DNA of 64,000 nucleotides from Sanguibacter keddieii DSM 10542 (GTDB lineage: Bacteria; Actinomycetota; Actinomycetes; Actinomycetales; Cellulomonadaceae): positions 3,348,001 to 3,412,000 of the forward strand of contig NC_013521.1 in the NCBI RefSeq assembly GCF_000024925.1, given 5' to 3'. The notes under the pieces were generated by a model that saw nothing but the letters and a program-made list of their open reading frames with translations, was not told the origin of the DNA and searched no databases. Of the stretch, positions 1 to 64,000 are shown piece by piece (within the stretch, counting starts at the first letter, position 1; the number at the start of each line of letters is the position of its first letter). The position numbers and the translations under genes are program-made.

Positions 1-1803
1 CACGTAGGCGGGCACGCCGGCCTCCTTGGCGGTCGCCGCACGCCAGGCCCGCAGCCGCTCGAAGACCTCCGCGGCGGTGCTGTCGAGGTCGACGGCGGCC
101 TTCGACCCGCTCTTCCCTGCACCCTTGCTCGCGCTGCGGGTCCGACCGCGCTTGGGCGCCTCCTTGCGCAGCCGCACCTCGCGCGCACCCGAGAGGACCT
201 CGGCCGAGCCCTCGGTCAGCTGGAGGGTGCCGTAGCCCTCGCCGTCGACGCCGAGCAGACCCCGGGCGAGGAGCTGGCGGACGACACCGCGCCACTCGCC
301 GTCGGACAGGTCGCTGCCGATGCCGAAGGTCGACAGGCTCGTGTGCCCGAGCTGGGTGACGCGCGGGGTCTCCTTGCCGAGCAGGATGTCGACGAGGTGA
401 CCGGCGCCGTAGCGCTGGCCGCGGTCGCGCTCGAGCCGGACGACCGTGGAGAGCAGCTTCTGGGCGGCGACGGTCCCGTCCCAGGTCTCGGGAGGGGCGA
501 GGCAGGTGTCGCAGTTCCCGCAGGGGTTGCTGTCCTCCCCGAAGTACGAGAGCAGCTGGACGCGGCGGCACTCGACGGTCTCGCACAGCGCGAGCATCGC
601 GTCGAGGTGCGCCGAGAGCGCGCGCTTGTGCGAGGCGTCGCCCTCGGACTGGTCGATCATGCGGCGCTGCTGGACGACGTCCTGGAGCCCGTAGGCGAGC
701 CACGCGGTCGACGGCTGGCCGTCGCGCCCTGCGCGGCCGGTCTCCTGGTAGTAGCCCTCGACGGACTTGGGGAGGTCGAGGTGCGCGACGAAGCGGACGT
801 CCGGCTTGTCGATGCCCATCCCGAAGGCGATGGTCGCGACCATGACGATGCCGTCCTCACGGAGGAACCGCGACTGGTTGGCGGCACGCACGTGCGCCGG
901 CAGACCTGCGTGGTACGGCAGCGCCGGGATCCCCTGGGCGACGAGGTGCTCGGCGGTCTGCTCGACCGAGTTCCGCGACAGGCAGTAGACGATGCCGGCG
1001 TCGCCCGGGTGCTCGGTGCGCAGCAGGTCGAGCAGCTGGGCGCGCGGGTTGTCCTTGGGGGCGATCCGGTACTGGATGTTGGGGCGGTCGAAGCTCGCCA
1101 CGAAGTGCCGGGCGTCCTCGAGCTGGAGGCGGGTCGCGATCTCGCGGTGCGTCGTCTCGGTCGCGGTCGCGGTGAGCGCCACGCGCGGGACCGACGGCCA
1201 GCGCTCGTGCAGAATCGACAGGCCGAGGTAGTCGGGGCGGAAGTCGTGCCCCCACTGGGACACGCAGTGCGCCTCGTCGATCGCGAAGAGCGCGACGTCG
1301 CCGCGGTCGAGCAGGGCGAGCGTCTCGGGGACCCGCAGCCGCTCGGGGGCCAGGTAGAGCAGGTCGAGGGTGCCGTCGACGAAGGCCGCCTCCACCTCGC
1401 GGCGCTGCTCCCAGCTCTGGGTCGAGTTGAGGAACCCGGCCTTCACACCGAGCGCCGACAGCGCGTCGACCTGGTCCTGCATGAGCGCGATGAGCGGGGA
1501 GACGACCACGCCCACGCCGTTGCGCACGAGCGAGGGCACCTGGTAGCAGAGCGACTTGCCGCCGCCGGTCGGCATGAGGACGAGGGCGTCACCGCCGCCG
1601 ACCACGGTCGAGACGATCTCGGCCTGGTCACCGCGGAAGGCGGGGTACCCGAAGACGGTGTGCAGCACCTCGAGGGCGCGCGGGTCGGCGGGCGCCGAGG
1701 ACGCGGGCAGCACGGCCGACGGCGTGGGCGCGACCGCGGTGGTGCTCCCGCCACCGGGGTCGGTCGCTGCGGGTCCGGACGGTGTCTGCTCGGTCGAGGT
1801 CAC
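1..1803 (-). CDS. recQ: ATP-dependent DNA helicase RecQ (3' end beyond window)
   Basis: 3'-5' DNA helicase of the RecQ family, acting in recombination repair and fork restart. It reads leftward from a GTG at 1803 and is still open at base 1. The translation shows Walker A (PTGGGKS, near residue 79), the DEAH box followed by [13 protein letters not shown] (near 174), the four-Cys zinc motif CRRVQ...CGNCDTC (about 410-433), a winged-helix RQC part, and the start of an HRDC-like region after a basic linker of Arg/Lys/Ser near 130-160 in window coordinates. The divergent neighbour is an MFS gene 85 bp away. Identity is very secure; the missing C-terminal end prevents a full length comparison. Confidence 0.95.
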
Positions 1804-1888
1804 CGGTCCACCCTAGACGGCGCGGGGCACCGGGACGGGGAGTCCACAGGGAGGGGCAGCACCGTGGACCGGGTGTAGCCTCGCCGAC

Positions 1889-3160
1889 GTGATGTCCCCC
1901 GCAGCCGGTACGCACCCGCGGGCGTGGCTCGCGGTGTGCGGCGTGCTCTTCTCCGTCGCCTGGGGCGGCAACGAGTTCACGCCGCTCCTGGTCCTCTACC
2001 GCCTCGAGGGCCTCTCGGCGCAGTCCGTCAACGTGCTGCTCGCCGCCTACGTGGTCGGCATCGTCCCGGCCCTGCTGGTCGGCGGCCCGCTGTCCGACCG
2101 CCTCGGGCGCCGGCCGCTCATGCTCCCGGCACCGCTGCTCGGAGTCGTCGGCAGCGGGCTCATCGCGTGGGGCGCGCACCTGCACGCGCTGCTCTTCGCC
2201 GGGAGGGTCTTCTCCGGGCTGGCGCTCGGGCTCGTGATGGCCGTGGGGACCAGCTGGGTCAAGGAGCTCTCGCAGCCACCGGTCGCCTCCGCAGCCGACG
2301 CGGGCAGCGGTGCGCGTCGTGCCGCGCTCTCGCTCACCGCGGGCTTCGGGCTCGGTGCCGTCGTCGCCGCTGCCCTCGCGCAGTACGGCCCCCTGCCGAC
2401 GCTGCTCCCCTACCTCGTCAACATCGCCGTCACCGTGGTGCTCGCCGTCCCCGCGCTCTCGGCTCCCGAGACGGTCGCCCGCCAGGCCGACCCGGGTCGC
2501 TTGCGGGACGACCTGCGCATCCCGGCCGCCCGGCACCGACGCTTCCTGCTCGTGGTCCTGCCGATGGCGCCCTGGGTCTTCGCCGTGGCGGCCTGCGCCT
2601 ACGCGATCCTGCCGGCGCTCGTGGCCCACCGGGTCCCCGGCGACGAGATCGGCTTCTCGGGGCTGCTCTGCCTCGTGGCGCTGTCCTGCGGCTTCGTCAC
2701 CCAGCAGCTGGCGAGGTCTCTCGACACGCCCCGGTCGGCGCGCGCCGTCGTCGTCGCCCTGGCGGTCACCGTCGTCGGGATGAGCGTCGCCGCGTGGGCC
2801 GCGGCGACCCTCGACCTGCGGGTCACCGTGCTCGCCGCTGCGGTGCTCGGCTGCGCCTACGGGCTGCTCATGCTCTCCGGGCTCCAGGAGGCGCAGCGCA
2901 TCGCCGGCCCGGACGACCTCGCCGGGATCATCGCCGTCTTCTACTCCATCAGCTACCTCGGGTTCTTCGTGCCGACGGTCTTCGGGGCGCTCTCGGGCTC
3001 GGTCAGCTACCCCGTGATGCTCGCCGGGGGTGCGGTGCTCGCCGCCCTCTGCCTGCTGGTCGTGGTGCTCGGCTGGAGCCGCCACCTGCCGCAGGGCGCA
3101 GGGTCTCCGGGCGGGTCACATCGTGGACCGGACCGGGTGAAGATCTCCGCACGACCCTAG
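1889..3160 (+). CDS. MFS transporter
   Basis: Major facilitator superfamily membrane transporter, 423 residues with about 12 hydrophobic segments. The loop between segments 2 and 3 carries motif A (GGPLSDRLGRR, residues 65-75), typical of drug/proton antiporters. Substrate cannot be told. The GTG start at 1889 lies 7 bases after a TAGCCT -10-like hexamer (1876-1881), so the mRNA is probably leaderless; an ATG follows at 1892. It is divergent from recQ. Its stop codon overlaps the TAGGCT -10 candidate (3158-3163) of the next gene. Confidence 0.85.
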   Translation: MMSPAAGTHPRAWLAVCGVLFSVAWGGNEFTPLLVLYRLEGLSAQSVNVLLAAYVVGIVPALLVGGPLSDRLGRRPLMLPAPLLGVVGSGLIAWGAHLHALLFAGRVFSGLALGLVMAVGTSWVKELSQPPVASAADAGSGARRAALSLTAGFGLGAVVAAALAQYGPLPTLLPYLVNIAVTVVLAVPALSAPETVARQADPGRLRDDLRIPAARHRRFLLVVLPMAPWVFAVAACAYAILPALVAHRVPGDEIGFSGLLCLVALSCGFVTQQLARSLDTPRSARAVVVALAVTVVGMSVAAWAAATLDLRVTVLAAAVLGCAYGLLMLSGLQEAQRIAGPDDLAGIIAVFYSISYLGFFVPTVFGALSGSVSYPVMLAGGAVLAALCLLVVVLGWSRHLPQGAGSPGGSHRGPDRVKISARP

Positions 3161-3218
3161 GCTGCGTCGGTCCGCAGAGCGACCTCCCCGCCCCGCCGGA
3201 CCGACGAGCGGAGCGAGC

Positions 3219-4730
3219 ATGAGCACGAACCAGCAGCGCCAGCACGGACCTGCGGACGCAGACGGACCCACCGGTGCCGCCCGTGCACAGGACCCGCACG
3301 GAGACGGCAGCCCGCAGCTCGAGCGGGCGCTGAGCAACCGCCACCTGCAGCTCATCGCGATCGGCGGAGCGATCGGCACCGGGCTCTTCATGGGCTCCGG
3401 CAAGACCATCTCGCTCGCCGGCCCGTCCGTGCTGCTGGTCTACGCGGTCATCGGCTTCATGCTGTTCTTCGTCATGCGTGCCCTCGGCGAGCTGCTGCTG
3501 TCGAACCTCGGCTACAAGTCCTTCCGCGACATCACCTCGGACGTCCTCGGACCCTGGGCCGGGTTCTTCACCGGGTGGACCTACTGGTTCTGCTGGATCG
3601 TCACGGGGATCGCCGACATCGTCGCGATCTCCGGGTACATGGCCTTCTGGGCCCCCGACCTCGCGCGCTGGATCCCGGCGCTCGCCACGATCCTGCTGCT
3701 GCTCGGGCTCAACCTCGTGGCCGTCCGGCTGTTCGGCGAGCTCGAGTTCTGGTTCGCGATCATCAAGATCGTCGCGATCGTCGCCCTCGTGGTCACCGGC
3801 CTGGTGCTCGTCGCGGTCGCCTTCCAGTCCCCGGACGGCTCGCAGGCCACGCTGTCGAACCTCTACTCCGATGGCGGGTTCTTCCCGCACGGCGTCAGCG
3901 GCTTCCTCGCCGGGTTCCAGATCGCGCTCTTCGCCTTCGTCGGCATCGAGCTGGTCGGCACCGCGGCCGCAGAGACCAAGGACCCCGAGAAGAACCTGCC
4001 GCGCGCCATCAACTCGATCCCGATCCGGATCGTGCTGTTCTACCTCGGCGCGCTCTTCGTCATCATGGCCGTCACCCCGTGGCGGAACATCTCGCCGGAC
4101 GAGAGCCCCTTCGTCGCGATGTTCGCCCTCGCCGGTCTGCCCGCCGCGGCCGCGGTGGTCAACTTCGTCGTCCTCACCTCGGCGGCCTCGTCGGCGAACA
4201 GCGGGATCTTCTCGACCTCGCGCATGATGTACGGGCTCGCGCAGGAGGACGAGGCGCCGCGCAGCTTCGGACGACTGTCGAAGAACAGCGTCCCCGCACG
4301 CGGGCTCATCTTCTCGTGCGCGTGCCTCGTGCCCGGCGTCGCACTGCTCTACACGGGCAAGAGCGTCGTCGCGGCCTTCACGCTCGTCACGACCGTCTCC
4401 TCGGTGCTGTTCATGTTCGTGTGGACCATGATCCTCGTGAGCTACCTGCGGTACCGGCGCGAGCGACCTCAGGTGCACGAGGCGTCGACCTTCAAGATGC
4501 CCGGCGGCGTCGTGATGTGCTGGGTGGTGCTCGCGTTCTTCGCCGCGATGCTCGTCGTGCTGATGCTCGAGAAGGACACCCGCGACGCGCTGCTCGTCAC
4601 CCCGGTGTGGTTCGCGGTCCTCGGCGTCGCCTGGGCCGTCATGCGCCGTCGCGGGCACGGCGGTCGGCCCGCGGTGGCGCGTGCGGCTGCACCGGACGAG
4701 CACGGGGGAAGCCGGTCGCGAGAGGCCTGA
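3219..4730 (+). CDS. cycA: D-serine/D-alanine/glycine:H+ symporter, CycA type
   Basis: APC-superfamily amino acid permease of 503 residues, with about 12 membrane segments after a 35-residue hydrophilic N-terminus. The core follows E. coli CycA closely as I recall it: NRHLQLIAIGGAIGTGLFMGSG, the ELLLSNLGYKSF loop, GWTYWFCWIVTG, FVGIELVGTAAAETKDPEKNLP and TSAASSANSGIFSTSRM. It would import small neutral and D-amino acids across the plasma membrane. The ATG at 3219 is preceded by a purine-rich GAGCGGAGCGAG site. A promoter element TAGGCT sits about 55 bases upstream. Converges on pth with only 41 bp between stops. Confidence 0.9.
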   Translation: MSTNQQRQHGPADADGPTGAARAQDPHGDGSPQLERALSNRHLQLIAIGGAIGTGLFMGSGKTISLAGPSVLLVYAVIGFMLFFVMRALGELLLSNLGYKSFRDITSDVLGPWAGFFTGWTYWFCWIVTGIADIVAISGYMAFWAPDLARWIPALATILLLLGLNLVAVRLFGELEFWFAIIKIVAIVALVVTGLVLVAVAFQSPDGSQATLSNLYSDGGFFPHGVSGFLAGFQIALFAFVGIELVGTAAAETKDPEKNLPRAINSIPIRIVLFYLGALFVIMAVTPWRNISPDESPFVAMFALAGLPAAAAVVNFVVLTSAASSANSGIFSTSRMMYGLAQEDEAPRSFGRLSKNSVPARGLIFSCACLVPGVALLYTGKSVVAAFTLVTTVSSVLFMFVWTMILVSYLRYRRERPQVHEASTFKMPGGVVMCWVVLAFFAAMLVVLMLEKDTRDALLVTPVWFAVLGVAWAVMRRRGHGGRPAVARAAAPDEHGGSRSREA

Positions 4731-4771
4731 CCCGGCGCTGCGGAGCCGCCGGAGCCTGCGCCCTGCGCGTC

Positions 4772-5371
4772 CTACTTCTTGGTGTGGAAGGCCATCTGCG
4801 CCTTCTCGAGGCCCTCGGTGACGACCATCTCGACGGCGTCGGCGCTCGTGTCGAGCAGGAACGGGAGCTCTTTGCGCTCGACCGTGCCGAAGTCCTTGAG
4901 CACGAAGTCGGCGGTGTCCATGCGGCCCGGAGGGCGCCCGATGCCGGTGCGCACCCGCAGGTAGTCCTTGGTGCCGAGCGCCTTGCTGATGTCACGGAGC
5001 CCGTTGTGCCCGCCCTCGCCGCCGCCGATCTTGCAGCGGACGTCACCGAAGGGGATGTCGAGCTCGTCGTGGACCACGAGGACGTGGTCCGGCTCGACCT
5101 GGAAGTACTGCGCGAGCCCGGCGACCGGCCCGCCCGAGGTGTTCATGTACGTGGACGGCTTCGCGAGGACGACGCGCGGTCCGGGCACACCACCGGGGAG
5201 CACACCGAGGCGCACCTCCGCGACCGCGGCGCGCGACCGGTGCGCGGAGAACGACCCGCCGTGGCGCGACGCGAGCTCGTCGAGGACCATCTGGCCCACG
5301 TTGTGGCGGTTGCCCGCGTACTGGGGGCCGGGGTTGCCGAGCCCGACCACGAGCCACAGACCGTCAGTCAT
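4772..5371 (-). CDS. pth: Peptidyl-tRNA hydrolase
   Basis: Recycles peptidyl-tRNA released from stalled ribosomes by cleaving the ester bond. The 199-residue product has the Pth N-terminus [19 protein letters not shown], with catalytic His at residue 23, then the [11 protein letters not shown] and [11 protein letters not shown] motifs and [10 protein letters not shown] chose the ATG at 5371 because a GAAGAGAG purine site lies about 11 bases upstream. An upstream ATG at 5392 would add seven residues but lacks such a site. It lies downstream of rplY on the same strand, a common rplY-pth pairing. Confidence 0.95.
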
Positions 5372-5458
5372 CGCGTACACATCTCTCTTCATCAGGTCGT
5401 GCCATCAGCTTCGGGGCGGCTGCGCGGCGCAGGTGCAGGCCGCACGGGCGCAGACGGC

Positions 5459-5493
5459 GCAGCGCCCGGCACCAGAAGGGTACCGGGCGCTGC
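5459..5493 (-). terminator. Hairpin terminator after rplY
   Basis: A perfect 11-bp inverted repeat (GCAGCGCCCGG at 5459-5469 and its complement at 5483-5493) with a 13-base loop. It lies about 40 bases past the rplY stop and before pth. No T-run follows, as is common for terminators in GC-rich actinobacteria. It may only attenuate read-through into pth. Confidence 0.55.
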
Positions 5494-5531
5494 GACGATC
5501 GTTCAGGCGTGAGCCTGGGTGACCGGTGAGG

Positions 5532-6152
5532 TCACTCGCTCTCGGCGGCCGATGCCGACGCGGCGGACTGCTGGGCCGAGACCTCGGCCGCGGCCTCGTC
5601 GTCAGCCGAGTTGTCCTGCGGGACCGAGATGAGCACGACGTCGGAGTCGGCGTCGGTGATGAGCGCCGAGCCCTCGGGGAGGACGAGGTCGCCCGCGGTG
5701 ATGACCGTGCCGGCCTCGCGACCGGTGACGTCCGCCTCGATCCACTCGGGGAGGTTCGTGGCGAGGGCCTCGAGGACGACCGTCTGCGACTGGACGATGT
5801 GGATGGTGCCGGGGACGGGCTCGCCGGTGACGTGCACGTTGACCTCGACCTCGACCTTCTCGCCCTTCTTGACGATGAGGAGGTCGACGTGCTCGATGAC
5901 GTTCTTGACCGGGTCGCGCTGGACGTCCTTCGCGAGGGCGAACTGCGTGGTGCCGTCGAGCTCGATCTCGAAGAGAGCGTTCGACTGCTTCAGCGCGAGC
6001 ATCGTCTGGTGGCCGGGGAGGGCGACGTGGACGGGGTCCGTGCCGTGGCCGTAGAGGACGGCGGGGATCTGGTTGTTGCGGCGGGTGCGGCGGGCCGCGC
6101 CCTTGCCGAACTCGGTGCGGGCCTCGGCGACGAGCTTGTTGTTGTCAGACAC
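5532..6152 (-). CDS. rplY: 50S ribosomal protein L25, Ctc form
   Basis: 5S-rRNA-binding ribosomal protein in its long Ctc/TL5 form, 206 residues. The N-terminal L25 domain (FGKGAARRTRRNNQIPAVLYGHG) is followed by the beta-rich C-terminal domain (VNVHVTGEPVPGTI, GDLVLPEG) and an acidic Ala/Ser-rich tail. The start is a GTG at 6152 with an AGGAG ribosome-binding site at 6161-6165. The 266 bp between this gene and the SIMPL gene hold its presumed leader and promoter; I see TACAGT-like and TATCC-like boxes there but cannot choose between them. Confidence 0.95.
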   Translation of the reverse strand: MSDNNKLVAEARTEFGKGAARRTRRNNQIPAVLYGHGTDPVHVALPGHQTMLALKQSNALFEIELDGTTQFALAKDVQRDPVKNVIEHVDLLIVKKGEKVEVEVNVHVTGEPVPGTIHIVQSQTVVLEALATNLPEWIEADVTGREAGTVITAGDLVLPEGSALITDADSDVVLISVPQDNSADDEAAAEVSAQQSAASASAAESE

Positions 6153-6418
6153 GTGGAACTCCTGGGACAGATGATGGGCCGACGGTCAGTGGGATACCTT
6201 CGGCTGTGACCTGGAGCGGCACGTGGTGCGAGAGAAGCTGCCTCACCAGGAAACGGGCGGTTGCTCGACGGCGCGTGACACAGACGGACGCGCGGGAGCG
6301 GACCGCCCAGTCGATCACGGAGGTCCGGTCGACCGGAGCATTCCGGCCCGCCAGACGTCCCTCGCCGAGGCAACCTGGCCACTGTACCGGCTAGGAGGTG
6401 CCGCAGTCGAACTCCGGG

Positions 6419-7054
6419 CTACTCGAACGCCCACCGGACGGTCACGCTCGCGGAGACCTCCTGCGTGCCCGGGTCGATGCCGATGCCCGTGGCTGCCATG
6501 TCGCTGCGCATCGCCCATGCCCTCGGCCCACCAGCACCGCCACCTCCGCCCGCACCGTCGAGCACGTCGACCACCGGGCCGAGCGTGCGTCCGGCCAGCG
6601 CGGCGAGCTGCTCGGCCGTCGCCCGGGCGTCCCGGAAGGCCGCCTCCCGCGCGGACCGGACGAGGGTGTCGGTGTCGCCGAAGGCCACGTGCATCGACTC
6701 CAGGCGCGCGACAGGTCCGGCTGCGGCCAGGGCGGCACGCACGCACTCCCCCGCCGCCGCGACGTCGCGGACCCTGGCCCGCAGCGAGAGGCGCGCAGTG
6801 GTCACCTGCTCGCCGCTGTCGCGACGCTCCGTCCACGTCGAGGTCTGGGCGGTCTGGATGTCGGCGGCCGCGACACCGTGGTCGGCCAGGGCCGACCGCG
6901 CTGCGTCGAGTCCGGCGGCTGCGGCGTCCAGCGCCTGCTGGACGTCCGCCGCGGAGGCCTCGGCACCCAGCTCGACGTCGACCACGTCCGGGACCGACGC
7001 GGCGGTCCCCGTCCCGGTCACGGTGATGCCCTCAGGTGCTCGTCTCTTCCCCAT
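6419..7054 (-). CDS. SIMPL (DUF541) domain protein
   Basis: Protein of about 211 residues made almost wholly of one SIMPL/DUF541 domain: GITVTGTGTAASVPDVVDVELGAE at the start, a RLSLRARVRD strand, then SAREAAFRDARATAEQLAALAGRTLG and the closing VSASVTVRWAF. Unlike many family members it has no signal peptide or membrane segment, so it is probably cytoplasmic. The biochemical function of the family is unsettled. The ATG at 7054 follows a CATGAT hexamer by six bases, which suggests a leaderless transcript. It lies downstream of glmU-prs on the same strand with a 138-bp gap. Confidence 0.8.
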   Translation of the reverse strand: MGKRRAPEGITVTGTGTAASVPDVVDVELGAEASAADVQQALDAAAAGLDAARSALADHGVAAADIQTAQTSTWTERRDSGEQVTTARLSLRARVRDVAAAGECVRAALAAAGPVARLESMHVAFGDTDTLVRSAREAAFRDARATAEQLAALAGRTLGPVVDVLDGAGGGGGAGGPRAWAMRSDMAATGIGIDPGTQEVSASVTVRWAFE

Positions 7055-7192
7055 CACCCCATCATGTCGCGCGGCAGGGCACCTGTCGCGTGGCGGGGCA
7101 CGACGGACGACGCAGCACGCACGACGCCCGGCGCCCCTCGTGGGAGGGAGGCCGGGCGTCGGACGTGCGTCGGGGCGGTCGGGCGCCTCGGG

Positions 7193-8176
7193 TCAGGCGT
7201 TGCCCTCGAAGAGCGAGGTGACCGAGCCGTCGTCGAAGACCTCACGGATCGCGCGGGCGAGCAGCGGGGCGATCGACAGGACGGTGAGCTTGTCGAAGGT
7301 GCGGTCCGGGCTGATCGGCAGCGTGTCCGTGATGACGACCTCGCGGGCGCCGCACTCACTCAGACGCTGCGCCGCAGGGTCGGAGAGCACGCCGTGCGTG
7401 GCCGCGATGATGACGTCCTTGGCGCCGGCCGCGAGGATGACCTTCACGGCCGAGGCGATGGTGCCGCCGGTGTCGATGAGGTCGTCGACGAGCACGCAGG
7501 TGCGGCCCTCGACCTCGCCGACGACGCGGTTCGCGACGGACTGGTTGGGCTTGGTGATGTCGCGCGTCTTGTGCACGAAGGCGAGCGGCGCGTCGCCGAG
7601 CTTCGCGGCCCACTGCTCGGCGACACGGATGCGTCCGGCGTCGGGCGAGACCACGGCCACGTTCGACAGGTCGACGCGGGTGCGCACGTAGTCGGTGAGG
7701 AGCGGCATGGCCCAGAGGTGGTCGACCGGTCCGTTGAAGAAGCCCTGCAGCTGCGAGCTGTGCAGGTCGACGCTCATGATGCGGTCGGCGCCGGCGGTCT
7801 TGAACAGGTCGGCCATGAGGCGGGCCGAGATCGGCTCGCGGCCGCGGTGCTTCTTGTCCTGACGGGCGTAGCCGTAGAACGGCTGGACCACGGTGATGGT
7901 CTTGGCAGAGGCCCGCTTGAGGGCGTCGACCATGATGAGCTGCTCCATGATCCACTGGTTGATCGGCGCGGTGTGCGACTGCAGGACGAACACGTCCGCA
8001 CCGCGCACGCTCTCGCCGAAGCGCACGTAGATCTCGCCGTTCGCGAAGTCGTAGGCCGTGGTCGGGACCAGGCCCGTGCCGAGCTCGCGCGCGACGTCCT
8101 GGGCGAGCTCGGGGTGAGCGCGACCGGAGACGAAGACGAGTCGCTTCTCGCCGTCAGGGGAGACGATGCCAGTCAT
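7193..8176 (-). CDS. prs: Ribose-phosphate pyrophosphokinase
   Basis: Makes PRPP from ribose 5-phosphate and ATP for nucleotide, His, Trp and NAD synthesis. The 327-residue product has the class I PRPP synthase motifs: FANGEIYVRFGESVRGADVF, the KRASAKTITVVQPFYGYARQDKK flexible region, VDLHSSQLQGFF with divalent-cation ligands, VSPDAGRIRVAEQWA and the PRPP loop VDDLIDTGGT. Its ATG shares one base with the glmU stop (TGATG), so the two are translationally coupled. The glmU-prs order is widely conserved in Gram-positive bacteria. Confidence 0.96.
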   Translation of the reverse strand: MTGIVSPDGEKRLVFVSGRAHPELAQDVARELGTGLVPTTAYDFANGEIYVRFGESVRGADVFVLQSHTAPINQWIMEQLIMVDALKRASAKTITVVQPFYGYARQDKKHRGREPISARLMADLFKTAGADRIMSVDLHSSQLQGFFNGPVDHLWAMPLLTDYVRTRVDLSNVAVVSPDAGRIRVAEQWAAKLGDAPLAFVHKTRDITKPNQSVANRVVGEVEGRTCVLVDDLIDTGGTIASAVKVILAAGAKDVIIAATHGVLSDPAAQRLSECGAREVVITDTLPISPDRTFDKLTVLSIAPLLARAIREVFDDGSVTSLFEGNA

Positions 8177-9834
8177 CAGTTGCGGTGTCCTTCAGTGGTG
8201 CCGTCTGCACCAGGCTGCGGCGCGGCCTGGCTCGGGGAGGCGGTCGGGGGGCTGGGAACAGGCAGGGTCGCCTGGTGGTCTGCTTGGGCACGCTCGGCGC
8301 GGGCCTGCGCACCGAGCCCCTCGGCCGCGGAGTCCGTCGCGCGGCGCACGCGCTCGGCAGCACGGGCCGCGTCGGTGCCCGGGCGACGTCGCTCGACCCA
8401 CCCCTCGATGTTGCGCTGCGGACCGGCGGACACCGCGAGCGCGCCGGACGGGACGTCGCTGCGGATGACGGAGCCGGCCGCCGTGTAGGTGCCGTCGCCG
8501 ATGTGCACCGGTGCGACGAAGAGGTTGTCGGCCCCGGTGCGCGAGTACGACCCGACGGTCGAGCGGTGCTTGTTCACGCCGTCGTAGTTGACGAAGATCG
8601 TCGCCGCGCCGATGTTGGTGTGCTCGCCGATGGTGGCGTCGCCGACGTAGGACAGGTGCGGCACCTTGGAGCCGTCGCCGATCGTGGCGTTCTTGGTCTC
8701 GACGAAGCCGCCGATCTTGCCGCCGGAGCCGAGGACCGTGCCCGGCCGCAGGTAGCTGAAGGGCCCCACGGTCGCGTTGTCCCCGATGACGGAGAGCTCG
8801 GCCTGCGTGCGCGACACCGTCGCGTGCTGGCCGACCTCGGTGCTGGTGAGCGTCGTGTCGGGCCCGACGGTCGCGCCCTCGCGGACGATCGTCGCCCCGT
8901 ACAGCTGGGTGCCGGGGAGGATCGTGACGTCGCGCTCGATCTCGACGTCCACGTCGACCCAGGTGGTGGCCGGGTCGACGACCGTGACGCCCGAGGCCAT
9001 CCAGTCGGCGAGGATGCGGCGGTTCATCTCGGCGCCGAGGACGGCGAGCTGGACCCGGTCGTTGACGCCCTCGACCACGAAGGGGTCGTCGGTGCGCAGG
9101 GCGCGGACGGCGCCGCCCTGCGAGCGGGCGATCGCGAGCACGTCGGTGAGGTAGACCTCGCCCTGCGAGTTGTCGCGGTCGAGGTTGCCCAGCCCGTGCC
9201 GCAGGACCGCGGCGTCGAAGACGTAGATCGACGAGTTGATCTCGCGGATGTCGCGCTGCTCGGGCGTCGCGTCGCGGTGCTCGACGATCGAGAGGACCTC
9301 GCCGGTCGCGGGGTCGCGCACGATGCGGCCGTAGCCTGTGGCGTCCTCGATCTCGGTGGTGAGCACGGTGACGGCGTTGCCGTCGGCGTGGTGGGCGGCG
9401 AGGAGCTCGCCGAGGGTGCCCGCGTCGAGCATCGGGACGTCGCCGGCGATGACGACCACCGCGCCGGTGACCCCGTCGCCGACGCCGCGTCCCTCGGCGC
9501 CCTCGGGGACGCCGTCGTGAGCGGCTGCGGCGTGCGCGGCGGCGTCGAGGACACCCATGGCGCACTGCACGGCGCGGCCGGTACCGGGGACGTCGTCCTG
9601 GTCGACGACGAGCACGGCTGGGTCGAGGGCGAGGGCGTGACCGGCGACGGCCTCGCGCTCGTGCCGCACGACGACGGCCACGCGCCGGGGGTCCAGGCCT
9701 CGCGCCGCGGCGAGGGCATGACCGAGCATGCTCCGACCGGCGAGGGTGTGCAGGACCTTGGGTGTGGCTGATCTCATCCGTGTCCCCTCGCCAGCTGCGA
9801 GGACGACGACGGCCGCGGGTTGAGCGGTGGTCAC
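8176..9834 (-). CDS. glmU: Bifunctional UDP-GlcNAc pyrophosphorylase / GlcN-1-P acetyltransferase
   Basis: Makes UDP-GlcNAc for the cell wall in two steps. The 552-residue product starts with the nucleotidyltransferase loop [22 protein letters not shown] and continues to a left-handed beta-helix acetyltransferase domain ([54 protein letters not shown]). I placed the start at GTG 9834, with GGGAG seven bases upstream, rather than at far-upstream codons in the tRNA leader. About 70 C-terminal residues form a low-complexity Ala/Pro/Gln-rich tail. A tRNA-Gln gene lies 66 bp upstream on the same strand, possibly in one transcript. Confidence 0.95.
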
Positions 9835-9900
9835 GGAGGGACTCCCAGGTGCTCGGGGGTGCTCGGAGGACTGCTGACGACGCCACCGGTGTGACGTCCG

Positions 9901-9972
9901 CTCCGCCCCCAGGACTCGAACCTGGACTAAAGGCACCAAAAACCCTTGTGCTGCCGATTACACCAAGGCGGA
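9901..9972 (-). tRNA. tRNA-Gln (TTG anticodon)
   Basis: The minus strand folds as a cloverleaf: acceptor TCCGCCT/GGGCGGA, a T arm CCAGG-TTCGAGT-CCTGG, and an anticodon loop TTTTGGT that reads TTG. The anticodon stem contains two wobble pairs. CCA is not encoded. It lies just upstream of glmU and divergent from the TetR gene. Confidence 0.93.
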
Positions 9973-10036
9973 AGGAGCTCGGGCGACCCTGGACCGAGGT
10001 GCGCGCACGCAGGCGCGGCCCGGGCGCTCGGACCTC

Positions 10037-10076
10037 ATTCTGCCAGGATTTTCGTGCGCACCAAACGCTGGTGCGC
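10037..10076. promoter_or_regulatory. tRNA-Gln promoter overlapping a palindrome before the TetR gene
   Basis: On the minus strand, TTGGTG (10059-10064) and CAGAAT (10037-10042) with a 16-bp spacer form a good promoter for tRNA-Gln/glmU. The -35 box sits inside an 8-5-8 inverted repeat, GCGCACCA (10056-10063) and TGGTGCGC (10069-10076). The same palindrome lies about 25 bp before the divergent TetR start and could be its operator. Operator status is inference. Confidence 0.5.
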
Positions 10077-10101
10077 GAGCTCGTCCGGCATGATGGGGAG
10101 C

Positions 10102-10788
10102 GTGGCCTCCGACAGCAAACGCGCACCCCGCCCTCGGATGACGGCGAAGGAGCGCAGAGAACAGCTCATCGACGTCAGCAAGGCCCTGTTCGCCCAGAAG
10201 GGCTTCGAGGGGACGAGCGTCGAGGAGATCGCCGCCCGCGCCCAGGTGTCCAAGCCCGTGGTCTACGAGCACTTCGGCGGCAAGGAGGGCATCTACGCCG
10301 TCGTGGTCGACCGCGAGATCCAGGGGCTGACCGGAGCCCTCACCGGTGCCCTGACCGCGGGCGGCCACCCCAAGGTGGTCCTCGAGCGCACGGCGCTCGC
10401 CCTGCTCACCTACATCGAGTCCTCCGAGGACGGTTTCCGCGTCCTGGTCCGGGACTCCCCCGTCGCCCAGGCGACCGGCACGTTCTCCTCGCTCATCGGT
10501 GACGTCGCGACCCAGGTGGAGCACCTGCTGGCCGAGCAGTTCCGCCGCCGCACCCTCGACCCGGGCGTCGCGCCGATCTACGCGCAGATGCTCGTCGGCA
10601 TGGTCGCCCTCACCGGACAGCACTGGCTCGACGCACGGAACCCGAGCAAGCACGACGTCGCGGCGCACCTCGTGAACCTCGCGTGGAACGGCCTGTCCGG
10701 CCTCGAGCGCCACCCGTCGATGTCGGACTCCGGCGAGCCCCGCGGACCCGTCGTCCCTCTGACCGACGACGAGGCGCCCACCACCTAG
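10102..10788 (+). CDS. TetR-family transcriptional regulator
   Basis: One-component repressor of 228 residues. The N-terminal helix-turn-helix is clear: RREQLIDVSKALFAQKGFEGTS, VEEIAARAQVSKPVVYEHFGGKEG. The C-terminal ligand domain (ERTALALLTYIESSEDGFRVLVRDSP) resembles the TetR group that follows this HTH in actinobacteria; the ligand is unknown. I prefer GTG 10102, 7 bases after a CATGAT -10-like box (10089-10094), implying a leaderless mRNA. ATG codons at 10090 and 10093 inside that box are alternatives. The ABC exporter genes downstream on the same strand could be controlled by it. Confidence 0.85.
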   Translation: MASDSKRAPRPRMTAKERREQLIDVSKALFAQKGFEGTSVEEIAARAQVSKPVVYEHFGGKEGIYAVVVDREIQGLTGALTGALTAGGHPKVVLERTALALLTYIESSEDGFRVLVRDSPVAQATGTFSSLIGDVATQVEHLLAEQFRRRTLDPGVAPIYAQMLVGMVALTGQHWLDARNPSKHDVAAHLVNLAWNGLSGLERHPSMSDSGEPRGPVVPLTDDEAPTT

Positions 10789-10935
10789 GCCGATCGGCCA
10801 CTTCTGGCCGACCGCGGGGGGCCTTCTGGCCATTTCGGGCGCGGAGCGCGGAATCGTGGCGCGCGTCCCCGTCGTCTCCCCTAACCTGTGAGACGTCTGT
10901 GCACCCCCGGTTCCGACACCTCTGCGAGGCCTCTC

Positions 10936-11916
10936 ATGCCCACCCTGGAGATCGACAACCTCTCCAAGTCCTACGGGTCGCTCCGCGCGCTCGACTCGAT
11001 GTCCTTCTCGGTCGCCTCCGGCGAGATCTTCGGATTCGTCGGCTCGAACGGCGCCGGCAAGTCGACGACGATGCGTATCGCGCTCGGCGTCCTGGCCGCC
11101 GACTCGGGCGAGGTGCGCTGGGACGGCGCACCCCTCGACGTCGCGGCGCGTCGCGCCGTCGGCTACATGCCCGAGGAGCGCGGCCTCTACCCCAAGATGA
11201 AGGTGGGCGAGCAGCTCGTCTACCTCGCCCGCCTGCACGGCCTGAGCCCGAAGGCCGCGACGGCTGCGATGGAGCTGTGGACCGAGCGGCTCGGCGTCGC
11301 CGCGCGCCGCGACTCCGACGTGCAGTCCCTGTCGCTCGGCAACCAGCAGCGCGTGCAGCTCGCGGCCGCCCTGGTGCACGACCCGGAGATCCTCGTCCTC
11401 GACGAGCCGTTCTCGGGCCTGGACCCGGTCGCGGTCGACGTGATGAGCGGGGTGCTGCGCGAGAAGGCGGACCAGGGCGCGCCCGTCGTCTTCTCGTCGC
11501 ACCAGCTCGAGCTGGTCGAGCACCTCTGCGACCGCGTCGGCATCGTCCGGGCCGGTCGGATGGTCGCGTCCGGCACGGTCGACGAGCTCCGCTCGAACGC
11601 CGCCCCGCGCTGGCTGGTCGACGCACCAGACGCCCCTGCGGGCTGGGCGTCGGCGATCCCGGGGGTCACGCACGTGCAGACCACCGGGTCGCGGACGGTC
11701 GTCGAGGTCGGCCGGGCGCAGGGCGCCGAGCAGGCCGTCCTGCAGGCGGCGCTCGCCACCGGCACCGTGCGCGAGTTCGCACCCCAGCGCGCGAGCCTCA
11801 CCGACCTGTTCCGCGACGTGGTGAGCGCCGAGCCCGCGGCCGGCGACACCCCGGACACCACCTCGACGACGAAGAAGAGCAAGCGGTCGTTCCTGAGCAA
11901 GGGATCAGCAGCATGA
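10936..11916 (+). CDS. ABC transporter ATPase, NatA/ABC-2 type
   Basis: ATP-binding subunit (326 residues) of an ABC-2 exporter. Visible motifs: Walker A GSNGAGKST, a variant signature LSLGNQQ, Walker B ILVLDEPFSGLD and the switch His in SSHQLE. The last 90 residues are the extension usual for NatA-like subunits. The ATG at 10936 has GCGAGG six bases upstream; the promoter TAACCT (10882-10887) implies a short leader. The gene overlaps the permease gene by four bases (ATGA), a tight operon. Substrate unknown; the NatAB family exports Na+ or small molecules. Confidence 0.9.
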   Translation: MPTLEIDNLSKSYGSLRALDSMSFSVASGEIFGFVGSNGAGKSTTMRIALGVLAADSGEVRWDGAPLDVAARRAVGYMPEERGLYPKMKVGEQLVYLARLHGLSPKAATAAMELWTERLGVAARRDSDVQSLSLGNQQRVQLAAALVHDPEILVLDEPFSGLDPVAVDVMSGVLREKADQGAPVVFSSHQLELVEHLCDRVGIVRAGRMVASGTVDELRSNAAPRWLVDAPDAPAGWASAIPGVTHVQTTGSRTVVEVGRAQGAEQAVLQAALATGTVREFAPQRASLTDLFRDVVSAEPAAGDTPDTTSTTKKSKRSFLSKGSAA

Positions 11917-13136
11917 GCACCCGCAGCATGAGCACGCACAGCGCCCCCCTGACCTCGTGGTCAGCAGTCCGGCTCGTGGCCAGCCGCGAGATCAAGCAGC
12001 GAGCAGGCTCCAAGGCCTTCCTCTGGACGACCGTGATCCTCGTGGTCCTCATCGTCGCCGGGTCCTTCCTCGCGAAGACGCTCCTCGGGGGCGAGAACAC
12101 CCTCACGGTGGGCGTCACGCAGGAGACGTCTGCGCTCGCTGAGCCCGTCGTGGCGACCGCCGAGGGGATCGGCGCGACCGTCGAGATCTCGACGGTCACC
12201 GAGGACGAGGGCCGCACCCTGGTGCTCGACGGCGACCTCGACGCCGTGGTCCTCTCGGCCGAGGGCGGCACCGTCACCGTCATCACCAAGTCGACGCTCG
12301 ACACCGAGCTCAGCTCGGTCCTCACGGTGATCGCGCAGCAGACGGTCCTCGCGGACCAGATCGCCGAGCTCGGCGGCGACCCCTCCGAGGTCAGCCGCGC
12401 GGTGGCCGAGGCCACCGTCGACGTCGAGGCCATCGAGCCGCCGCGCGCCATCGACCCCTCGCAGATCATCTCCGCCTACCTCGTGGGCATCCTCATGTTC
12501 ATCAGCCTCCAGCTGTGCGGGGCGATGATCGCCCAGGGGGTCGTCGAGGAGAAGTCGAGCCGCGTGGTCGAGCTGCTGCTCGCCACGGTGCGGCCGTGGC
12601 AGCTCATGGCCGGCAAGGTGCTCGGCATCGGCGTCATCGGGCTCTCGCAGGTGGTCGTGCTGGTCGCCGCGGCCGGAGGCAGCGCGGCGGCCTTCGGGCT
12701 GCTCGACGGGATGGACCTGGACCTCGGGGCGACGGTGCTCTCCACCATCGTGTGGTTCCTCATCGGGTTCACCATGTACGCGCTGGTCTTCGCCGCTGCC
12801 GCTGCGCTCGTCTCCCGCCAGGAGGACGTGGGCACGGTGACGAGCCCGATCATCATGATCATGATGGTGCCGTACCTCGTGAGCGTGGCCGTGGCCCCGT
12901 TCGCGCCCGACAGCCCGCTCGTCGTGTGGCTCTCGTACCTGCCGTTCACGTCGCCGCTCATCATGCCGACACGCGTCGCCGTGGGCGGGGTCGAGATGTG
13001 GCAGGTGGCCGTGGTCATGGCCGTGAACATCGCGCTCATCCCGCTGCTGGTGTGGCTGGCCGGACGCATCTACTCCAACGCCGTGCTGCGCTCGGGAGCC
13101 CGCGTCAAGATCAAGGACGCCCTGCGGGCAGCGTGA
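11913..13136 (+). CDS. ABC-2 type permease, NatB-like
   Basis: Membrane subunit (407 residues) partnering the preceding ATPase. It has one N-terminal membrane segment (AFLWTTVILVVLIVAGSFLAKTLL), an extracytoplasmic domain of about 130 residues, and then five or six segments that begin after the conserved QGVVEEKSSRVVELLLATVRPWQLMAGKVLG loop characteristic of NatB/ABC-2 exporters. The start overlaps the ATPase stop (ATGA). A second in-frame ATG at 11928 within an MSTxSMST repeat is possible. Followed by a separate MarR transcription unit. Confidence 0.88.
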   Translation: MSTRSMSTHSAPLTSWSAVRLVASREIKQRAGSKAFLWTTVILVVLIVAGSFLAKTLLGGENTLTVGVTQETSALAEPVVATAEGIGATVEISTVTEDEGRTLVLDGDLDAVVLSAEGGTVTVITKSTLDTELSSVLTVIAQQTVLADQIAELGGDPSEVSRAVAEATVDVEAIEPPRAIDPSQIISAYLVGILMFISLQLCGAMIAQGVVEEKSSRVVELLLATVRPWQLMAGKVLGIGVIGLSQVVVLVAAAGGSAAAFGLLDGMDLDLGATVLSTIVWFLIGFTMYALVFAAAAALVSRQEDVGTVTSPIIMIMMVPYLVSVAVAPFAPDSPLVVWLSYLPFTSPLIMPTRVAVGGVEMWQVAVVMAVNIALIPLLVWLAGRIYSNAVLRSGARVKIKDALRAA

Positions 13137-13151
13137 CGCAGGAGACACCCG

Positions 13152-13177
13152 TCAAGACTCTTGATGTCAAGTAATGT
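13152..13177 (+). promoter_or_regulatory. Putative MarR operator and leaderless promoter
   Basis: Three alternating half-sites, TCAAG (13152-13156), CTTGA (13160-13164) and TCAAG (13167-13171), create two overlapping inverted repeats. They directly abut the -10 box TAATGT (13172-13177), which ends six bases before the ATG of the MarR gene. This is the layout expected for autorepression. No binding evidence is available from sequence alone. Confidence 0.6.
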
Positions 13178-13183
13178 CAGGGC

Positions 13184-13696
13184 ATGAGCTCCGCTGAGGT
13201 CCGCGAGGACGAGGTCGACCGCATCATCGCGGCCTGGGGCCGCGCGCGGCCCGACCTCGACGTGTCCCCGCTCGCCGTCCTGTCCCGCGTCTCGCGGCTG
13301 GACCGGCACCTGGACCTCGCCCGGCGCGGCGCCTTCGCCCGACACCAGCTCGAGCCGTGGGAGTTCGACGTCCTCGCCGCGCTGCGGCGGGCCGGCGAGC
13401 CCCACGTGCTCTCCCCCGGTGCGCTCGTCACCCAGACGATGGTGACGAGCGGCACCATGACCAACCGCATCGACCGGCTCGCCTCGCGCGGGCTGGTCGA
13501 GCGGGCTCCCTCGCCGGACGACCGGCGGGGAGTCCTCGTCCGGCTCACCGACGACGGGCTCGCCCGTGTCGACGCGGCGTTCAGCGACCTGCTGGCCGTC
13601 GAGCACGAGGTCCTCACGGTCCTCGACCCGGCGGACGAGCCCGCCATCACCGACCTGCTGCGACGGCTGGTCGCACAGTTCGACACCCTCGGCTGA
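13184..13696 (+). CDS. MarR-family transcriptional regulator
   Basis: Winged-helix regulator of 170 residues. The DNA-binding part shows the MarR pattern: LEPWEFDVLAALRRAG, TSGTMTNRIDRLASRGLVERAPSPDDRRGVLVRLTDDG. Members act as dimers that lose DNA affinity on binding phenolic or oxidising ligands. The ATG is placed at 13184, immediately behind the palindromic promoter, so the mRNA is probably leaderless. The target could be itself and the DedA gene 25 bp downstream. Confidence 0.88.
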   Translation: MSSAEVREDEVDRIIAAWGRARPDLDVSPLAVLSRVSRLDRHLDLARRGAFARHQLEPWEFDVLAALRRAGEPHVLSPGALVTQTMVTSGTMTNRIDRLASRGLVERAPSPDDRRGVLVRLTDDGLARVDAAFSDLLAVEHEVLTVLDPADEPAITDLLRRLVAQFDTLG

Positions 13697-13721
13697 ACCA
13701 CCGCGAGAGACCAGGAACACC

Positions 13722-14408
13722 ATGCACGCCGCCCTCATCCCCTGGCTCGACCCCGCGACCATCATCCCGAGCATGGGGCCCTGGGCCCTGGTCGGGGTCT
13801 GCCTCATCATCTTCGCCGAGACCGGTCTGCTGGTCGGCTTCCTGCTCCCCGGCGACACCCTGCTGTTCTTCGCCGGCCTCCTCACCCACACCGGTGTCAT
13901 CGGGATCAACATCTGGTGGGTCGCCCTCGCGATCGGCTTCTCCGCGTTCCTCGGCGGCGAGGTCGGGTACCTCATCGGGCACCGTCTCGGCCCGCGGGTG
14001 TTCGAGCGCAAGGAGTCGGGGCTGTTCAGCACCGCGAACGTCGCACGCACCAACGCGTTCTTCGAGCGCTTCGGCCCGATGGCCGTCGTGCTCGCACGGT
14101 TCATCCCGGTGGTCCGCACCTTCGCCCCGGTCGCCGCGGGCGTCGCCCACATGAGCTACCGCCGCTACTCCCTCTACAACTTCGTCGGGGCGATCGTCTG
14201 GGGCGTCGGTCTCACCATGCTCGGCTTCCTGCTCGGCGGGATCCCGTGGGTGGCAGAGTTCGCCGAGAAGTACATCGACCTGGTCCTGATCGCGGCCGTC
14301 ACGCTCACCCTCGTGCCCACCGCGTTCCACTACGTGCGGTCCACCCGACGCGCCCGCCGGGCTGCGGCGGCAGGTCCTGCTGTCGACCCGGAGATCACAG
14401 CCGTCTGA
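13722..14408 (+). CDS. DedA-family membrane protein
   Basis: DedA/SNARE-associated (VTT) integral membrane protein of 228 residues. Family marks are present: FAETGLLVGFLLPGDTLLFFAG, GGEVGYLIGHRLGPRVFER, FFERFGPMAVVLARFIPVVRTFAPVAAG and a final hydrophobic pair. DedA proteins are linked to lipid-carrier scrambling (undecaprenyl phosphate) and envelope homeostasis. The ATG at 13722 follows the MarR stop by 25 bases, so the two probably share a transcript. Specific substrate unknown. Confidence 0.88.
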   Translation: MHAALIPWLDPATIIPSMGPWALVGVCLIIFAETGLLVGFLLPGDTLLFFAGLLTHTGVIGINIWWVALAIGFSAFLGGEVGYLIGHRLGPRVFERKESGLFSTANVARTNAFFERFGPMAVVLARFIPVVRTFAPVAAGVAHMSYRRYSLYNFVGAIVWGVGLTMLGFLLGGIPWVAEFAEKYIDLVLIAAVTLTLVPTAFHYVRSTRRARRAAAAGPAVDPEITAV

Positions 14409-14477
14409 GCCCGCGCACCCCGGGAGGGGTGCCGCTGGCGGACCGGGCCGCGCACCCGTCCCGCGTACCCTTGCCGG

Positions 14478-16262
14478 GTGGCTCATCTACTCGGGGGCGA
14501 AGCCCTCCACCTGTCTTTCCCGACCAAGACCGTCTTCGGCTCCGTGACCGTCGGGGTGAACGAGGGCGACCGCGTGGGGATCGTGGGTCGTAACGGCGAC
14601 GGCAAGTCCTCGCTGCTCGCGATGCTCTCCGGCCGCCTCGAGCCCTCCGGCGGACGCGTCACCGTGCGCAACGGCACCCGCGTCGGTGTCCTCGACCAGG
14701 GCGACACCCTCGACCCGACCCGGACCGTCTCCGAGTCGATCGTCGGCTCGACCCCCGAGCACGAGTGGGCTGGCGACCCGAAGGTCCGCGACGTCATCGC
14801 CGGGCTCGTCACCGACCTGCCGTGGGACGGCCTCGTCGGCGAGCTCAGCGGAGGCCAGCGCCGCCGCGTCGCGCTCGCCGCGCTGCTGGTGGGCGACGAC
14901 GACCTGCTGTTCCTGGACGAGCCCACCAACCACCTCGACGTCGAGGCCATCACCTGGCTCGCGGGGCACCTGCGCACCCGGTGGTCCGCCAACGCCGGAG
15001 GCCTCCTGGTCGTGACCCACGACCGCTGGTTCCTCGACGAGGTCTGCACCGCGACCTGGGAGGTGCACGACGGCATCGTCGAGCCCTTCGAGGGCGGGTA
15101 CGCGGCGTACATCCTGCAGCGCGTCGAGCGCGACCGGATGTCGGCCGCGACCGAGGCCAAGCGTCAGAACCTCATGCGCAAGGAGCTCGCGTGGCTGCGC
15201 CGCGGCGCCCCGGCCCGCACCTCCAAGCCCAAGTTCCGCATCGACGCCGCGAACGAGCTCATCGCGAACGAGCCTCCCGTGCGCAACTCGGTCGAGCTCG
15301 CGCAGATGGCCACCTCGCGCCTCGGCAAGGACGTCGTCGACCTGGTCGACGTCTCCGTGAGCTTCGGCGAGAAGCAGGTGCTCAAGGACATCACGTGGCT
15401 CATCGGGCCCGGCGAGCGCACCGGGATCCTCGGCATGAACGGCGCCGGCAAGTCCACGCTGCTCTCGCTGGTGACCGGAGACCTCCAGCCGACGACCGGT
15501 CGCGTCAAGCGCGGCAAGACCGTCAAGGTCGCCACCCTCACCCAGCAGCTCGCCGAGCTCGAGGACATCGCGAAGGACCGCGTGAGCGACGTCATCGCCC
15601 GGTACCGGACGTCGTACGTCGCGGGCGGCAAGGAGATGACCCCGGGGCAGCTCCTCGAGCGCCTCGGGTTCACCGCCGTGCAGCTCGCCACCCCGGTCAA
15701 GGACCTCTCGGGTGGTCAGCGCCGCCGGCTCCAGCTGCTGCTCATCCTGCTCGACGAGCCCAACGTGCTCATCCTCGACGAGCCCTCGAACGACCTCGAC
15801 ACCGACATGCTCGCCGCCATGGAGGACCTGCTGGACTCGTGGCCCGGGACGCTGCTGGTCGTCTCGCACGACCGGTACCTGCTCGAGCGGGTCACCGACC
15901 AGCAGTACGCGATCCTCGACGGCGCGTTCCAGCACGTGCCCGGGGGCGTCGACCAGTACCTCACGATCATGGCCGACCGCGCCCCGACCGGTCGGCGCCC
16001 CACGCCCACGAGCTCGCAGGGCGGCGGCTCGTCCGCACCGTCGAGCGCCGAGGCGCGCGCCGCCAAGAAGGAGCTGGGTGCGGTCGAGCGCAAGCTCACC
16101 AAGCTCACCGACCAGATCGCCGGGGTGCACGCCTCGATGGCCACCCACGACTCGAGCGACTTCACCGGGCTCCGTGAGCTCGACGAGAGGCTGCGCGCGC
16201 TCGGCGCCGAGGTCACCGAGCTCGAGGAGCGCTGGATGGCGCTCGCGGAGCAGGCCGGCTGA
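14478..16262 (+). CDS. ABC-F family ATPase
   Basis: Soluble duplicated ATPase of 594 residues with no membrane segments. The first cassette has GRNGDGKSS, LSGGQRRRVALA and DLLFLDEPTNHLD; the second has GMNGAGKST, LSGGQRRRLQL and VLILDEPSNDLD. A linker with basic residues joins them, and a C-terminal helical coiled coil (about 520-594: AKKELGAVERKLTKLTDQI) resembles the DNA/RNA-binding tail of Uup-like members. ABC-F proteins act on ribosomes in translation control or antibiotic protection; Uup-like ones affect DNA. GTG 14478 follows TACCCT by six bases, so a leaderless start is likely. Confidence 0.88.
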   Translation: MAHLLGGEALHLSFPTKTVFGSVTVGVNEGDRVGIVGRNGDGKSSLLAMLSGRLEPSGGRVTVRNGTRVGVLDQGDTLDPTRTVSESIVGSTPEHEWAGDPKVRDVIAGLVTDLPWDGLVGELSGGQRRRVALAALLVGDDDLLFLDEPTNHLDVEAITWLAGHLRTRWSANAGGLLVVTHDRWFLDEVCTATWEVHDGIVEPFEGGYAAYILQRVERDRMSAATEAKRQNLMRKELAWLRRGAPARTSKPKFRIDAANELIANEPPVRNSVELAQMATSRLGKDVVDLVDVSVSFGEKQVLKDITWLIGPGERTGILGMNGAGKSTLLSLVTGDLQPTTGRVKRGKTVKVATLTQQLAELEDIAKDRVSDVIARYRTSYVAGGKEMTPGQLLERLGFTAVQLATPVKDLSGGQRRRLQLLLILLDEPNVLILDEPSNDLDTDMLAAMEDLLDSWPGTLLVVSHDRYLLERVTDQQYAILDGAFQHVPGGVDQYLTIMADRAPTGRRPTPTSSQGGGSSAPSSAEARAAKKELGAVERKLTKLTDQIAGVHASMATHDSSDFTGLRELDERLRALGAEVTELEERWMALAEQAG

Positions 16263-16268
16263 GCCGCG

Positions 16269-17162
16269 ATGGACGAGCACGCTGACGGCACGGGCTCCCA
16301 CCGCGTCCCGGTGGGACCATGGGGCGACGGTGCGCCCTTCGCGGACGCAGAGCTGCCCCCGCGCCGCTGGCCCGCGGTCGCGACCGCGGGATCGGTCGTG
16401 CTGGCCCTCGCCACCGTCGTGGTCGCGGCGACCCAGCTCTCGCGCCTGACCGACGGGGACCTCGGGCCGCTGCAGGCGTGGGCGACCTACGGCCTGGTCC
16501 CCGGCGCGGTGCTGCTCGTGCTCGTCCCCACGGTGGTCGCCGCCGGCTACGACCGGCGCCGGGTGCGCCGTGAGCTCGCGGTCCGGGCAGCCGTCGCCGC
16601 GGCACCGCCTCCGCAGCGCACCGAGGTGCGCCGCGACCCGCACGTCGACCACGACTCCGCCGTCGCGCACGCGGCCCGCACGGCCGTCCACGCGCCGATG
16701 GACCCCGTGCTCCTGCGGCAGGTGGCCCTCGGGGTCGCACGTCACCTGCGACGGCACAGCGCAGACCACTACCCGGAGCGGCCGGTCGGGTACCAGTTCG
16801 TCCTCGAGAACGGCTCCTCGGCCGTGGTGACGGACCTGGCGGTCGGCCGACGGCGCGCGCTGGAGTTCTCCTCGGACCGCGTCGTCCCGGGCTTCCATCA
16901 GCCGACCGGCGCGATCGTGCGTCCCGCGCACGTCCCGGACCACGAGGCGTGGTTCACCTGGCCGATGACACCCCGGGAGCAGCGACGGACGCTCCGCGCG
17001 CTCGAGACCGCCGTGAGCACGGTTTACGTCAACCGGTCCACGACGGTCCCTGAGGGCGTGATCCTGCTCGACCCGCTCGCTCCCCCGGCCCCGGTCGACC
17101 GCGCCGTCGTCGAGGAGGCGTGGCGGGTCGCCGCCGCCCGCGCCACGGACCGCAGGGGCTGA
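16269..17162 (+). CDS. Hypothetical protein with two membrane segments
   Basis: I do not recognise this 297-residue protein. It has two hydrophobic segments near residues 36-55 and 68-92 (AVATAGSVVLALATVVVAA; GLVPGAVLLVLVPTVVAAGY), then a basic stretch and a soluble C-terminal part of about 190 residues with many Arg and His. It starts six bases after the ABC-F stop and is probably co-transcribed. No enzyme motif is visible. Codon use matches its neighbours, so I take it as a real gene. Confidence 0.6.
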   Translation: MDEHADGTGSHRVPVGPWGDGAPFADAELPPRRWPAVATAGSVVLALATVVVAATQLSRLTDGDLGPLQAWATYGLVPGAVLLVLVPTVVAAGYDRRRVRRELAVRAAVAAAPPPQRTEVRRDPHVDHDSAVAHAARTAVHAPMDPVLLRQVALGVARHLRRHSADHYPERPVGYQFVLENGSSAVVTDLAVGRRRALEFSSDRVVPGFHQPTGAIVRPAHVPDHEAWFTWPMTPREQRRTLRALETAVSTVYVNRSTTVPEGVILLDPLAPPAPVDRAVVEEAWRVAAARATDRRG

Positions 17163-17245
17163 ACCCCGGTCCCCGCCCCTCCCCTGGGGAGACCTCCCCG
17201 TCCCGAGCGCACGCCGTCTGCCCCGTGGCGTGCCACGCTGGGCAG

Positions 17246-17722
17246 GTGCCCGTCGTCGAGTCCGTGACCATCGTCCCCGTCCCGCCTGCCACCGCCTTCG
17301 CGGTGTCACAGACGACAGGAGAGACGCGGCTCCGCTGGGACCCGTTCATCCGGCGTCAGCGACTCCTCGACGGCGCGGAGGGCCCCGCCAAGGGCGTCCG
17401 GACGCTCACGGTGCACCGCCTCGGCCTGCGCATGGTGAGCGAGTACGTCTCGTACGCACCCCCGACCAACGTCGGCATGAAGATGACCCAGGGCTCGTGG
17501 TTCTTCGAGCGGCTCGCGGGCGGGTGGCGGTTCTCCCCCGTCGACGGCGACCCGGGCAGCACCCGCGCCGTGTGGCGCTACAGCTTCGCCTGCCGGCCGC
17601 GGTGGCTCGCGCCGGTCGCGGAGCGGGTCGGCCGCGTGCTGCTCCAGCACGACATCGACCGCCGGATCGCCGGCTTCGCGCGGGGGTGCGCCGACCCGGT
17701 GGTCCTCGCGGCGGTCGCCTGA
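17246..17722 (+). CDS. SRPBCC-like protein
   Basis: About 158 residues resembling a START/SRPBCC (polyketide cyclase-type) lipid-binding fold: an initial strand VESVTIVPVPPATAFAVSQ, the WDPFIRRQRLLDG loop, central strands ending in MTQGSWFFERLAGGWRFSPVDG, and a C-terminal helix HDIDRRIAGFARGC. The family binds hydrophobic ligands in a deep cavity; the ligand here is unknown. The GTG at 17246 follows CACGCT by six bases. Similar in-frame starts upstream would extend into proline-rich leader sequence, so I reject them. Confidence 0.6.
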   Translation: MPVVESVTIVPVPPATAFAVSQTTGETRLRWDPFIRRQRLLDGAEGPAKGVRTLTVHRLGLRMVSEYVSYAPPTNVGMKMTQGSWFFERLAGGWRFSPVDGDPGSTRAVWRYSFACRPRWLAPVAERVGRVLLQHDIDRRIAGFARGCADPVVLAAVA

Positions 17723-17815
17723 CGCTCGCCGCCCGGGTCCGGCTCCCGGCCAGGTCGACGACCGCTACGGCGACGCACGCACGGGGGTGGTCGGGTGCCG
17801 TTCACCGAGCCGTCA

Positions 17816-17877
17816 TCGAATCGATCCGACTTCACCCTCGAATCGATTCGACATACGCGCCCGGACGCCCCTAGGCT
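17816..17877 (+). promoter_or_regulatory. Twin palindromes and promoter of the MATE gene
   Basis: Two copies of a 14-base palindrome, TCGAATCGATCCGA (17816-17829, one mismatch) and TCGAATCGATTCGA (17838-17851, perfect), lie 22 bp apart centre to centre, about two helical turns. The second overlaps the expected -35 region; a TAGGCT -10 box is at 17872-17877. The transcript would carry a leader of about 120 bases before the MATE ATG. No regulator gene is adjacent. Confidence 0.6.
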
Positions 17878-18007
17878 CGACAGCACGAGGCACCACCGCT
17901 GCGCCCGTCCCGACCGCCCCTGACGCCCCGGCCCCGCTCCGTCCCCTCGGACCGGCACCCGGCCCCGCCAGGAACCTCGCCCACTCATCCCCCTGCGAAG
18001 CCGTCAC

Positions 18008-19441
18008 ATGTCGAAGAACCTCACCTCGGGCCGTCCCGCCACGATCATCCTGCTCTTCACCCTGCCGCTGCTGGTCGGCAACGTGTTCCAGCAGATGTAC
18101 CACTTCGCCGATGCCTTCGTCGTCGGCCGCATCATCGGCGTCGACGCGCTCGCCGCGGTCGGGTCGACCGGCGGCATCGCGTTCCTGCTGCTCGGCTTCG
18201 CGATGGGCCTCACCGCCGGCTTCGCGATCCCGACCGCCCAGGCCTTCGGGGCCGCCGACCTCCCGGGCGTCCGACGCTCGGTCGCAGCGGGCGCGATCCT
18301 CACCGGGGCCTTCGCGGTCGGGCTGACCGCCGTCGCGGTCCCGCTCTCGCGCCCTCTCCTGGTGCTCATGCGCACCCCTCCCGAGATCCTCGACGACGCG
18401 CACCTGTTCATCGTCGTGTCGTTCTGGGGCATCGGCGCGATCATGTTCTTCAACTTCCTGTCGAACACGATCCGCGCGCTGGGCGACAGCCGCACACCGC
18501 TGGTGTTCCTCGTGCTCTCGTGCCTGCTCAACGTGGTGCTCGTGGTCGCCTTCATCGCCGGCCTGGGCATGGGGGTCGACGGCGCGGCCCTCGCGACCAT
18601 CACCTCGCAGCTCGTCTCCGTGCTCCTCTGCCTGTACCTGGTGCACCGCAAGATGCCCGTCCTGCACCTGAGCCGGGAGGACTGGCGCGTCACCCGCGCC
18701 GAGGTCACCACACAGCTGCGCATCGGCCTGCCGATGGCCTTCCAGGCGTCGATCATCGCCATCGGCACCATCGTGCTCCAGTACGCGCTCAACGGCCTCG
18801 GCGCCGAGGCCGTGGGTGCGTACACCGCCGCGCAGAAGGTCGACGGGCTGGCCATGGCCCCGCTCGCGTCCTTCGGGCTCGCGATCGCCACCTTCACCGC
18901 CCAGAACTACGGCGCCCGCTCCTACGGACGCATCCGGACCGGGGTCCTGCACACCTGCCTCATGTCGATCGGCTTCGCCCTCGCGATCGGGCTGGGCAAC
19001 GTCCTGCTCGGCCGGCACCTCATCCGGCTGTTCGTCGGCCCCGGCGAGGAGCACGTCGTCGAGCTCGGCCAGACCTTCCTCGTGGTCAACGGCTCGCTCT
19101 ACGTGGCCCTCGGGCTGCTCTTCGTGCTGCGCAACGCCCTCCAGGGCATGGGCCGCACGCTCGTCCCGACGATCGCAGGCGTCGCCGAGCTCGTGACACG
19201 AGTCGGCGCAGCCCTCCTCCTCGCCACCCACCTCGGTTTCGTCGGGGTGTGCCTCGCAGCGCCCTTGGCGTGGATCGCGGGCCTCGTGCCCGTGTGGATC
19301 TCGTACCACCGGTCGCGCCGCTGGCTCAGCACCGAGGAGGCGCTGCTCGCGCAGGACCGGCCCACGACCCCGCCCGCTCCGCCGGTCGAGACGGCGGAGT
19401 CGCTCGACGAGGCGGCGGGCACCCGCATCGCGGTCCCCTGA
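18008..19441 (+). CDS. MATE-family efflux transporter
   Basis: Cation-coupled multidrug exporter of 477 residues with twelve predicted membrane segments in two halves. The N-terminal half has the MATE-type opening LLFTLPLLVGNVFQQMYHFADAFVVGRIIG and GFAMGLTAGFAIPTAQAFGA; the second half repeats it with LRIGLPMAFQASIIAIGTIVLQ and GLAIATFTAQNYGARSYGRI. A 40-residue hydrophilic tail follows. The 285 bp upstream hold no gene, but carry the twin palindromes and promoter described separately. Converges with ispE. Confidence 0.88.
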   Translation: MSKNLTSGRPATIILLFTLPLLVGNVFQQMYHFADAFVVGRIIGVDALAAVGSTGGIAFLLLGFAMGLTAGFAIPTAQAFGAADLPGVRRSVAAGAILTGAFAVGLTAVAVPLSRPLLVLMRTPPEILDDAHLFIVVSFWGIGAIMFFNFLSNTIRALGDSRTPLVFLVLSCLLNVVLVVAFIAGLGMGVDGAALATITSQLVSVLLCLYLVHRKMPVLHLSREDWRVTRAEVTTQLRIGLPMAFQASIIAIGTIVLQYALNGLGAEAVGAYTAAQKVDGLAMAPLASFGLAIATFTAQNYGARSYGRIRTGVLHTCLMSIGFALAIGLGNVLLGRHLIRLFVGPGEEHVVELGQTFLVVNGSLYVALGLLFVLRNALQGMGRTLVPTIAGVAELVTRVGAALLLATHLGFVGVCLAAPLAWIAGLVPVWISYHRSRRWLSTEEALLAQDRPTTPPAPPVETAESLDEAAGTRIAVP

Positions 19442-19506
19442 CCCGACCCGGCACGGTCAGCACGGTGGCCTCGACGGGGTCCTCAGCCTCGCCGCCGGCC
19501 GCGAGC

Positions 19507-20457
19507 TCAGCCCTGGTGCTCCTGCACCACGCGGGCACCGGCGACCGGCCCGGAGGCGCACACGGCCGAGGCGCACACCCCGGCGACGGTCAGGGCTGCG
19601 GCGATCGAGGAGGCGTGCGCGGCCGACCGCGCGAGCACGGCGACCGTCGGCCCTGAGCCGGACACGACGACGCCGAGCGCACCGGCGGCACGGGCGGCGT
19701 CGACGGTGCCCGCGAGGTCGGGGGCCAGCTCGAGGGCTGCGGGCTGCAGGTCGTTCGACAGGGCCTCGCCGAGCCGGACCGCGTCGCCGGCACGCAGGGC
19801 TGCCATGAGCGCGGTGTCGGCCTCGGCCGGCAGGTCGGCCAGGCCGCTGCCCCGCTCGTCGAACCTGCGGAACACCTCGGGCGTCGACAGGCCCTGCGCG
19901 CGCAGGGCGAAGACCCAGTGGAACTCTCCCTGCGCCATCGCGGCCGTGAGGACGTCGCCACGCCCGACACCGACGGCGGTGTGCCCCTGCAGGCAGAACG
20001 GGACGTCCGCGCCGAGACCGGCGGCGACGTCGAGCAGCTCGGGTCGGGTCAGTGCGGTCCCCCAGAGCGCGTCGAGGGCCACGAGGGTGGCTGCGGCATC
20101 AGCGGATCCGCCCGCCATGCCGCCGGCGACCGGGATGCCCTTGGTGATCGACAGCCGGGCGCCGAGCCTCACGCCGGTGCGCTCGGCCAGGGCGTGCGCG
20201 GCGCGCAGGGCGAGATTGGTGCCGTCGAGCGGGACGTGCTCCGCCCCGGGACCGGACACCTCCAGGGAGAAGGTGGGCGCAGCCGTCGCGGTGACCTCCT
20301 CGACCAGGGAGACCGCCTGGAACACGGTGACGAGGGGGTGGTAGCCGTCGGCCTCGCGCGCCCCGACGTGCAGCGACAGGTTGACCTTCCCGGGCGCCCG
20401 GGCGGTCACGGACCGCTGGTGCACACGCACGCTGCTCAGTCGGGTCGTCCGGGTCAC
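19507..20457 (-). CDS. ispE: 4-diphosphocytidyl-2-C-methyl-D-erythritol kinase
   Basis: GHMP kinase of the MEP isoprenoid pathway, phosphorylating CDP-ME. The 316-residue product shows [23 protein letters not shown], the ATP-binding loop [17 protein letters not shown] and the C-terminal [16 protein letters not shown] 20457 overlaps the ksgA stop by four bases (GTGA), showing translational coupling. ksgA-ispE is a conserved pair in actinobacteria, as in M. tuberculosis Rv1010-Rv1011. A slightly later GTG is a possible alternative start. Confidence 0.95.
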
Positions 20458-21410
20458 GGTCCTACTGTGCCAGGTCGGTCTCCGGTCGGCGCAGCGGGGG
20501 CTCCCTGCGGTTGACCAGCAGCCTGGTCGGAGAGCTCCTCGCGGGCTGCGACCTGGTCGTCGAGCGCCTCGGCGATGCGGGCGAAGTCGTCGACCGTCAG
20601 CTGCTCGCCGCGGGTCGTCGGGTCGACACCGGCCGCCTCGAGGGCCTGCTGGGCTGCCGCAGCAGACCCGGCGAGCTCGGCGAGCGCGCCGCGGAGCATC
20701 TTGCGCCGCTGCGCGAACGCGGCGTCGACGACCTCGAAGACGCGCTCCCGCGTCGCCCGCGTGACGGGGTGGTCGCGACGCTCGAGCAGCACGAGGGCGG
20801 AGTCGACGTTGGGGACCGGCCAGAACACGTTGCGCCCGATGGTCGAGGTGCGGCGCGCGGAGGCGTACCAGGCGGCCTTGACGGAGGGGATTCCGTAGGT
20901 CCGGTTCCCGGGGGGCGCGGCCAGCCTGTCGGCCACCTCGGCCTGGACCATGACGAGGACCCGGTCGAGGGAGTCGAAGCGCTCGAGGAACGTCAGCAGG
21001 ACGGGCACCGCGACGTTGTACGGGAGGTTGGCGACCAGCGCGGTCGGGGCCGGTCCCGGGAGCTCGGTCACCGTGAGGGCGTCCTGGAGGACGACCGTGA
21101 GCCGGTCCGACCACTCAGGTGCGCGGTCTGCCACCGTCAGCGGCAGCTGCGCGGCGAGGACGGGGTCGATCTCGACCGCGACGACGGTGACGCCCGCCTC
21201 GAGGAGGCCGAAGGTCAGCGACCCGAGGCCCGGCCCGACCTCGACGACGTGCTGGCCGGCCTCGATCCCGGCCGACCGGACGATCTTGCGGACCGTCCCG
21301 GCGTCGTGCACGAAGTTCTGCCCGAGGGTCTTCGTGGGCCGGACGCCGAGACGCCCTGCCAGGTCGCGGATCTGAACCGGACCGAGCAGGGCGTTCGACG
21401 TGTCGTTCAT
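20454..21410 (-). CDS. ksgA: 16S rRNA m6,2A1518/A1519 dimethyltransferase
   Basis: RsmA/KsgA, which dimethylates two adenines in helix 45 of 16S rRNA during 30S assembly. The 318-residue product has [13 protein letters not shown] motif [27 protein letters not shown], and motif [19 protein letters not shown] 21410 follows a TAGGCT box (minus strand) by seven bases, which fits a leaderless start. The C-terminus carries a Pro/Gly/Gln-rich tail of about 25 residues. Confidence 0.95.
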
Positions 21411-21491
21411 GAGCACGAGCCTAGATGATGCGGCAGGCCACCTGGGACCTGTCGCTCAGCGCAGCACCGTGGTCAGGCGCAGAGCAGCGGG

Positions 21492-22991
21492 TCAGCGCAG
21501 ACCGAGCTTCGACGAGCAGTGCGGCCACTGGCCCCAGCCCGACCGGGCCTGGAGGGCCTGGGCCAGACGCGTCTGCTCCTCGGCGCTCGCCTGCGACGGG
21601 AGACCGACGCCGCCGAGCGACTGCCAGGTGCCCACCGAGAACTGGTAGAGACCGTGGTACAGACCGTTGCTCGACACCACGGACGGGTTGCCGGAGGACT
21701 CGCACTGGGCCAGGGCGGCCCAGACGTCTCCGCCGACGGCCGGGGCCGGTGCGGCCTCCGGGGCAGGCTCGCCCGAGCCGCCGTCCACGGGTGCCGAGGG
21801 AGCAGCCGGCGCGGACCGGACGACCGGCGGTGCGACGACCTTCGGACGCTCCTTGGTGCCCTGGACGAGCACCTCGGTGACCGGGGCGGTCGTGAGCTCG
21901 TCACGGGTCAGCTCGCGCGACTCCTCGACACCGTCGACGGTCGTGACGGCCGAGACCGCGGTCCACTCTCCGTCGACGCCCTCGACCTTGGTCACGACGG
22001 GGAGGTCCTCGAAGCGCTCCGGGTCCTCCTCCGTGACGGTCTCGAAGGGGATCGGCGCGGTGAGGGTCTCGTCGGCGACGGCGACGCGTCGGACGACGAT
22101 CGTCACCTGGGTGTCGTCGGCGCGCGGGTCCGTGATGACGTCGGGCGCCTGCGTGGCGGGCGCCTCGGGCTCCTCGGTCGCGTCCGCCGTGGCGTCGGCC
22201 TCGGAGGCCGTCGTCTCGACGGTGGCGTCCGCAGCAGGTGCTGCGCCACGGGCGGCGGCCTGCTCCTGCGCGGCGAGCGCCTCGGGCGTCGGCAGCTGCT
22301 CGACAGTCAGGCGGTCGAGGTCGCCGAGCTCGATGTCGTGGTCGGCGAGGATCGTGTCGACCCCGGCGGTGCCGTCGGCGACCTCGACGGTCTTGCCGTC
22401 GACCTGGAGCTGGACGGGACCCTCGAGCGAGAGGCGCAGGCCGAGGTCGGTACGACCGTCGCCCTGGGAGCGCGAGGCGACGAGGCTGACGTCGCTGCCG
22501 CGGTCGGCGTACGCCGAGAGCAGCTCGTCGGCGTCGACAGCCGTGGTCTTGATGGTCGTGGGCTCGCCGTCGGTCTGCAGCGTGATCTCGCGGGAGTACC
22601 GCACGACCACGTCGGCGCCGTCGGTGAGGCTGGAGGCTGCTGCCGGGGCGACGACGTCGTCCGGGCCGACGGTGACGTCGTTCTCGGCGAGGACGCCCTC
22701 GACGGAGCCGGAGAAGGTCGTGACCTCCTGGACCTGGCCGTCGATGTCGAGCAGCACGGTCTTGTGGGCGTTGGCGTACACGGCGGTGCCGGTCGCGAGG
22801 ACGGCGACGGTGAGACCGCCGACGACGAGGAGAGGGGTGCGGCGCGAGCGGCGCGCGCTGGAGGGCGCGGTGCCCTCGCTGAGCGGGGTGGCCTCGGTGA
22901 GGCCGTCGCCGGCGAGATCGGTGGACTCGCCGGGCTTCGCGGGTCCGCGCTGGGAGGCGCGGCCGGAGAAGGCGCTGAAGAGATTTTTCAC
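21492..22991 (-). CDS. rpfB: Resuscitation-promoting factor, RpfB type
   Basis: Secreted cell-wall lytic enzyme of 499 residues thought to stimulate regrowth. After about 50 hydrophilic residues there is one membrane/signal segment (LLVVGGLTVAVLATGTAVYA), three DUF348/YabE modules (HKTVLLDIDGQVQEVTTFSGSVEGVL; SREITLQTDGEPTTIKT; VQLQVDGKTVEVADG), an Ala/Glu-rich linker, a G5 domain (IPFETVTEEDPERFEDLPVVTKVEG) and a C-terminal Rpf transglycosylase domain. The catalytic Glu lies in ALAQCESSGNPSV, with WGQWPHCS at the end. GTG 22991 starts VKNLFSAF; no ribosome site is evident. A 230-base leader precedes it. Confidence 0.9.
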   Translation of the reverse strand: MKNLFSAFSGRASQRGPAKPGESTDLAGDGLTEATPLSEGTAPSSARRSRRTPLLVVGGLTVAVLATGTAVYANAHKTVLLDIDGQVQEVTTFSGSVEGVLAENDVTVGPDDVVAPAAASSLTDGADVVVRYSREITLQTDGEPTTIKTTAVDADELLSAYADRGSDVSLVASRSQGDGRTDLGLRLSLEGPVQLQVDGKTVEVADGTAGVDTILADHDIELGDLDRLTVEQLPTPEALAAQEQAAARGAAPAADATVETTASEADATADATEEPEAPATQAPDVITDPRADDTQVTIVVRRVAVADETLTAPIPFETVTEEDPERFEDLPVVTKVEGVDGEWTAVSAVTTVDGVEESRELTRDELTTAPVTEVLVQGTKERPKVVAPPVVRSAPAAPSAPVDGGSGEPAPEAAPAPAVGGDVWAALAQCESSGNPSVVSSNGLYHGLYQFSVGTWQSLGGVGLPSQASAEEQTRLAQALQARSGWGQWPHCSSKLGLR

Positions 22992-23472
22992 TGGTGTCCA
23001 GACGTGGAGCGGTCCGGGCACAGGAGACGGCTGCGGGGTTTCACCGCCGCCCGTGAGGGCTGTCCGTCGATCCTGATCCGGCGATCGATCCTGCCCGGTC
23101 CCCGGCGCCCCCTGGCGCGGTCCGGACAGCTGTCGCCGGCGGTGTCGTGCGTCCGGCGTCCGTCCTCGGTCCGCCGTGAGGCCTTCCGGGTGTCGGTCCG
23201 CACGGGCTCTGGCACCGTGGCGACGTTCGACCGTAACCGATCCGTGATCATCCGCCAAGAGGTCGCGGTCGGCACGGGCGTCCCGCAGAGCGGACATCCA
23301 AGGACATGCCGGGCGTCGAGCGGGTGAAGTGCCTCACGTTCGACAGCGGGTCGGCGTGTCGCTCGCACCCCTGCCGTTCGCTGCACCCAGGCCGATGACC
23401 AGCCGCGACGGCGTGCCCTGGGAGACCCCGACCGATCGCGAGGCCTGTCAGCCGAGAGCAGACGGCCGCCGG
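22992..23472. other. Gene-free leader region before rpfB
   Basis: These 481 bp between the two rpf genes contain no supported gene. They hold the rpfB promoter and a GC-rich leader of about 230 bases with short inverted repeats and a direct AGGATCGA repeat. Rpf genes of actinobacteria are often under a c-di-AMP (ydaO-type) riboswitch, but I could not find its conserved core here. I therefore do not call one. Confidence 0.5.
23230..23258 (-). promoter_or_regulatory. rpfB promoter
   Basis: On the minus strand, TTGGCG (23253-23258) and TACGGT (23230-23235) are separated by exactly 17 bp. Transcription would begin near 23223, leaving about 230 bases before the GTG at 22991. The same TACGGT -10 hexamer appears before the neighbouring rpf gene and the desaturase gene. 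Confidence 0.6.
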
Positions 23473-24711
23473 TCAGTAGAAGTTCTTCTCCTTGGAGTGC
23501 GCCCAGGCGGCGCAAGGCGTGCCGTAGCGGCCACTGATGTAGCCCAGGCCCCACGTGATCTGAGTCTCGGCGTTGGTCTGCCAGTCGGCGCCGGCGCTGG
23601 CCATCTTGGAGCCCGGGAGCGCCTGCGGGATGCCGTACGCGCTGCTCGAGGGGTTGGCAGCCGTGACCCGCCAGTTGCTCTCCTTCTGCCAGAGCGAGTC
23701 GAGGCACGCGAACTGGTCGGCGCCCCAGCCGCGGTCGGCGACCATCACCTGGGCGATCGCCTTCGCCGAGCCCGGGTCGACGACGACGAGCGCGGGGTCG
23801 GGGAGCTCGAGCGTGCCGACCGAGACGATCTCGTCCTGCGGCTCGACGGTGACGCGGCGGGCGAGGACCTCGCGGCCCACCTCGACCCCGTCGACGAGGG
23901 TCACGTCGTAGGTGGTGACGGCCTGGCCGAGCACGCCCTTCTGGGTGACGACGGTCCTTCCGGCGATGACCGTCGGGTCCTCGACCTCCTGCGTCGCGTA
24001 GGGCAGGACCTCTTGCGCCGACGACATGTCCGAGGCGCCCCGCCCGATGGTCAGCACCATGCCGTCGACCGTCTCGGCGTCGAGAGCGGCGGAGGTGGCC
24101 CCGGCGGTGGACTCTGCGGCGGCCACTGTCGTCGGCGACGGGTCGACCGAGACGGTGTCCTCGCCGTCGAGCACGACACCCGCGGTGAGGAGCACGTCGC
24201 GGACGGTGCCCTCGGTGGTGGAGATGTCCAGCTGCTGGCCGTCCACGGCCAGGGTGACGGACTTGGGCGTGGTGATGACCAGCGGCTCGCGCCCGACCTC
24301 GGCGCTGCGCGAGGCGGACACGTCGGCGCCGTCGGCGCGCGTGCCGAGCTCGTCGAGGACCTCGCCGACGGTGCGCGCGGAGGACTGGATGGTCTGGCTC
24401 GTGCCGTCGATCTCCACCTCCACGTCACGGACCGTGCGGACGACGACCAGGTCGCCGTCGTCCACCGGGCTGTCGAGCGACGGGAAGACCTGGTCCTGCG
24501 CACCGACGTCGAGCGAGCTGCTCGCGAGGACGTCGTCCACCGTCCGCGAGAAGCCGGAGACCTCGTGGGCCACGCCGTCGACCTCGACCGTCACCGTCCT
24601 GTGGAGCGTGGTGAAGGCCGTGGTCCCGGCGAGCACGGTCGCGAGCACCAGGCCCTGCGCGACGAAGCGGGCAGGGCGGCGGCTGCGGCGGACCGAGGAG
24701 GTCGAGGTCAC
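23473..24711 (-). CDS. Rpf-like secreted protein with G5 and SLT-like domain
   Basis: Secreted protein of 412 residues, architecturally a sister of the neighbouring RpfB but with a different head. Order: signal/membrane segment (FVAQGLVLATVLAGTTAFTTL, about 16-36), DUF348 modules (TVTVEVDGVAHEVSGFSRTVDDVL and two more), a G5 domain (VLPYATQEVEDPTVIAGRTVVTQKG), then a lysozyme/SLT-like domain with catalytic Glu in DSLWQKESNWRV, SAYGIPQALPG and WGLGYISGRYG. This head resembles aggregation-promoting-factor/transglycosylase proteins rather than canonical Rpf. GTG 24711 overlaps a ten-codon upstream frame by GTGA. Confidence 0.88.
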   Translation of the reverse strand: MTSTSSVRRSRRPARFVAQGLVLATVLAGTTAFTTLHRTVTVEVDGVAHEVSGFSRTVDDVLASSSLDVGAQDQVFPSLDSPVDDGDLVVVRTVRDVEVEIDGTSQTIQSSARTVGEVLDELGTRADGADVSASRSAEVGREPLVITTPKSVTLAVDGQQLDISTTEGTVRDVLLTAGVVLDGEDTVSVDPSPTTVAAAESTAGATSAALDAETVDGMVLTIGRGASDMSSAQEVLPYATQEVEDPTVIAGRTVVTQKGVLGQAVTTYDVTLVDGVEVGREVLARRVTVEPQDEIVSVGTLELPDPALVVVDPGSAKAIAQVMVADRGWGADQFACLDSLWQKESNWRVTAANPSSSAYGIPQALPGSKMASAGADWQTNAETQITWGLGYISGRYGTPCAAWAHSKEKNFY

Positions 24712-24740
24712 AGGTTCGAGGTCACGGGGTCGATGCTCAC
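24708..24740 (-). CDS. Possible upstream frame coupled to the second rpf gene
   Basis: A ten-codon frame (translated MSIDPVTSNL) starts at GTG 24740, with AAGGA 11 bases upstream, and its TGA overlaps the GTG of the rpf-like gene (GTGA). The rpf gene itself lacks its own ribosome site, so translation by coupling is plausible. A direct repeat of GTGACCTCGA spans the junction. It may also be chance. Confidence 0.3.
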   Translation of the reverse strand: MSIDPVTSNL

Positions 24741-24906
24741 AGGGTCCAGGGTCCTTCGGGGATCGTGTGCGCCGGGCACTCCTCGCGAGGGGTGCGACGC
24801 GGGACGGGTCTGGTCTCACCGTAGTCCACCGTGCGCCGCGGGAGAAGGGACGGAGCGGGCGAAGCACCCGCCCCGCCGGGCCGGGCCAGCAGGCGGTCGC
24901 GCGCGG

Positions 24907-25818
24907 TCACCAGGTGCCGTAGACGTCCTCCGAGGTCGCGGCCACGCCGCGGCAGGCCTCGTCGAGCGAGACGCCCTTGACCTCGGCGACCGTCGCCATC
25001 GTCACAGGGACGAGGTACGGCGCGTTCGGGCGACCGCGGAACGGGTGCGGGGTGAGGTAGGGGGCGTCGGTCTCGACCAGCACCTGGGACAGCGGGACCT
25101 CGCGGAGGGCGTCGCGCAGCCCCTCGTTCGGCTTGAAGGTGACGGGCCCCGCGAAGGACAGGTACCAGCCCTGGGCCACGCACTCGCGGGCCATCTCCGC
25201 GTCGCCCGAGTAGCAGTGGAACACGGTGCGCTCGGGGGCACCGTCGGTCCGCAGCACCTCGAGCACCTCCGCGTGCGCGTCGCGGTCGTGGATCTGCAGC
25301 GCGAGGCCGAGCTCCTTGGCGAGCGCCACGTGCGCCCGGAACGACTCGCGCTGCGCGGCTCGTCCGGCCTCACCGGTGCGGAAGAGGTCGAGACCGGTCT
25401 CGCCGACGGCCCGGATGCGGTCGTTGCCGCGGGCGAGGTCCGCCACGAGCGCGATCGCGTCGTCCAGGGAGACGGCGTGGTGGTCGCGCACGGTCGCCTC
25501 GAGCCCGTCCGGGCCACGCTCGCGCACCCCCGCGTGCAGCGGGGCCTCGTTCGGGTGGATCGCGACGGCGCCGAGCAGCTCGGGGTGCTCACGGACCACC
25601 TGGTCCGTGAAGCGGATCGCCGGGACGTCGCACCCCACCTGGACCATGCGGGTCACGCCGACGGCGACCGCGTCGGCGATCAGCCGCTCGACGCTGGGCA
25701 CCTCGTCGTCGGGGCCGAGCACGTGCCCGATCGAGTCGAGGTGCGTGTGGTTGTCGACCACGGGTGACGGCAGCGCCTCGGGCGCCGCCGGCCACCCGCG
25801 CTCACGGCTGCGACCCAC
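24907..25818 (-). CDS. tatD: TatD-family hydrolase
   Basis: Metal-dependent DNase/hydrolase of the TatD family, 303 residues. Metal ligands are visible: DNHTHLDS at the start, AVGETGLDLFR, LQIHDRDAHAEV, TVFHCYSGDAEMA and VLVETDAPYLTPHPFRGRPNAP. TatD proteins are 3'-5' exonucleases linked to DNA repair or turnover. GTG 25818 lies five bases after the metG stop, so the two form an operon. metG-tatD-rpf-ksgA is a conserved actinobacterial order. Confidence 0.93.
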   Translation of the reverse strand: MGRSRERGWPAAPEALPSPVVDNHTHLDSIGHVLGPDDEVPSVERLIADAVAVGVTRMVQVGCDVPAIRFTDQVVREHPELLGAVAIHPNEAPLHAGVRERGPDGLEATVRDHHAVSLDDAIALVADLARGNDRIRAVGETGLDLFRTGEAGRAAQRESFRAHVALAKELGLALQIHDRDAHAEVLEVLRTDGAPERTVFHCYSGDAEMARECVAQGWYLSFAGPVTFKPNEGLRDALREVPLSQVLVETDAPYLTPHPFRGRPNAPYLVPVTMATVAEVKGVSLDEACRGVAATSEDVYGTW

Positions 25819-25823
25819 AGGCG

Positions 25824-27464
25824 TCAGACCTCGTCGAGGCGCGGGAACAGCGAGGCGCCCTTGGTGACACGGGTGCCGGCGGGCAGCTGGCCGAACTCGG
25901 CCGCCGTCTGCACCGGCTGCGCACCGAGCGGGCCGAGCGGCTCCTCGGCGCCGAGCGCCGTCCACAGTCCCTCTGCCGCCTTGGGCACCACCGGGTTGAG
26001 GAGCACCGCGAGGGTGCGCAGCGCCTCCGCGGCGGTCACGAGGATGGTCGCCAGGCGCCCGCCCTCGACGCCGGCGCCGCTCTCGGTGGTCTCCCCCGGG
26101 AGCTTGGCGACCTTCCAGGGCTCCTGCTCGGTGAGGTAGAGGTTCGTGGCGTCGACGAGGGCCCACACCGCGTTGATCGCCTCGTTGGGCGAGATGCGGT
26201 CGATCGCGGCCTCGGCCTCGGCGACGGCCTTCGCCGCGACCTGCTGGAGGGCGGTCTCGGCGTCGCCGGAGGAGCCGGGGCGCGGGAGCGAGCCGCCGAA
26301 GTTCTTCGAGATCATGGCGGCGACGCGCGAGGCGAGGTTGCCGAAGCCGTTGGCGAGCTCGGCGTTGTAGCGCGCCGAGAGGTCCTCCCACGAGAACGAG
26401 CCGTCCTGCCCGAAGGGGATGGCCCGCATGAAGTAGTAGCGGAAGGCGTCCGAGCCGAACACGTCGGTGATCTGCGTCGGGGCGATGCCGGTGAGCTTGG
26501 ACTTGCTCATCTTCTCGCCGCCCACGAGCAGCCACCCGTGCGCGAAGACCGTCTTGGGCAGCGGGAGCCCCGCGGCCATGAGCATCGCGGGCCAGATCAC
26601 CGCGTGGAAGCGCAGGATGTCCTTGCCGACCAGGTGGACGTCGGCCGGCCACGTGGAGGCGAAGCGCTCGCGCTCGGCCTCGTCGTCGCTGTCGAGGCCG
26701 ATGGCGGTCGCGTAGTTGAGCAGCGCGTCGAACCACACGTACAGCACGTGCGAGGTGTCCCACGGGATGGGGATGCCCCAGTCGAAGGTGTTCCGCGAGA
26801 TCGAGAGGTCCTGCAGCCCGCCCTTGACGAAGGCGAGGACCTCGTTGCGCGCGCTGGCCGGCTGCACGAACTCCGGGTGCTCCTCGTAGAGCGCCAGGAG
26901 GCGGTCGGCGTAGGCGCTCATCTTGAAGAAGTAGTTCTGCTCGGAGAGCATCTCGACCGGGCGGCTGTGGATCGGGCAGAGCTTGAGGCCCTCGTACTCC
27001 CCCGTGCCGTCGAGCAGCTCACCGGGGAGCTTGTACTCCTCGCAGCCCACGCAGTAGGGACCCTCGTAGGAGCCCGCGTAGATCTCGCCCTTGTCGTGCA
27101 GGTCCTGGATGAACCGCTGGACCCGCTCGGTGTGGCGCGGCTGCGTGGTGCGGATGAAGTCGTCGTTGCGGGCGTCGAGGGTCTCGAGGACCGGCTCCCA
27201 CGACGACTCGACGAGGCGGTCGGCCCACTCCTGCGGCGTCACGCCGTTGGCCTCGGCGGTGCGCATGACCTTCTGCCCGTGCTCGTCGGTCCCCGTGAGG
27301 AACCAGACGCGCTCCTGGCGCTGGCGGTGCCAGCGGGTCAGGACGTCGCCCGCGACCGTCGTGTACGCGTGCCCGATGTGCGGGGCGTCGTTCACGTAGT
27401 AGATCGGGGTGGTGAGGTAGAAGGACTGCGTCCCGGTGGGCGCTGCGGTCTCGTCGTGGGCCAT
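25824..27464 (-). CDS. metG: Methionyl-tRNA synthetase (main copy)
   Basis: Class I synthetase charging tRNA-Met, 546 residues. It has the HIGH box as HIGH (APHIGHAYTTVAGD), the zinc knuckle CVGCEEYKLPGELLDG...CPIH, the SFYLTTPIYYVN start and a canonical KMSKS. The anticodon-binding helical domain follows (AELANGFGNLASRV), without a C-terminal tRNA-binding module. ATG 27464 follows TAGCAT by seven bases, so the transcript is probably leaderless. A divergent second copy lies at 47536. Confidence 0.96.
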   Translation of the reverse strand: MAHDETAAPTGTQSFYLTTPIYYVNDAPHIGHAYTTVAGDVLTRWHRQRQERVWFLTGTDEHGQKVMRTAEANGVTPQEWADRLVESSWEPVLETLDARNDDFIRTTQPRHTERVQRFIQDLHDKGEIYAGSYEGPYCVGCEEYKLPGELLDGTGEYEGLKLCPIHSRPVEMLSEQNYFFKMSAYADRLLALYEEHPEFVQPASARNEVLAFVKGGLQDLSISRNTFDWGIPIPWDTSHVLYVWFDALLNYATAIGLDSDDEAERERFASTWPADVHLVGKDILRFHAVIWPAMLMAAGLPLPKTVFAHGWLLVGGEKMSKSKLTGIAPTQITDVFGSDAFRYYFMRAIPFGQDGSFSWEDLSARYNAELANGFGNLASRVAAMISKNFGGSLPRPGSSGDAETALQQVAAKAVAEAEAAIDRISPNEAINAVWALVDATNLYLTEQEPWKVAKLPGETTESGAGVEGGRLATILVTAAEALRTLAVLLNPVVPKAAEGLWTALGAEEPLGPLGAQPVQTAAEFGQLPAGTRVTKGASLFPRLDEV

Positions 27465-27549
27465 GGGGTCAATGCTAGAACGTCTGGGCGACGAGGTCCG
27501 CCGCCGGTCTCCCCGCCGAGACGGCGACGGCACCCCGGCCCTGCACCGG

Positions 27550-28281
27550 TCAGGACGGGCAGGACCCGACGAGGTCCTCCAGCCCGGCCTGCACCTGCTC
27601 GGCGTCCGCCCTCGAGACGCCCGCGACGACGTCGGCCGAGGCGTCTCCCAGGTCCTCGGCGCCGGGGACGGGCCCGCCCGTGAACGCTCCGACGAGGGCC
27701 GCGGCGGCCATGGTCTCGGTCCACGCCGGGTCCTCGGCGACCCCGCCCCACGTGGAGACCTCTCCACGCTCGTCGGTCACGTGCCGGGCGAGGTCGCAGG
27801 CGTAGGCCACCTGCCCGGCCTGGCCGAGGTCCTCCGGTGGCGTGCCGTCGACGTCGACGCAGGCCGCGCGGACGCCGGTGAGACCGTCCTCGATCCCGGC
27901 CAGGTCCATCCGCTGGACCGACCGGACGATGTCCGCGGCCGGCTCGGCGAGCTCCGGGTGGTCGGGGTGCGCGAAGCCGGTCGCCCCGCCGAGGAGCGCG
28001 GCGAGCGCGGACGCGGCGACCGCGCCGGGCTCCGCGTCGGCGCCGATCGCGGTGCCCCAGTCTTCCGGGGCGGGGTGCTCGTCACCGATCTGCTCGGCGA
28101 GTGCGCACGCGTAGGCGACCTGCCCGCCGGGGGTGGTGTCGAGGCCCTCGTCGTCCGACGAGCAGGCCGCGAGCGCTCCCGTCACGAGCACGGCGAGCAC
28201 GGTCGTGCCTGCACCGCCTCGGGTGCTCGGGGTTCGGGCACCATCAGCACGTCGGGCGGCGGTGGTCCGGAGATCGGGCAT
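27550..28281 (-). CDS. Lipoprotein with a duplicated Cys-pair domain
   Basis: Predicted lipoprotein of 243 residues with a lipobox ending at Cys40 (TGALAAC). The mature part is two tandem copies of an approximately 85-residue unit. Each begins GQVAYAC-LA and ends in a helix followed by C (LTGVRAAC; LEDLVGSC), so each copy has two Cys that could form a disulfide. I do not recognise the family. ATG 28281 has GAGAGGA upstream. It is transcribed with metG but separated by 85 bp; its role is unknown. Confidence 0.75.
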   Translation of the reverse strand: MPDLRTTAARRADGARTPSTRGGAGTTVLAVLVTGALAACSSDDEGLDTTPGGQVAYACALAEQIGDEHPAPEDWGTAIGADAEPGAVAASALAALLGGATGFAHPDHPELAEPAADIVRSVQRMDLAGIEDGLTGVRAACVDVDGTPPEDLGQAGQVAYACDLARHVTDERGEVSTWGGVAEDPAWTETMAAAALVGAFTGGPVPGAEDLGDASADVVAGVSRADAEQVQAGLEDLVGSCPS

Positions 28282-28378
28282 CGGGGTCCTCTCGTGGGGC
28301 GCTGACCTGCTGCGCGAGGTCTCGGTGTGTCCCAGGGAGGCTACCGAAGGCCCGTAACCCCGGCACCCGGGGAGGCTG

Positions 28379-30604
28379 TCAGGCCCCGAGGCCGTCCCAG
28401 ACCGGCCCGTAGCCGAGCCGGGCCTGCTCGGCCTCCACCACCTCCCGGGCGAGCACCGCCTCGGTGACGTCGACGGCCCGTTCGGTGCCGGCAGCCATGG
28501 CGGACTCGCGGACGTACTCGTCGAACACCCGCGACTTGGCGGTCAGCAGCTCGCGGATGCGCTCGTCGACGCTCCCCTCGACGAGCAGGCGGTGCACGCG
28601 CACCGAGCGCACCTGGCCCATCCGGCGGACCCGGGCGACGGCCTGCGCCTCGGTGGTCGGCTTCAGCTGGGGCTCGCAGATGACCACGACGTTCGCGGCC
28701 TGGATGTTGAGGCCCACTCCCCCGGCGTCGACCTGGGCGACGAGCACGGCGCCCGGAGGGGCCGCGGTGAAGTCGTCGACCGCGGCCTGCCGGTCCTCGG
28801 CGGCGACCCCGCCCCAGAGGGGGCCGTAGACGGCGTCGGGCCGGGTCTCGGCGACGGTGCGGCGCACGAGGTCGACGACGTCGCGGAAGTACGAGAAGAC
28901 GACGACCTTCTCGCCGCTCTCGGCGGCGTCCTCGAGGATCTCGAGCAGCCGCCCGAGCTTGCTCGACTCCGCCGGGTCGGCGGTCGCGAAGGCGGCCCGG
29001 CGCATGTCCATGAAGCTCCCGGCGGCGACCGCCGCCGCGTAGACGGCCTCGCCCGCCGGGGTGAGCTCTTCCCACTCGTCGAGCTCGACGAGGTCGGGGA
29101 GCTCGACGAGCACGTCGACGGCGTTGCGACGCAGGTACACCGGGGCCATGGAGTGCCGCAGGACGTCGGCGCCGACGAGCCGCAGGTGGGCGGGCAGGGC
29201 GTCGACGAGGGCGGGCTGGAGCACCCGGACGAGACCGAGGAACTCCTCGAGCCTGTTCTCGAGCGGTGTCCCGGTCATGAGGAGCACCCGCCAGCAGCGG
29301 TCGGCCCACGCGGCCACGTCCTGCGACCGCTGGGCGCGGGGGTTCTTGACGAGGTGCGCCTCGTCGACGACGAGCAGGTCGAGGACCTCCCCGGCGGCGA
29401 GCGGCACGTGCCGCAGCCCCTCGAAGGTCGTCACGGCCACCCCGCCCTCGGCGAGCCAGGACGCCGCGGCGGCGTCCCGGTCCGGGCCGTGCAGGCGCCA
29501 GGCGCGCAGCGACGACCGCCGGTCGACCTCACGGAGCCAGCCGACGAGCACGCTCGCCGGGCACACGACGAGCACGTGCGTGGCCCCCGAGGCCACGAGG
29601 TGCGCCATGACGGCGATCGCCTGGACGGTCTTGCCGAGGCCCATCTCGTCGCCCAGCAGCACGCGCCCCTGGTTGAGCACGAACCGGGCCCCGAAGGCCT
29701 GGTAGCCGCGCAGGCTGACGTCGAGGAGCGTCGTGTCGAGCTCGACCGCGGCGACCCGGTCGGCCAGCTCGGAGGGGAGCATGCCGTGGGAGGCGAGCAC
29801 GTCGCGCGCGACCGGGACGATCTCTCCGAGCACGGTGTAGTACTCGGCCGAGCGACGCTCGAAGTCGTCCCACACCGCGAGCGGGCCAGGCCCGTGCTCG
29901 GCGCGGGCGGTCGCGAGGCGGTCCAGGAGCCGGTCGAGCCCGGTCGCCCGCACCCACGGGTCCCACCCGGCGAGGGCGACCAGGGCGTCGGTCGCCCGAC
30001 GACGTGCCTGCCCCCGACGCAGCAGGAAGGTCAGCGGTCGCGTCGCGGGACGGGCGGCGCCGACGAGCGGCTCGACGGCTCGGGAGTAGTCGTCGAGGTC
30101 GCGGCGGTGGGGCTCCACCTCGGGCCCGAGGCGCACCAGCACCTCGAGGGAGCCGAGCAGGCGTGTCCCCGAGGCGTCGTCACGGTCGAGGGTGATGCGC
30201 ATCGAGAGCCCCGTCGCCGTCGCGTCGGCGAGCTGCTGGGCGGCGGCGACGGCGGTCCGTGCGGTGTGCGGACCGATGCCGTCGTGCGTCTCGAGCTGCT
30301 CGGGGGTCGCGTCGAGCAGGGAGCCCACCGTGGTGAAGCCCGCCGCGGCGAGGGCGCGCACGCGCAGGTTCCGGTCGGTGACCTCCGCGAGGCGGTCGAC
30401 GGTGAGCCCGTCGAGCTCCGCGCGGACGCGCCGCGCACGGTCGTCGTGCACCTGGGCGGCGACGCGCGCGCGGACACCGTCGAGGTGGTCGAGCACGGCC
30501 CGGGCGGCGGCGGCGCGCCGGTGGTGGTCCTCGACGAGGCGGCGCGCCGGGGCCCCCGGGCGCGGCGCCTCGGCGGCGACGATCGCCGCCGGCTCCTCGG
30601 GCAC
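28379..30604 (-). CDS. SNF2-family DEAD/DEAH ATPase
   Basis: Swi2/Snf2-type DNA-dependent ATPase of 741 residues. Motifs: Walker A GDEMGLGKT (near residue 321), motif II VVDEAH (near 414), MTGTPLENRLEEF, and the C-terminal lobe with VVVFSYFRDVV, VDAGGVGLNIQAANVVVICEP and a QAVARVRRMGQ motif VI. The N-terminal part carries a helix-hairpin-helix-like stretch (LDATPEQLETHDGIGPHTARTAV) and no obvious nuclease domain. Role probably DNA repair or remodelling. GTG 30604 has GAGGA upstream and lies one base past the sugar dehydrogenase stop. Confidence 0.88.
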   Translation of the reverse strand: MPEEPAAIVAAEAPRPGAPARRLVEDHHRRAAAARAVLDHLDGVRARVAAQVHDDRARRVRAELDGLTVDRLAEVTDRNLRVRALAAAGFTTVGSLLDATPEQLETHDGIGPHTARTAVAAAQQLADATATGLSMRITLDRDDASGTRLLGSLEVLVRLGPEVEPHRRDLDDYSRAVEPLVGAARPATRPLTFLLRRGQARRRATDALVALAGWDPWVRATGLDRLLDRLATARAEHGPGPLAVWDDFERRSAEYYTVLGEIVPVARDVLASHGMLPSELADRVAAVELDTTLLDVSLRGYQAFGARFVLNQGRVLLGDEMGLGKTVQAIAVMAHLVASGATHVLVVCPASVLVGWLREVDRRSSLRAWRLHGPDRDAAAASWLAEGGVAVTTFEGLRHVPLAAGEVLDLLVVDEAHLVKNPRAQRSQDVAAWADRCWRVLLMTGTPLENRLEEFLGLVRVLQPALVDALPAHLRLVGADVLRHSMAPVYLRRNAVDVLVELPDLVELDEWEELTPAGEAVYAAAVAAGSFMDMRRAAFATADPAESSKLGRLLEILEDAAESGEKVVVFSYFRDVVDLVRRTVAETRPDAVYGPLWGGVAAEDRQAAVDDFTAAPPGAVLVAQVDAGGVGLNIQAANVVVICEPQLKPTTEAQAVARVRRMGQVRSVRVHRLLVEGSVDERIRELLTAKSRVFDEYVRESAMAAGTERAVDVTEAVLAREVVEAEQARLGYGPVWDGLGA

Positions 30605-30605
30605 G

Positions 30606-31829
30606 TCAGTCCTCGGTGATGGTCACCGGGACGAGGCGGTCGTCGCCGTCGCGCGGCTCCCCGCGACCGTCGGAGTTGTTGGTGAGGACGTAGAGGTCGC
30701 CGTCGGCCCCGACGACCACGGCGCGCAGGCGCCCGAGCTCGCCGTCGAGCAGCGCCTGCGGCTGACCCACACCGTCGGCCGCGAGCGGGACGCGCAGCAG
30801 GGCCTCCCCGCGCAGCGCGGCCACGTAGACGCCCTCGTCGGTGACGGCGAGCCCGCTCGGAGAGGCGTCCGCCGTCGGCCAGCTGACGAGGGGGTCGACG
30901 AACCCCTGTGACGTCCCGCCGGGCCCCTCGACGGCCGGCCAGCCGTAGTTGCCGCCGGAGACCACGAGGTTGAGCTCGTCGAGGTCGTCCTGCCCGAGCT
31001 CGGAGGCGAGCATGCGACCGTCGTCGGCCCAGCCGAGCCCCTGGACGTTGCGGTGCCCCAGGCTCCACACGGGTGAGCCAGGCACGGGGTTGTCACGAGG
31101 CACCGACCCGTCCGGGGCGATCCGCAGGATCTTGCCGCCGAGGGAGTCGGGGTGCTGGGCCAGGATGGTCGAGCCCGAGTCGCCGGTCGTCACGTACAGC
31201 TGGTCGTCGGGCCCGAAGGCGAGCCGTCCGCCGTTGTGGGTGGACCCTGCCGGGATGCCGGAGAGGATCGGGGTGAGCTCGCCGAGCACCGTGCCGTCGA
31301 GCGCACCGCTGAGCACCTCGTTGCCGTCCTCGGCGGTGCGGTAGAAGAAGACGAGGCCGTCGTCGTCGAAGGTCGGGGAGAGCGCGACGCCGAGGAGACC
31401 GCCCTCGTTCGTCCCGGTCGTCCCGTCGACGAGCTCGTCCGCCCCCGGCCCGGTGAGCACGGCAGGGGTCGAGCCGTCCGCCGGGACGAGCTTGACGGCG
31501 CGGGTGTCGCGCTCGGTGACGAGCCAGTCGCCGTCGGGCAGCTGGGCCAGGCCCCACGGCGCGGCGAGGCCGGTCGCGAGCGGCTCGCCGACCGTCGCCG
31601 TCACCGACTCGACGACGTCGTCGCGCGGGTCGAGGGCACCGGCCGAGGTGTCGTCCGTGGGCTCGGCCGCGGGGTCGTCCGGGTCGACGGAGGCCGAGGC
31701 CGTGGCGGTCGGCGCCGACGGCGCGTCGTCGTCCGAGGAGCACGCGGCGACGGTGAGGGTCAGCGCGAGCGCGAGGGCCGCAGGTCGCAGGGCGGGGCGG
31801 GGGCCCGTCGTCCGGAGGCGTGCGGTCAC
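30606..31829 (-). CDS. PQQ-dependent sugar dehydrogenase-like lipoprotein
   Basis: Secreted lipoprotein of 407 residues with Cys30 in a lipobox (LTVAACSS), a Thr/Asp-rich linker, then a six-bladed beta-propeller of the soluble aldose sugar dehydrogenase family. Clear motifs: GLAAPWGLAQLPDGDWLVTER, TNEGGLLGVALSPTF, the His in GSTHNGGRLAFGPDDQLYVTTGD and SLGHRNVQGLGW. Known relatives oxidise aldoses with PQQ; whether this organism makes PQQ cannot be told. Its GTG overlaps the alaC stop (GTGA). Confidence 0.88.
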   Translation of the reverse strand: MTARLRTTGPRPALRPAALALALTLTVAACSSDDDAPSAPTATASASVDPDDPAAEPTDDTSAGALDPRDDVVESVTATVGEPLATGLAAPWGLAQLPDGDWLVTERDTRAVKLVPADGSTPAVLTGPGADELVDGTTGTNEGGLLGVALSPTFDDDGLVFFYRTAEDGNEVLSGALDGTVLGELTPILSGIPAGSTHNGGRLAFGPDDQLYVTTGDSGSTILAQHPDSLGGKILRIAPDGSVPRDNPVPGSPVWSLGHRNVQGLGWADDGRMLASELGQDDLDELNLVVSGGNYGWPAVEGPGGTSQGFVDPLVSWPTADASPSGLAVTDEGVYVAALRGEALLRVPLAADGVGQPQALLDGELGRLRAVVVGADGDLYVLTNNSDGRGEPRDGDDRLVPVTITED

Positions 31830-33019
31830 AGCAGCGTCAGTCCCTTCTTGAGGCCGCGGACGGCCTGGCCGATCCGGTGCTCGTTCTCGATGAGGGCGAA
31901 GCGCACGTGGTCGTCGCCGCCGGCGCCGAAGCCGACGCCCGGCGAGACCGCGACGTCGCACTGCTCGATGACGTGGGTCGCGAACTCGATCGAGCCCATG
32001 TGGCGGTAGGGCTCGGGGATGCGCGCCCAGACGAACATGGTGCCGCCGGGACGCTCGATCTCCCACCCGATGCGGTTGAGGCCGTCGACGAGGGCGTTGC
32101 GGCGGGACTCGTAGACCGCCGACACCTCGGCGGGGAAGTCCGTCGCCTCGTTGAGGGTCACGGTCGCCGCGATCTGGATCGGCTGGAAGGTGCCGTAGTC
32201 GAGGTAGCTCTTCAGCTTGGCGAGCGCCCCGACCACGTCCTCGCGTCCGACGAGGAACGCCACCCGCCAGCCCGCCATGGAGAACGACTTGGTCATCGAG
32301 TACAGCTCGACGGCGACCTCGGTCGCCCCCTCGCACTGCATGATCGACGGCGGCGTGAAGCCGTCGAAGGTCATGTCCGCGTAGGCGAGGTCGTGGACCA
32401 GCACCACGTCGCGGTCCTTGGCCCAGTCGACCAGACGCTGCAGGTCGCTCAGCTGCGCGACCGTGGTCGTCGGGTTGTGCGGGAAGGACAGCACCACGAC
32501 ACGCGGCTTGGGCCAGCCGAGCTCCCAGGCCTCGATCACACGGTCGATGAACCCCGCGGCGTCGGTGCCGTCGCCGATGGGCACCTGGCGCGCGTCCGCC
32601 CCGGCGAAGTACGGGCCCCAGATGTGGATGGGGTAGCTGGGCGTGGGGACGATCGCCGCGTCGCCGGGCTGCAGCAGCACCCACATGAGGTGGCTGAAGC
32701 CCTCCTTCGCGCCGATGGTCGAGATGACCTGCGTCTCGGGGTCGAGCGTCACGTCGAAACGCCGCTTGTAGTGGTCGGCCACGGCCTCGCGCAGCTTGGG
32801 GATGCCGCGGGACGAGGAGTACCGGTGGTTGCGCTGGTTGTGCGCCGCCTCCGTGAGCTTGTCCACCGCGATCTGCGGGCTGGGCAGGTCGGGGTTGCCG
32901 AAGCCGAGGTCGACGATGTCGCGTCCCTCGCGGCGCGCAGCCAGCTTGAGGGAGTCGATGATCGTGAAGACGTACGGCGGCAGGCCAGGGATCCGGCGGA
33001 ACTCGATCTCACGGGGCAT
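31826..33019 (-). CDS. alaC: Alanine-synthesising transaminase, AlaC-like
   Basis: PLP enzyme of fold type I, 397 residues, closely following E. coli AlaC: FRRIPGLPPYVFTIIDSLKLAAR, FGNPDLPSPQIAVDKL, SSSRGIPKLREA, HDLAYADMTFDG, SIMQCEGA and the Schiff-base Lys in SMTKSFSMAGWRVAF (near residue 242). It interconverts pyruvate/glutamate and alanine/2-oxoglutarate. ATG 33019 is six bases after a TAAGGT box on the minus strand, giving a leaderless start. Its stop is coupled to the next gene by GTGA. Confidence 0.9.
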   Translation of the reverse strand: MPREIEFRRIPGLPPYVFTIIDSLKLAARREGRDIVDLGFGNPDLPSPQIAVDKLTEAAHNQRNHRYSSSRGIPKLREAVADHYKRRFDVTLDPETQVISTIGAKEGFSHLMWVLLQPGDAAIVPTPSYPIHIWGPYFAGADARQVPIGDGTDAAGFIDRVIEAWELGWPKPRVVVLSFPHNPTTTVAQLSDLQRLVDWAKDRDVVLVHDLAYADMTFDGFTPPSIMQCEGATEVAVELYSMTKSFSMAGWRVAFLVGREDVVGALAKLKSYLDYGTFQPIQIAATVTLNEATDFPAEVSAVYESRRNALVDGLNRIGWEIERPGGTMFVWARIPEPYRHMGSIEFATHVIEQCDVAVSPGVGFGAGGDDHVRFALIENEHRIGQAVRGLKKGLTLL

Positions 33020-33102
33020 GCCTGCACCTTACGGCGGGTCGCCCGGGTGGTGCAGGGGATGTCCGGGAGAGGTCCGGTGGGGGTGCTGGTTAGAGTGGGC
33101 GG
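33020..33102. promoter_or_regulatory. Divergent leaderless promoters of alaC and pncA
   Basis: Both genes start at or next to a -10 box. On the minus strand, TAAGGT ends six bases before alaC; on the plus strand, TAGAGT ends six bases before pncA (ATG 33103). The 83-bp intergenic space therefore contains back-to-back promoters. No operator palindrome is obvious. Confidence 0.55.
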
Positions 33103-33717
33103 ATGAGCACAGACGCCGCGCAGAGCCTGCCGGGACAGCCCGGACCCGCACCCCGCCGCGCGCTGCTGGTAGTCGACGTCCAGCCGACCTTCTGCGAGGG
33201 CGGCGCCCTCGGGGTCGACGGCGGCGACGCGGTCGCGCACGCCGTCGCAGGCTTCGCCGCCGCGCACCGCGCCGACTACGCACTCGTCGTGACGACGCAG
33301 GACTGGCACGTCGACCCGGGCGAGCACTTCGGCGACACCCCCGACTACGTCGACACCTGGCCGCCGCACGGTGTCGCCGGGACCGCCGAGGCCGAGCTGC
33401 ACCCGGCGCTCGCGGACCTCGCGCCCGACGTCTCGGTGAAGAAGGGCGAGTACCAGGCCGCCTACTCCGGCTTCGAGGGCGTCGACAGCGAGGGGCGCCT
33501 GCTCGCCGACGTGCTCCGCGAGGCGCGCGTCGAGGCGGTCGACGTCGTCGGGATCGCGGAGTCGCACTGCGTCAAGGCCACGGCGCTCGACGCGCTCCAG
33601 CTCGGGCTGGCGACACGGGTCTTCACCGACCTCACCGTCCCGGTGTCCCCCGAGCAGGGCTTTCAGGCCCGCGTCGACATGGCCGCAGCCGGCGTCGAGC
33701 TGGTCGCCTCCGCCTGA
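33103..33717 (+). CDS. pncA: Nicotinamidase (pyrazinamidase)
   Basis: Isochorismatase-fold amidase turning nicotinamide into nicotinic acid in NAD salvage. The 204-residue product shows the catalytic triad Asp25 (VVDVQ), Lys113/114 (SVKKGEYQAAYSGF) and Cys156 (ESHCVKAT), plus metal ligands in TQDWHVDPGEHF (Asp67, His69, His75). The family converts pyrazinamide too. The stop is ten bases from the convergent rsmI stop. Confidence 0.93.
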   Translation: MSTDAAQSLPGQPGPAPRRALLVVDVQPTFCEGGALGVDGGDAVAHAVAGFAAAHRADYALVVTTQDWHVDPGEHFGDTPDYVDTWPPHGVAGTAEAELHPALADLAPDVSVKKGEYQAAYSGFEGVDSEGRLLADVLREARVEAVDVVGIAESHCVKATALDALQLGLATRVFTDLTVPVSPEQGFQARVDMAAAGVELVASA

Positions 33718-33727
33718 CCCTCGCCCT

Positions 33728-34561
33728 CTACTTCGCCGCGAGCGCCGCCGCGTAGAGCTCGCGCTTGTGGACGCCTGCGGCGTCGGCGACACCGGCGACG
33801 GCCTCCTTGAGGCGCTCTCCCCCGGCGACGCGGGACAGCACCTCGGCGACGAGCTCGGCGGTCGTGGCGGTCTCGCGCTGCGGGGCGCCGGAGACGACGA
33901 TCGAGATCTCGCCGCGCAGCTGCTCCTGGGCGGCCGTCTCGGCCAGCTCGCCGAGCCCTCCGCGCAGGACCTCCTCGTAGGTCTTGGTGAGCTCGCGGCA
34001 CACGGCGGCGGGGCGGTCGGCGCCGAAGGCCTGCGCCATGGCGGCGAGGGTCTGGTCGACGCGGTGCGGGGACTCGAAGAACACCATGGTGCGGCGCTCG
34101 TCGGCCAGCAGCTCGAAGGTCCGGGCGCGCTCGCCGGGCTTGCGCGGGGGGAAGCCCTCGAAGCAGAACCTGTCGGTCGGCAGGCCCGAGACCGCGAGCG
34201 CGGTGAGCACGGCGCTGGGTCCGGGGGCGGACGTCACGGGGAGCCCGCGCTCGATGGCACGGGTGACGACCCGGTACCCGGGGTCGGAGACCGAGGGCAT
34301 GCCGGCGTCGGTGACGATGAGCACCGTGCCGCCCGACTCGACGACGTCGAGGAGCTCGTCGGCGCGGGCCGACTCGTTGTGCTCGTGGTAGCTGAGCACC
34401 TTCCCGGTCATCTTCAGCTCGAGGCGCCCGGCGAGGGCGTGCAGCCGTCGGGTGTCCTCGGCCGCGACGACGTCGGCCTCGACGAGGAGACGTCGCAGAC
34501 GCGGTGACGCGTCCTCCACGTCCCCGATGGGTGTCCCGGCAAGGATGAGGCGGCCTGTCAT
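33728..34561 (-). CDS. rsmI: 16S rRNA 2'-O-ribose C1402 methyltransferase
   Basis: RsmI, an SPOUT-unrelated SAM methyltransferase of the tetrapyrrole-methylase fold, 277 residues. Motifs: [100 protein letters not shown] and [11 protein letters not shown] 34561 is seven bases past a CAGGCT-like box. It diverges from the mannosyltransferase gene 38 bp away, as rsmI and PMT also do in M. tuberculosis (Rv1003/Rv1002c). Confidence 0.95.
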
Positions 34562-34598
34562 GGGGCCAAGCCTGCCATGTCCCCCTACGATGGCTGGC

Positions 34599-36356
34599 GT
34601 GACAGGGACGAACGGGGCGTACGACGCCGGCACACCAGGCGCGCCTACCCCGCCGGCAGGCCCGTCTGGACGGCACGCGGAGACTGACGAGGCCTCGCCG
34701 GCCGCGACCAGCACCAGCCCCACCACGACCACCGTCGACCTGGTCAAGCGGGACCGTCCCACCGGGCAGACCGAGCAGGCGCTGCTCCGGCGGCTGTTCT
34801 CGGACCGGGTCCTGTCGCTGAGCGTCACCGCGCACGACCGCCTCTGGGGCTGGCTCGGCCCGCTGCTCGTCGCGGTGGTGGCGGGCGTCATCCGCTTCGT
34901 GAACCTCGGTACCCCGAGCACGCTGGTGTTCGACGAGACGTACTACGTCAAGGGCGCCTACACCCTCCTCAACCTCGGCTACGAGGCGGACTGGCCCGAC
35001 GAGCCCAACCCGGCGTTCGAGTCGGGGAACCAGGACAGCTTCCTCACCGCTGCGGACTACGTGGTCCACCCGCCCGTCGGCAAGTGGATGATCGCCCTCG
35101 GCATGTGGCTGGGCGGCGCGGAGAACGCGTGGGCGTGGCGTCTCGCGTCGGCCGTGGTGGGGGTCGTCGCGGTGTTCCTCGTGGCACGCACGGCGCGGCG
35201 CGTCTTCGGGTCGACGGTCTTCGGTGTGGTCGCGGGCGGGCTGATGGCGGTCGACGGGGTGGCGATCGTGCACTCCCGGACGGGTCTGCTCGACGTGTTC
35301 CTCATGTTCTGGGTGGTGGTCGCCTTCGCGCTGCTGGTCAAGGACCGGGAGTGGTTCCGGCGCAGGCTCGCGGCGCGCTCCGCCGCGATGGTCGACTCGG
35401 GCCGTGGCGTCGGGCGAGACGGCCCGGTCGTCGGTGTCCGGTGGTGGCGCCTTGCGGCCGCGGTGGCGCTGGGCCTCGCCTGCGGCACCAAGTGGTCGGG
35501 GCTGTACTTCGTGGCGGTCTTCTGCCTGGTCTCCGTCGCGTGGGACGCGTCCGCCCGGCGGGCGGTGGGGGCGCGGCAGTGGCACGTCGGGTCGCTGCTG
35601 CTCGACGCCGTGCCGGCCGCCGCCGCGATGCTGCCGACGGTGCTGGTGACCTACCTGGCGTCGTGGTCGGCGTGGTTCGCGAACCCGAGGTCCTACGACC
35701 GTCAGTGGTACGTGTCGAACCCGGGGTCGTACCCGGGGTGGGTCCCGGACGTGGTGACCGGCTGGGGCGAGGCGCTGCGCTCGTTCTGGCACTACCACGA
35801 GAAGATGCTGGCCTTCCACACCGGGCTCGACAACCCCCACACCTACATGGCGAACCCGTGGGGCTGGCTGCTGCAGCTGCGGCCGACGTCGTTCTACTGG
35901 CGCAAGACGGAGAACTTCGAGGGCGGGTGCGGCGCCGAGGCGTGCGCGCGGGCGATCACGTCGGTGGGCAACCCGTTGATCTGGTGGCTGGCGACCGCGG
36001 CGGTCGTGGTCGCGCTGTACGCGCTCCTGGTGCGCCGTGACTGGCGGGCCGTCGCGGTGCTCTCCGGGATCGTGGCGGGCTGGGTGCCGTGGCTGTTCTT
36101 CCCCGAGCGGACCATCTTCACCTTCTACACGATCGCCTTCGCCCCGTGGATGTACCTCACGCTCACCTTCGCGCTGGTGCTCGTGTGGGAACAGGTGAGC
36201 GGCGACAGACGCCTGCGCCGCCGGGCGGCGTGGGTGATCGGGGCCCTGCTCGCCCTGGTGCTGGCGGTGAGCGTCTTCTTCTACCCCGTGTGGACGGCGA
36301 TGGAGATCCCGCACAGCTTCTGGCGTGCGCACATGTGGCTGCGCAGCTGGGTCTGA
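34599..36356 (+). CDS. pmt: Protein O-mannosyltransferase (GT39)
   Basis: Polyprenol-phosphate-mannose:protein mannosyltransferase of 585 residues, acting on Sec-exported proteins at the membrane. After about 65 Thr/Pro-rich residues come some ten or more membrane segments. The first loop carries the acidic pair in [31 protein letters not shown] and the loop ending in [28 protein letters not shown] are family marks. GTG 34599 is seven bases past TACGAT, pointing to a leaderless mRNA; an upstream ATG at 34590 would lie inside the -10 box. Confidence 0.9.
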
Positions 36357-36405
36357 CGAGCCCCTTCTGCGAGCGGCTTCCAGGTCGTCTCGGCGACGCC
36401 GCCCG

Positions 36406-36440
36406 TTGCGATACATAGCCAGGCTATGTAAAGTGGTCTC
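36406..36440 (+). promoter_or_regulatory. MarR operator filling the promoter spacer
   Basis: TTGCGA (36406-36411) and TAAAGT (36429-36434) are 17 bp apart. The spacer is exactly the perfect 9-1-9 palindrome TACATAGCCAGGCTATGTA (36412-36430). The -10 box ends six bases before the GTG of the MarR gene. A repressor bound here would block RNA polymerase directly. Confidence 0.75.
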
Positions 36441-36920
36441 GTGACCGCAGAGAGCACCACCGCGCACCCCGCCAGCCAGCCCCACGACCGGGCGACCCTC
36501 GGCGGAGACCTCGTCGTCGCCTGCTCCCGGTTCGCCCGGACGGCAGCGCAGGCGATCGACGTCGACGTGTCGGTCACCATGTGGCGCATGCTCTCGAACC
36601 TCGCGCACAGCGGAGACCTCAGCGTGACCGAGCTCGCCGCGATCGAGCGCACCTCGCAGCCGACCGTCTCGAAGATGGTCAAGCGCCTCGAGGCCCAGGG
36701 GCTCGTGTCCCGACGACCCGACCCCATCGACCGACGGTCCAGCGCCGTCTCCGTCACCGACGCAGGACGGGCCGCCCTGGCCCGCTACCGCGCGTCCCTC
36801 ACGACGGCCCTCGCCCCCCACCTCGCCGGGCTCGACGAGGACGACCTGCGCACGCTCGACCGTGCGCTCGACCTCCTCGCCCGTCTCACCAGCGAGGTGG
36901 CCGACGCAGGACCCATCTAG
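36441..36920 (+). CDS. MarR-family transcriptional regulator
   Basis: Winged-helix regulator of 159 residues: VTMWRMLSNLAHSGDLSVTELAAIERTSQPTVSKMVKRLEAQGLVSRRPDPIDRRSSAVSVTDAG covers the recognition helix and wing. Starts at GTG 36441, directly behind the palindromic promoter, as a leaderless mRNA. The MFS exporter starts 13 bases after its stop, the usual layout of a self-regulated efflux operon. Confidence 0.9.
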   Translation: MTAESTTAHPASQPHDRATLGGDLVVACSRFARTAAQAIDVDVSVTMWRMLSNLAHSGDLSVTELAAIERTSQPTVSKMVKRLEAQGLVSRRPDPIDRRSSAVSVTDAGRAALARYRASLTTALAPHLAGLDEDDLRTLDRALDLLARLTSEVADAGPI

Positions 36921-36933
36921 AAAGCGTGACCTG

Positions 36934-38274
36934 ATGACGTCCAGCACCACCCAGCACACCAGCAGCCCCCAGCACGGCAGCACAGCACCCCACCCCGCGC
37001 CCCCGCACGGCGAGGCGGGCAGCCCCCCGGGCTCCTCCAGCATCCTCAAGCAGCCCCGCGTCGTGTGGGCCATCGCCTTCGCCTGCGTCATCTCCTTCAT
37101 GGGGATCGGCCTCGTGGACCCGATCCTCACCTCGATCGCCGCCGAGCTCGACGCCTCCTCGAGTCAGGTGATGCTGCTGTTCACCAGCTACCTGTTCATC
37201 ACCGGCCTCGCCATGCTCTTCACGAGCTGGGTGTCCTCGCGCATCGGCGCCAAGAAGACGCTGCTCGCCGGCCTGGCGCTCATCGTCGTCTTCGCCGCCC
37301 TCGCCGGGGCGTCCGGCACGATCGGCCAGATCATCGGCTTCCGCGCCGGGTGGGGCCTGGGCAACGCCCTCTTCATCTCGACGGCCCTGGCGACCATCGT
37401 CGCCTCGGCCAGCGGCAGCACCGCGAGCGCGATCATCCTCTACGAGGCCGCGCTGGGTATCGGCATCGCCGTGGGGCCGCTGGTGGGCGGTGCGCTCGGC
37501 GAGGTCAGCTGGCGGGCACCGTTCTTCGGCACCGCAGTACTCATGGCGATCGGGTTCCTCGCGATCGTCGCGTTCTTCGGCAGGTCAGCCCCGAGCACCG
37601 GACCGAAGATCTCCGCGACGGCCTCGTTCTCGGCGCTCAAGAAGCCGGGCCTGCGCACCCTCGCCCTCGCGGCGCTGTTCTACAACTTCGGCTTCTTCGT
37701 CCTGCTCGCGTACTCGCCGTTCCCCATCGAGGCCGCGGCCGAGACCGTGGGCATCCACGTGGGCGCGCACGAGCTCGGGCTCGTCTTCTTCGGATGGGGC
37801 ATCTGCCTGGCGATCACCTCGGTCGTCGCGGCCCCGCGCCTCACCCGCAGGTTCGGCCTGCACGCCGTGCTCTACGCGATGCTCGGGCTGCTGGCCCTCG
37901 ACTTCGTGGTCCTCGCGACCTTCACCGACCACTTCACGGTCTTGGTCACCGCGATCGTCGTCGCGGGGCTGTTCCTCGGGGTGCTCAACACCGCGCTCAC
38001 CGAGGCGGTCATGGAGTCGACCGACCTGCCCCGCTCCGTGGCGTCGTCCACCTACAGCGGCGTGCGGTTCATGGGCGGCGCGATCGCCCCCGCCGTCGCC
38101 GGGCCGATCCGCGACCACCTCGGGCTCCCCGCCCCGTACTGGACCGCAGCGGTCGCCGTGCTCGTGGCGATCGGTGTGCTGGTCCTCGGCCGGAAGACCT
38201 TCGCCCAGGACCACGACGTCCCCTCGGAGAGCGCAGAGGACGAGGCCCTCGCCATCTCCGCCGGCGACGCCTGA
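36934..38274 (+). CDS. MFS efflux transporter
   Basis: Major facilitator transporter of 446 residues with about 12 membrane segments and a 40-residue hydrophilic N-terminal tail. Motif A appears as SWVSSRIGAKKTL, and the fifth segment region ALFISTALATIVAS and EAALGIGIAVGPLVGGALG fit the DHA1-like drug exporters (motif C). ATG 36934 has an AGAAAG purine site. Its control by the upstream MarR is inferred. The transcript ends at a strong terminator shared with the convergent desaturase gene. Confidence 0.88.
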   Translation: MTSSTTQHTSSPQHGSTAPHPAPPHGEAGSPPGSSSILKQPRVVWAIAFACVISFMGIGLVDPILTSIAAELDASSSQVMLLFTSYLFITGLAMLFTSWVSSRIGAKKTLLAGLALIVVFAALAGASGTIGQIIGFRAGWGLGNALFISTALATIVASASGSTASAIILYEAALGIGIAVGPLVGGALGEVSWRAPFFGTAVLMAIGFLAIVAFFGRSAPSTGPKISATASFSALKKPGLRTLALAALFYNFGFFVLLAYSPFPIEAAAETVGIHVGAHELGLVFFGWGICLAITSVVAAPRLTRRFGLHAVLYAMLGLLALDFVVLATFTDHFTVLVTAIVVAGLFLGVLNTALTEAVMESTDLPRSVASSTYSGVRFMGGAIAPAVAGPIRDHLGLPAPYWTAAVAVLVAIGVLVLGRKTFAQDHDVPSESAEDEALAISAGDA

Positions 38275-38292
38275 GACCGCAGCTCCCAGACA

Positions 38293-38331
38293 GCAGAGAG
38301 GCCCCGACCGTGACGGTCGGGGCCTCTCTGC
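38293..38331. terminator. Bidirectional terminator
   Basis: Perfect 18-bp inverted repeat, GCAGAGAGGCCCCGACCG (38293-38310) and its complement (38314-38331), with a three-base loop. It lies between the convergent MFS and desaturase stops (38274 and 38348), so it can end both transcripts. Confidence 0.85.
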
Positions 38332-38347
38332 GCAGTGTGTGGGCTTG

Positions 38348-39442
38348 TCAGCGAGCGGACCGGAACTGCGCGGTCAGCGGGCACTGGAAGGGGTCGCGGG
38401 CCGAGAGCCCGACCCGGTTGAGGTAGTCGATGACGATCTTGTACGACTCGATGAGCGACGTCTCGGTGTACTTGATGCCCTTGTCGGCGCAGAACTGCTT
38501 GACCATCGGCCGCACCTCGCGCAGCGCCGGGCTCGGCATGGACGGGAAGAGGTGGTGCTCGACCTGGAAGTTGAGGCCGCCCATGAACACCGCGACCCAG
38601 CGTCCGCCGTGGATGTTGCGGCTCATGAGCACCTGGCGGCGCAGGAAGTCGATCTTCACGTCGGGGCCGACGGTCGGCATGCCCTTGTGGTTCGGGGCGA
38701 ACGACGCGCCCATGAAGAACCCGAAGGAACCGAGCTGCACGGCGAGGAAGGCGAAGCCGAGGCCGACCGGCATGAGCAGGAACACGGCCGCGACGTAGCC
38801 GATGAGACGGATGCTCACGAGGGTGAGCTCGGTGCCGCGGCGCTTGACCGGGCCCTTGCCGAGGATGGTCCGCAGACCGGCGACGTGCAGGTTGACGCCC
38901 TCGAGGAGGAGCAGCGGGAAGAACCAGTTGCCCTGGCGGGCGACGAGCCACGCCTTGATGCCGGTCTTCGGCTTCTCGAGGGTGTTGGTCTCCCAGGTGA
39001 GCACACCGTTGAGCATGTCGGGGTCGACACCCTCGACGTTGGGCTTCTGGTGGTGCTTGGAGTGCTTGTGCAGCCACCAGCCGTAGCTGAGGCCGCCGAA
39101 GAGGTTGGCGACGATGAGGCTCGCCCAGTCGTTCCACTTGCCCGAGTCGAAGATCTGGCGGTGCGCGGCGTCGTGCCCGAGGAAGGCGAACTGCGTCAGC
39201 AGGAGACCGAGGCCACCGGCGACGGCGAGCTGCCACCACGAGTCACCGAGCGTGACCATGAGCGCCACGGCCCCGGCGAGCAGCGCGCACAGCAGCGCGA
39301 AGCGTCCCCAGTAGTGCGCGTAGCGGCGGCGCATGAGACCGGTCTCCTGGACCGCGCGGGTGAGCTCCGAGAAGTCGCTGACCTGACGCTTGCGTGGCGA
39401 GACCGCCTCGCTGGGGTTCATCACCGCACTGGTTGCCGTCAT
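38348..39442 (-). CDS. Fatty acid desaturase
   Basis: Membrane di-iron desaturase of 364 residues. The three histidine boxes are present: GHDAAHRQ (near residue 89), HKHSKHHQ, and QVEHHLFP (near 295), separated by hydrophobic segments. This type resembles acyl-lipid or acyl-CoA desaturases that use the last box Q-x-x-H-H. Electron-transfer domains are not fused. The ATG at 39442 has a GGACGACG site; the promoter and palindromes lie within 100 bp upstream. Lipid substrate cannot be told. Confidence 0.88.
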   Translation of the reverse strand: MTATSAVMNPSEAVSPRKRQVSDFSELTRAVQETGLMRRRYAHYWGRFALLCALLAGAVALMVTLGDSWWQLAVAGGLGLLLTQFAFLGHDAAHRQIFDSGKWNDWASLIVANLFGGLSYGWWLHKHSKHHQKPNVEGVDPDMLNGVLTWETNTLEKPKTGIKAWLVARQGNWFFPLLLLEGVNLHVAGLRTILGKGPVKRRGTELTLVSIRLIGYVAAVFLLMPVGLGFAFLAVQLGSFGFFMGASFAPNHKGMPTVGPDVKIDFLRRQVLMSRNIHGGRWVAVFMGGLNFQVEHHLFPSMPSPALREVRPMVKQFCADKGIKYTETSLIESYKIVIDYLNRVGLSARDPFQCPLTAQFRSAR

Positions 39443-39497
39443 CGTCGTCCGTCCGTCGTCTGGTGCACCGGGGGTCCCCGACGCTCTGACGGCAACG

Positions 39498-39537
39498 CTA
39501 CGGAACCGTAGGTTAGGTCGACAGGGGGTTAACCCCC
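39498..39537 (-). promoter_or_regulatory. Desaturase promoter with two palindromes
   Basis: On the minus strand a -35 TTAACC and -10 TACGGT (39505-39510) are 16 bp apart. The -10 lies inside CTACGGAACCGTAG (39498-39511), a 6-2-6 inverted repeat. The -35 lies inside GGGGGTTAACCCCC (39524-39537), a perfect 14-bp palindrome. Either could be an operator for the desaturase; the second also lies 75 bp before the LacI gene. Function inferred. Confidence 0.5.
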
Positions 39538-39610
39538 CTCTTCGTCGTGGGGGTCCTCTCCGGGTCCCCTAGGCTCGGGAGGACCGCCCAGCCCCGACGG
39601 AGGGACCTCC

Positions 39611-40660
39611 TTGACCACGCAGCCCCCGGCGACTCCGGGACGCACCCCGCTCGCGGTCGTCGCGGCGGCGGCCGGCGTCTCGGTCCCCACGGTCTCGAAG
39701 GTGCTCAACTCGCGGCCCGACGTCTCGCCGGGCACCCGCGCCCGGGTCCGTGCCGCGCTCGAGGCGCACGGCCACGAGGTGCGCCGCCCGGTGAGCAGGG
39801 CGACGGGTCTCGTCGACATCCGGGTGGTCAGCCTGGAGAGCACCTGGTCCGAGGCCGTGGTCCGGGGCGCTGCCGAGAGCGCCCGCCGGCACGGCTACGA
39901 CCTGGTGATCACCGTGGACCCCGACCCTGACGACTGCGGGGCGTGGGTCGGGCACGCGCTCGAGCGCGGGACCGACGGTGCGGTGAGCGTCGTGACCGTC
40001 CCGGACGAGTCGGAGCGCCTGGCCTTCGCCGACGCCCTCGTCCCCGTGGTGGTGGTCGACCCACGGGTCCGCCCTCCCGAAGGGCTGCTGAGCGTGGGGG
40101 CGACCAACTGGCAGGGAGGTCTCGACGCGACCGCGCACCTGGTGGCGCTCGGGCACCGCCGGATCGCGACCATCACCGGTGACGACGCGCAGGCGAACGC
40201 GCTCGCCCGGCTCGCCGGGTACCGCACCGCTCTCATCCAGGCCGGCATCGCCCCGGACGACACGCTCGTGCGCTCGGGCGACTTCGCGGTCGACGCCGGG
40301 TACGAGGGCGCGTGGCACCTGCTGTCCCTCGACGACCGTCCGACCGCGATCGTCGCGAGCAGCGACGACACGGCGCTCGGTGCGCTGCGCGCGGTCCGCG
40401 AGGCGGGCCTGCGGGTCCCCGACGACGTCTCCCTCGTCGGCTTCGACGACCTGCCGATCGCCGCGTGGCTCGACCCGGCGCTGACCACGGTCCACCAGCC
40501 GCTCGTCGAGATGGGCGCAGCCGCCGTCGACCTCGTGCACCGTGCCCGCTCGGGGACAGGGCACACCCTGCGAGCAGAGCTGGCGACGACGCTGGTCGAG
40601 CGCGCGTCGACAGCGCCACCACCGGAGATCGTGCGCGGACCCGTCCACGCACGACCCTGA
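39611..40660 (+). CDS. LacI-family transcriptional regulator
   Basis: LacI/GalR regulator of 349 residues: HTH PLAVVAAAAGVSVPTVSKVLNSRPDVSPGTRARVRAAL, then the periplasmic-binding-type core (TGLVDIRVVSLESTWSEAVVRGAAESAR; VVVVDPRVRPP; HRRIATITGDDAQANALARLAGYRTAL; DDVSLVGFDDLPIAAWLDPALTTVHQPL). It starts at TTG 39611 with GGAGG at 39599-39603. A TAGGCT -10 box lies at 39570-39575. The wall-anchored hydrolase is the nearest carbohydrate gene and a candidate target. Confidence 0.92.
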   Translation: MTTQPPATPGRTPLAVVAAAAGVSVPTVSKVLNSRPDVSPGTRARVRAALEAHGHEVRRPVSRATGLVDIRVVSLESTWSEAVVRGAAESARRHGYDLVITVDPDPDDCGAWVGHALERGTDGAVSVVTVPDESERLAFADALVPVVVVDPRVRPPEGLLSVGATNWQGGLDATAHLVALGHRRIATITGDDAQANALARLAGYRTALIQAGIAPDDTLVRSGDFAVDAGYEGAWHLLSLDDRPTAIVASSDDTALGALRAVREAGLRVPDDVSLVGFDDLPIAAWLDPALTTVHQPLVEMGAAAVDLVHRARSGTGHTLRAELATTLVERASTAPPPEIVRGPVHARP

Positions 40661-40771
40661 GGCCCACGGCGCAGAGGGAGGCCGCCGCAGGACCTCCCGC
40701 GACGACCTCCCTGCCGGCTGCCGCCTGCTCTGCTGACTGCCTCTCAGCCTCGGCGGCTCAGTCGTGGCGAC

Positions 40772-43028
40772 TCAGTCCCGGCGACGCGTCCGGACGAGGA
40801 CGACCGCGGCGGCACCGAGCAGGATCGCGAAGGCCCCGAGCACGACCAGCGGCACGGTGCCGCCCGCCCCGGTCTGCGCGAGGTCGCTGCCAGGAGCGCC
40901 GTCCGCCGCGCCGGATCCGTCGCCCGGCACCGCGGCGTCAGGGTCGGTCCCGGGCGCCGGGTCGGTCGGGGCCGGGGCGACCGGTGCAGGATCGGTCGGT
41001 GCCGGGTCTGTCGGCACCGGCGTCGTCGGCTCCTCGGTCGGGACCGCTGCGACCTCGACGGTCACGTCGGCCGCACCCGGGACGGTGACGCCCGCGGTGC
41101 TGGTCGTCGAGATCGCGAGGACGTAGGTGCCCGGCTCGAGCGCCGTCTGACCGTCGCAGGACCAGGCCCCCTCGGCGTCGACCGCAGCTGTGCAGAGCGT
41201 CTGGGCCGCGAGCGCCGCGGCGTCGGCTTCGGGCGCTACGTCCACCTCGGGGACGGCGTCGCCCTCGGGCAGCGTCGCGTCGACCGGGGTCGCGCTGACC
41301 GTCAGCTCCGCGCCGGGCTCGCCGGTCCCGGAGAACGTGGTGCGCGGGTCGGTGAGGACCGTGCCCGCGGCCGGTGCCGCGAGGACGGGGACGACGGGCT
41401 CGGCGGAGGCGGCGAAGACCTCGGCCTCCATGAGCGGGCGCAGGGCCGTCTCGAGCTGCTCGTCGACGAAGTAGTCCTGGAGGGCGCCGTCGAGCAGGTA
41501 GTTGCCGACCGCGGCGACGATCATCGACTGGTCGAGGGAGAGGTACTTCTCGGCGACGGTGCCGGAGCGGACGGCGATCGAGTCGTAGAAGCCGCCGGGG
41601 CCGTAGGAGTCGAAGTCCGACTCGAGGGCGGCCAGGTTGGCGAGCACGCCCTCGGGGTCGTAGGACAGCCCGAGGAACGACGCGTGGGGCGTGACGACGC
41701 CGTCCTGGTACTCGGGGTCAGGGTTCGTGCCCTCGGTGCAGCCGAAGCGGTCGACGTCGACGTCGGTGACGCCGTCGGAGAGGTACCCGTCGTCGCGCAT
41801 GCCGAGCTGGTCGACGCCGTACTCGGCGTAGCCGCCGAAGGGGTTGGACGCCGGGGAGAAGCCCCAGTAGCCGTAGCCGGCCTCGTCCATGCCGTGCTGT
41901 TTCTGCGCCTCGACGAACAGCGGGTGGTTGACGCCCCACGACGTGGGGCCCCACTCGGACTCGGGGACGAGCATGTCGGGCATGAGTGCCTCGAACATCG
42001 ACCCGCCCCAGCCCGGGACGATCGACATGCCGCGGTAGCTGTACGCACCCTCGAAGACGTCGACGCCGAGGTAGCTGCGGGTCACGCCGCTCGGGCGCGA
42101 CTCCTGCCACGCCCAGTCGCACGAGGCGGGGAAGGTGCGCCAGGTGGCGTAGTACGTCTCGGGCGGGACGTCGCCCTCGGCGATGCCCAGGTAGGTGGCG
42201 ATGCGCGTCTCGGACACCTGCGTGTCGTAGTGGTGCCCGGTGTAGAAGACCTCGGTGCCGGTCCCGAGGTAGTCCCCGGGGACCGAGCCCTCGGTCTGGA
42301 CCTCGTCCCAGAACCCGCCGCGGAGCAGACCGAGGCCGCGGTCGGGGAGGGCGTCGGCGTTGTAGAAGGCACCGAAGTTCATGTCGTCGTAGACGGCGGT
42401 GGCCTCGTCGGCGAGCCGCGGCTCGGCCTCGGCGACCACGCGCAGCGCTGCGGCGAGCCAGCCGTTGTCGACCGAGCTGAGGAACTGGTCGACGACCACC
42501 CCGTCGCCGGGCCAGTTCCGCACCCGCTCACCGGTGGCCGGGTCGTACCAGTTGTAGAACATGCCGCTGGGCTCGTGGCGGTCGAGGCCCTCGACGGTGG
42601 CGAGGGTGGTGCTCATGAGGTCGTAGGCCTCGTCGACGGTGACGATGCCGAGGTCGCGGGCCATCACCGTGGACCACAGGTACCCGCCGATGTTGGTCGG
42701 CGAGGTGTAGGCGGACGCGCTCGCGGGGTCGAGGTCTCCCCCGATGTTGTCGGCGGGCAGACCGGTGGTGTCGTCGGTCATCGCGGCGAGCGAGGCGTAG
42801 GTGTCGGTGACGTACCGCTCGAGGACGGCTGTCTGCTCGGGCGTGGGCGCCGCGGCGACCGCAGCGGGGGCGACGGCGGCGGCAGGTGCACCGGCACCCG
42901 TCGCTGCGGGGGGCGGGCGCCGCGGCGACCAGGGTGGTGCCGAGCATCGCGGCTCCGACGGCGCCCGCGCAGGCGGCGAGCCGTCGTGCTCGGGGGCGGC
43001 TGGGGGTGCCGCGGGTGGGGGATCCCAT
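40772..43028 (-). CDS. Secreted glucoamylase-like (PF10091/GH144-type) wall-anchored hydrolase, frameshifted
   Basis: Large secreted hydrolase. From ATG 43028 (GAGGAAG upstream) one frame encodes a signal peptide ending LGTTLVAAAPA; from about base 42910 the catalytic part continues in another frame. They meet at a run of six G (plus strand, 42908-42913); one base fewer would join them. The catalytic part has the PF10091 pattern: NIGGYLWSTVMARDLG, MFYNWYDP, FLSSVDNGWLAAALR and WGFSPASNPFGGY. Relatives include beta-1,2-glucanases (GH144). A Pro/Thr/Asp-rich linker leads to LAQTG plus a hydrophobic segment and RTRRRD, a class E sortase signal. May be sequencing error, pseudogene or phase variation. 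Confidence 0.8.
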
Positions 43029-43086
43029 GGGTGCACTTCCTCGTGTGTCAGGGGACTGTCTGGAGACGTCGTGCCCGGCTTCGTCA

Positions 43087-43152
43087 TCGAAATTTCGAAA
43101 ACATGTTCCGAAAGGGCCCGTCGAGGGTAGTGACCCACGTCTCACCCGTCAA
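43087..43152 (-). promoter_or_regulatory. Promoter and candidate operator of the hydrolase gene
   Basis: On the minus strand TTGACG (43147-43152) and TACCCT (43124-43129) are 17 bp apart, a strong promoter. Just downstream of the likely start lies unusually AT-rich sequence with the perfect palindrome TCGAAATTTCGA (43087-43098) and an adjacent imperfect one around ACATGT. Repression by the nearby LacI regulator is inferred. Confidence 0.6.
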
Positions 43153-43221
43153 CCCGTGGCACAAGCAGCGAATCGGACAGCCGATGTCGCCCCTCGGCCA
43201 CCCGACCCCTCGGAATTCCCA

Positions 43222-43240
43222 GCAGGTAAGGCTATCCTCA
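43222..43240 (+). promoter_or_regulatory. IdeR/DtxR-like iron box
   Basis: GCAGGTAAGGCTATCCTCA matches the known 19-bp IdeR/DtxR consensus (TTAGGTTAGGCTAACCTAA) at 14 positions. It covers the -10 box TATCCT (43233-43238), which ends seven bases before the ATPase start at 43246. Repression by iron-loaded regulator is expected. Confidence 0.7.
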
Positions 43241-43245
43241 CCCAC

Positions 43246-44094
43246 GTGAAGCCTTCCTCCACCGGCTCCGGAGCACCCGCCGAGCACCCCTCGCTCGCCG
43301 GCTCCGACCTGTTCCTCGCCTACGACCGGTCGACCGTCGTGCACGGCGCGTCGCTCGACCTCGTCGCCGGGCGGGTCACCGCGCTCATCGGGCCCAACGG
43401 GTCCGGCAAGTCGACCCTGCTGCGCTCGCTCGCCCGCCTCCACCGCCCCACCTCGGGCACCGTGAGCCTGCCCGACGCACCGGACGCCCTCGCGCTCAAG
43501 CCCAAGGACTTCGCCCGCCAGGTGACCCTCCTGTCGCAGAGCCGCCCGACCCCCAACGGGGTCACCGTCCGCGACATCGTCGGCTACGGTCGCCACCCCT
43601 ACCAGGCCCGCTACCGCCGCACCGACGCCGACGGCCCCCGTGCCGTCGCCCACGCGATGGAGGTCACCGGGGTCACCGGCATGGCCGACCGCGGCGTCGA
43701 CGAGCTCTCCGGCGGCGAGCTGCAGCGCGTCTGGCTCGCGACCTGCCTCGCCCAGGACACCGGCGTGCTCCTGCTCGACGAGCCCACCACCTACCTCGAC
43801 CTGCGCTACCAGGTCGAGATCCTCGACCTGGTGCGCGACCTCGCCGACGACCACGGCGTCGCCGTCGGCGTCGTCCTGCACGACCTCAACCAGGCCGCAG
43901 CCGTGGCCGACCACGTCGTCCTGCTCCGCAGCGGCGTCGTCCAGGCCTCCGGGTCCCCCGTCGACGTCCTCACCGCCGACCTGCTCAGCGAGACCTACGG
44001 CCTGCGCATCGACGTCAGCGTCGACCCGGCCACCGACCTCGTCCGCACCGAGCCCGTCGGGCGCCACACCACCCGTCGCACCCAGCCCGCCTGA
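43246..44094 (+). CDS. Iron-siderophore ABC importer, ATPase
   Basis: FepC/FhuC-type ATP-binding subunit of 282 residues: Walker A GPNGSGKST, ARQVTLLSQSRPTPNGVTV, the signature LSGGELQRVWLA, Walker B VLLLDEPTTYLDLRYQ, and switch His in VVLHDLNQAA. GTG 43246 follows the TATCCT -10 box by seven bases, so the mRNA is probably leaderless and the iron box overlaps the promoter. The lipoprotein and the permease follow on the same strand. Confidence 0.92.
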   Translation: MKPSSTGSGAPAEHPSLAGSDLFLAYDRSTVVHGASLDLVAGRVTALIGPNGSGKSTLLRSLARLHRPTSGTVSLPDAPDALALKPKDFARQVTLLSQSRPTPNGVTVRDIVGYGRHPYQARYRRTDADGPRAVAHAMEVTGVTGMADRGVDELSGGELQRVWLATCLAQDTGVLLLDEPTTYLDLRYQVEILDLVRDLADDHGVAVGVVLHDLNQAAAVADHVVLLRSGVVQASGSPVDVLTADLLSETYGLRIDVSVDPATDLVRTEPVGRHTTRRTQPA

Positions 44095-44100
44095 GCGGGC

Positions 44101-44199
44101 TGCCCTGCCTGCCCCGAGCCCTCCTGCCCCTGCTCTGCCTGCACCTGCTCTTCCTCCAGCTGCTCTACCTGTCCCGGCCCTGCCTGCTCCGGCCCTGAC
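44101..44199 (+). repeat. CTGCC-rich spacer between ATPase and lipoprotein
   Basis: About 100 bases of degenerate CTGCCTGC/CCTGCTC repeats, almost purine-free on the plus strand. No protein is supported. It could affect transcript folding or be a slippage-prone tract. Confidence 0.45.
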
Positions 44200-44218
44200 C
44201 TCACACCGAAGGACACCC

Positions 44219-45217
44219 ATGCGCACGTCCCGCCTGCTGGCACTCCCCGCCGCGCTGCTCACCGCCGCGCTCACGCTCACCGCGTGCGGCACCACCGAGC
44301 CCGCCGGCTCCGAGACCACCGACGGGGCCCCCGCAGCCTCCTCGGGCCCGGTCACCTACACCGACGAGCGCGGCGAGCACACCCTCGACGCACCTGCCAC
44401 CGCCGTCGTCTCGCTCGAGTGGGGCCTCACCGAGAACCTCCTCGCCCTCGGCGCACCGATCGTCGGCCAGGCCGACGTCGCCGGCTACAACACCTGGGAC
44501 ACGTCCATCGCCCTCGACGAGGACACCCCCGACGTCGGCACCCGCGGCGAGGCCAGCCTCGAGGCCATCTCCGCCCTCGAGCCCGACCTCATCGCCGTCA
44601 CCACCGACACCACCGACGCCGTCGTCGACCAGCTCGAGGACATCGCGCCCGTCGTGGTGCTCCGCGGCTCGGACGGCACCGACCCGATCGGGTACATGCG
44701 CAGCACCGTCGAGACCCTCGCCGCCGCGACCGGCACCGACGCCCGGGGCGAGGAGCTCCTCGCGTCCTTCGACGCGAAGGTCGCCGACGCCAAGACCACC
44801 CTCGAGGAGGCGGGCGTCGACGGCGCCGCCTTCACCATGGCCGACGGCTGGATCACCAACGGCACCGTCTCCGTCCGCATGTACACCGCAGGCTCGTTCC
44901 TCGGCGCCATCGCCGACGAGCTGGGCCTCGAGAACGCCTGGGCCGGCGAGGGCGACCCCGTCTACGGTCTCGCGCAGACCGACATCGAGGGCCTCACCGC
45001 GCTCTCCGACACCCAGGACCTCACCTTCCTCTACGCCGCGAGCGACAGCGAGGACGACCCCTTCGCCGACGGCCTCGCCGGCAACGCCATCTGGGAGCAG
45101 CTGCCCTTCGTGACCGCCGGCGACGTGCACCGCATCCCCGACGGCATCTGGATGTTCGGCGGCCCGGCCTCGGCCGAGGCGTACGTCGACGCCCTCGTCG
45201 CCGCGCTCACCGCGTGA
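44219..45217 (+). CDS. Iron-siderophore-binding lipoprotein
   Basis: Class III periplasmic-binding-type lipoprotein of 332 residues anchored through Cys23 (TLTAC). The fold is the FecB/FhuD kind: TYTDERGEHTLDAPATAVVSLEWGLTENLLALG, the Asp/Glu-rich YNTWD region, EAISALEPDLIAVTTD and a closing AYVDALVAALTA helix. ATG 44219 is preceded by AAGGA. The GTGA overlap with the next gene indicates coupling to the permease. Siderophore specificity unknown. Confidence 0.9.
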   Translation: MRTSRLLALPAALLTAALTLTACGTTEPAGSETTDGAPAASSGPVTYTDERGEHTLDAPATAVVSLEWGLTENLLALGAPIVGQADVAGYNTWDTSIALDEDTPDVGTRGEASLEAISALEPDLIAVTTDTTDAVVDQLEDIAPVVVLRGSDGTDPIGYMRSTVETLAAATGTDARGEELLASFDAKVADAKTTLEEAGVDGAAFTMADGWITNGTVSVRMYTAGSFLGAIADELGLENAWAGEGDPVYGLAQTDIEGLTALSDTQDLTFLYAASDSEDDPFADGLAGNAIWEQLPFVTAGDVHRIPDGIWMFGGPASAEAYVDALVAALTA

Positions 45218-47340
45218 GCACCGCGCAGGGGCGGGTCGCCCACCGAGCCACCCCGCTCGTGCCCGACGGTCGCGGCGAGCAGCCGCAGGCCACCGGGCGG
45301 CACCCGCTCCTGCGCACCGGCGCGGTCTTCCTCGCCACCACGCTGCTCGTCGTCGCGCTCGCCGCCGTGCACCTCACGCAGGGCACCGCGGGTCTCGGGC
45401 TCGGCGACGTGGTCCGAGCCCTGCTCGGGCAGGACGACGGGTCGACCGCGGCCGCGGTGCTCGTCGCCTCCAGGCTCCCCCGCCTCGTGGCCGGCCTGCT
45501 CGTCGGCGCGGCGCTCGGCGCCGCCGGGGCCGCGCTGCAGTCCGTCGCCCGCAACCCGCTCGCCTCTCCCGACACCCTCGCGGTCAACGCCGGCGGCTAC
45601 CTCGCCGTCGTCGCCGCGGCCGTCGTCGGGCTCACCCTGCCCTTCTACCTCTCCGGGCTCCTCGCCTTCGTCGGCGGGCTCGCGGCCGCCGGGCTCGTCC
45701 TCGCACTCTCGCAGGGCGGCAGCTCTGGCCCCACCCGGCTCATCCTCGCGGGTGCCGCGACGACCCTCGCGCTCAGTGCCGTCACCAGCGTGCTGCTCAT
45801 CCTCTTCCAGCAGGAGACGCTCGGGCTCTTCGCGTGGGGCAGCGGGTCCGTCGTGCAGTCCGGGACCCGCGTCGTGACCCTCGCGGCGCCCGTCGTCGCC
45901 GTCGGGCTGGTCGGGCTGGCGCTGCTCGCGCGGCGTCTCGACCTGCTCGCCCTCGGCGACGACGCCGCGCGCGTGCTCGGCGTCGACGTCCGCGGCACCC
46001 GCGTGCTCACCGTCGGCGTCGCGGTGCTGCTCTCCGCCGCGGCCGTCACCGTCGCCGGACCGATCGGCTTCGTGGGGCTCTGCGCACCCGTGCTCGCACG
46101 TCTCGTGGCCCGGACCGTCCCCAGCCTGAGCCGTCACACGACGCTGCTGCCGCTCGCCGCGCTCTTCGGCGTCGTCGTGGTGCTCGGCGCAGACGTCCTG
46201 CTGCGGCTCCTGCTGCCCGGGCAGTACAGCGCGGCCGTGCCCACCGGCATCGTCACGACCGTCTTCGGCGCGCTGACCCTCGTGCTCCTCGCCCGCAGGC
46301 TCCGCGACTCCGGCCCGGCCGCCGGAGGGTCCACCGCGCACGTGCGACCGCGCACCGTCCGCCGCGCGGTCGTGGTGACCGTCGTGCTCGGGGCGCTGCT
46401 CGTCGCCGCAGGCCTCCTGGCCGTGCTGCTGGGTGACCGCATGCTGCTGCTCGGCGACGTGTCGAACTGGTTCGCCGACCAGGCCGGGCGGCAGGTGTCC
46501 TTCGTCCTCGACCAGCGGATGCCGCGCGTGCTCGCAGCGCTGCTCGCCGGTGCGGCGCTCGGGCTCGCCGGCACCCTCGTCCAGGCCGTGTGCCGCAACC
46601 CGCTCGCCGAGCCCAGCCTGCTCGGCGTGACCGCCGGCGCCGGGCTCGGCGCGGTGACCGTCATCCTGCTCGTCCCCGGCGCCCCGGTCTGGGCCATGTC
46701 GCTCGCGGCGGCCGCCGGGGCCTTCGTCGCCTTCGGGCTCGTCTACCTGCTGTCGTACCGCGGCGGGCTGAGCTCCGACCGCCTCGTGCTCATCGGCGTC
46801 GGGATGAGCGCGGGCGCGACCGCGATCACCACCCTCGTGATCGTCGTGGTGCAGCCGTGGAACGCGAACCTCGCGCTCACCTGGCTGTCCGGGTCCACCT
46901 ACGGACGGACCATGGCGCAGATCGTGCCCGTGGCGCTCGTGCTGCTCGTCGCGACGCCGCTCGCGCTGTCCCGGCGCCGAGAGATGGACGTGCTGTCCCT
47001 CGACGAGGACACGCCACGCACCCTCGGGGTCGGGGTCGAGCGCACCCGGCTGCTGCTGCTGTCGGCGACCGTGCTCATCACCGCCGCCGCGGTGTGCGCC
47101 GTCGGGGTGGTCGGGTTCGTGGGGCTCGTCGCCCCGCACGCCGCACGGGCGCTCGTCGGCTCGCGCAACGGCCGGGTGATCCCCGTCGCGATGCTGCTGG
47201 GCGCGTTGCTCGTCTCGGTCGCGGACACCGTGGGCCGCACGGTCATCGCCCCGGCGCAGATCCCCGCCGGTCTCACGACCGCCCTCATCGGCGCGCCCTA
47301 CTTCGTGTGGTTGCTGTGGCGGCAGCGGACGGTGCGGTGA
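45214..47340 (+). CDS. Iron-siderophore ABC importer, fused double permease
   Basis: A single 708-residue chain holding two complete FecCD permease units, as in FhuB, instead of separate subunits. The first half has RLPRLVAGLLVGAALGAAGAALQSVARNPLASPDTLAVNAGG and GPIGFVGLCAPVLARLV; the second repeats it with RMPRVLAALLAGAALGLAGTLVQAVCRNPLAEPSLLGVTAGA and VGFVGLVAPHAARALVG. About 20 membrane segments in total. GTG 45214 overlaps the lipoprotein stop (GTGA). Confidence 0.9.
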   Translation: MSTAQGRVAHRATPLVPDGRGEQPQATGRHPLLRTGAVFLATTLLVVALAAVHLTQGTAGLGLGDVVRALLGQDDGSTAAAVLVASRLPRLVAGLLVGAALGAAGAALQSVARNPLASPDTLAVNAGGYLAVVAAAVVGLTLPFYLSGLLAFVGGLAAAGLVLALSQGGSSGPTRLILAGAATTLALSAVTSVLLILFQQETLGLFAWGSGSVVQSGTRVVTLAAPVVAVGLVGLALLARRLDLLALGDDAARVLGVDVRGTRVLTVGVAVLLSAAAVTVAGPIGFVGLCAPVLARLVARTVPSLSRHTTLLPLAALFGVVVVLGADVLLRLLLPGQYSAAVPTGIVTTVFGALTLVLLARRLRDSGPAAGGSTAHVRPRTVRRAVVVTVVLGALLVAAGLLAVLLGDRMLLLGDVSNWFADQAGRQVSFVLDQRMPRVLAALLAGAALGLAGTLVQAVCRNPLAEPSLLGVTAGAGLGAVTVILLVPGAPVWAMSLAAAAGAFVAFGLVYLLSYRGGLSSDRLVLIGVGMSAGATAITTLVIVVVQPWNANLALTWLSGSTYGRTMAQIVPVALVLLVATPLALSRRREMDVLSLDEDTPRTLGVGVERTRLLLLSATVLITAAAVCAVGVVGFVGLVAPHAARALVGSRNGRVIPVAMLLGALLVSVADTVGRTVIAPAQIPAGLTTALIGAPYFVWLLWRQRTVR

Positions 47341-47341
47341 G

Positions 47342-47371
47342 TTGTCCTCCGACCCGGCACACGGGCATGAT
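47342..47371 (+). promoter_or_regulatory. Promoter of the Met leader and second MetRS
   Basis: TTGTCC (47342-47347) and CATGAT (47366-47371) are 18 bp apart. The -10 ends six bases before the ATG of the leader peptide (47378), the spacing seen at the other leaderless genes in this window. The promoter begins one base after the permease stop, so the MetRS unit is separate. Confidence 0.6.
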
Positions 47372-47377
47372 CGAGCC

Positions 47378-47428
47378 ATGAGCTTCTCGACGACCGCCAC
47401 GATGATGCGCCTCCACCCGGGGGCCTGA
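47378..47428 (+). CDS. Met-rich leader peptide (attenuator)
   Basis: A 16-codon reading frame, translated MSFSTTATMMRLHPGA, too short to be called by length alone. Two adjacent ATG codons lie at 47402-47407. Its ATG sits at the expected leaderless start. Its stop overlaps the first of three G/C segments that can pair alternatively, immediately before a methionyl-tRNA synthetase gene. This is the layout of ribosome-mediated attenuation, in which stalling at scarce Met-tRNA changes RNA folding. Translation is not proven. Confidence 0.7.
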   Translation: MSFSTTATMMRLHPGA

Positions 47429-47473
47429 CTCACGCGTACTCGTCGGACCGAGGCCCCCGCACTGCGGGGGCCT
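47418..47473 (+). promoter_or_regulatory. Attenuator: mutually exclusive antiterminator and terminator
   Basis: Segment 1, CGGGGGCCT (47418-47426), is complementary over nine bases to segment 2, AGGCCCCCG (47451-47459). Segment 2 also pairs with segment 3: AGGCCCCCGC (47451-47460), loop ACT, GCGGGGGCCT (47464-47473), a ten-bp terminator hairpin. A ribosome stalled on the Met codons leaves segment 1 free, so 1-2 forms and the terminator cannot. A ribosome at the stop codon covers segment 1 and 2-3 forms. No long T-run follows, as is usual in such GC-rich genomes. Confidence 0.7.
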
Positions 47474-47535
47474 TCGTGCGTCATCACCTCCGCAGAGCGT
47501 CCCGTGCACACCGCACACACCCTCCGGAGGACACC

Positions 47536-49146
47536 ATGGACGACCTGTACATCACCACCTCGATCCCCTATGTCAACGGCCGCCCGCACCTGGGCCACGC
47601 CCTCGAGCTCGTCCACGTCGACGTCCTCGCCCGGCACCGGCGGCTGCGCGGCGCGCAGGTCCGGGTCCAGTCTGGGACCGACGACCACGCACTGAAGAAC
47701 GTCAGCGCGGCGTCTCTCGCGGGCGTCCCGGTGGCCGACCTGGTCGCCGCCAACGGCGACAGGTTCGTCGAGCTGGTCGACGCCCTCGGGGTGCGCACGG
47801 ACGAGTTCGTGCGGACCAGCAGCGACCCGCGGCACGCACCCGGGGTGGTCGCGCTCTGGGAGGCGTGCCGGGCCGCCGGGGACCTCTACCAGAAGGACTA
47901 CACCGGGCTCTACTGTCCCGGCTGCGAGCAGTTCTACGCCGCCGACGAGCTGGTCGACGGGCTGTGCGGCGAGCACGGCACGCCCGTCCAGGAGGTCACG
48001 GAGACCAACTGGTTCTTCCGGCTGTCTCGCTACCGGGACCAGGTGGCCGCACTCGTGGCGAGCGGCGAGGTCGCGGTCGAGCCACGGCAGCGTCGCAACG
48101 AGGTGCTGGGGTTCCTCGCCGGCGAGGTCCACGACATCTCGGTGTCGCGACCGGCGGACCGCGCGGGCGGGTGGGGCGTCCCGGTCCCGGGCGACCCGGG
48201 ACAGGTCGTCTACGTGTGGTTCGACGCGCTCGTGAACTACCTGACCGGCCTGGGGTACGGGAGCGAGACGGGCCGGGGTGCCGCCGTCGGCCGAGAGGCT
48301 GACGCTGTCCGCGGAGGACGCGAGTCCGTCGGTGCAGCGGGCGAGGCCGTCGAGGTCAGCGTGGCGGTCGACGTCGGCGTCGGCGTCGAGGAGCCCTTCG
48401 CCCGGTGGTGGGGCGGCGGTGCCGAGCGCACGCACGTGCTCGGCAAGGGCATCGCCCGGTTCCACGCCGTCTACTGGGTCGCGTTCCTGCTCTCGGCCGG
48501 GCTGCCGCTGCCGACGCGGGTCCTGGTGCACGACTACCTCACGGTCGACGGCGCCAAGATCGCCAAGAGCGGGAGCCAGGCCGCCGACCCGGCCACCGTG
48601 GTAGCGACCTACGGTCCCGACGCCCTGCGCTGGTGGCTGGCCCGTGACCCGGCGCCGGTGGGGACGACCGACTTCACCGTCGAGCGCCTCGTGGGCTGCT
48701 ACGACCGCGACCTGGCCAACGGGCTCGGCAACCTCGTCTCCCGCACGCTGACGCTGGCACGCCGTGACCGGAGCTGGTCGGCACCGCCGACCGCAGAGGT
48801 CGGGGTCGAGGTTCGGGCAGCCGCGCGCGCCCTGCCGGACGCCGTCGACGCCGCGCTCGCCCGGTACGACCTCCGGAGCGCCTGCGAGGCCATCACCGGG
48901 CTCGTCGAGCACGGCAACAGGTTCATCGAGGGCGAGGCGCCCTGGCGGCTCGCCCGGGCCGCCGACGCCGGAGATCTCGAGGCCGCCGCCCGGTTCGAGG
49001 GGGTCGTCGACGCGCTGGTGGAGCTGTGCCGGGTAGCGACGCACGAGCTCGAACCCTTCGTACCGGAGGGGGCGGCGAGGCTCGTCGCGCAGCTCGACGC
49101 CGGGGTCGGGCGTCCTGTGCCGGCGTTCCCGCGGATCGGCGGGTAG
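47536..49146 (+). CDS. Second methionyl-tRNA synthetase, divergent copy
   Basis: MetRS paralogue of 536 residues. The HIGH box reads HLGH (PYVNGRPHLGHALELV), the zinc knuckle CPGCEQFYAADELVDGLCGEH is kept, and the KMSKS box is altered to KIAKS. An extra Gly/Val/Glu-rich stretch of about 45 residues precedes the WGGGAERTHVLGKG motif. The anticodon-binding helices are shorter than usual but recognisable (LANGLGNLVSRTLTLARRD). ATG 47536 has CCGGAGG five bases upstream. Such duplicates can confer resistance to MetRS inhibitors or serve special conditions; I cannot tell. Expression is probably attenuated by the upstream leader. Confidence 0.85.
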   Translation: MDDLYITTSIPYVNGRPHLGHALELVHVDVLARHRRLRGAQVRVQSGTDDHALKNVSAASLAGVPVADLVAANGDRFVELVDALGVRTDEFVRTSSDPRHAPGVVALWEACRAAGDLYQKDYTGLYCPGCEQFYAADELVDGLCGEHGTPVQEVTETNWFFRLSRYRDQVAALVASGEVAVEPRQRRNEVLGFLAGEVHDISVSRPADRAGGWGVPVPGDPGQVVYVWFDALVNYLTGLGYGSETGRGAAVGREADAVRGGRESVGAAGEAVEVSVAVDVGVGVEEPFARWWGGGAERTHVLGKGIARFHAVYWVAFLLSAGLPLPTRVLVHDYLTVDGAKIAKSGSQAADPATVVATYGPDALRWWLARDPAPVGTTDFTVERLVGCYDRDLANGLGNLVSRTLTLARRDRSWSAPPTAEVGVEVRAAARALPDAVDAALARYDLRSACEAITGLVEHGNRFIEGEAPWRLARAADAGDLEAAARFEGVVDALVELCRVATHELEPFVPEGAARLVAQLDAGVGRPVPAFPRIGG

Positions 49147-49252
49147 GGGCGGGTTCTGGGGGGCTGGGGGCCGGGGCGGGCTCGGGGTCAGGGCTCGGGT
49201 GGAGGTGGGCACGGGCCAGGGCCAGGGCCTGGGTGGAGGCGGCGTCTGGTGG
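49147..49252 (+). repeat. G-rich intergenic tract
   Basis: About 100 bases with many runs of three or more G on the plus strand, plus repeats of GGCCAGGGCC. It may form G-quadruplexes or simply terminate the MetRS transcript; no hairpin with a clear T-run is seen. The rest of the 235-bp gap holds the iron box and leader of the next gene. Confidence 0.4.
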
Positions 49253-49285
49253 TTCCCACCAGCCAAGACACCCCCAGTAGGCAAG

Positions 49286-49304
49286 TTAGGTAATGCTACG
49301 CTAA
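49286..49304 (+). promoter_or_regulatory. IdeR/DtxR-like iron box
   Basis: TTAGGTAATGCTACGCTAA matches the 19-bp IdeR/DtxR consensus at 15 positions, better than the box before the ATPase gene. It lies about 80 bases before the start of the second siderophore lipoprotein, consistent with iron repression of that gene. Confidence 0.75.
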
Positions 49305-49381
49305 CCTCCGCCGACGAGCCTGCGCTCCGTGCCGCCTGGCCCGTCCCACACTCTCCAGCACCTCCCCCGGAAGGACCCTCG

Positions 49382-50362
49382 ATGAGCACGCCCACGCACC
49401 GCCGCTCAGCCCGCCGTGCCGCACGGCTGGCAGCACCCCTGCTCGCCGTCGCGCTGCTCGCCGGCTGCTCGACCGTCACCGACGACGCCGACGCGACCTC
49501 GACCAGCGCCGCCGCAGGTGACGACACCGCCGCGCCCGACGACACCGCCGCGACCCACAGCGTCGAGCACGCGCGCGGCACCACCGAGGTCCCGGCCGAG
49601 CCGCTGCGGGTCGTGGTCCTCGAACCCGTGCAGCTCGACACGGCGGTCGCACTGGGTGCCGTCCCCGTCGGGGCAGCCGTGCTCAACGAGGAGGCCGGGG
49701 TCCCGGCGTACCTCGGCGAGGCCGCGGCGAACATCGAGTCCGTCGGCACCGTCACCGAGCCGAGCATCGAGAAGATCGCCGCGCTCGAGCCCGACCTCAT
49801 CCTCGGCACCGAGTCGCGACACTCTGCGCTCTACGACCGCCTCGACGAGATCGCGCCGACCGTGTTCATGGCGACGCAGACCGACCCGTGGACCGAGAAC
49901 GTCGAGCTCGTGGCCCGCGCCCTCGGCGACGAGGCCGGGGCACAGACCCTCCTCGACGCCTTCGAAGCGCGCTGCACGGAGGTCGCCGAGGACCACCAGA
50001 CCGCGGGCAAGACCGCCCAGCTCATCCGCCCGCGCGACGGTCTCCTGACGCTCTACGGGCCCACGTCCTTCGCGGGGAGCGTCCTCGAGTGCGCCGGCTT
50101 CACCACGCCCGAGCGCGACTGGGAAGAGTCCATCTCCGTGGACCTGTCCTACGAGCGCGTCTTCGAGGCCGAGGCCGACCTCGTGCTCGTCACGACGACC
50201 GACACGTCCGACCAGAGCACCCTGCCCGAGGTGCTCGCCACGAACACCGACGCGTTCCCGTCGCTGCACCTCGTGGACCAGTCCTTCTGGATCACCGGCG
50301 TCGGCCCGCTCGGCGGGATGACCGTGCTCGACGACCTCGACCGGCTGCTCGCAGAGCAGTAG
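49382..50362 (+). CDS. Second iron-siderophore-binding lipoprotein
   Basis: Lipoprotein of 326 residues with Cys29 in LLAGC, distant from the first one at 44219. The FecB/FhuD core is present: EPVQLDTAVALGAVPVGAAVLNEE, IEKIAALEPDLILGTESRHSALYDRLDEIAPTVF and the last helix VLDDLDRLLAE. ATG 49382 has GGAAGGA upstream. It has its own iron box and no own permease, so it may share the importer encoded at 43246-47340. Confidence 0.88.
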   Translation: MSTPTHRRSARRAARLAAPLLAVALLAGCSTVTDDADATSTSAAAGDDTAAPDDTAATHSVEHARGTTEVPAEPLRVVVLEPVQLDTAVALGAVPVGAAVLNEEAGVPAYLGEAAANIESVGTVTEPSIEKIAALEPDLILGTESRHSALYDRLDEIAPTVFMATQTDPWTENVELVARALGDEAGAQTLLDAFEARCTEVAEDHQTAGKTAQLIRPRDGLLTLYGPTSFAGSVLECAGFTTPERDWEESISVDLSYERVFEAEADLVLVTTTDTSDQSTLPEVLATNTDAFPSLHLVDQSFWITGVGPLGGMTVLDDLDRLLAEQ

Positions 50363-50371
50363 CCGAGGCGG

Positions 50372-50451
50372 GGCTCGGCAGAGCGAAGCGGGGCGTGGCA
50401 GAGCGAAGCAGGGCTCGACAGAGCGAAGCAGGGCTGCAGCGCACAGCAGGA
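50372..50451 (+). repeat. Four 20-bp tandem repeats
   Basis: Three close copies of a 20-bp unit, GGCTCGGCAGAGCGAAGCGG and variants, at 50372-50391, 50392-50411 and 50412-50431, followed by a degenerate fourth (50432-50451). It sits between the lipoprotein stop and a terminator and shows no coding potential. Confidence 0.6.
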
Positions 50452-50506
50452 AGGGAAACGGCTGGCAGAGCAAGCCACAGCTAAGACAGTCGAGCTTCGA
50501 GAGAGA

Positions 50507-50554
50507 AGAGACGCGGGTCCCACACCGGTGCATCGGTGAGGGGCCCGCGTCTCT
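50507..50554 (+). terminator. Terminator after the lipoprotein gene
   Basis: AGAGACGCGGG (50507-50517) and CCCGCGTCTCT (50544-50554) form an 11-bp stem, with further pairing inside the 26-base loop. It lies about 145 bases past the lipoprotein stop and before the HNH gene promoter. Confidence 0.65.
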
Positions 50555-50635
50555 GTGCGAGACAGGCTGCTTGCGCCGGGTGTCGGCGGCAAGCGGCTCT
50601 CGCCGGATGTCAGTGGTTATCGGTAGATTCAGGAT

Positions 50636-52405
50636 ATGTCGACGGAACCGCGGAAAACTCGCGAAGCACACAGTGATGGATGTGCTGTGCCGTCGGCTCC
50701 CGCTGCGCCCTCCCCCTCTGCGCTCTCCCCCGCAGAGCCGTCGGGCGTCGTGCCGTCGGACGCTGCGCCTTCGGGCGTCGTGTCTTCGGGCGTCGTGCCT
50801 TCGGATGCCGTGCCGTCGGGCGTCCTGCCACTGCCGTCGCCGGCTGCCGTCGTGAAGCCACCGTCGCCGTCACCTGAGGGTGGGTGGCCTGAGGTGCTCG
50901 AGCCGATGACGGTCGCGCAGATGAACCACCGTCAGGGCGAGCTGGTCGACGCTGTGGTGGCGGGGTTCGCCGAGGTTGCTGCTGCCCAGGCGCGGTGCGC
51001 CCGGCGCGTGGACGACCTGCGCCGCTGGTCCCAGGCTGCCACCGACGCCGTGGCACGTGGCCGGGGTGAGGAGGCGGCGTCCCTGACCGATCAGCGGTCG
51101 GCCGAGCGGTGGTTGGTCTCCGAGGTCGCCTGCGCGCTGCAACTGCCCGAGGGGTCGGCGTCGGCGCTGGTCGCGGACTCCCAGGCCCTGGTCCACGAGC
51201 ACCCCGCCACCATGGCCGCACTGAGCCAGGGCGAGGTGTCCTACCGTCACGCCGAGGCGGTCCTGGGTGCCACGGTGGGCCTGGACGAGACCTCCCGCCT
51301 CGAGCTGGACGTGCTGCTGTCCGAGAGGGCACGGACCACGACGGTCGCAGCCCTCAAGAGGGTGGCGCGCCGTGAGCGGGAGCGCCGTGACTCTCGCCCG
51401 TTGGTCGAGCGTCACCAGGTCGCCACCGTCGAGCGCCACGTGGAGCTCCGACCCTGCCAGGACGGCATGGCGTGGCTGCACCAGTACCTGCCCGCAGTCC
51501 AGGCCACAGCCATCTTCAACCGCCTCACCGACATCGCGATGGCGGTCCAAGGCCCCGACGAGCCCCGCACCCTGGCCCAGCTGCGCGCCGACGCCAGCGT
51601 GGACCTACTCCTCGACGACGACGCACGGACCGCCCTGACTGCCGCCACAGTCACGGGCGCGGACGGCAACAGCGAGGACCGTGCCGTCGCGGCTAGCGAG
51701 GCCGCGCCTCACTACGCCGGAGAGCCGACTCAGTCGATCGCTGGGGTTGCCGACCGCGTCTCCCTGGGTGGCATCAAGCCCCAGGTCGCCGTCACCATCC
51801 CCGTCATGACCCTCCTCGGACACTCCGACGAGCCCGGCGAGCTCGCCGGACACGGCCCCATCGACGCACACACCGCCCGACGCCTCGCCGCACAAGCCCC
51901 CAGCTTCCTGCGGATCCTCACCCACCCCGAGACCGGCACCGTCCTCTCAGTCGGACGCGACCGCTACGCCGTACCCGCAGACCTCAAGACCTGGCTACGC
52001 ATCCGCGACGAGACCTGCCGCTTCCCCGGCTGCTCACGCCGCGCACAACGCTGCGACATCGACCACGTGAAGGACTGGGCCCACGGCGGAACCACCGACC
52101 ACCACAACCTCATCCACCTCTGCCGACACCACCACCGGTTGAAGCACACCACTGCCTGGACAGTGAGCACCGGACCGCCGGGCAGTACCCCACCCGACAA
52201 GCCCTCATCTCGCCAGGGCGCACCGTACCGCGCCCCAGCGCACCACGACTCGGACCTCACGGCCGACGTCGTGCACTGGACCGCGCCTACCGGTCGCACC
52301 TACCTCGACCACGCGGCCGTCCAGATCGCCTCTAGGCAAGCAGAGGTCGCTGCGCTGTCCGCACCTCATCCTGTTCCTGGGCCCGATGACGAGCCACCGT
52401 TCTGA
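50636..52405 (+). CDS. DUF222/HNH endonuclease domain protein
   Basis: Protein of 589 residues common in actinobacterial genomes, with a DUF222 helical body and a C-terminal HNH nuclease motif (about 460-500): ETCRFPGCSRRAQRCDIDHVKDWAHGG, NLIHLCRHHHRLKH. The Cys and His residues fit the treble-clef zinc/HNH site. A degenerate Pro/Ser repeat (PSGVV, PSDAA) in residues 34-65 is encoded by a 15-bp DNA repeat. ATG 50636 is six bases past TAGATT, a leaderless layout. Its biological role is unknown; the family often multiplies in genomes. Confidence 0.88.
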   Translation: MSTEPRKTREAHSDGCAVPSAPAAPSPSALSPAEPSGVVPSDAAPSGVVSSGVVPSDAVPSGVLPLPSPAAVVKPPSPSPEGGWPEVLEPMTVAQMNHRQGELVDAVVAGFAEVAAAQARCARRVDDLRRWSQAATDAVARGRGEEAASLTDQRSAERWLVSEVACALQLPEGSASALVADSQALVHEHPATMAALSQGEVSYRHAEAVLGATVGLDETSRLELDVLLSERARTTTVAALKRVARRERERRDSRPLVERHQVATVERHVELRPCQDGMAWLHQYLPAVQATAIFNRLTDIAMAVQGPDEPRTLAQLRADASVDLLLDDDARTALTAATVTGADGNSEDRAVAASEAAPHYAGEPTQSIAGVADRVSLGGIKPQVAVTIPVMTLLGHSDEPGELAGHGPIDAHTARRLAAQAPSFLRILTHPETGTVLSVGRDRYAVPADLKTWLRIRDETCRFPGCSRRAQRCDIDHVKDWAHGGTTDHHNLIHLCRHHHRLKHTTAWTVSTGPPGSTPPDKPSSRQGAPYRAPAHHDSDLTADVVHWTAPTGRTYLDHAAVQIASRQAEVAALSAPHPVPGPDDEPPF

Positions 52406-52505
52406 GCCCGCATCGCTCAATGCCGCCGTACCTCGGTGCTCAGGGCCTGAGGGGGCAGTGGGGCCTGAGGGGCCCGCCAGAAGCTCCAGGCTGAGTGGCC
52501 AAACG

Positions 52506-52543
52506 CAGAAGAACCCGCCTCCGGGAGGAGACGGGTTCTTCTG
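52506..52543. terminator. Terminator between HNH gene and tRNA-Ala
   Basis: CAGAAGAACCCG (52506-52517) and its complement (52532-52543) form a 12-bp stem, with additional CCTCC/GGAGG pairing in the loop. It can end the tRNA-Ala transcript on the minus strand and the HNH transcript on the plus strand. Confidence 0.7.
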
Positions 52544-52555
52544 GTCCTGCTGCGG

Positions 52556-52628
52556 TGGAGCTAAGGAGATTCGAACTCCTGACCTCTTCGATGCGAACGA
52601 AGCGCGCTACCAACTGCGCCATAGCCCC
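52556..52628 (-). tRNA. tRNA-Ala (CGC anticodon)
   Basis: The minus strand forms a cloverleaf: acceptor GGGGCTA/TAGCTCC, D arm GCGCAGTTGGTAGCGC, anticodon arm CTTCG-TTCGCAT-CGAAG reading CGC, T arm AGGAG-TTCGAAT-CTCCT. The discriminator is A and CCA is not encoded. Confidence 0.95.
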
Positions 52629-52734
52629 AGGCCTGTGAAGACCAGTCCGACCACCTGATCCACCGAAGGCGAACCAGTCTGCCGAACCGCTGTCTAGCCT
52701 AGCACCCAGGTGGGGGTGCTTCGCACAGGTGCGG

Positions 52735-53970
52735 TCACTCCCCCGCGACCCGGCGGCGCGCTAGGACGGAGTTGAGGTTGACGCCGAGGCTGTCCTCGGA
52801 GGGCTCCTCCGCGACGTCCTGAGCCGACTGCTGGTCGGCCTCTGCGCCCTCGGCGCCGTGCACCGCGGCCAGCTCGGCGCGTCGCTCCTCGGTGAGCTTG
52901 CGCAGCTCGGCGGTCAGCGGCGCCGGCTCCCAGCGGGGGGCAGCGGACTTGAGCGTGTACACCGGGCGCGGGACGGCGACGGGCTCCCAGTCGGCACCGC
53001 CGGCAGCGGCTGCCGCGTCGGTGGCGTCGCGCGTCGTGGGGCGAGCAGGCTGGTCCGGAGCAGGGGTGTCTGCAGAGCCGCGGGCGGCAGAGCCATCATC
53101 AGCCGAGCCACGGGCGGCAGGAGCCTGCGTGCGTCGCTCGTCCTGCGCTCGACCCTGGCCCTTCTTGGAGCGCGGCGAGACCCCGGCGGTCGCCTCCGGC
53201 GCCGTCGCGCTCTCCGCCTCAGGCGTCGTCGCGCCCGCGGCGCTCTCGCCGGCCTCCTGGACGCGCACGCGGGAGATCATCTCGGTCTGGGTCTGCGACG
53301 GGTGGACGGCCCGCCCGGTCACCGTGGTGCGGACGGCGGGCGCGGGGCGACCGGCACGGCGCAGCGCAGCGGGACGGGCAGCCTCACGGGCGGCCTCGCG
53401 CTCACGCGCAGCCTGGTCGGCACGGGCGTTGGCAAGGACGGCGCGGCGTCCGAGGACGAGCACCGAGACGAGGAGGAGACCGGGGACCGCGACGGTCCAC
53501 ACCGGGAGCGCGGTCGTCGCGCCGAGGACGCCGACGACGGCGGTGAGCGCCAGGAGCGTGAGCGTGAGGGTCGCGCGGCGGCGCGCAGCAGCGGCGCGTC
53601 GCGCGAGCAGCGCGTCGCGCGAGGCCGACCCGTACGAGTCGTTCCGCTCCATGTCCTGCACTCCATCCGTGATCTGACGCCGAGGCCGCACCGTCGTGCC
53701 GATCGGCGGTGTCAGCAACGACACGTCCGCACTGCTCGAGACCGTGCAGTCACCGTGCTTCTGGAGGGAGACCTGAGCCCCCCGCCCTGCCTGCCTGCCA
53801 CGTGTCCCGGCGCCCTCGCTGGCGACGGCGAGGACACGGAGCCTGCCGGAGAACCTGTCGTCGACCCTCGCCTCGACCAGCTGCTGCCGGTGACGGAGCC
53901 GCTGGGGCACGAGGTAGGCCAACCACAGCACGACCACAGCCACGACGACGATACCGGCTGGTGATCCCAC
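52735..53970 (-). CDS. GlpR/SepX-like divisome membrane protein
   Basis: Membrane protein of 411 residues with an N-terminal segment (GIVVVAVVVLWLAYLVPQRL, residues 6-25) and two more near 130-178 (TLTLLALTAVVGVLGATTALPVW and AVPGLLLVSVLVLG), then a long Ala/Arg/Glu-rich, probably disordered tail. Actinobacterial SepX (Streptomyces) and GlpR (Corynebacterium, the membrane receptor for Glp) have this form and lie next to rimJ and a MoeA-like gene, as here. GTG 53970 follows TAACGT by six bases. Identity rests mainly on context. Confidence 0.7.
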   Translation of the reverse strand: MGSPAGIVVVAVVVLWLAYLVPQRLRHRQQLVEARVDDRFSGRLRVLAVASEGAGTRGRQAGRGAQVSLQKHGDCTVSSSADVSLLTPPIGTTVRPRRQITDGVQDMERNDSYGSASRDALLARRAAAARRRATLTLTLLALTAVVGVLGATTALPVWTVAVPGLLLVSVLVLGRRAVLANARADQAAREREAAREAARPAALRRAGRPAPAVRTTVTGRAVHPSQTQTEMISRVRVQEAGESAAGATTPEAESATAPEATAGVSPRSKKGQGRAQDERRTQAPAARGSADDGSAARGSADTPAPDQPARPTTRDATDAAAAAGGADWEPVAVPRPVYTLKSAAPRWEPAPLTAELRKLTEERRAELAAVHGAEGAEADQQSAQDVAEEPSEDSLGVNLNSVLARRRVAGE

Positions 53971-54130
53971 ATGCTGACGTTAGGCGAGGTCGCAGCGCCG
54001 ACCGCGGACGCCTCCCGGCGTGTCGGCCGCGGAGGCTGGCCACCCGAGCGCGACGGCACGAGCAGGCAGGTCGGAGCTCCCGCCCGGAGAAGGTGCGCCC
54101 GCTGGGGGCACCTCGCGCAGCCGCGACCTG

Positions 54131-54814
54131 TCAGGCCTGCGGCGCGCCCCGCCAGCGCGCGAGCAGCCCGTCGGGCACCTCGGGGGCGGTCACGGCGAAG
54201 GTGCGGTGGTCGCACCACCGTCCCTGGATGTGCAGGTACGCCTCGCGCAGCCCCTCGTCGCGCAGCCCGAGCTTCTCGACGACGCGCAGGCTCGGCACGT
54301 TCTCGGGACGGATGTTGACCTCGACGCGGTGCAGCCCGAGCTCGAAGAAGCAGTGGTCGGCCGCCATGGCCACTGCCGTCGGCGTGACTCCCCGCCCTGC
54401 CACGTGCTCGCCGACCCAGTACCCGATGCTGGCGGAGCACAGCGAGCCGTAGGTGATCGAGGAGACCGTGAGCTGCCCGACGAGCTCCCCGTCGAGCTCG
54501 ACCGCGAACGGGAGCGTCGAGCCGTCCTTGGCCGCACGGTCGAGCGCACGGACGTACCCCGTGAAGCTCGGTGGCTTGGTCTCCTGCGTCCTGCCGGGCC
54601 ACCCGCCGCGGTAGCGGCCGTCGCGGTCGCGCCCGGTCGGCTCCGGCGTCGTCGCCTCCCAGCGCTCGAGCCAGTCCCGGTTGTCTGCGCGCAGGTCCAT
54701 CCAGGCATCGCGGTCCGCACGGCGGAGCCGGCGCAGCAGCAGGGTACCGCCGGGGGTGCTCAGCGAGTCGTCTCGCAGGACCACCGGCCAGCGCGGCGCC
54801 CAGACCACACCCAC
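54131..54814 (-). CDS. GNAT N-acetyltransferase, RimJ-like
   Basis: Acetyltransferase of 227 residues: YWVGEHVAGRGVTPTAVAMAADHCFFELGLHRVEVNIRPENVPSLRVVEKLGLRDEGLREAYLHIQGRWCDHRTF carries the CoA-binding loop and the RimJ/RimL pattern. Relatives acetylate the N-terminus of ribosomal or other proteins. GTG 54814 has GAGGG six bases upstream and lies two bases past the moeA-like stop. In other actinobacteria the neighbour set galU-glp-rimJ-glpR is conserved; galU is absent here. Confidence 0.85.
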   Translation of the reverse strand: MGVVWAPRWPVVLRDDSLSTPGGTLLLRRLRRADRDAWMDLRADNRDWLERWEATTPEPTGRDRDGRYRGGWPGRTQETKPPSFTGYVRALDRAAKDGSTLPFAVELDGELVGQLTVSSITYGSLCSASIGYWVGEHVAGRGVTPTAVAMAADHCFFELGLHRVEVNIRPENVPSLRVVEKLGLRDEGLREAYLHIQGRWCDHRTFAVTAPEVPDGLLARWRGAPQA

Positions 54815-54816
54815 CG

Positions 54817-56067
54817 CTATCCCTCGAGGACCAGGCAGTGCACGCGGTCGCCGAACCGCACCTCGGACTCGCCCTCGGGGACGACGGCGAGCGCGTTCGC
54901 CTCGGCGAGCCCGGCGACCGAGAGGTCCTCGAGACGTGTCGGGTCGCCGACGGGCGTCACGTGGTAGCCGCCGTCGGGCGAGCCGACGAGCACCGCGGGC
55001 ACGAACTGGCGCACCCCGGCCGGGCTGCGCCAGCCCACGGCGGCGTGCGCCGCGACCGACGGGCGGTAGATGTCGGTGTACCCCGCCATGGCGCGCAGCG
55101 CGGGGCGCACGAACACCTCGTAGGAGATCTGCGCGGCGACCGGGTGACCGGGCAGGGAGAAGACGGGGATGGTGTCGCCGGGGTTGTCGGTGCTCTCGCC
55201 GATGCCGGCGTGCAGCGTCCCGATGCCCTGGTTGCGGCCCGGGACCATGGCCACGTGGTCGAAGCGCACGGTGCCGAGCGGGGCGAGCACGTCCTTGAGG
55301 GTGTCGTGCGAGCCCTCGGAGAGACCACCCGTGGTGATGAGCAGGTCGGCGCGCACCAGCTGGTCCTCGATCATCTCGCGGAGCCTCGACTGGTCGTCGG
55401 TGACGGGCGCGACCTGGATGGCGATGGCCCCGGCGTCCTGCACGGCGGTGCGCAGCGAGGGCCCGTTGGCGTCGAACACGCCGGGGCGCGTCGAGCCGGG
55501 CTGCACGAGCTCGTCGCCGACCGGGAGGATCACGACGCGCGGTGCGGGGTGGACCCGGATCCGCGCGTAGCCGAGGCTCGCCGCGAAGGCGAGCTGGCGG
55601 GCGTCGAGCCGGGTCCCGTGCCGCAGCGCGACGGTGCCGGCCCGGACGTCTGACCCCACCTGCCGGACGTAGGCCCCGGGGGCCGCCTCGGTCACCACGC
55701 GCACCTTCGCCGCGCCGCGGTCGGTCGCCCAGACGGGGACCAGCGCGTCGGCGCCGACCGGCATCGGCACCCCCGAGCTCACCAGGACGCTCTGCCGGGG
55801 AGCAAGACGGAAGGGCTCGTCGGCGGCCGACCACACGTCGTGCGTCACGGGCAGGACGACGGGGTTCTCGGGGCTCGCGCCCACGAGGTCCTGCGACCGC
55901 ACGGCGTAGCCGTCGCAGGTCGCGAGAGGGCGGGACGGGATGTCCTCGGTCACCACGATGTCGGCGGCGAGGATGCAGCCGGCCGCGTCCGTGAGGACCA
56001 CGTCGAGCGCGGGCACGGGGACGGCGACGGCGAGGACCGCCGCGAGCTGGTCCTGGACGCTCTTCAC
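54817..56067 (-). CDS. MoeA/gephyrin-like protein (Glp)
   Basis: Gephyrin/MoeA family protein of 416 residues: TCDGYAVRSQDLVGA, the VSSGVPMPVGADALV loop, the TTGGLSEGSHDTLKDVL motif and SLPGHPVAAQISYEVFV (MoeA itself usually has PGNP). In M. tuberculosis and C. glutamicum the copy at this locus is Glp, which binds FtsZ and the GlpR receptor in division rather than only making molybdopterin. The neighbouring GlpR-like gene supports that reading. GTG 56067 starts VKSVQDQL. Confidence 0.85.
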   Translation of the reverse strand: MKSVQDQLAAVLAVAVPVPALDVVLTDAAGCILAADIVVTEDIPSRPLATCDGYAVRSQDLVGASPENPVVLPVTHDVWSAADEPFRLAPRQSVLVSSGVPMPVGADALVPVWATDRGAAKVRVVTEAAPGAYVRQVGSDVRAGTVALRHGTRLDARQLAFAASLGYARIRVHPAPRVVILPVGDELVQPGSTRPGVFDANGPSLRTAVQDAGAIAIQVAPVTDDQSRLREMIEDQLVRADLLITTGGLSEGSHDTLKDVLAPLGTVRFDHVAMVPGRNQGIGTLHAGIGESTDNPGDTIPVFSLPGHPVAAQISYEVFVRPALRAMAGYTDIYRPSVAAHAAVGWRSPAGVRQFVPAVLVGSPDGGYHVTPVGDPTRLEDLSVAGLAEANALAVVPEGESEVRFGDRVHCLVLEG

Positions 56068-56220
56068 CGCACGACCCCCGTCGTACCGAGGACGACCGAG
56101 CAGCACGGGCAGGTCGAGGAGGGCGCGCTCATCCGGCCAGGGTAGTGCAGTTCTCGGCGCCGTCCGCGCAGGCCCGGACGTCCCACCCCGGACGGGTCGT
56201 TTCTTTGAGATACTTTGACC

Positions 56221-56856
56221 ATGAGTGGTCATGCACAGCCGTACCCCGTCCACGCCGCGCTCGAGGCAGAGGACGCGAAGAGCGCTCTGCGCACCGCGAT
56301 CCGCTCGGTCCGCGACGCCCGGTCCGAGCGTCGACGCGAGGAGGCGGCGCACGCCCTCGCCGAGGTGGTGCTGACGATCCCCGAGGTCCGCGACGCCGAG
56401 CGTGTCGGCCTCTACGCGGCCCGACCGGCCGAACCGGGCACGGCGCCGCTGCTCGACTCGCTCGACGACCTCGGCAAGACGATCCTGCTGCCCGTGCTCG
56501 GCGCAGGGCTGCAGCGCGACTGGGCGCCGTACGCCGGCGCGCACGACCTGCTCCAGCGCGCACCCGGGCGACCGCCCGAGCCGTCCGGCGACCCGGTCGG
56601 GCCGTCGGCGCTCGAGGAGGTCGACATCGTCATCGCCCCCGCCCTCGCGGTCGACAGCTCGGGGACTCGGCTCGGCCAGGGCGGCGGCTGGTACGACCGC
56701 GCGCTGACCTTCGTCCGCCCGGACGTCAAGATCGTGGCGCTGGTCTTCCCCGAGGAGTTCTACGACGCCGTGGAGCGACCGCTCCCGCGCGAGCAGCACG
56801 ACCGCCCGGTCCACGGCTTCGCCACCCCGCAGGGCTGGGAGTGGATCACGGCGTGA
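56221..56856 (+). CDS. 5-formyltetrahydrofolate cyclo-ligase
   Basis: Converts 5-formyl-THF to 5,10-methenyl-THF with ATP. The 211-residue product has the KSALRTAIRSVRDARS N-terminal basic helix, LLPVLGAGLQRDWAPY, DIVIAPALAVDSSGTRLGQGGGWYDRAL (the nucleotide/folate loop) and HGFATPQG. The ATG at 56221 is six bases after GATACT (56209-56214); a TTG at 56215 would add two residues. It diverges from the Glp gene and overlaps the convergent acylase stop by 11 bases. Confidence 0.9.
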   Translation: MSGHAQPYPVHAALEAEDAKSALRTAIRSVRDARSERRREEAAHALAEVVLTIPEVRDAERVGLYAARPAEPGTAPLLDSLDDLGKTILLPVLGAGLQRDWAPYAGAHDLLQRAPGRPPEPSGDPVGPSALEEVDIVIAPALAVDSSGTRLGQGGGWYDRALTFVRPDVKIVALVFPEEFYDAVERPLPREQHDRPVHGFATPQGWEWITA

Positions 56857-59542
56857 GCGTCAGCTCGTCCTGCGAGGCGGCCTCGACGGCGTCGCGCGTG
56901 GACCGCCAGGGGTAAGACCCTCCGGACGCCCACGTCGCGAGCTGGTCGTCGTAGTGCCCGCTGGCCGGGTGACCCGAGGTCCCGGTCACCACGACCCAGG
57001 TGGACGCGTCGAGGTCGCCGAGGTCCATCACGGCCCGCATCGACGGCCCGGTGGTGACCGCGAAGGACCCCGACGAGGCGTCCCATGCGGTCGCGTTGAC
57101 GATCGACGAGCCACCGGACATCTCGAGCATGCCGGGGTTGACCCAGTCGCGGACGATGCCGGGGACCGACTCGCCACCGAGGACGGGGTGCTCGAGCTCG
57201 AGCGTGTGCAGGGAGCCCCACCGCCACGACGACGGGTCGCTGCCCATCCGGACGGTCAGCTCGGACCGAGCCCGCACGAGCGCCTGCTGGAGGATCTCGT
57301 CGCGGGTCTCGACGACGTTCGCCGTCCGGCGGTCGTCCCACCACGGGCTGGTCGGGTTCTCCAGGTGGGTGCGCACCACCTCGAGCCACCGGTCGCTGCC
57401 GTCCGCGGCCGCGACGTCCGAGAGCTCGTCGTCGAAGGTCAGCGACAGGAGCTCTGCCCATACCGCGGCGAAGTACGCGGCGGCGGCAGAGTCGGCGTCC
57501 TGCGAGTAGTCCCAGGTGCGCAGCAGGTCCTGGCCGCCCCGGTCGAACTCCGTCTCGATCTCCTGCTCGAGGAGGACGGGGACCAGCACCTCCGCGTACG
57601 GGTTCCGGTCGTCCGCCTGGATGCGGTGCATGTCCTCGACGGTCATGGGCACCCCCGAGGCGATCTGCTCCTCGATGAGCGTCCGGATGCGCTGCGACCT
57701 GTAGCCGTAGTCCCAGTCCGAGGTGAGGTACGGCCCCGCACCGGCGGGGGCGACCGCCTGGTTCGCGGCGACGATGAACCCCTCGGCGGGGTCGAGCACC
57801 GACGGCATGGTCGCCGGGTCCACGGTGCCCTGCCAGTCGTAGGCGCTGTCCCAGCCCGGCCTGGGCCACGTCCCGTCGGACGGGAGACCGCCGTCGACCG
57901 CGCCGCGCACCGGGACCGTCCCCGGCGCCTGGTAGCCGATGTGCCCGTCGACGGTCGCGAAGACGATGTTCTGCGCCGGCACCTCGAAGAGCCGAGCCGC
58001 CGCGGCGATGTCCTCGGCGTCCGTCGCGGTGTTCATCGCGAAGATCGCGTCGGCCGTCCGGCCCGGCGTCAGAGCGGTCCAGCCGAGCGCGACCTCGTAC
58101 CCGTCGCTCCCGGAGCGCAGCACCCCGTCGACGATCTCGTTCGGGGTGGCCGAGACGGCCGAGACCGGGAGCACGCCCGAGATGATCGGTCCGTGCCGGG
58201 TCGACCGGACGTCGAGGGTGACGTCGTCCCCGTCGGCGACCTTGATGACCTCGGTCCGGGTGGTCATGTCCTCCCAGGAGCCGTCGACCTGGTAGGTGTC
58301 CTGCTGGGTGCGCTCGACGAAGAAGTCGGTCACGTCGGTCCCCAGGTTGGTGATGCCCCAGGCGAGCTCGGCGTTGTGCCCGATGATCACGCCGGGGAAA
58401 CCGGCGAAGGAGAACCCGGTGACGTCGAAGGGGCAGTCGTCCCCGACCGTCGAGCAGTGCAGACCCACCTGCGCCCAGATGCTCGGCGCCGCGAGCCCCA
58501 GGTGCGGGTCGTTGGCGAGGAGAGGGCTGCCCGAGGCGGTGTGCTCGCCCGAGACGACCCACGAGTTCGACCCGATGCCCTCGCCCTTCCCGACGAGCAC
58601 GGGGACGGCCGCGACCGCCTCGGCCGCGGAGTCGACCGCCGCGGCGACGACAGCGTCGGTCAGGTCGAGCGGGTGGGCGGAGTCGTCGGTCGGGCCGGCG
58701 AGCCCGGCACCTCCGCCGTCTGCTGGTTCGACTGCCGGGTCGGCGGCTGCGCCCTCGGCAGTGCCGGCAGTGTCGGCTGCGGCGCCGGCTGCTGCGTCGG
58801 CGACCGCCACGCTGTTCGCGGCGGCGTCCTGCGCGGTGAGGATCGGGGCGTTGAGCGACTCGGGGTACGCCGGGAAGAGCTCGTCCACCCGGGACACGTC
58901 ACGGATGGTCACGAGCGACTGCGCGCGGGCGAGCTCGTCGTCGTAGTTGCCGCGGAGGTCCCACGCCATGGCCTTGAGCCACGCGAGCGAGTCGAGCGGC
59001 TCCCACGGCTCCGGGTCCTCGACCGACACCTGCAGCCCGAGCACCGTGTACTCGACCGCGACCTGCGAGGTCGAGCGCTCCGCGAGGTAGGCGTTGACCC
59101 CGTCGGCGTAGGCCTGGAGGTGGTTCTTGGTGTCCGAGTCGAGGATGTCCCACTCCTGCTCGGCGACGTCGCGCCAGCCGAAGGTGCGGATCACCTTGTC
59201 GGCCTCGAGGGCGTCGGCGTTCTCACCGACCAGCTCCGACAACCGCCCGGAGGTGACGTGGCGGCGGTAGTCCATCTCGAAGAACCGGTCCTGCGCCTGG
59301 ACGTAGCCCTGCGCCAGGAAGAGGTCGTCCGGCGTCGACGCGTAGATGTCGGGGACACCCTGCGCGTCGCGGTGCACGGTGACCGGCGCGCTCAGGCCCG
59401 CGACGCTCAGCTCGCCCGAGGTCGTGGGGAGCGGACGCCGGGTCAGCACGGCCGTCGAGATCACGGCCGCGACCAGCGCGACCACCACGAGGAGGGCGAC
59501 GGCGACGAGCGAGCGACGGAGGACGACCTGGCGTTGGGGCAC
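56846..59542 (-). CDS. Penicillin acylase family protein
   Basis: Ntn-hydrolase of the penicillin amidase/AHL acylase family, 898 residues, with one N-terminal membrane/signal segment (LVAVALLVVVALVAAVISTAV). The alpha part ends in a Ser/Ala/Asp-rich linker; the catalytic Ser (near residue 325) begins the beta chain in GIGSNSWVVSG, followed by NDPHLGL, WGITNLGTDVTDFF and the closing PWRST. Maturation by self-cleavage is expected. Substrates could be amide antibiotics, lactones or peptides. GTG 59542 follows TAATCT by six bases. Confidence 0.9.
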   Translation of the reverse strand: MPQRQVVLRRSLVAVALLVVVALVAAVISTAVLTRRPLPTTSGELSVAGLSAPVTVHRDAQGVPDIYASTPDDLFLAQGYVQAQDRFFEMDYRRHVTSGRLSELVGENADALEADKVIRTFGWRDVAEQEWDILDSDTKNHLQAYADGVNAYLAERSTSQVAVEYTVLGLQVSVEDPEPWEPLDSLAWLKAMAWDLRGNYDDELARAQSLVTIRDVSRVDELFPAYPESLNAPILTAQDAAANSVAVADAAAGAAADTAGTAEGAAADPAVEPADGGGAGLAGPTDDSAHPLDLTDAVVAAAVDSAAEAVAAVPVLVGKGEGIGSNSWVVSGEHTASGSPLLANDPHLGLAAPSIWAQVGLHCSTVGDDCPFDVTGFSFAGFPGVIIGHNAELAWGITNLGTDVTDFFVERTQQDTYQVDGSWEDMTTRTEVIKVADGDDVTLDVRSTRHGPIISGVLPVSAVSATPNEIVDGVLRSGSDGYEVALGWTALTPGRTADAIFAMNTATDAEDIAAAARLFEVPAQNIVFATVDGHIGYQAPGTVPVRGAVDGGLPSDGTWPRPGWDSAYDWQGTVDPATMPSVLDPAEGFIVAANQAVAPAGAGPYLTSDWDYGYRSQRIRTLIEEQIASGVPMTVEDMHRIQADDRNPYAEVLVPVLLEQEIETEFDRGGQDLLRTWDYSQDADSAAAAYFAAVWAELLSLTFDDELSDVAAADGSDRWLEVVRTHLENPTSPWWDDRRTANVVETRDEILQQALVRARSELTVRMGSDPSSWRWGSLHTLELEHPVLGGESVPGIVRDWVNPGMLEMSGGSSIVNATAWDASSGSFAVTTGPSMRAVMDLGDLDASTWVVVTGTSGHPASGHYDDQLATWASGGSYPWRSTRDAVEAASQDELTLTP

Positions 59543-59628
59543 GGTGCGAGATTACTTGCTCCTGCGCCAGGACGCGTGGGCGGGAGTGGGGGGTGGGGCT
59601 GGGTGGGTGGAGGGGCGGGGCGAGGCGG

Positions 59629-59664
59629 GGCGCCTGGGCGGGGAAGGGCGCGTGGGCGGTGAAG
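59629..59664 (+). repeat. Tandem 18-bp G-rich repeat
   Basis: Two copies of an 18-bp unit, GGCGCCTGGGCGGGGAAG (59629-59646) and GGCGCGTGGGCGGTGAAG (59647-59664), within a broader G-rich tract starting near 59577. Part of the 356-bp space between the acylase gene and the FmdB-like gene, which otherwise holds the CIRCE promoter and a leader. Confidence 0.5.
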
Positions 59665-59734
59665 GACGCGAGAGGTGGGGACGGGTGCGCGGGGCTGTGC
59701 CGGAGCCCACTTCCACGGGACGTGGACGGAGACG

Positions 59735-59766
59735 TATGATTAGCACTCAGTCATCCCGAGTGCCAG
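59735..59766 (+). promoter_or_regulatory. Promoter with CIRCE (HrcA) operator
   Basis: A -10 TATGAT (59735-59740) with TTCCAC 18 bp upstream (59711-59716). Overlapping its end is TTAGCACTC (59740-59748), nine bases, then GAGTGCCAG (59758-59766). The known CIRCE element is TTAGCACTC-N9-GAGTGCTAA; this has 16 of 18 positions. HrcA control of the downstream gene is expected. A leader of about 150 bases follows. Confidence 0.8.
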
Positions 59767-59898
59767 TGCGGTGCAGCTGCTCGCAGCCGCCCGCCGACCG
59801 CCCGACCAGCACCAGCCGGTCCGAGCCGCTCGGGGTCGCCTTACCCACCCGGGCGCGCCGGTGCGCTCGACCCCCTACCGGTTCTCGAGGAGATCTCC

Positions 59899-60312
59899 GT
59901 GCCCCTCTACGCGTACACGTGCACCGCGTGCGGCCACAGCTTCGACATCCACCAGTCCTTCGCGGACGACGCGCTCACCGTCTGCCCCGAGTGCGAGGGA
60001 CGCCTCCGCAAGGTGTTCTCCCCCGTCGGGGTCGTCTTCAAGGGGTCGGGCTTCTACCGCACCGACAACAGCTCCAAGAAGTCGTCGAGCGGGTCGTCGT
60101 CGAGCGGCTCGAGCTCGTCGAAGGCCGGGGCGTCGAAGGGCGAGTCGTCGAGCAGCAGCTCCGGCAGCGAGTCCTCGGGGTCTGGCTCGTCGGGATCTGG
60201 TGCCTCGGGCGACAGCGGGTCGTCCTCGTCGAGCAGCTCGTCGTCGAGCAGCTCCTCGAACAGCTCGTCGTCGGGCAGCTCGTCCAAGAGCGCGGCGACC
60301 TCCGGGTCCTGA
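59899..60312 (+). CDS. FmdB-family zinc-ribbon protein, Ruc-like
   Basis: Small protein of 137 residues: an FmdB/zinc-ribbon N-terminus with Cys8, Cys11, Cys29 and Cys32 (two CxxC), then a low-complexity Ser-rich tail of about 80 residues. In M. tuberculosis the homologue Rv0991c is Ruc, a redox-regulated chaperone under HrcA control, and here too a CIRCE-like element precedes it. GTG 59899 follows a GAGGAG site. The tail is predicted to be disordered. Confidence 0.85.
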   Translation: MPLYAYTCTACGHSFDIHQSFADDALTVCPECEGRLRKVFSPVGVVFKGSGFYRTDNSSKKSSSGSSSSGSSSSKAGASKGESSSSSSGSESSGSGSSGSGASGDSGSSSSSSSSSSSSSNSSSSGSSSKSAATSGS

Positions 60313-60421
60313 CCGCGCCGCACGCACGGCCGTCGTCCCCACCGGGCGGCGGCCGTCGTCGTCTCCACAGGTCGTTCGGGCGACCGGACGGTGGCGGTCC
60401 GCAGCCGCCTAGCCTGCCGGG

Positions 60422-61252
60422 ATGAACCTCCGCTCCCGACCTCCACCCGGAGCAACGGCGAGAGCCGTGTCCCGCGGCCCCGGCGCCGGTGCCGGCGCCG
60501 CACGCGATGCGGTCTCCGGCCCGCGCTCCCCCTCCCGCCCGCAGACCGCGGACAGGTCGGGGACGTCGGCGGGCGCACGGCTCGTCCCGCCGCGGGTCCG
60601 GCGCCGTGCGCGGGCTGAGCTCTGGCGTCGTCGGCACGTCGTCGCAGCCCTCGTCGTCGGCCTCGCGACGACGCTCGTGGTGCACAGGCTGAGCCCGACG
60701 CCAGAACCGCGCGACCCCGTGGTCGTGGCCTCGACGGCGCTGCCTGCCGGGACGACGCTCACCGCAGACCACCTCCGGACGGTCCGGCTGCCGAGCGCGG
60801 TGACCCCCGAGGGCGCGCCCGACGATGCCGACACCGTCGTCGGCCGGACCCTGGCGGTCCCCGTGACCACCGGCACCGTGCTCGGTGACACCCTGCTGGT
60901 CGACGACACGTCCACCGGCCCGCCCGGGACCGTCGTCGCCGCGGTTCGGCTGGCCGAGCCTGCCCTCCTCGCGGTGCTGACACCCGGCACCCGCGTCGAC
61001 CTGCTGGCCGCGACGCCGCTCCACGACCACGGCGAGGGCACGTCGACCGCCGCGGCGACCACGCTCGCCGTGCGGGCACTCGTGCTGCCGACGCCGGCAA
61101 GCCCCCAGGAGGAGACCGGGTTCCTGTCGGGCGCAGGTGGGACCGCGCCAGGCTCGTCGGACCTCTTGCTCGTCGCCGTGACGCCCGACGAGGCGACCTA
61201 CCTCGCGAACGTCGCGGGACGTCAGGCCGTCAGCGCGGTCGTCGTGCGATGA
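60422..61252 (+). CDS. SAF-domain protein, CpaB/RcpC-like
   Basis: Protein of 276 residues with a basic N-terminus, one membrane segment (VVAALVVGLATTLVVH) and a SAF domain (VVVASTALPAGTTLTADHLRTVRLP, GRTLAVPVTTGTVLGDTLL), like Flp pilus CpaB/RcpC proteins. Whether it belongs to a pilus system is unclear, as no pilus genes are adjacent. ATG 60422 follows TAGCCT (60410-60415) by six bases, so the mRNA is probably leaderless. Confidence 0.75.
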   Translation: MNLRSRPPPGATARAVSRGPGAGAGAARDAVSGPRSPSRPQTADRSGTSAGARLVPPRVRRRARAELWRRRHVVAALVVGLATTLVVHRLSPTPEPRDPVVVASTALPAGTTLTADHLRTVRLPSAVTPEGAPDDADTVVGRTLAVPVTTGTVLGDTLLVDDTSTGPPGTVVAAVRLAEPALLAVLTPGTRVDLLAATPLHDHGEGTSTAAATTLAVRALVLPTPASPQEETGFLSGAGGTAPGSSDLLLVAVTPDEATYLANVAGRQAVSAVVVR

Positions 61253-61294
61253 TCGTCGCGAGAATTGCCATCGTCCGTCGGAGAAGGGGAATCC

Positions 61295-61789
61295 ATGAAG
61301 AACGTCCTGAACGGTTTCAAAGAATTCATCATGCGTGGGAATGCCATCGACCTCGCGGTCGGTGTCATCATCGGTGCCGCGTTCAGCGCGGTCGTGGCCG
61401 CGATCGTCGAGAACCTCTTCACGCCGCTCATCGCTGCGATCTTCGGAGAGCCGGACCTCAGCTCTGTGCTGTCCTTCACGATCAACGGCGCCGCCTTCAG
61501 CATCGGCGCGGTGCTCAACGCGGTGATCAACTTCCTCTTCGTGGCCATCGCCCTCTACTTCTTCGTGGTGCTGCCGCTCAACCACCTGTCGAAGCTCCGC
61601 AAGAAGGGCATCATCGAGGAGCCCGAGGGCCCCTCAGAGGACGTCCTCATCCTCACGCAGATCCGCGACCTGCTCCTCGTCCAGAACGGTGGCCCCGCCA
61701 CCGGCACCGCGTCCGCACCGTCCACCCCGGACGCACCGACCACCGGCCCGCAGGCGCCGAAGAGCCCTCCGGCACCCCCGGTCGCCTGA
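61295..61789 (+). CDS. mscL: Large-conductance mechanosensitive channel
   Basis: MscL, the pressure-relief channel of the plasma membrane, 164 residues. It opens KNVLNGFKEFIMRGNAIDLAVGVIIGAAFSAVVAAIVENLFTPLIAAIFG and has a second segment AVINFLFVAIALYFFVVLPLNHLSKLRKK. A Pro/Ala-rich tail of about 45 residues extends it. ATG 61295 has an AAGGGG site. A strong terminator follows. Confidence 0.95.
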   Translation: MKNVLNGFKEFIMRGNAIDLAVGVIIGAAFSAVVAAIVENLFTPLIAAIFGEPDLSSVLSFTINGAAFSIGAVLNAVINFLFVAIALYFFVVLPLNHLSKLRKKGIIEEPEGPSEDVLILTQIRDLLLVQNGGPATGTASAPSTPDAPTTGPQAPKSPPAPPVA

Positions 61790-61817
61790 CCAAGAGGCTG
61801 GTCGGCTGAGAAGAGCC

Positions 61818-61866
61818 GCAGCACAGAGGCCGCAGCATCGTCACGGTGCTGCGGCCTCTGTGCTGC
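61818..61866 (+). terminator. Terminator after mscL
   Basis: A perfect 20-bp stem, GCAGCACAGAGGCCGCAGCA (61818-61837) and its complement (61847-61866), with a nine-base loop. It lies 28 bases after the mscL stop and could also end the convergent small gene transcript. Confidence 0.85.
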
Positions 61867-61889
61867 GCTCGACCCCGGTGAGCGGCGTC

Positions 61890-62228
61890 TTACCAGTGGG
61901 GTGGGACGTCCTGGCGGAGGCGGTCGTCGTTGGCGTCGCCCGCGCCGCCAGCACCACCTGCGGCTGCGTCGGACCAGCCGGTCGCGGTCTCGTCGCTGCT
62001 GACGCCGGCCACGGCCTCACGCTCGGTCCCTCGTCGCACGACGCGGCGGTTGCCACGACGCCGGGCAGGCGTCGCCGGTGTCGCCGGTGTCGCCGGTGTC
62101 GTACCCGTAGTGCTTTCCGGGACCGCGTCGTCCGGACCTGAGCCGACCGGTGCCGGGGTGTCCGCAGCTGAGCCGTCAGGTGCGGCCGTGCCACCCTGTC
62201 CCGCCACGAACGCGCCGTCCGGCGTCAC
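61890..62228 (-). CDS. Small hypothetical protein coupled to the helicase gene
   Basis: A 112-residue reading frame whose GTG overlaps the helicase stop (GTGA), implying coupling. It is hydrophilic with Thr/Pro/Ala repeats (ATPATPATPA, from a 9-bp DNA repeat near 62077-62105) and a basic ARRRGNRRVVRRG patch, and it ends DDRLRQDVPPHW. I do not recognise a domain. The tight overlap favours a real gene. Confidence 0.55.
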   Translation of the reverse strand: MTPDGAFVAGQGGTAAPDGSAADTPAPVGSGPDDAVPESTTGTTPATPATPATPARRRGNRRVVRRGTEREAVAGVSSDETATGWSDAAAGGAGGAGDANDDRLRQDVPPHW

Positions 62229-64000
62229 AGCCCGAGGGCTCGACGGACCGCGCTCGACACGGCGATGTCCACGCGGTTGCTGCGGCGGACCAGCCCGAGC
62301 TCGGAGCGCACCTGGGCGGCGAGCTCGTCGGCGTCACGCGGGACACCGTCGGTCATGATCCAGCGCGCGACCTCGTCGAGGTCGTCGTCACCGTAGGCCG
62401 CGATGGGCAGACCGGCCTCGACGTCCGGGCGCGTCGCCCGGCGCTGGGGCTCGCGAGGTGTCGGGACCCCGTCGGCGGTGAGCAGCGGTGCGGTGACCAC
62501 CGGGACGGGCGCGGAGGGGTCGACGACCTCTCCGGCGAACCCTTCTGCGGCGGCCAGACCGGCGATGTCACCGGCGTCGTCGACGCCGACGAGCGGGATC
62601 GCGCCCGTCACCGGCATGCGTGCGGCGCGGCGGCGCGCCTCGATCTCGAGGACCGCCTCGCGGATGCGGTTCGCCTGGCCCTCGGGGTCGAGGAACAAGG
62701 AGACCGACCACACCTGGATGACCGACCAGCCGAGGCGCTCGAGACGCTCGGCGCGCTGGCGGTCGCGGACCCGGATGCTCGTCTCGGCGGTGTAGTCCGC
62801 GTCGTCGGTGAGCACCGCGACGAGGAGCTCGTCCGGCAGGTCGGGGTGCCCGACCACGAGCGGGATGTGCTCGCCGTCCGACGCGCCGTGGTGCGTCTCG
62901 ACGGTCAGGCCGGCCCGGAACAGGCGCTCGGCGAGGTCGAGCACCAGGCGGTCGGGGTCCGGCTGCCCCTCGGCGAAGTCGCCGACGTCGTGCACCGGGC
63001 TGGCGGAGCGCTGCTCGACGAAGCCCAGGAGGGCACCGAGCAGCTGGGAGCCTGCTCCGCGCAGACGCTCGGGGTCGAGGTCGTCCGCACCGAAGCAGGA
63101 CACGACGGTGAGCCGGCGCCGGGTCGCACCGACGGCGTTGAGCAGGAGCGAGTCGCCCGTCGGGCCGGAGACGTCGCCGAAGTTGTGCAGCACACGGCCG
63201 TGCGGGGTGCGGCCGAAGCCGACCGAGAAGATCACGGCCTCGCGGCTCAGACCGGCGACGGACTGCAGGTCGGAGACCACCACGGGCTCGCGCCGCGACG
63301 GGTCGAAGAAGGGGCCGAGCGCCGCGTTCTGGCGCACCTGGCCGAGGATCGCCTCGCGGATGCGGTCCGCGTGCGTCCGCGACCCGGTGATGATGCCGAG
63401 CGACTCGTCCGGCCGGTCGAGCGCGTGCAGGATCGCGAGCTCGACCACCCGGTCGACCTCCGTCTGCGTCGACTCGACCGCGCCCGACGTGGGGTCGGGC
63501 ATGCCGACGCCCTCGACGGTCTCGAAGAACACCAGCCGCTCCTGCGACGGCAGCGGCATGGGGTGCAGCACCCCGGCGTAACCGTGCTCCGACAGGAACT
63601 GCGTGAGCTCGGGGTCCCGGCGCGAGGAGTCGCCGACCAGCGCGACGGTCGGCAGGAGCTCGGCGAGGCTGCGGACCGCCTGGCCCGGGGCGCAGCGGGC
63701 GTCGCCCACGACGACGACCTGACGTCCGCGGGCGACGGCCGACAGCACCGACTCGACCGGCAGGTGCTGCGCCGCGTCGAGGACCACGAGGTCGACCGTG
63801 CGGTGCGCGGGCAGCACGTGCGGGACGAGCGTCGGCGTCGCGATCATGCAGGGGCGCAGCTTGCGCAGGACGTCGCCGTACTCCTCGGCCACGGTGCGCA
63901 GGCTGGTCAGCGACTCCTCGACCAGCAGGGCGAAGAGCCCCTCGGCCTGGTCGCGGTTGTCGCGCAGGGCGCCGTGGATCTGCGCGACGGCCGCCGCACG
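62225..64000 (-). CDS. SF1 helicase with C-terminal nuclease-like domain (5' end beyond window)
   Basis: The last 591 residues of a larger protein that reads leftward from beyond the window. The visible part shows the second RecA-like lobe of a UPF1-like SF1 helicase: LVVLDAAQHLPVESVLSA (motif II variant), VVVVGDARCAPGQAVRSL, SLGIITGSRTHADRIREA, VVVSDLQSVAGLSREAVIFSVGFGRTPHG and LLNAVGATRRRLTVVSCF. A restriction-endonuclease-like fold follows (YTAETSIRVRDRQRAERLERLGWSVIQVWSVSLFLDPEGQANRI), as in REase_MTES proteins. The Walker A lies outside the window. Confidence 0.8.
   Translation of the reverse strand, partial: RAAAVAQIHGALRDNRDQAEGLFALLVEESLTSLRTVAEEYGDVLRKLRPCMIATPTLVPHVLPAHRTVDLVVLDAAQHLPVESVLSAVARGRQVVVVGDARCAPGQAVRSLAELLPTVALVGDSSRRDPELTQFLSEHGYAGVLHPMPLPSQERLVFFETVEGVGMPDPTSGAVESTQTEVDRVVELAILHALDRPDESLGIITGSRTHADRIREAILGQVRQNAALGPFFDPSRREPVVVSDLQSVAGLSREAVIFSVGFGRTPHGRVLHNFGDVSGPTGDSLLLNAVGATRRRLTVVSCFGADDLDPERLRGAGSQLLGALLGFVEQRSASPVHDVGDFAEGQPDPDRLVLDLAERLFRAGLTVETHHGASDGEHIPLVVGHPDLPDELLVAVLTDDADYTAETSIRVRDRQRAERLERLGWSVIQVWSVSLFLDPEGQANRIREAVLEIEARRRAARMPVTGAIPLVGVDDAGDIAGLAAAEGFAGEVVDPSAPVPVVTAPLLTADGVPTPREPQRRATRPDVEAGLPIAAYGDDDLDEVARWIMTDGVPRDADELAAQVRSELGLVRRSNRVDIAVSSAVRRALGL

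Follow-up and report, generated by a model that had tools for sequence, protein, structure and literature searches.

Comparison of related sequences points to a recurrent leader-peptide attenuator that would sense methionine and control a clade of methionyl-tRNA synthetases (MetRS). In the window, i.e. the whole 64-kb stretch of DNA analysed here, it precedes the gene of MetRS-B, a divergent MetRS. Devices of this type are known; this specificity and this controlled gene were not found described. The unit is very probably a ribosome-mediated transcription attenuator that senses charged Met-tRNA. The preliminary description of this DNA had interpreted it in the same way, and the tandem-Met leader, the promoter spacing and the alternative pairing in relatives support that interpretation, the mechanism itself being strongly suggested. 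Several amino acids are known to be sensed by leader-peptide attenuators. Methionine is an awkward case, as initiation also needs Met-tRNA, and a recurrent Met attenuator on MetRS makes the working of such a sensor testable.

Parts of the leader region

All parts of the unit lie on the forward strand. The putative promoter (47342–47371) consists of TTGTCC (47342–47347), an 18-nt spacer and CATGAT (47366–47371). After a gap of 6 nt, the ATG codon at 47378–47380 opens the probably leaderless leader ORF MSFSTTATMMRLHPGA (47378–47428), which ends with the stop codon TGA (47426–47428). Its 16 codons include two adjacent ATG codons (47402–47407), as re-reading of the sequence confirmed; by the sequence and by comparison with relatives these are the candidate tandem Met control codons.

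Four segments follow, and the three G/C segments noticed initially as 1, 2 and 3 all exist and are numbered 2, 3 and 4 here. The additional segment 1, GCCTCC (47409–47414), was missed at that stage. It is the 5' arm of a protector hairpin revealed by the stem search, starts 1 nt past the second Met codon and pairs with GGGGGC (47419–47424). Segment 2, CGGGGGCCT (47418–47426), is a partner of segment 1 or segment 3 according to the sequence, the stem search and folding; its overlap with the leader stop codon, claimed earlier, amounts to one base. Segment 3 (47447–47460, core AGGCCCCCG at 47451–47459) would provide both the 5' arm of the terminator and the 3' arm of the antiterminator. Segment 4 (47464–47477), the 3' arm of the terminator-like hairpin, repeats CGGGGGCCT at 47465–47473. 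Pairing of segment 3 with either neighbour is present at the positions originally given: segments 2 and 3 form nine perfect base pairs, and segments 3 and 4 form 13 pairs over 14 positions (47447–47460 with 47464–47477), more than had been claimed.

The 3:4 hairpin is strong in the window, but no real U tract follows it, which weighs against the attenuator as proposed. Together with the GC-rich surroundings, this would suit a genuine Met leader that switches via Rho or via metRS translation rather than via an intrinsic terminator, and S. lividans leaders are often devoid of a U tract too, in the passages available from PMC8079986. We regard such a switch as improbable, given that 48 nt separate the end of the hairpin from the Shine-Dalgarno sequence of MetRS-B (GGAGGA, 47526–47531, 4 nt 5' of the ATG), which it leaves uncovered, and that the tails of some relatives are rich in T (GAGGCGGTTTTTTT in L108, CGTTTCCGTTTC in L149). 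As for T-boxes and other Rfam riboswitches, the search of positions 44000–52000 with E-values up to 10 returned only b55, whose 20.3 bits fall short of the gathering score of 70, and this candidate was rejected.

Compared to dinucleotide shuffles of itself, the leader RNA (47379–47535) is more stable (z −3.39), and none of 200 shuffles equals it. When its GC-rich spacer is shuffled, the antiterminator of the window proves only weakly unusual (p 0.109), but it is the best of all when compared to control windows of its own upstream region (fraction 0.000). The protector stem is ordinary when taken alone, with 44% of control positions being as good. It is the conservation in relatives, rather than the single sequence of the window, that puts the leader unit beyond chance.

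Recurrence of the leader, its promoter and its pairings

Upstream regions of MetRS genes were searched for short ORFs with tandem Met codons at most 300 nt upstream of the gene, with shuffled sequences as a control. Such ORFs were found at 44 of 53 MetRS-B loci from whole genomes (1.3% in shuffles) and in 0 of 26 upstream regions of MetRS1, the other MetRS (0.2%); the latter comprise 21 regions from MetRS-B genomes and five from Sanguibacter, with the MetRS1 of the window as locus L002. The genome_contigs scan, in which the best 80 of 406 relatives were used for upstream regions, yielded 19 of 27 close relatives (shuffles 1.1%), L052 being left out since its upstream stretch is too short, and 3 of 52 more distant MetRS loci (L076, L099 and L108; shuffles 0.7%). 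The two locus collections overlap (e.g. L066/L165 and L060/L138), and their rows are not independent. The comparison with related MetRS-B genes, proposed in the preliminary description, shows that both the tandem-Met leader and the alternative pairing are kept. Leader peptides of relatives include MNATTAASMMRLHRGT (S. suarezii), MSFSSTVMMRPTRGPS, MTQCTQPMMRPVRGPLRVR, MSVRVESVSMMALLPGSFDAP and VSTARVTAEAASPRMMLMSMPSGLFRAS. The nine of 53 MetRS-B loci with no tandem Met codons count against the attenuator; several of them have a single Met at a similar place (PTMRPS in L139, SMTRPV in L056, RTMAGP in L138 and RRMTAP in L033). The leader ORF together with the hairpins offers a rule for annotating members of the clade in, e.g., Actinoplanes, Kineosporia and Sanguibacter.

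Two of the distant tandem-Met ORFs belong to a Minwuiaceae MAG (L108, −192 to −96 from the MetRS start) and a Pseudomonadales MAG (L076, −233 to −128). The L108 leader is followed by a hairpin and then a run of T. As single cases, both may have arisen by chance.

The promoter spacing is kept as well. Among 59 distinct leaders of the MetRS-B clade, TANNNT ends 6 nt (27 leaders) or 7 nt (19 leaders) 5' of the start codon in 46, and all remaining gaps from 0 to 29 nt account for three occurrences in total. The other 13 leaders miss TANNNT at 6–7 nt; ten of these, including the leader of the window with its CATGAT, have another NANNNT at 6 nt. L157 and L165, for which a downstream start codon was taken, also belong to the 13. 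Since TANNNT stands at a fixed 6–7 nt before most leader starts, the mRNA is probably leaderless, with the transcript starting at the leader ATG. Most leader peptides of S. lividans shown in the accessible part of PMC8079986 are also described as leaderless.

This fixed spacing bears on a different origin of the hairpin. A transporter frame stops at 47340, directly upstream of the unit, and the hairpin could be the terminator of that gene, with the leader ORF arising by chance. We consider this extremely unlikely and rejected it: the arrangement recurs before MetRS-B beside other neighbours and is absent from the 26 MetRS1 loci, so that the leader unit stays with metRS while the flanking genes change, and the results on control windows contradict such an origin too.

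Conservation of the pairings was assessed in 35 representatives picked from loci with tandem ATGATG, of which 34 were scored (L156 was dropped). Segment 2 was defined blind to the terminator, by choosing the best stem next to the Met codons and taking its 3' arm. The antiterminator duplex defined in this way was compared to windows of equal length further upstream, of which a median fraction of 0.009 were as good (34 representatives; the KS p-value of 3e-19 is overstated because the rows are related). The protector stem is stronger than stems at control positions, with a median fraction of 0.17 (p 2e-6). In 25 of the 34, the distance from the first ATG to the beginning of its 5' arm is 4–8 nt. 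Swapping terminators among the 35 representatives weakens the antiterminator pairing (P 0.0008), with some terminators misassigned, as the wrong hairpin was taken in some rows (e.g. L058, L063, L065 and L156); after the revised stem search of the 34 representatives, the hairpins of L058, L061, L062, L063 and L075 still look wrong. Dinucleotide shuffling of the spacers speaks against the attenuator, as p≤0.05 was obtained for the antiterminator in 10 and for the protector in only 2 of 59 sequences; for short GC-rich spacers these shuffles have low power and often pick over-long stems.

Alignment A1 contains 19 of 22 sequences, namely family f38 plus Actinoplanes and Dactylosporangium records, probably Micromonosporaceae. 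L147 and L059 (no anchor) and L060 (a copy of L138) were left out; the L138 protein in this alignment is identical to a Jiangella record. All cells of the protector are paired (100%), and three of its five pairs are invariant. For the antiterminator the share of paired cells is 96.8%, compared to 36–78% when slid, and is no better than in column shuffles. The folded consensus agrees with the pairing of the alignment. Compensatory changes, suggested at the outset as a check of the segments, were found on both sides in two of eight terminator pairs, whereas the protector and antiterminator cores of the 19 sequences have no double compensatory change and hardly vary. Low variation would be expected of an arm engaged in two helices. 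In the MAFFT alignment the register of the Actinoplanes terminators is shifted, and the pair counts come out lower as a result. Between lineages, protectors differ on both sides (GCCTCC/GGGGGC, GGCCCTG/CAGGGCC and GGCCCGC/GCGGGTC), an illustrative comparison, as these stems were selected for pairing.

Proposed switch and related attenuators

The layout suggests an order of Met codons, protector 1:2, antiterminator 2:3 and terminator 3:4, on a transcript that would start at the leader ATG. When Met-tRNA is ample, the ribosome would pass both Met codons, reach the stop codon and cover segment 2. With segment 2 covered or paired back to segment 1, segment 3 would be free, and hairpin 3:4 would end transcription before metRS. 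Charged Met-tRNA could become scarce because of little methionine or because the other MetRS fails or is inhibited. The ribosome would then stall at the Met codons and cover segment 1, so that segment 2 could pair with the freshly made segment 3 and transcription would read through into metRS. If so, the leader is a naturally occurring reporter of the charging state of Met-tRNA in actinobacteria.

Folding was repeated with ribosome masks. The masks assume a footprint edge about 16 nt from the P site. When one of the two Met codons occupies the A site, segment 1 lies under the mask and segment 2 stays exposed, and 2:3 stands at 0.93–1.0 if segment 3 exists and segment 4 does not. A mask at the stop codon abolishes the 2:3 helix, again with segment 4 not yet made. 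Without a ribosome and before segment 4, 2:3 stands at 0.69 at most and 1:2 at about 0.31; in an untranslated leader 1:2 is made first, yet 2:3 is favoured until segment 4 appears. With segment 4 made, the fold strings have the terminator as the best structure under all three masks (none, first Met codon, stop codon). It follows, as a caveat, that 2:3 must form first and hold, i.e. the switch would be kinetic. The E. coli trp leader has the same relation of stabilities. A shortage of methionine would be expected to impair translation initiation at the leader as well, since this step needs fMet-tRNA, and this is a point against the attenuator.

The closest parallel among synthetases is trpRS1 of Streptomyces coelicolor, which Vecchione and Sello reportedly described in 2010 as being under attenuation. 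As is proposed for the unit of the window, it reportedly places an auxiliary synthetase of an actinobacterium under transcription attenuation by means of a leader peptide that carries cognate codons; it differs in sensing Trp and in encoding a TrpRS whose resistance to indolmycin has reportedly been shown, whereas the window has a Met leader and a MetRS. The E. coli trp attenuator also has four segments with the control codons beside segment 1. Unlike it, the window has Met codons, a leaderless ORF, a leader stop codon at the end of segment 2 and no U tract.

Attenuators were predicted for trpS and leuS in actinobacteria, and no conserved structure or attenuator is given before methionine operons, in the passages available from PMC1262725. 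Those from PMC8079986 report S. lividans leaders for alaS, thrS, trpS and leuS, plus metL before metNIQ. The Streptomyces trpS, leuS, thrS and alaS leaders are similarly short ORFs with cognate codons, several of them leaderless, but none is for Met, as far as the excerpts of PMC1262725 and PMC8079986 go. The metL leader peptide is likewise leaderless and contains Met; it differs in preceding the Met importer metNIQ, in its non-adjacent Met codons (CMCRRMC) and in its terminator, which the authors call unclear in the portion of PMC8079986 at hand. The full-text literature search returned no Met leader before MetRS among the matches listed; an earlier mention is possible.

MetRS-B and the possible role of its control

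MetRS-B (47536–49146, forward strand) consists of 536 aa. Its best solved relative is a MetRS (E 1.5e-93), and it matches the NCBIfam MetRS models with scores below the curated cut-offs. Of the class I signatures, HLGH is present and KIAKS replaces KMSKS. The other MetRS of the genome, MetRS1 (25824–27464, reverse strand; PRK12267, 639.4 bits against a cut-off of 598), is encoded in the same window, has no tandem-Met ORF upstream and is 40% identical to MetRS-B over residues 3–244. The genome is a single contig of 4,253,413 bases. In tree rows of MetRS-B where the KMSKS loop was located it reads KIAKS, KLAKS, KLSKS or KISKS; nine of ten MetRS1 control rows were read, giving eight KMSKS and one KISKS.

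Strong matches to MetRS-B occur in 2 of 6 genomes of the genus, and MetRS-B was found in 11 of 221 genomes of the family, 7 of 396 of the order, 37 of 394 of the class and 5 of 396 of the phylum; these samples overlap, and each contains the genome of the window. In a tree of 81 rows, a chosen subset with 26 of the 53 MetRS-B rows (L186 was excluded as too short), one branch with support 100/96 splits the 26 MetRS-B rows from 10 MetRS1 controls, and a 49-row core that includes 24 MetRS-B rows is supported at 100/100.

MetRS-B is an additional MetRS in most genomes examined and the only one found in some. A MetRS1-like gene is also present in 21 of 31 MetRS-B genomes. The PF09334 search covered 20 genomes, 19 of them with MetRS-B, and 15 of these 19 have another strong MetRS-type match (one, L209 of G839, is a MetRS by TIGR00398, above the cut-off). 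In three of the 19 (G617, G772 and G748) no other MetRS is among the PF09334 matches listed. The initial claim that a second MetRS is controlled therefore holds for the window and most genomes, and does not extend to these three. In G665 the sole candidate besides MetRS-B is a MetRS-like stretch within an ORF of 1018 codons (L226, 1027–4083, reverse strand), which scores below the MetRS cut-offs and is perhaps a synthetase paralogue with another task. G665 is probably Frankia casuarinae, in which case genus g155, which also includes G617 and G772, would be Frankia.

A broader proposal is tentative. The Met-tRNA attenuator could be a standing control of the whole actinobacterial MetRS clade, which is the sole MetRS in some lineages (probably Frankia); it would work despite starved initiation and elsewhere double as an inducible back-up against natural MetRS inhibitors. 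An equally tentative view concerns the purpose and is compatible with the attenuator: the same device could have been selected mainly as inducible resistance, with MetRS-B tolerating a natural inhibitor of MetRS1 and being induced when MetRS1 fails. The precedent is the TrpRS of S. coelicolor, reportedly resistant to indolmycin, and the patchy spread of MetRS-B within the genus and family fits. To our knowledge, no MetRS inhibitor is known for MetRS-B hosts, which speaks against selection for resistance, as do the genomes with MetRS-B as the only MetRS found, where plain feedback suffices. MetRS-B starts with IPYVN (IPFVN in L049), compared to IYYVN or IFYVN in the MetRS1 controls. This Pro in place of Tyr or Phe, presumably P12, would favour resistance; P12 and P257 belong to the methionine-pocket positions that vary between MetRS in the available text of PMC8165550. 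Ten flanking proteins from five MetRS-B loci provide no resistance context; they have no family in common, and three have no family at all. Whatever its purpose, a widespread and probably inducible MetRS-B could blunt MetRS-directed drugs.

Flanking genes differ among the MetRS-B loci examined. In the window, MetRS-B sits between siderophore-type ABC transporter genes (43048–47340 and 49379–50362). They include an ATPase of the siderophore type (43048–44094) and a siderophore-type binding protein (49379–50362), both scoring below the equivalog cut-off, and, between these two, a permease frame that was read by eye.
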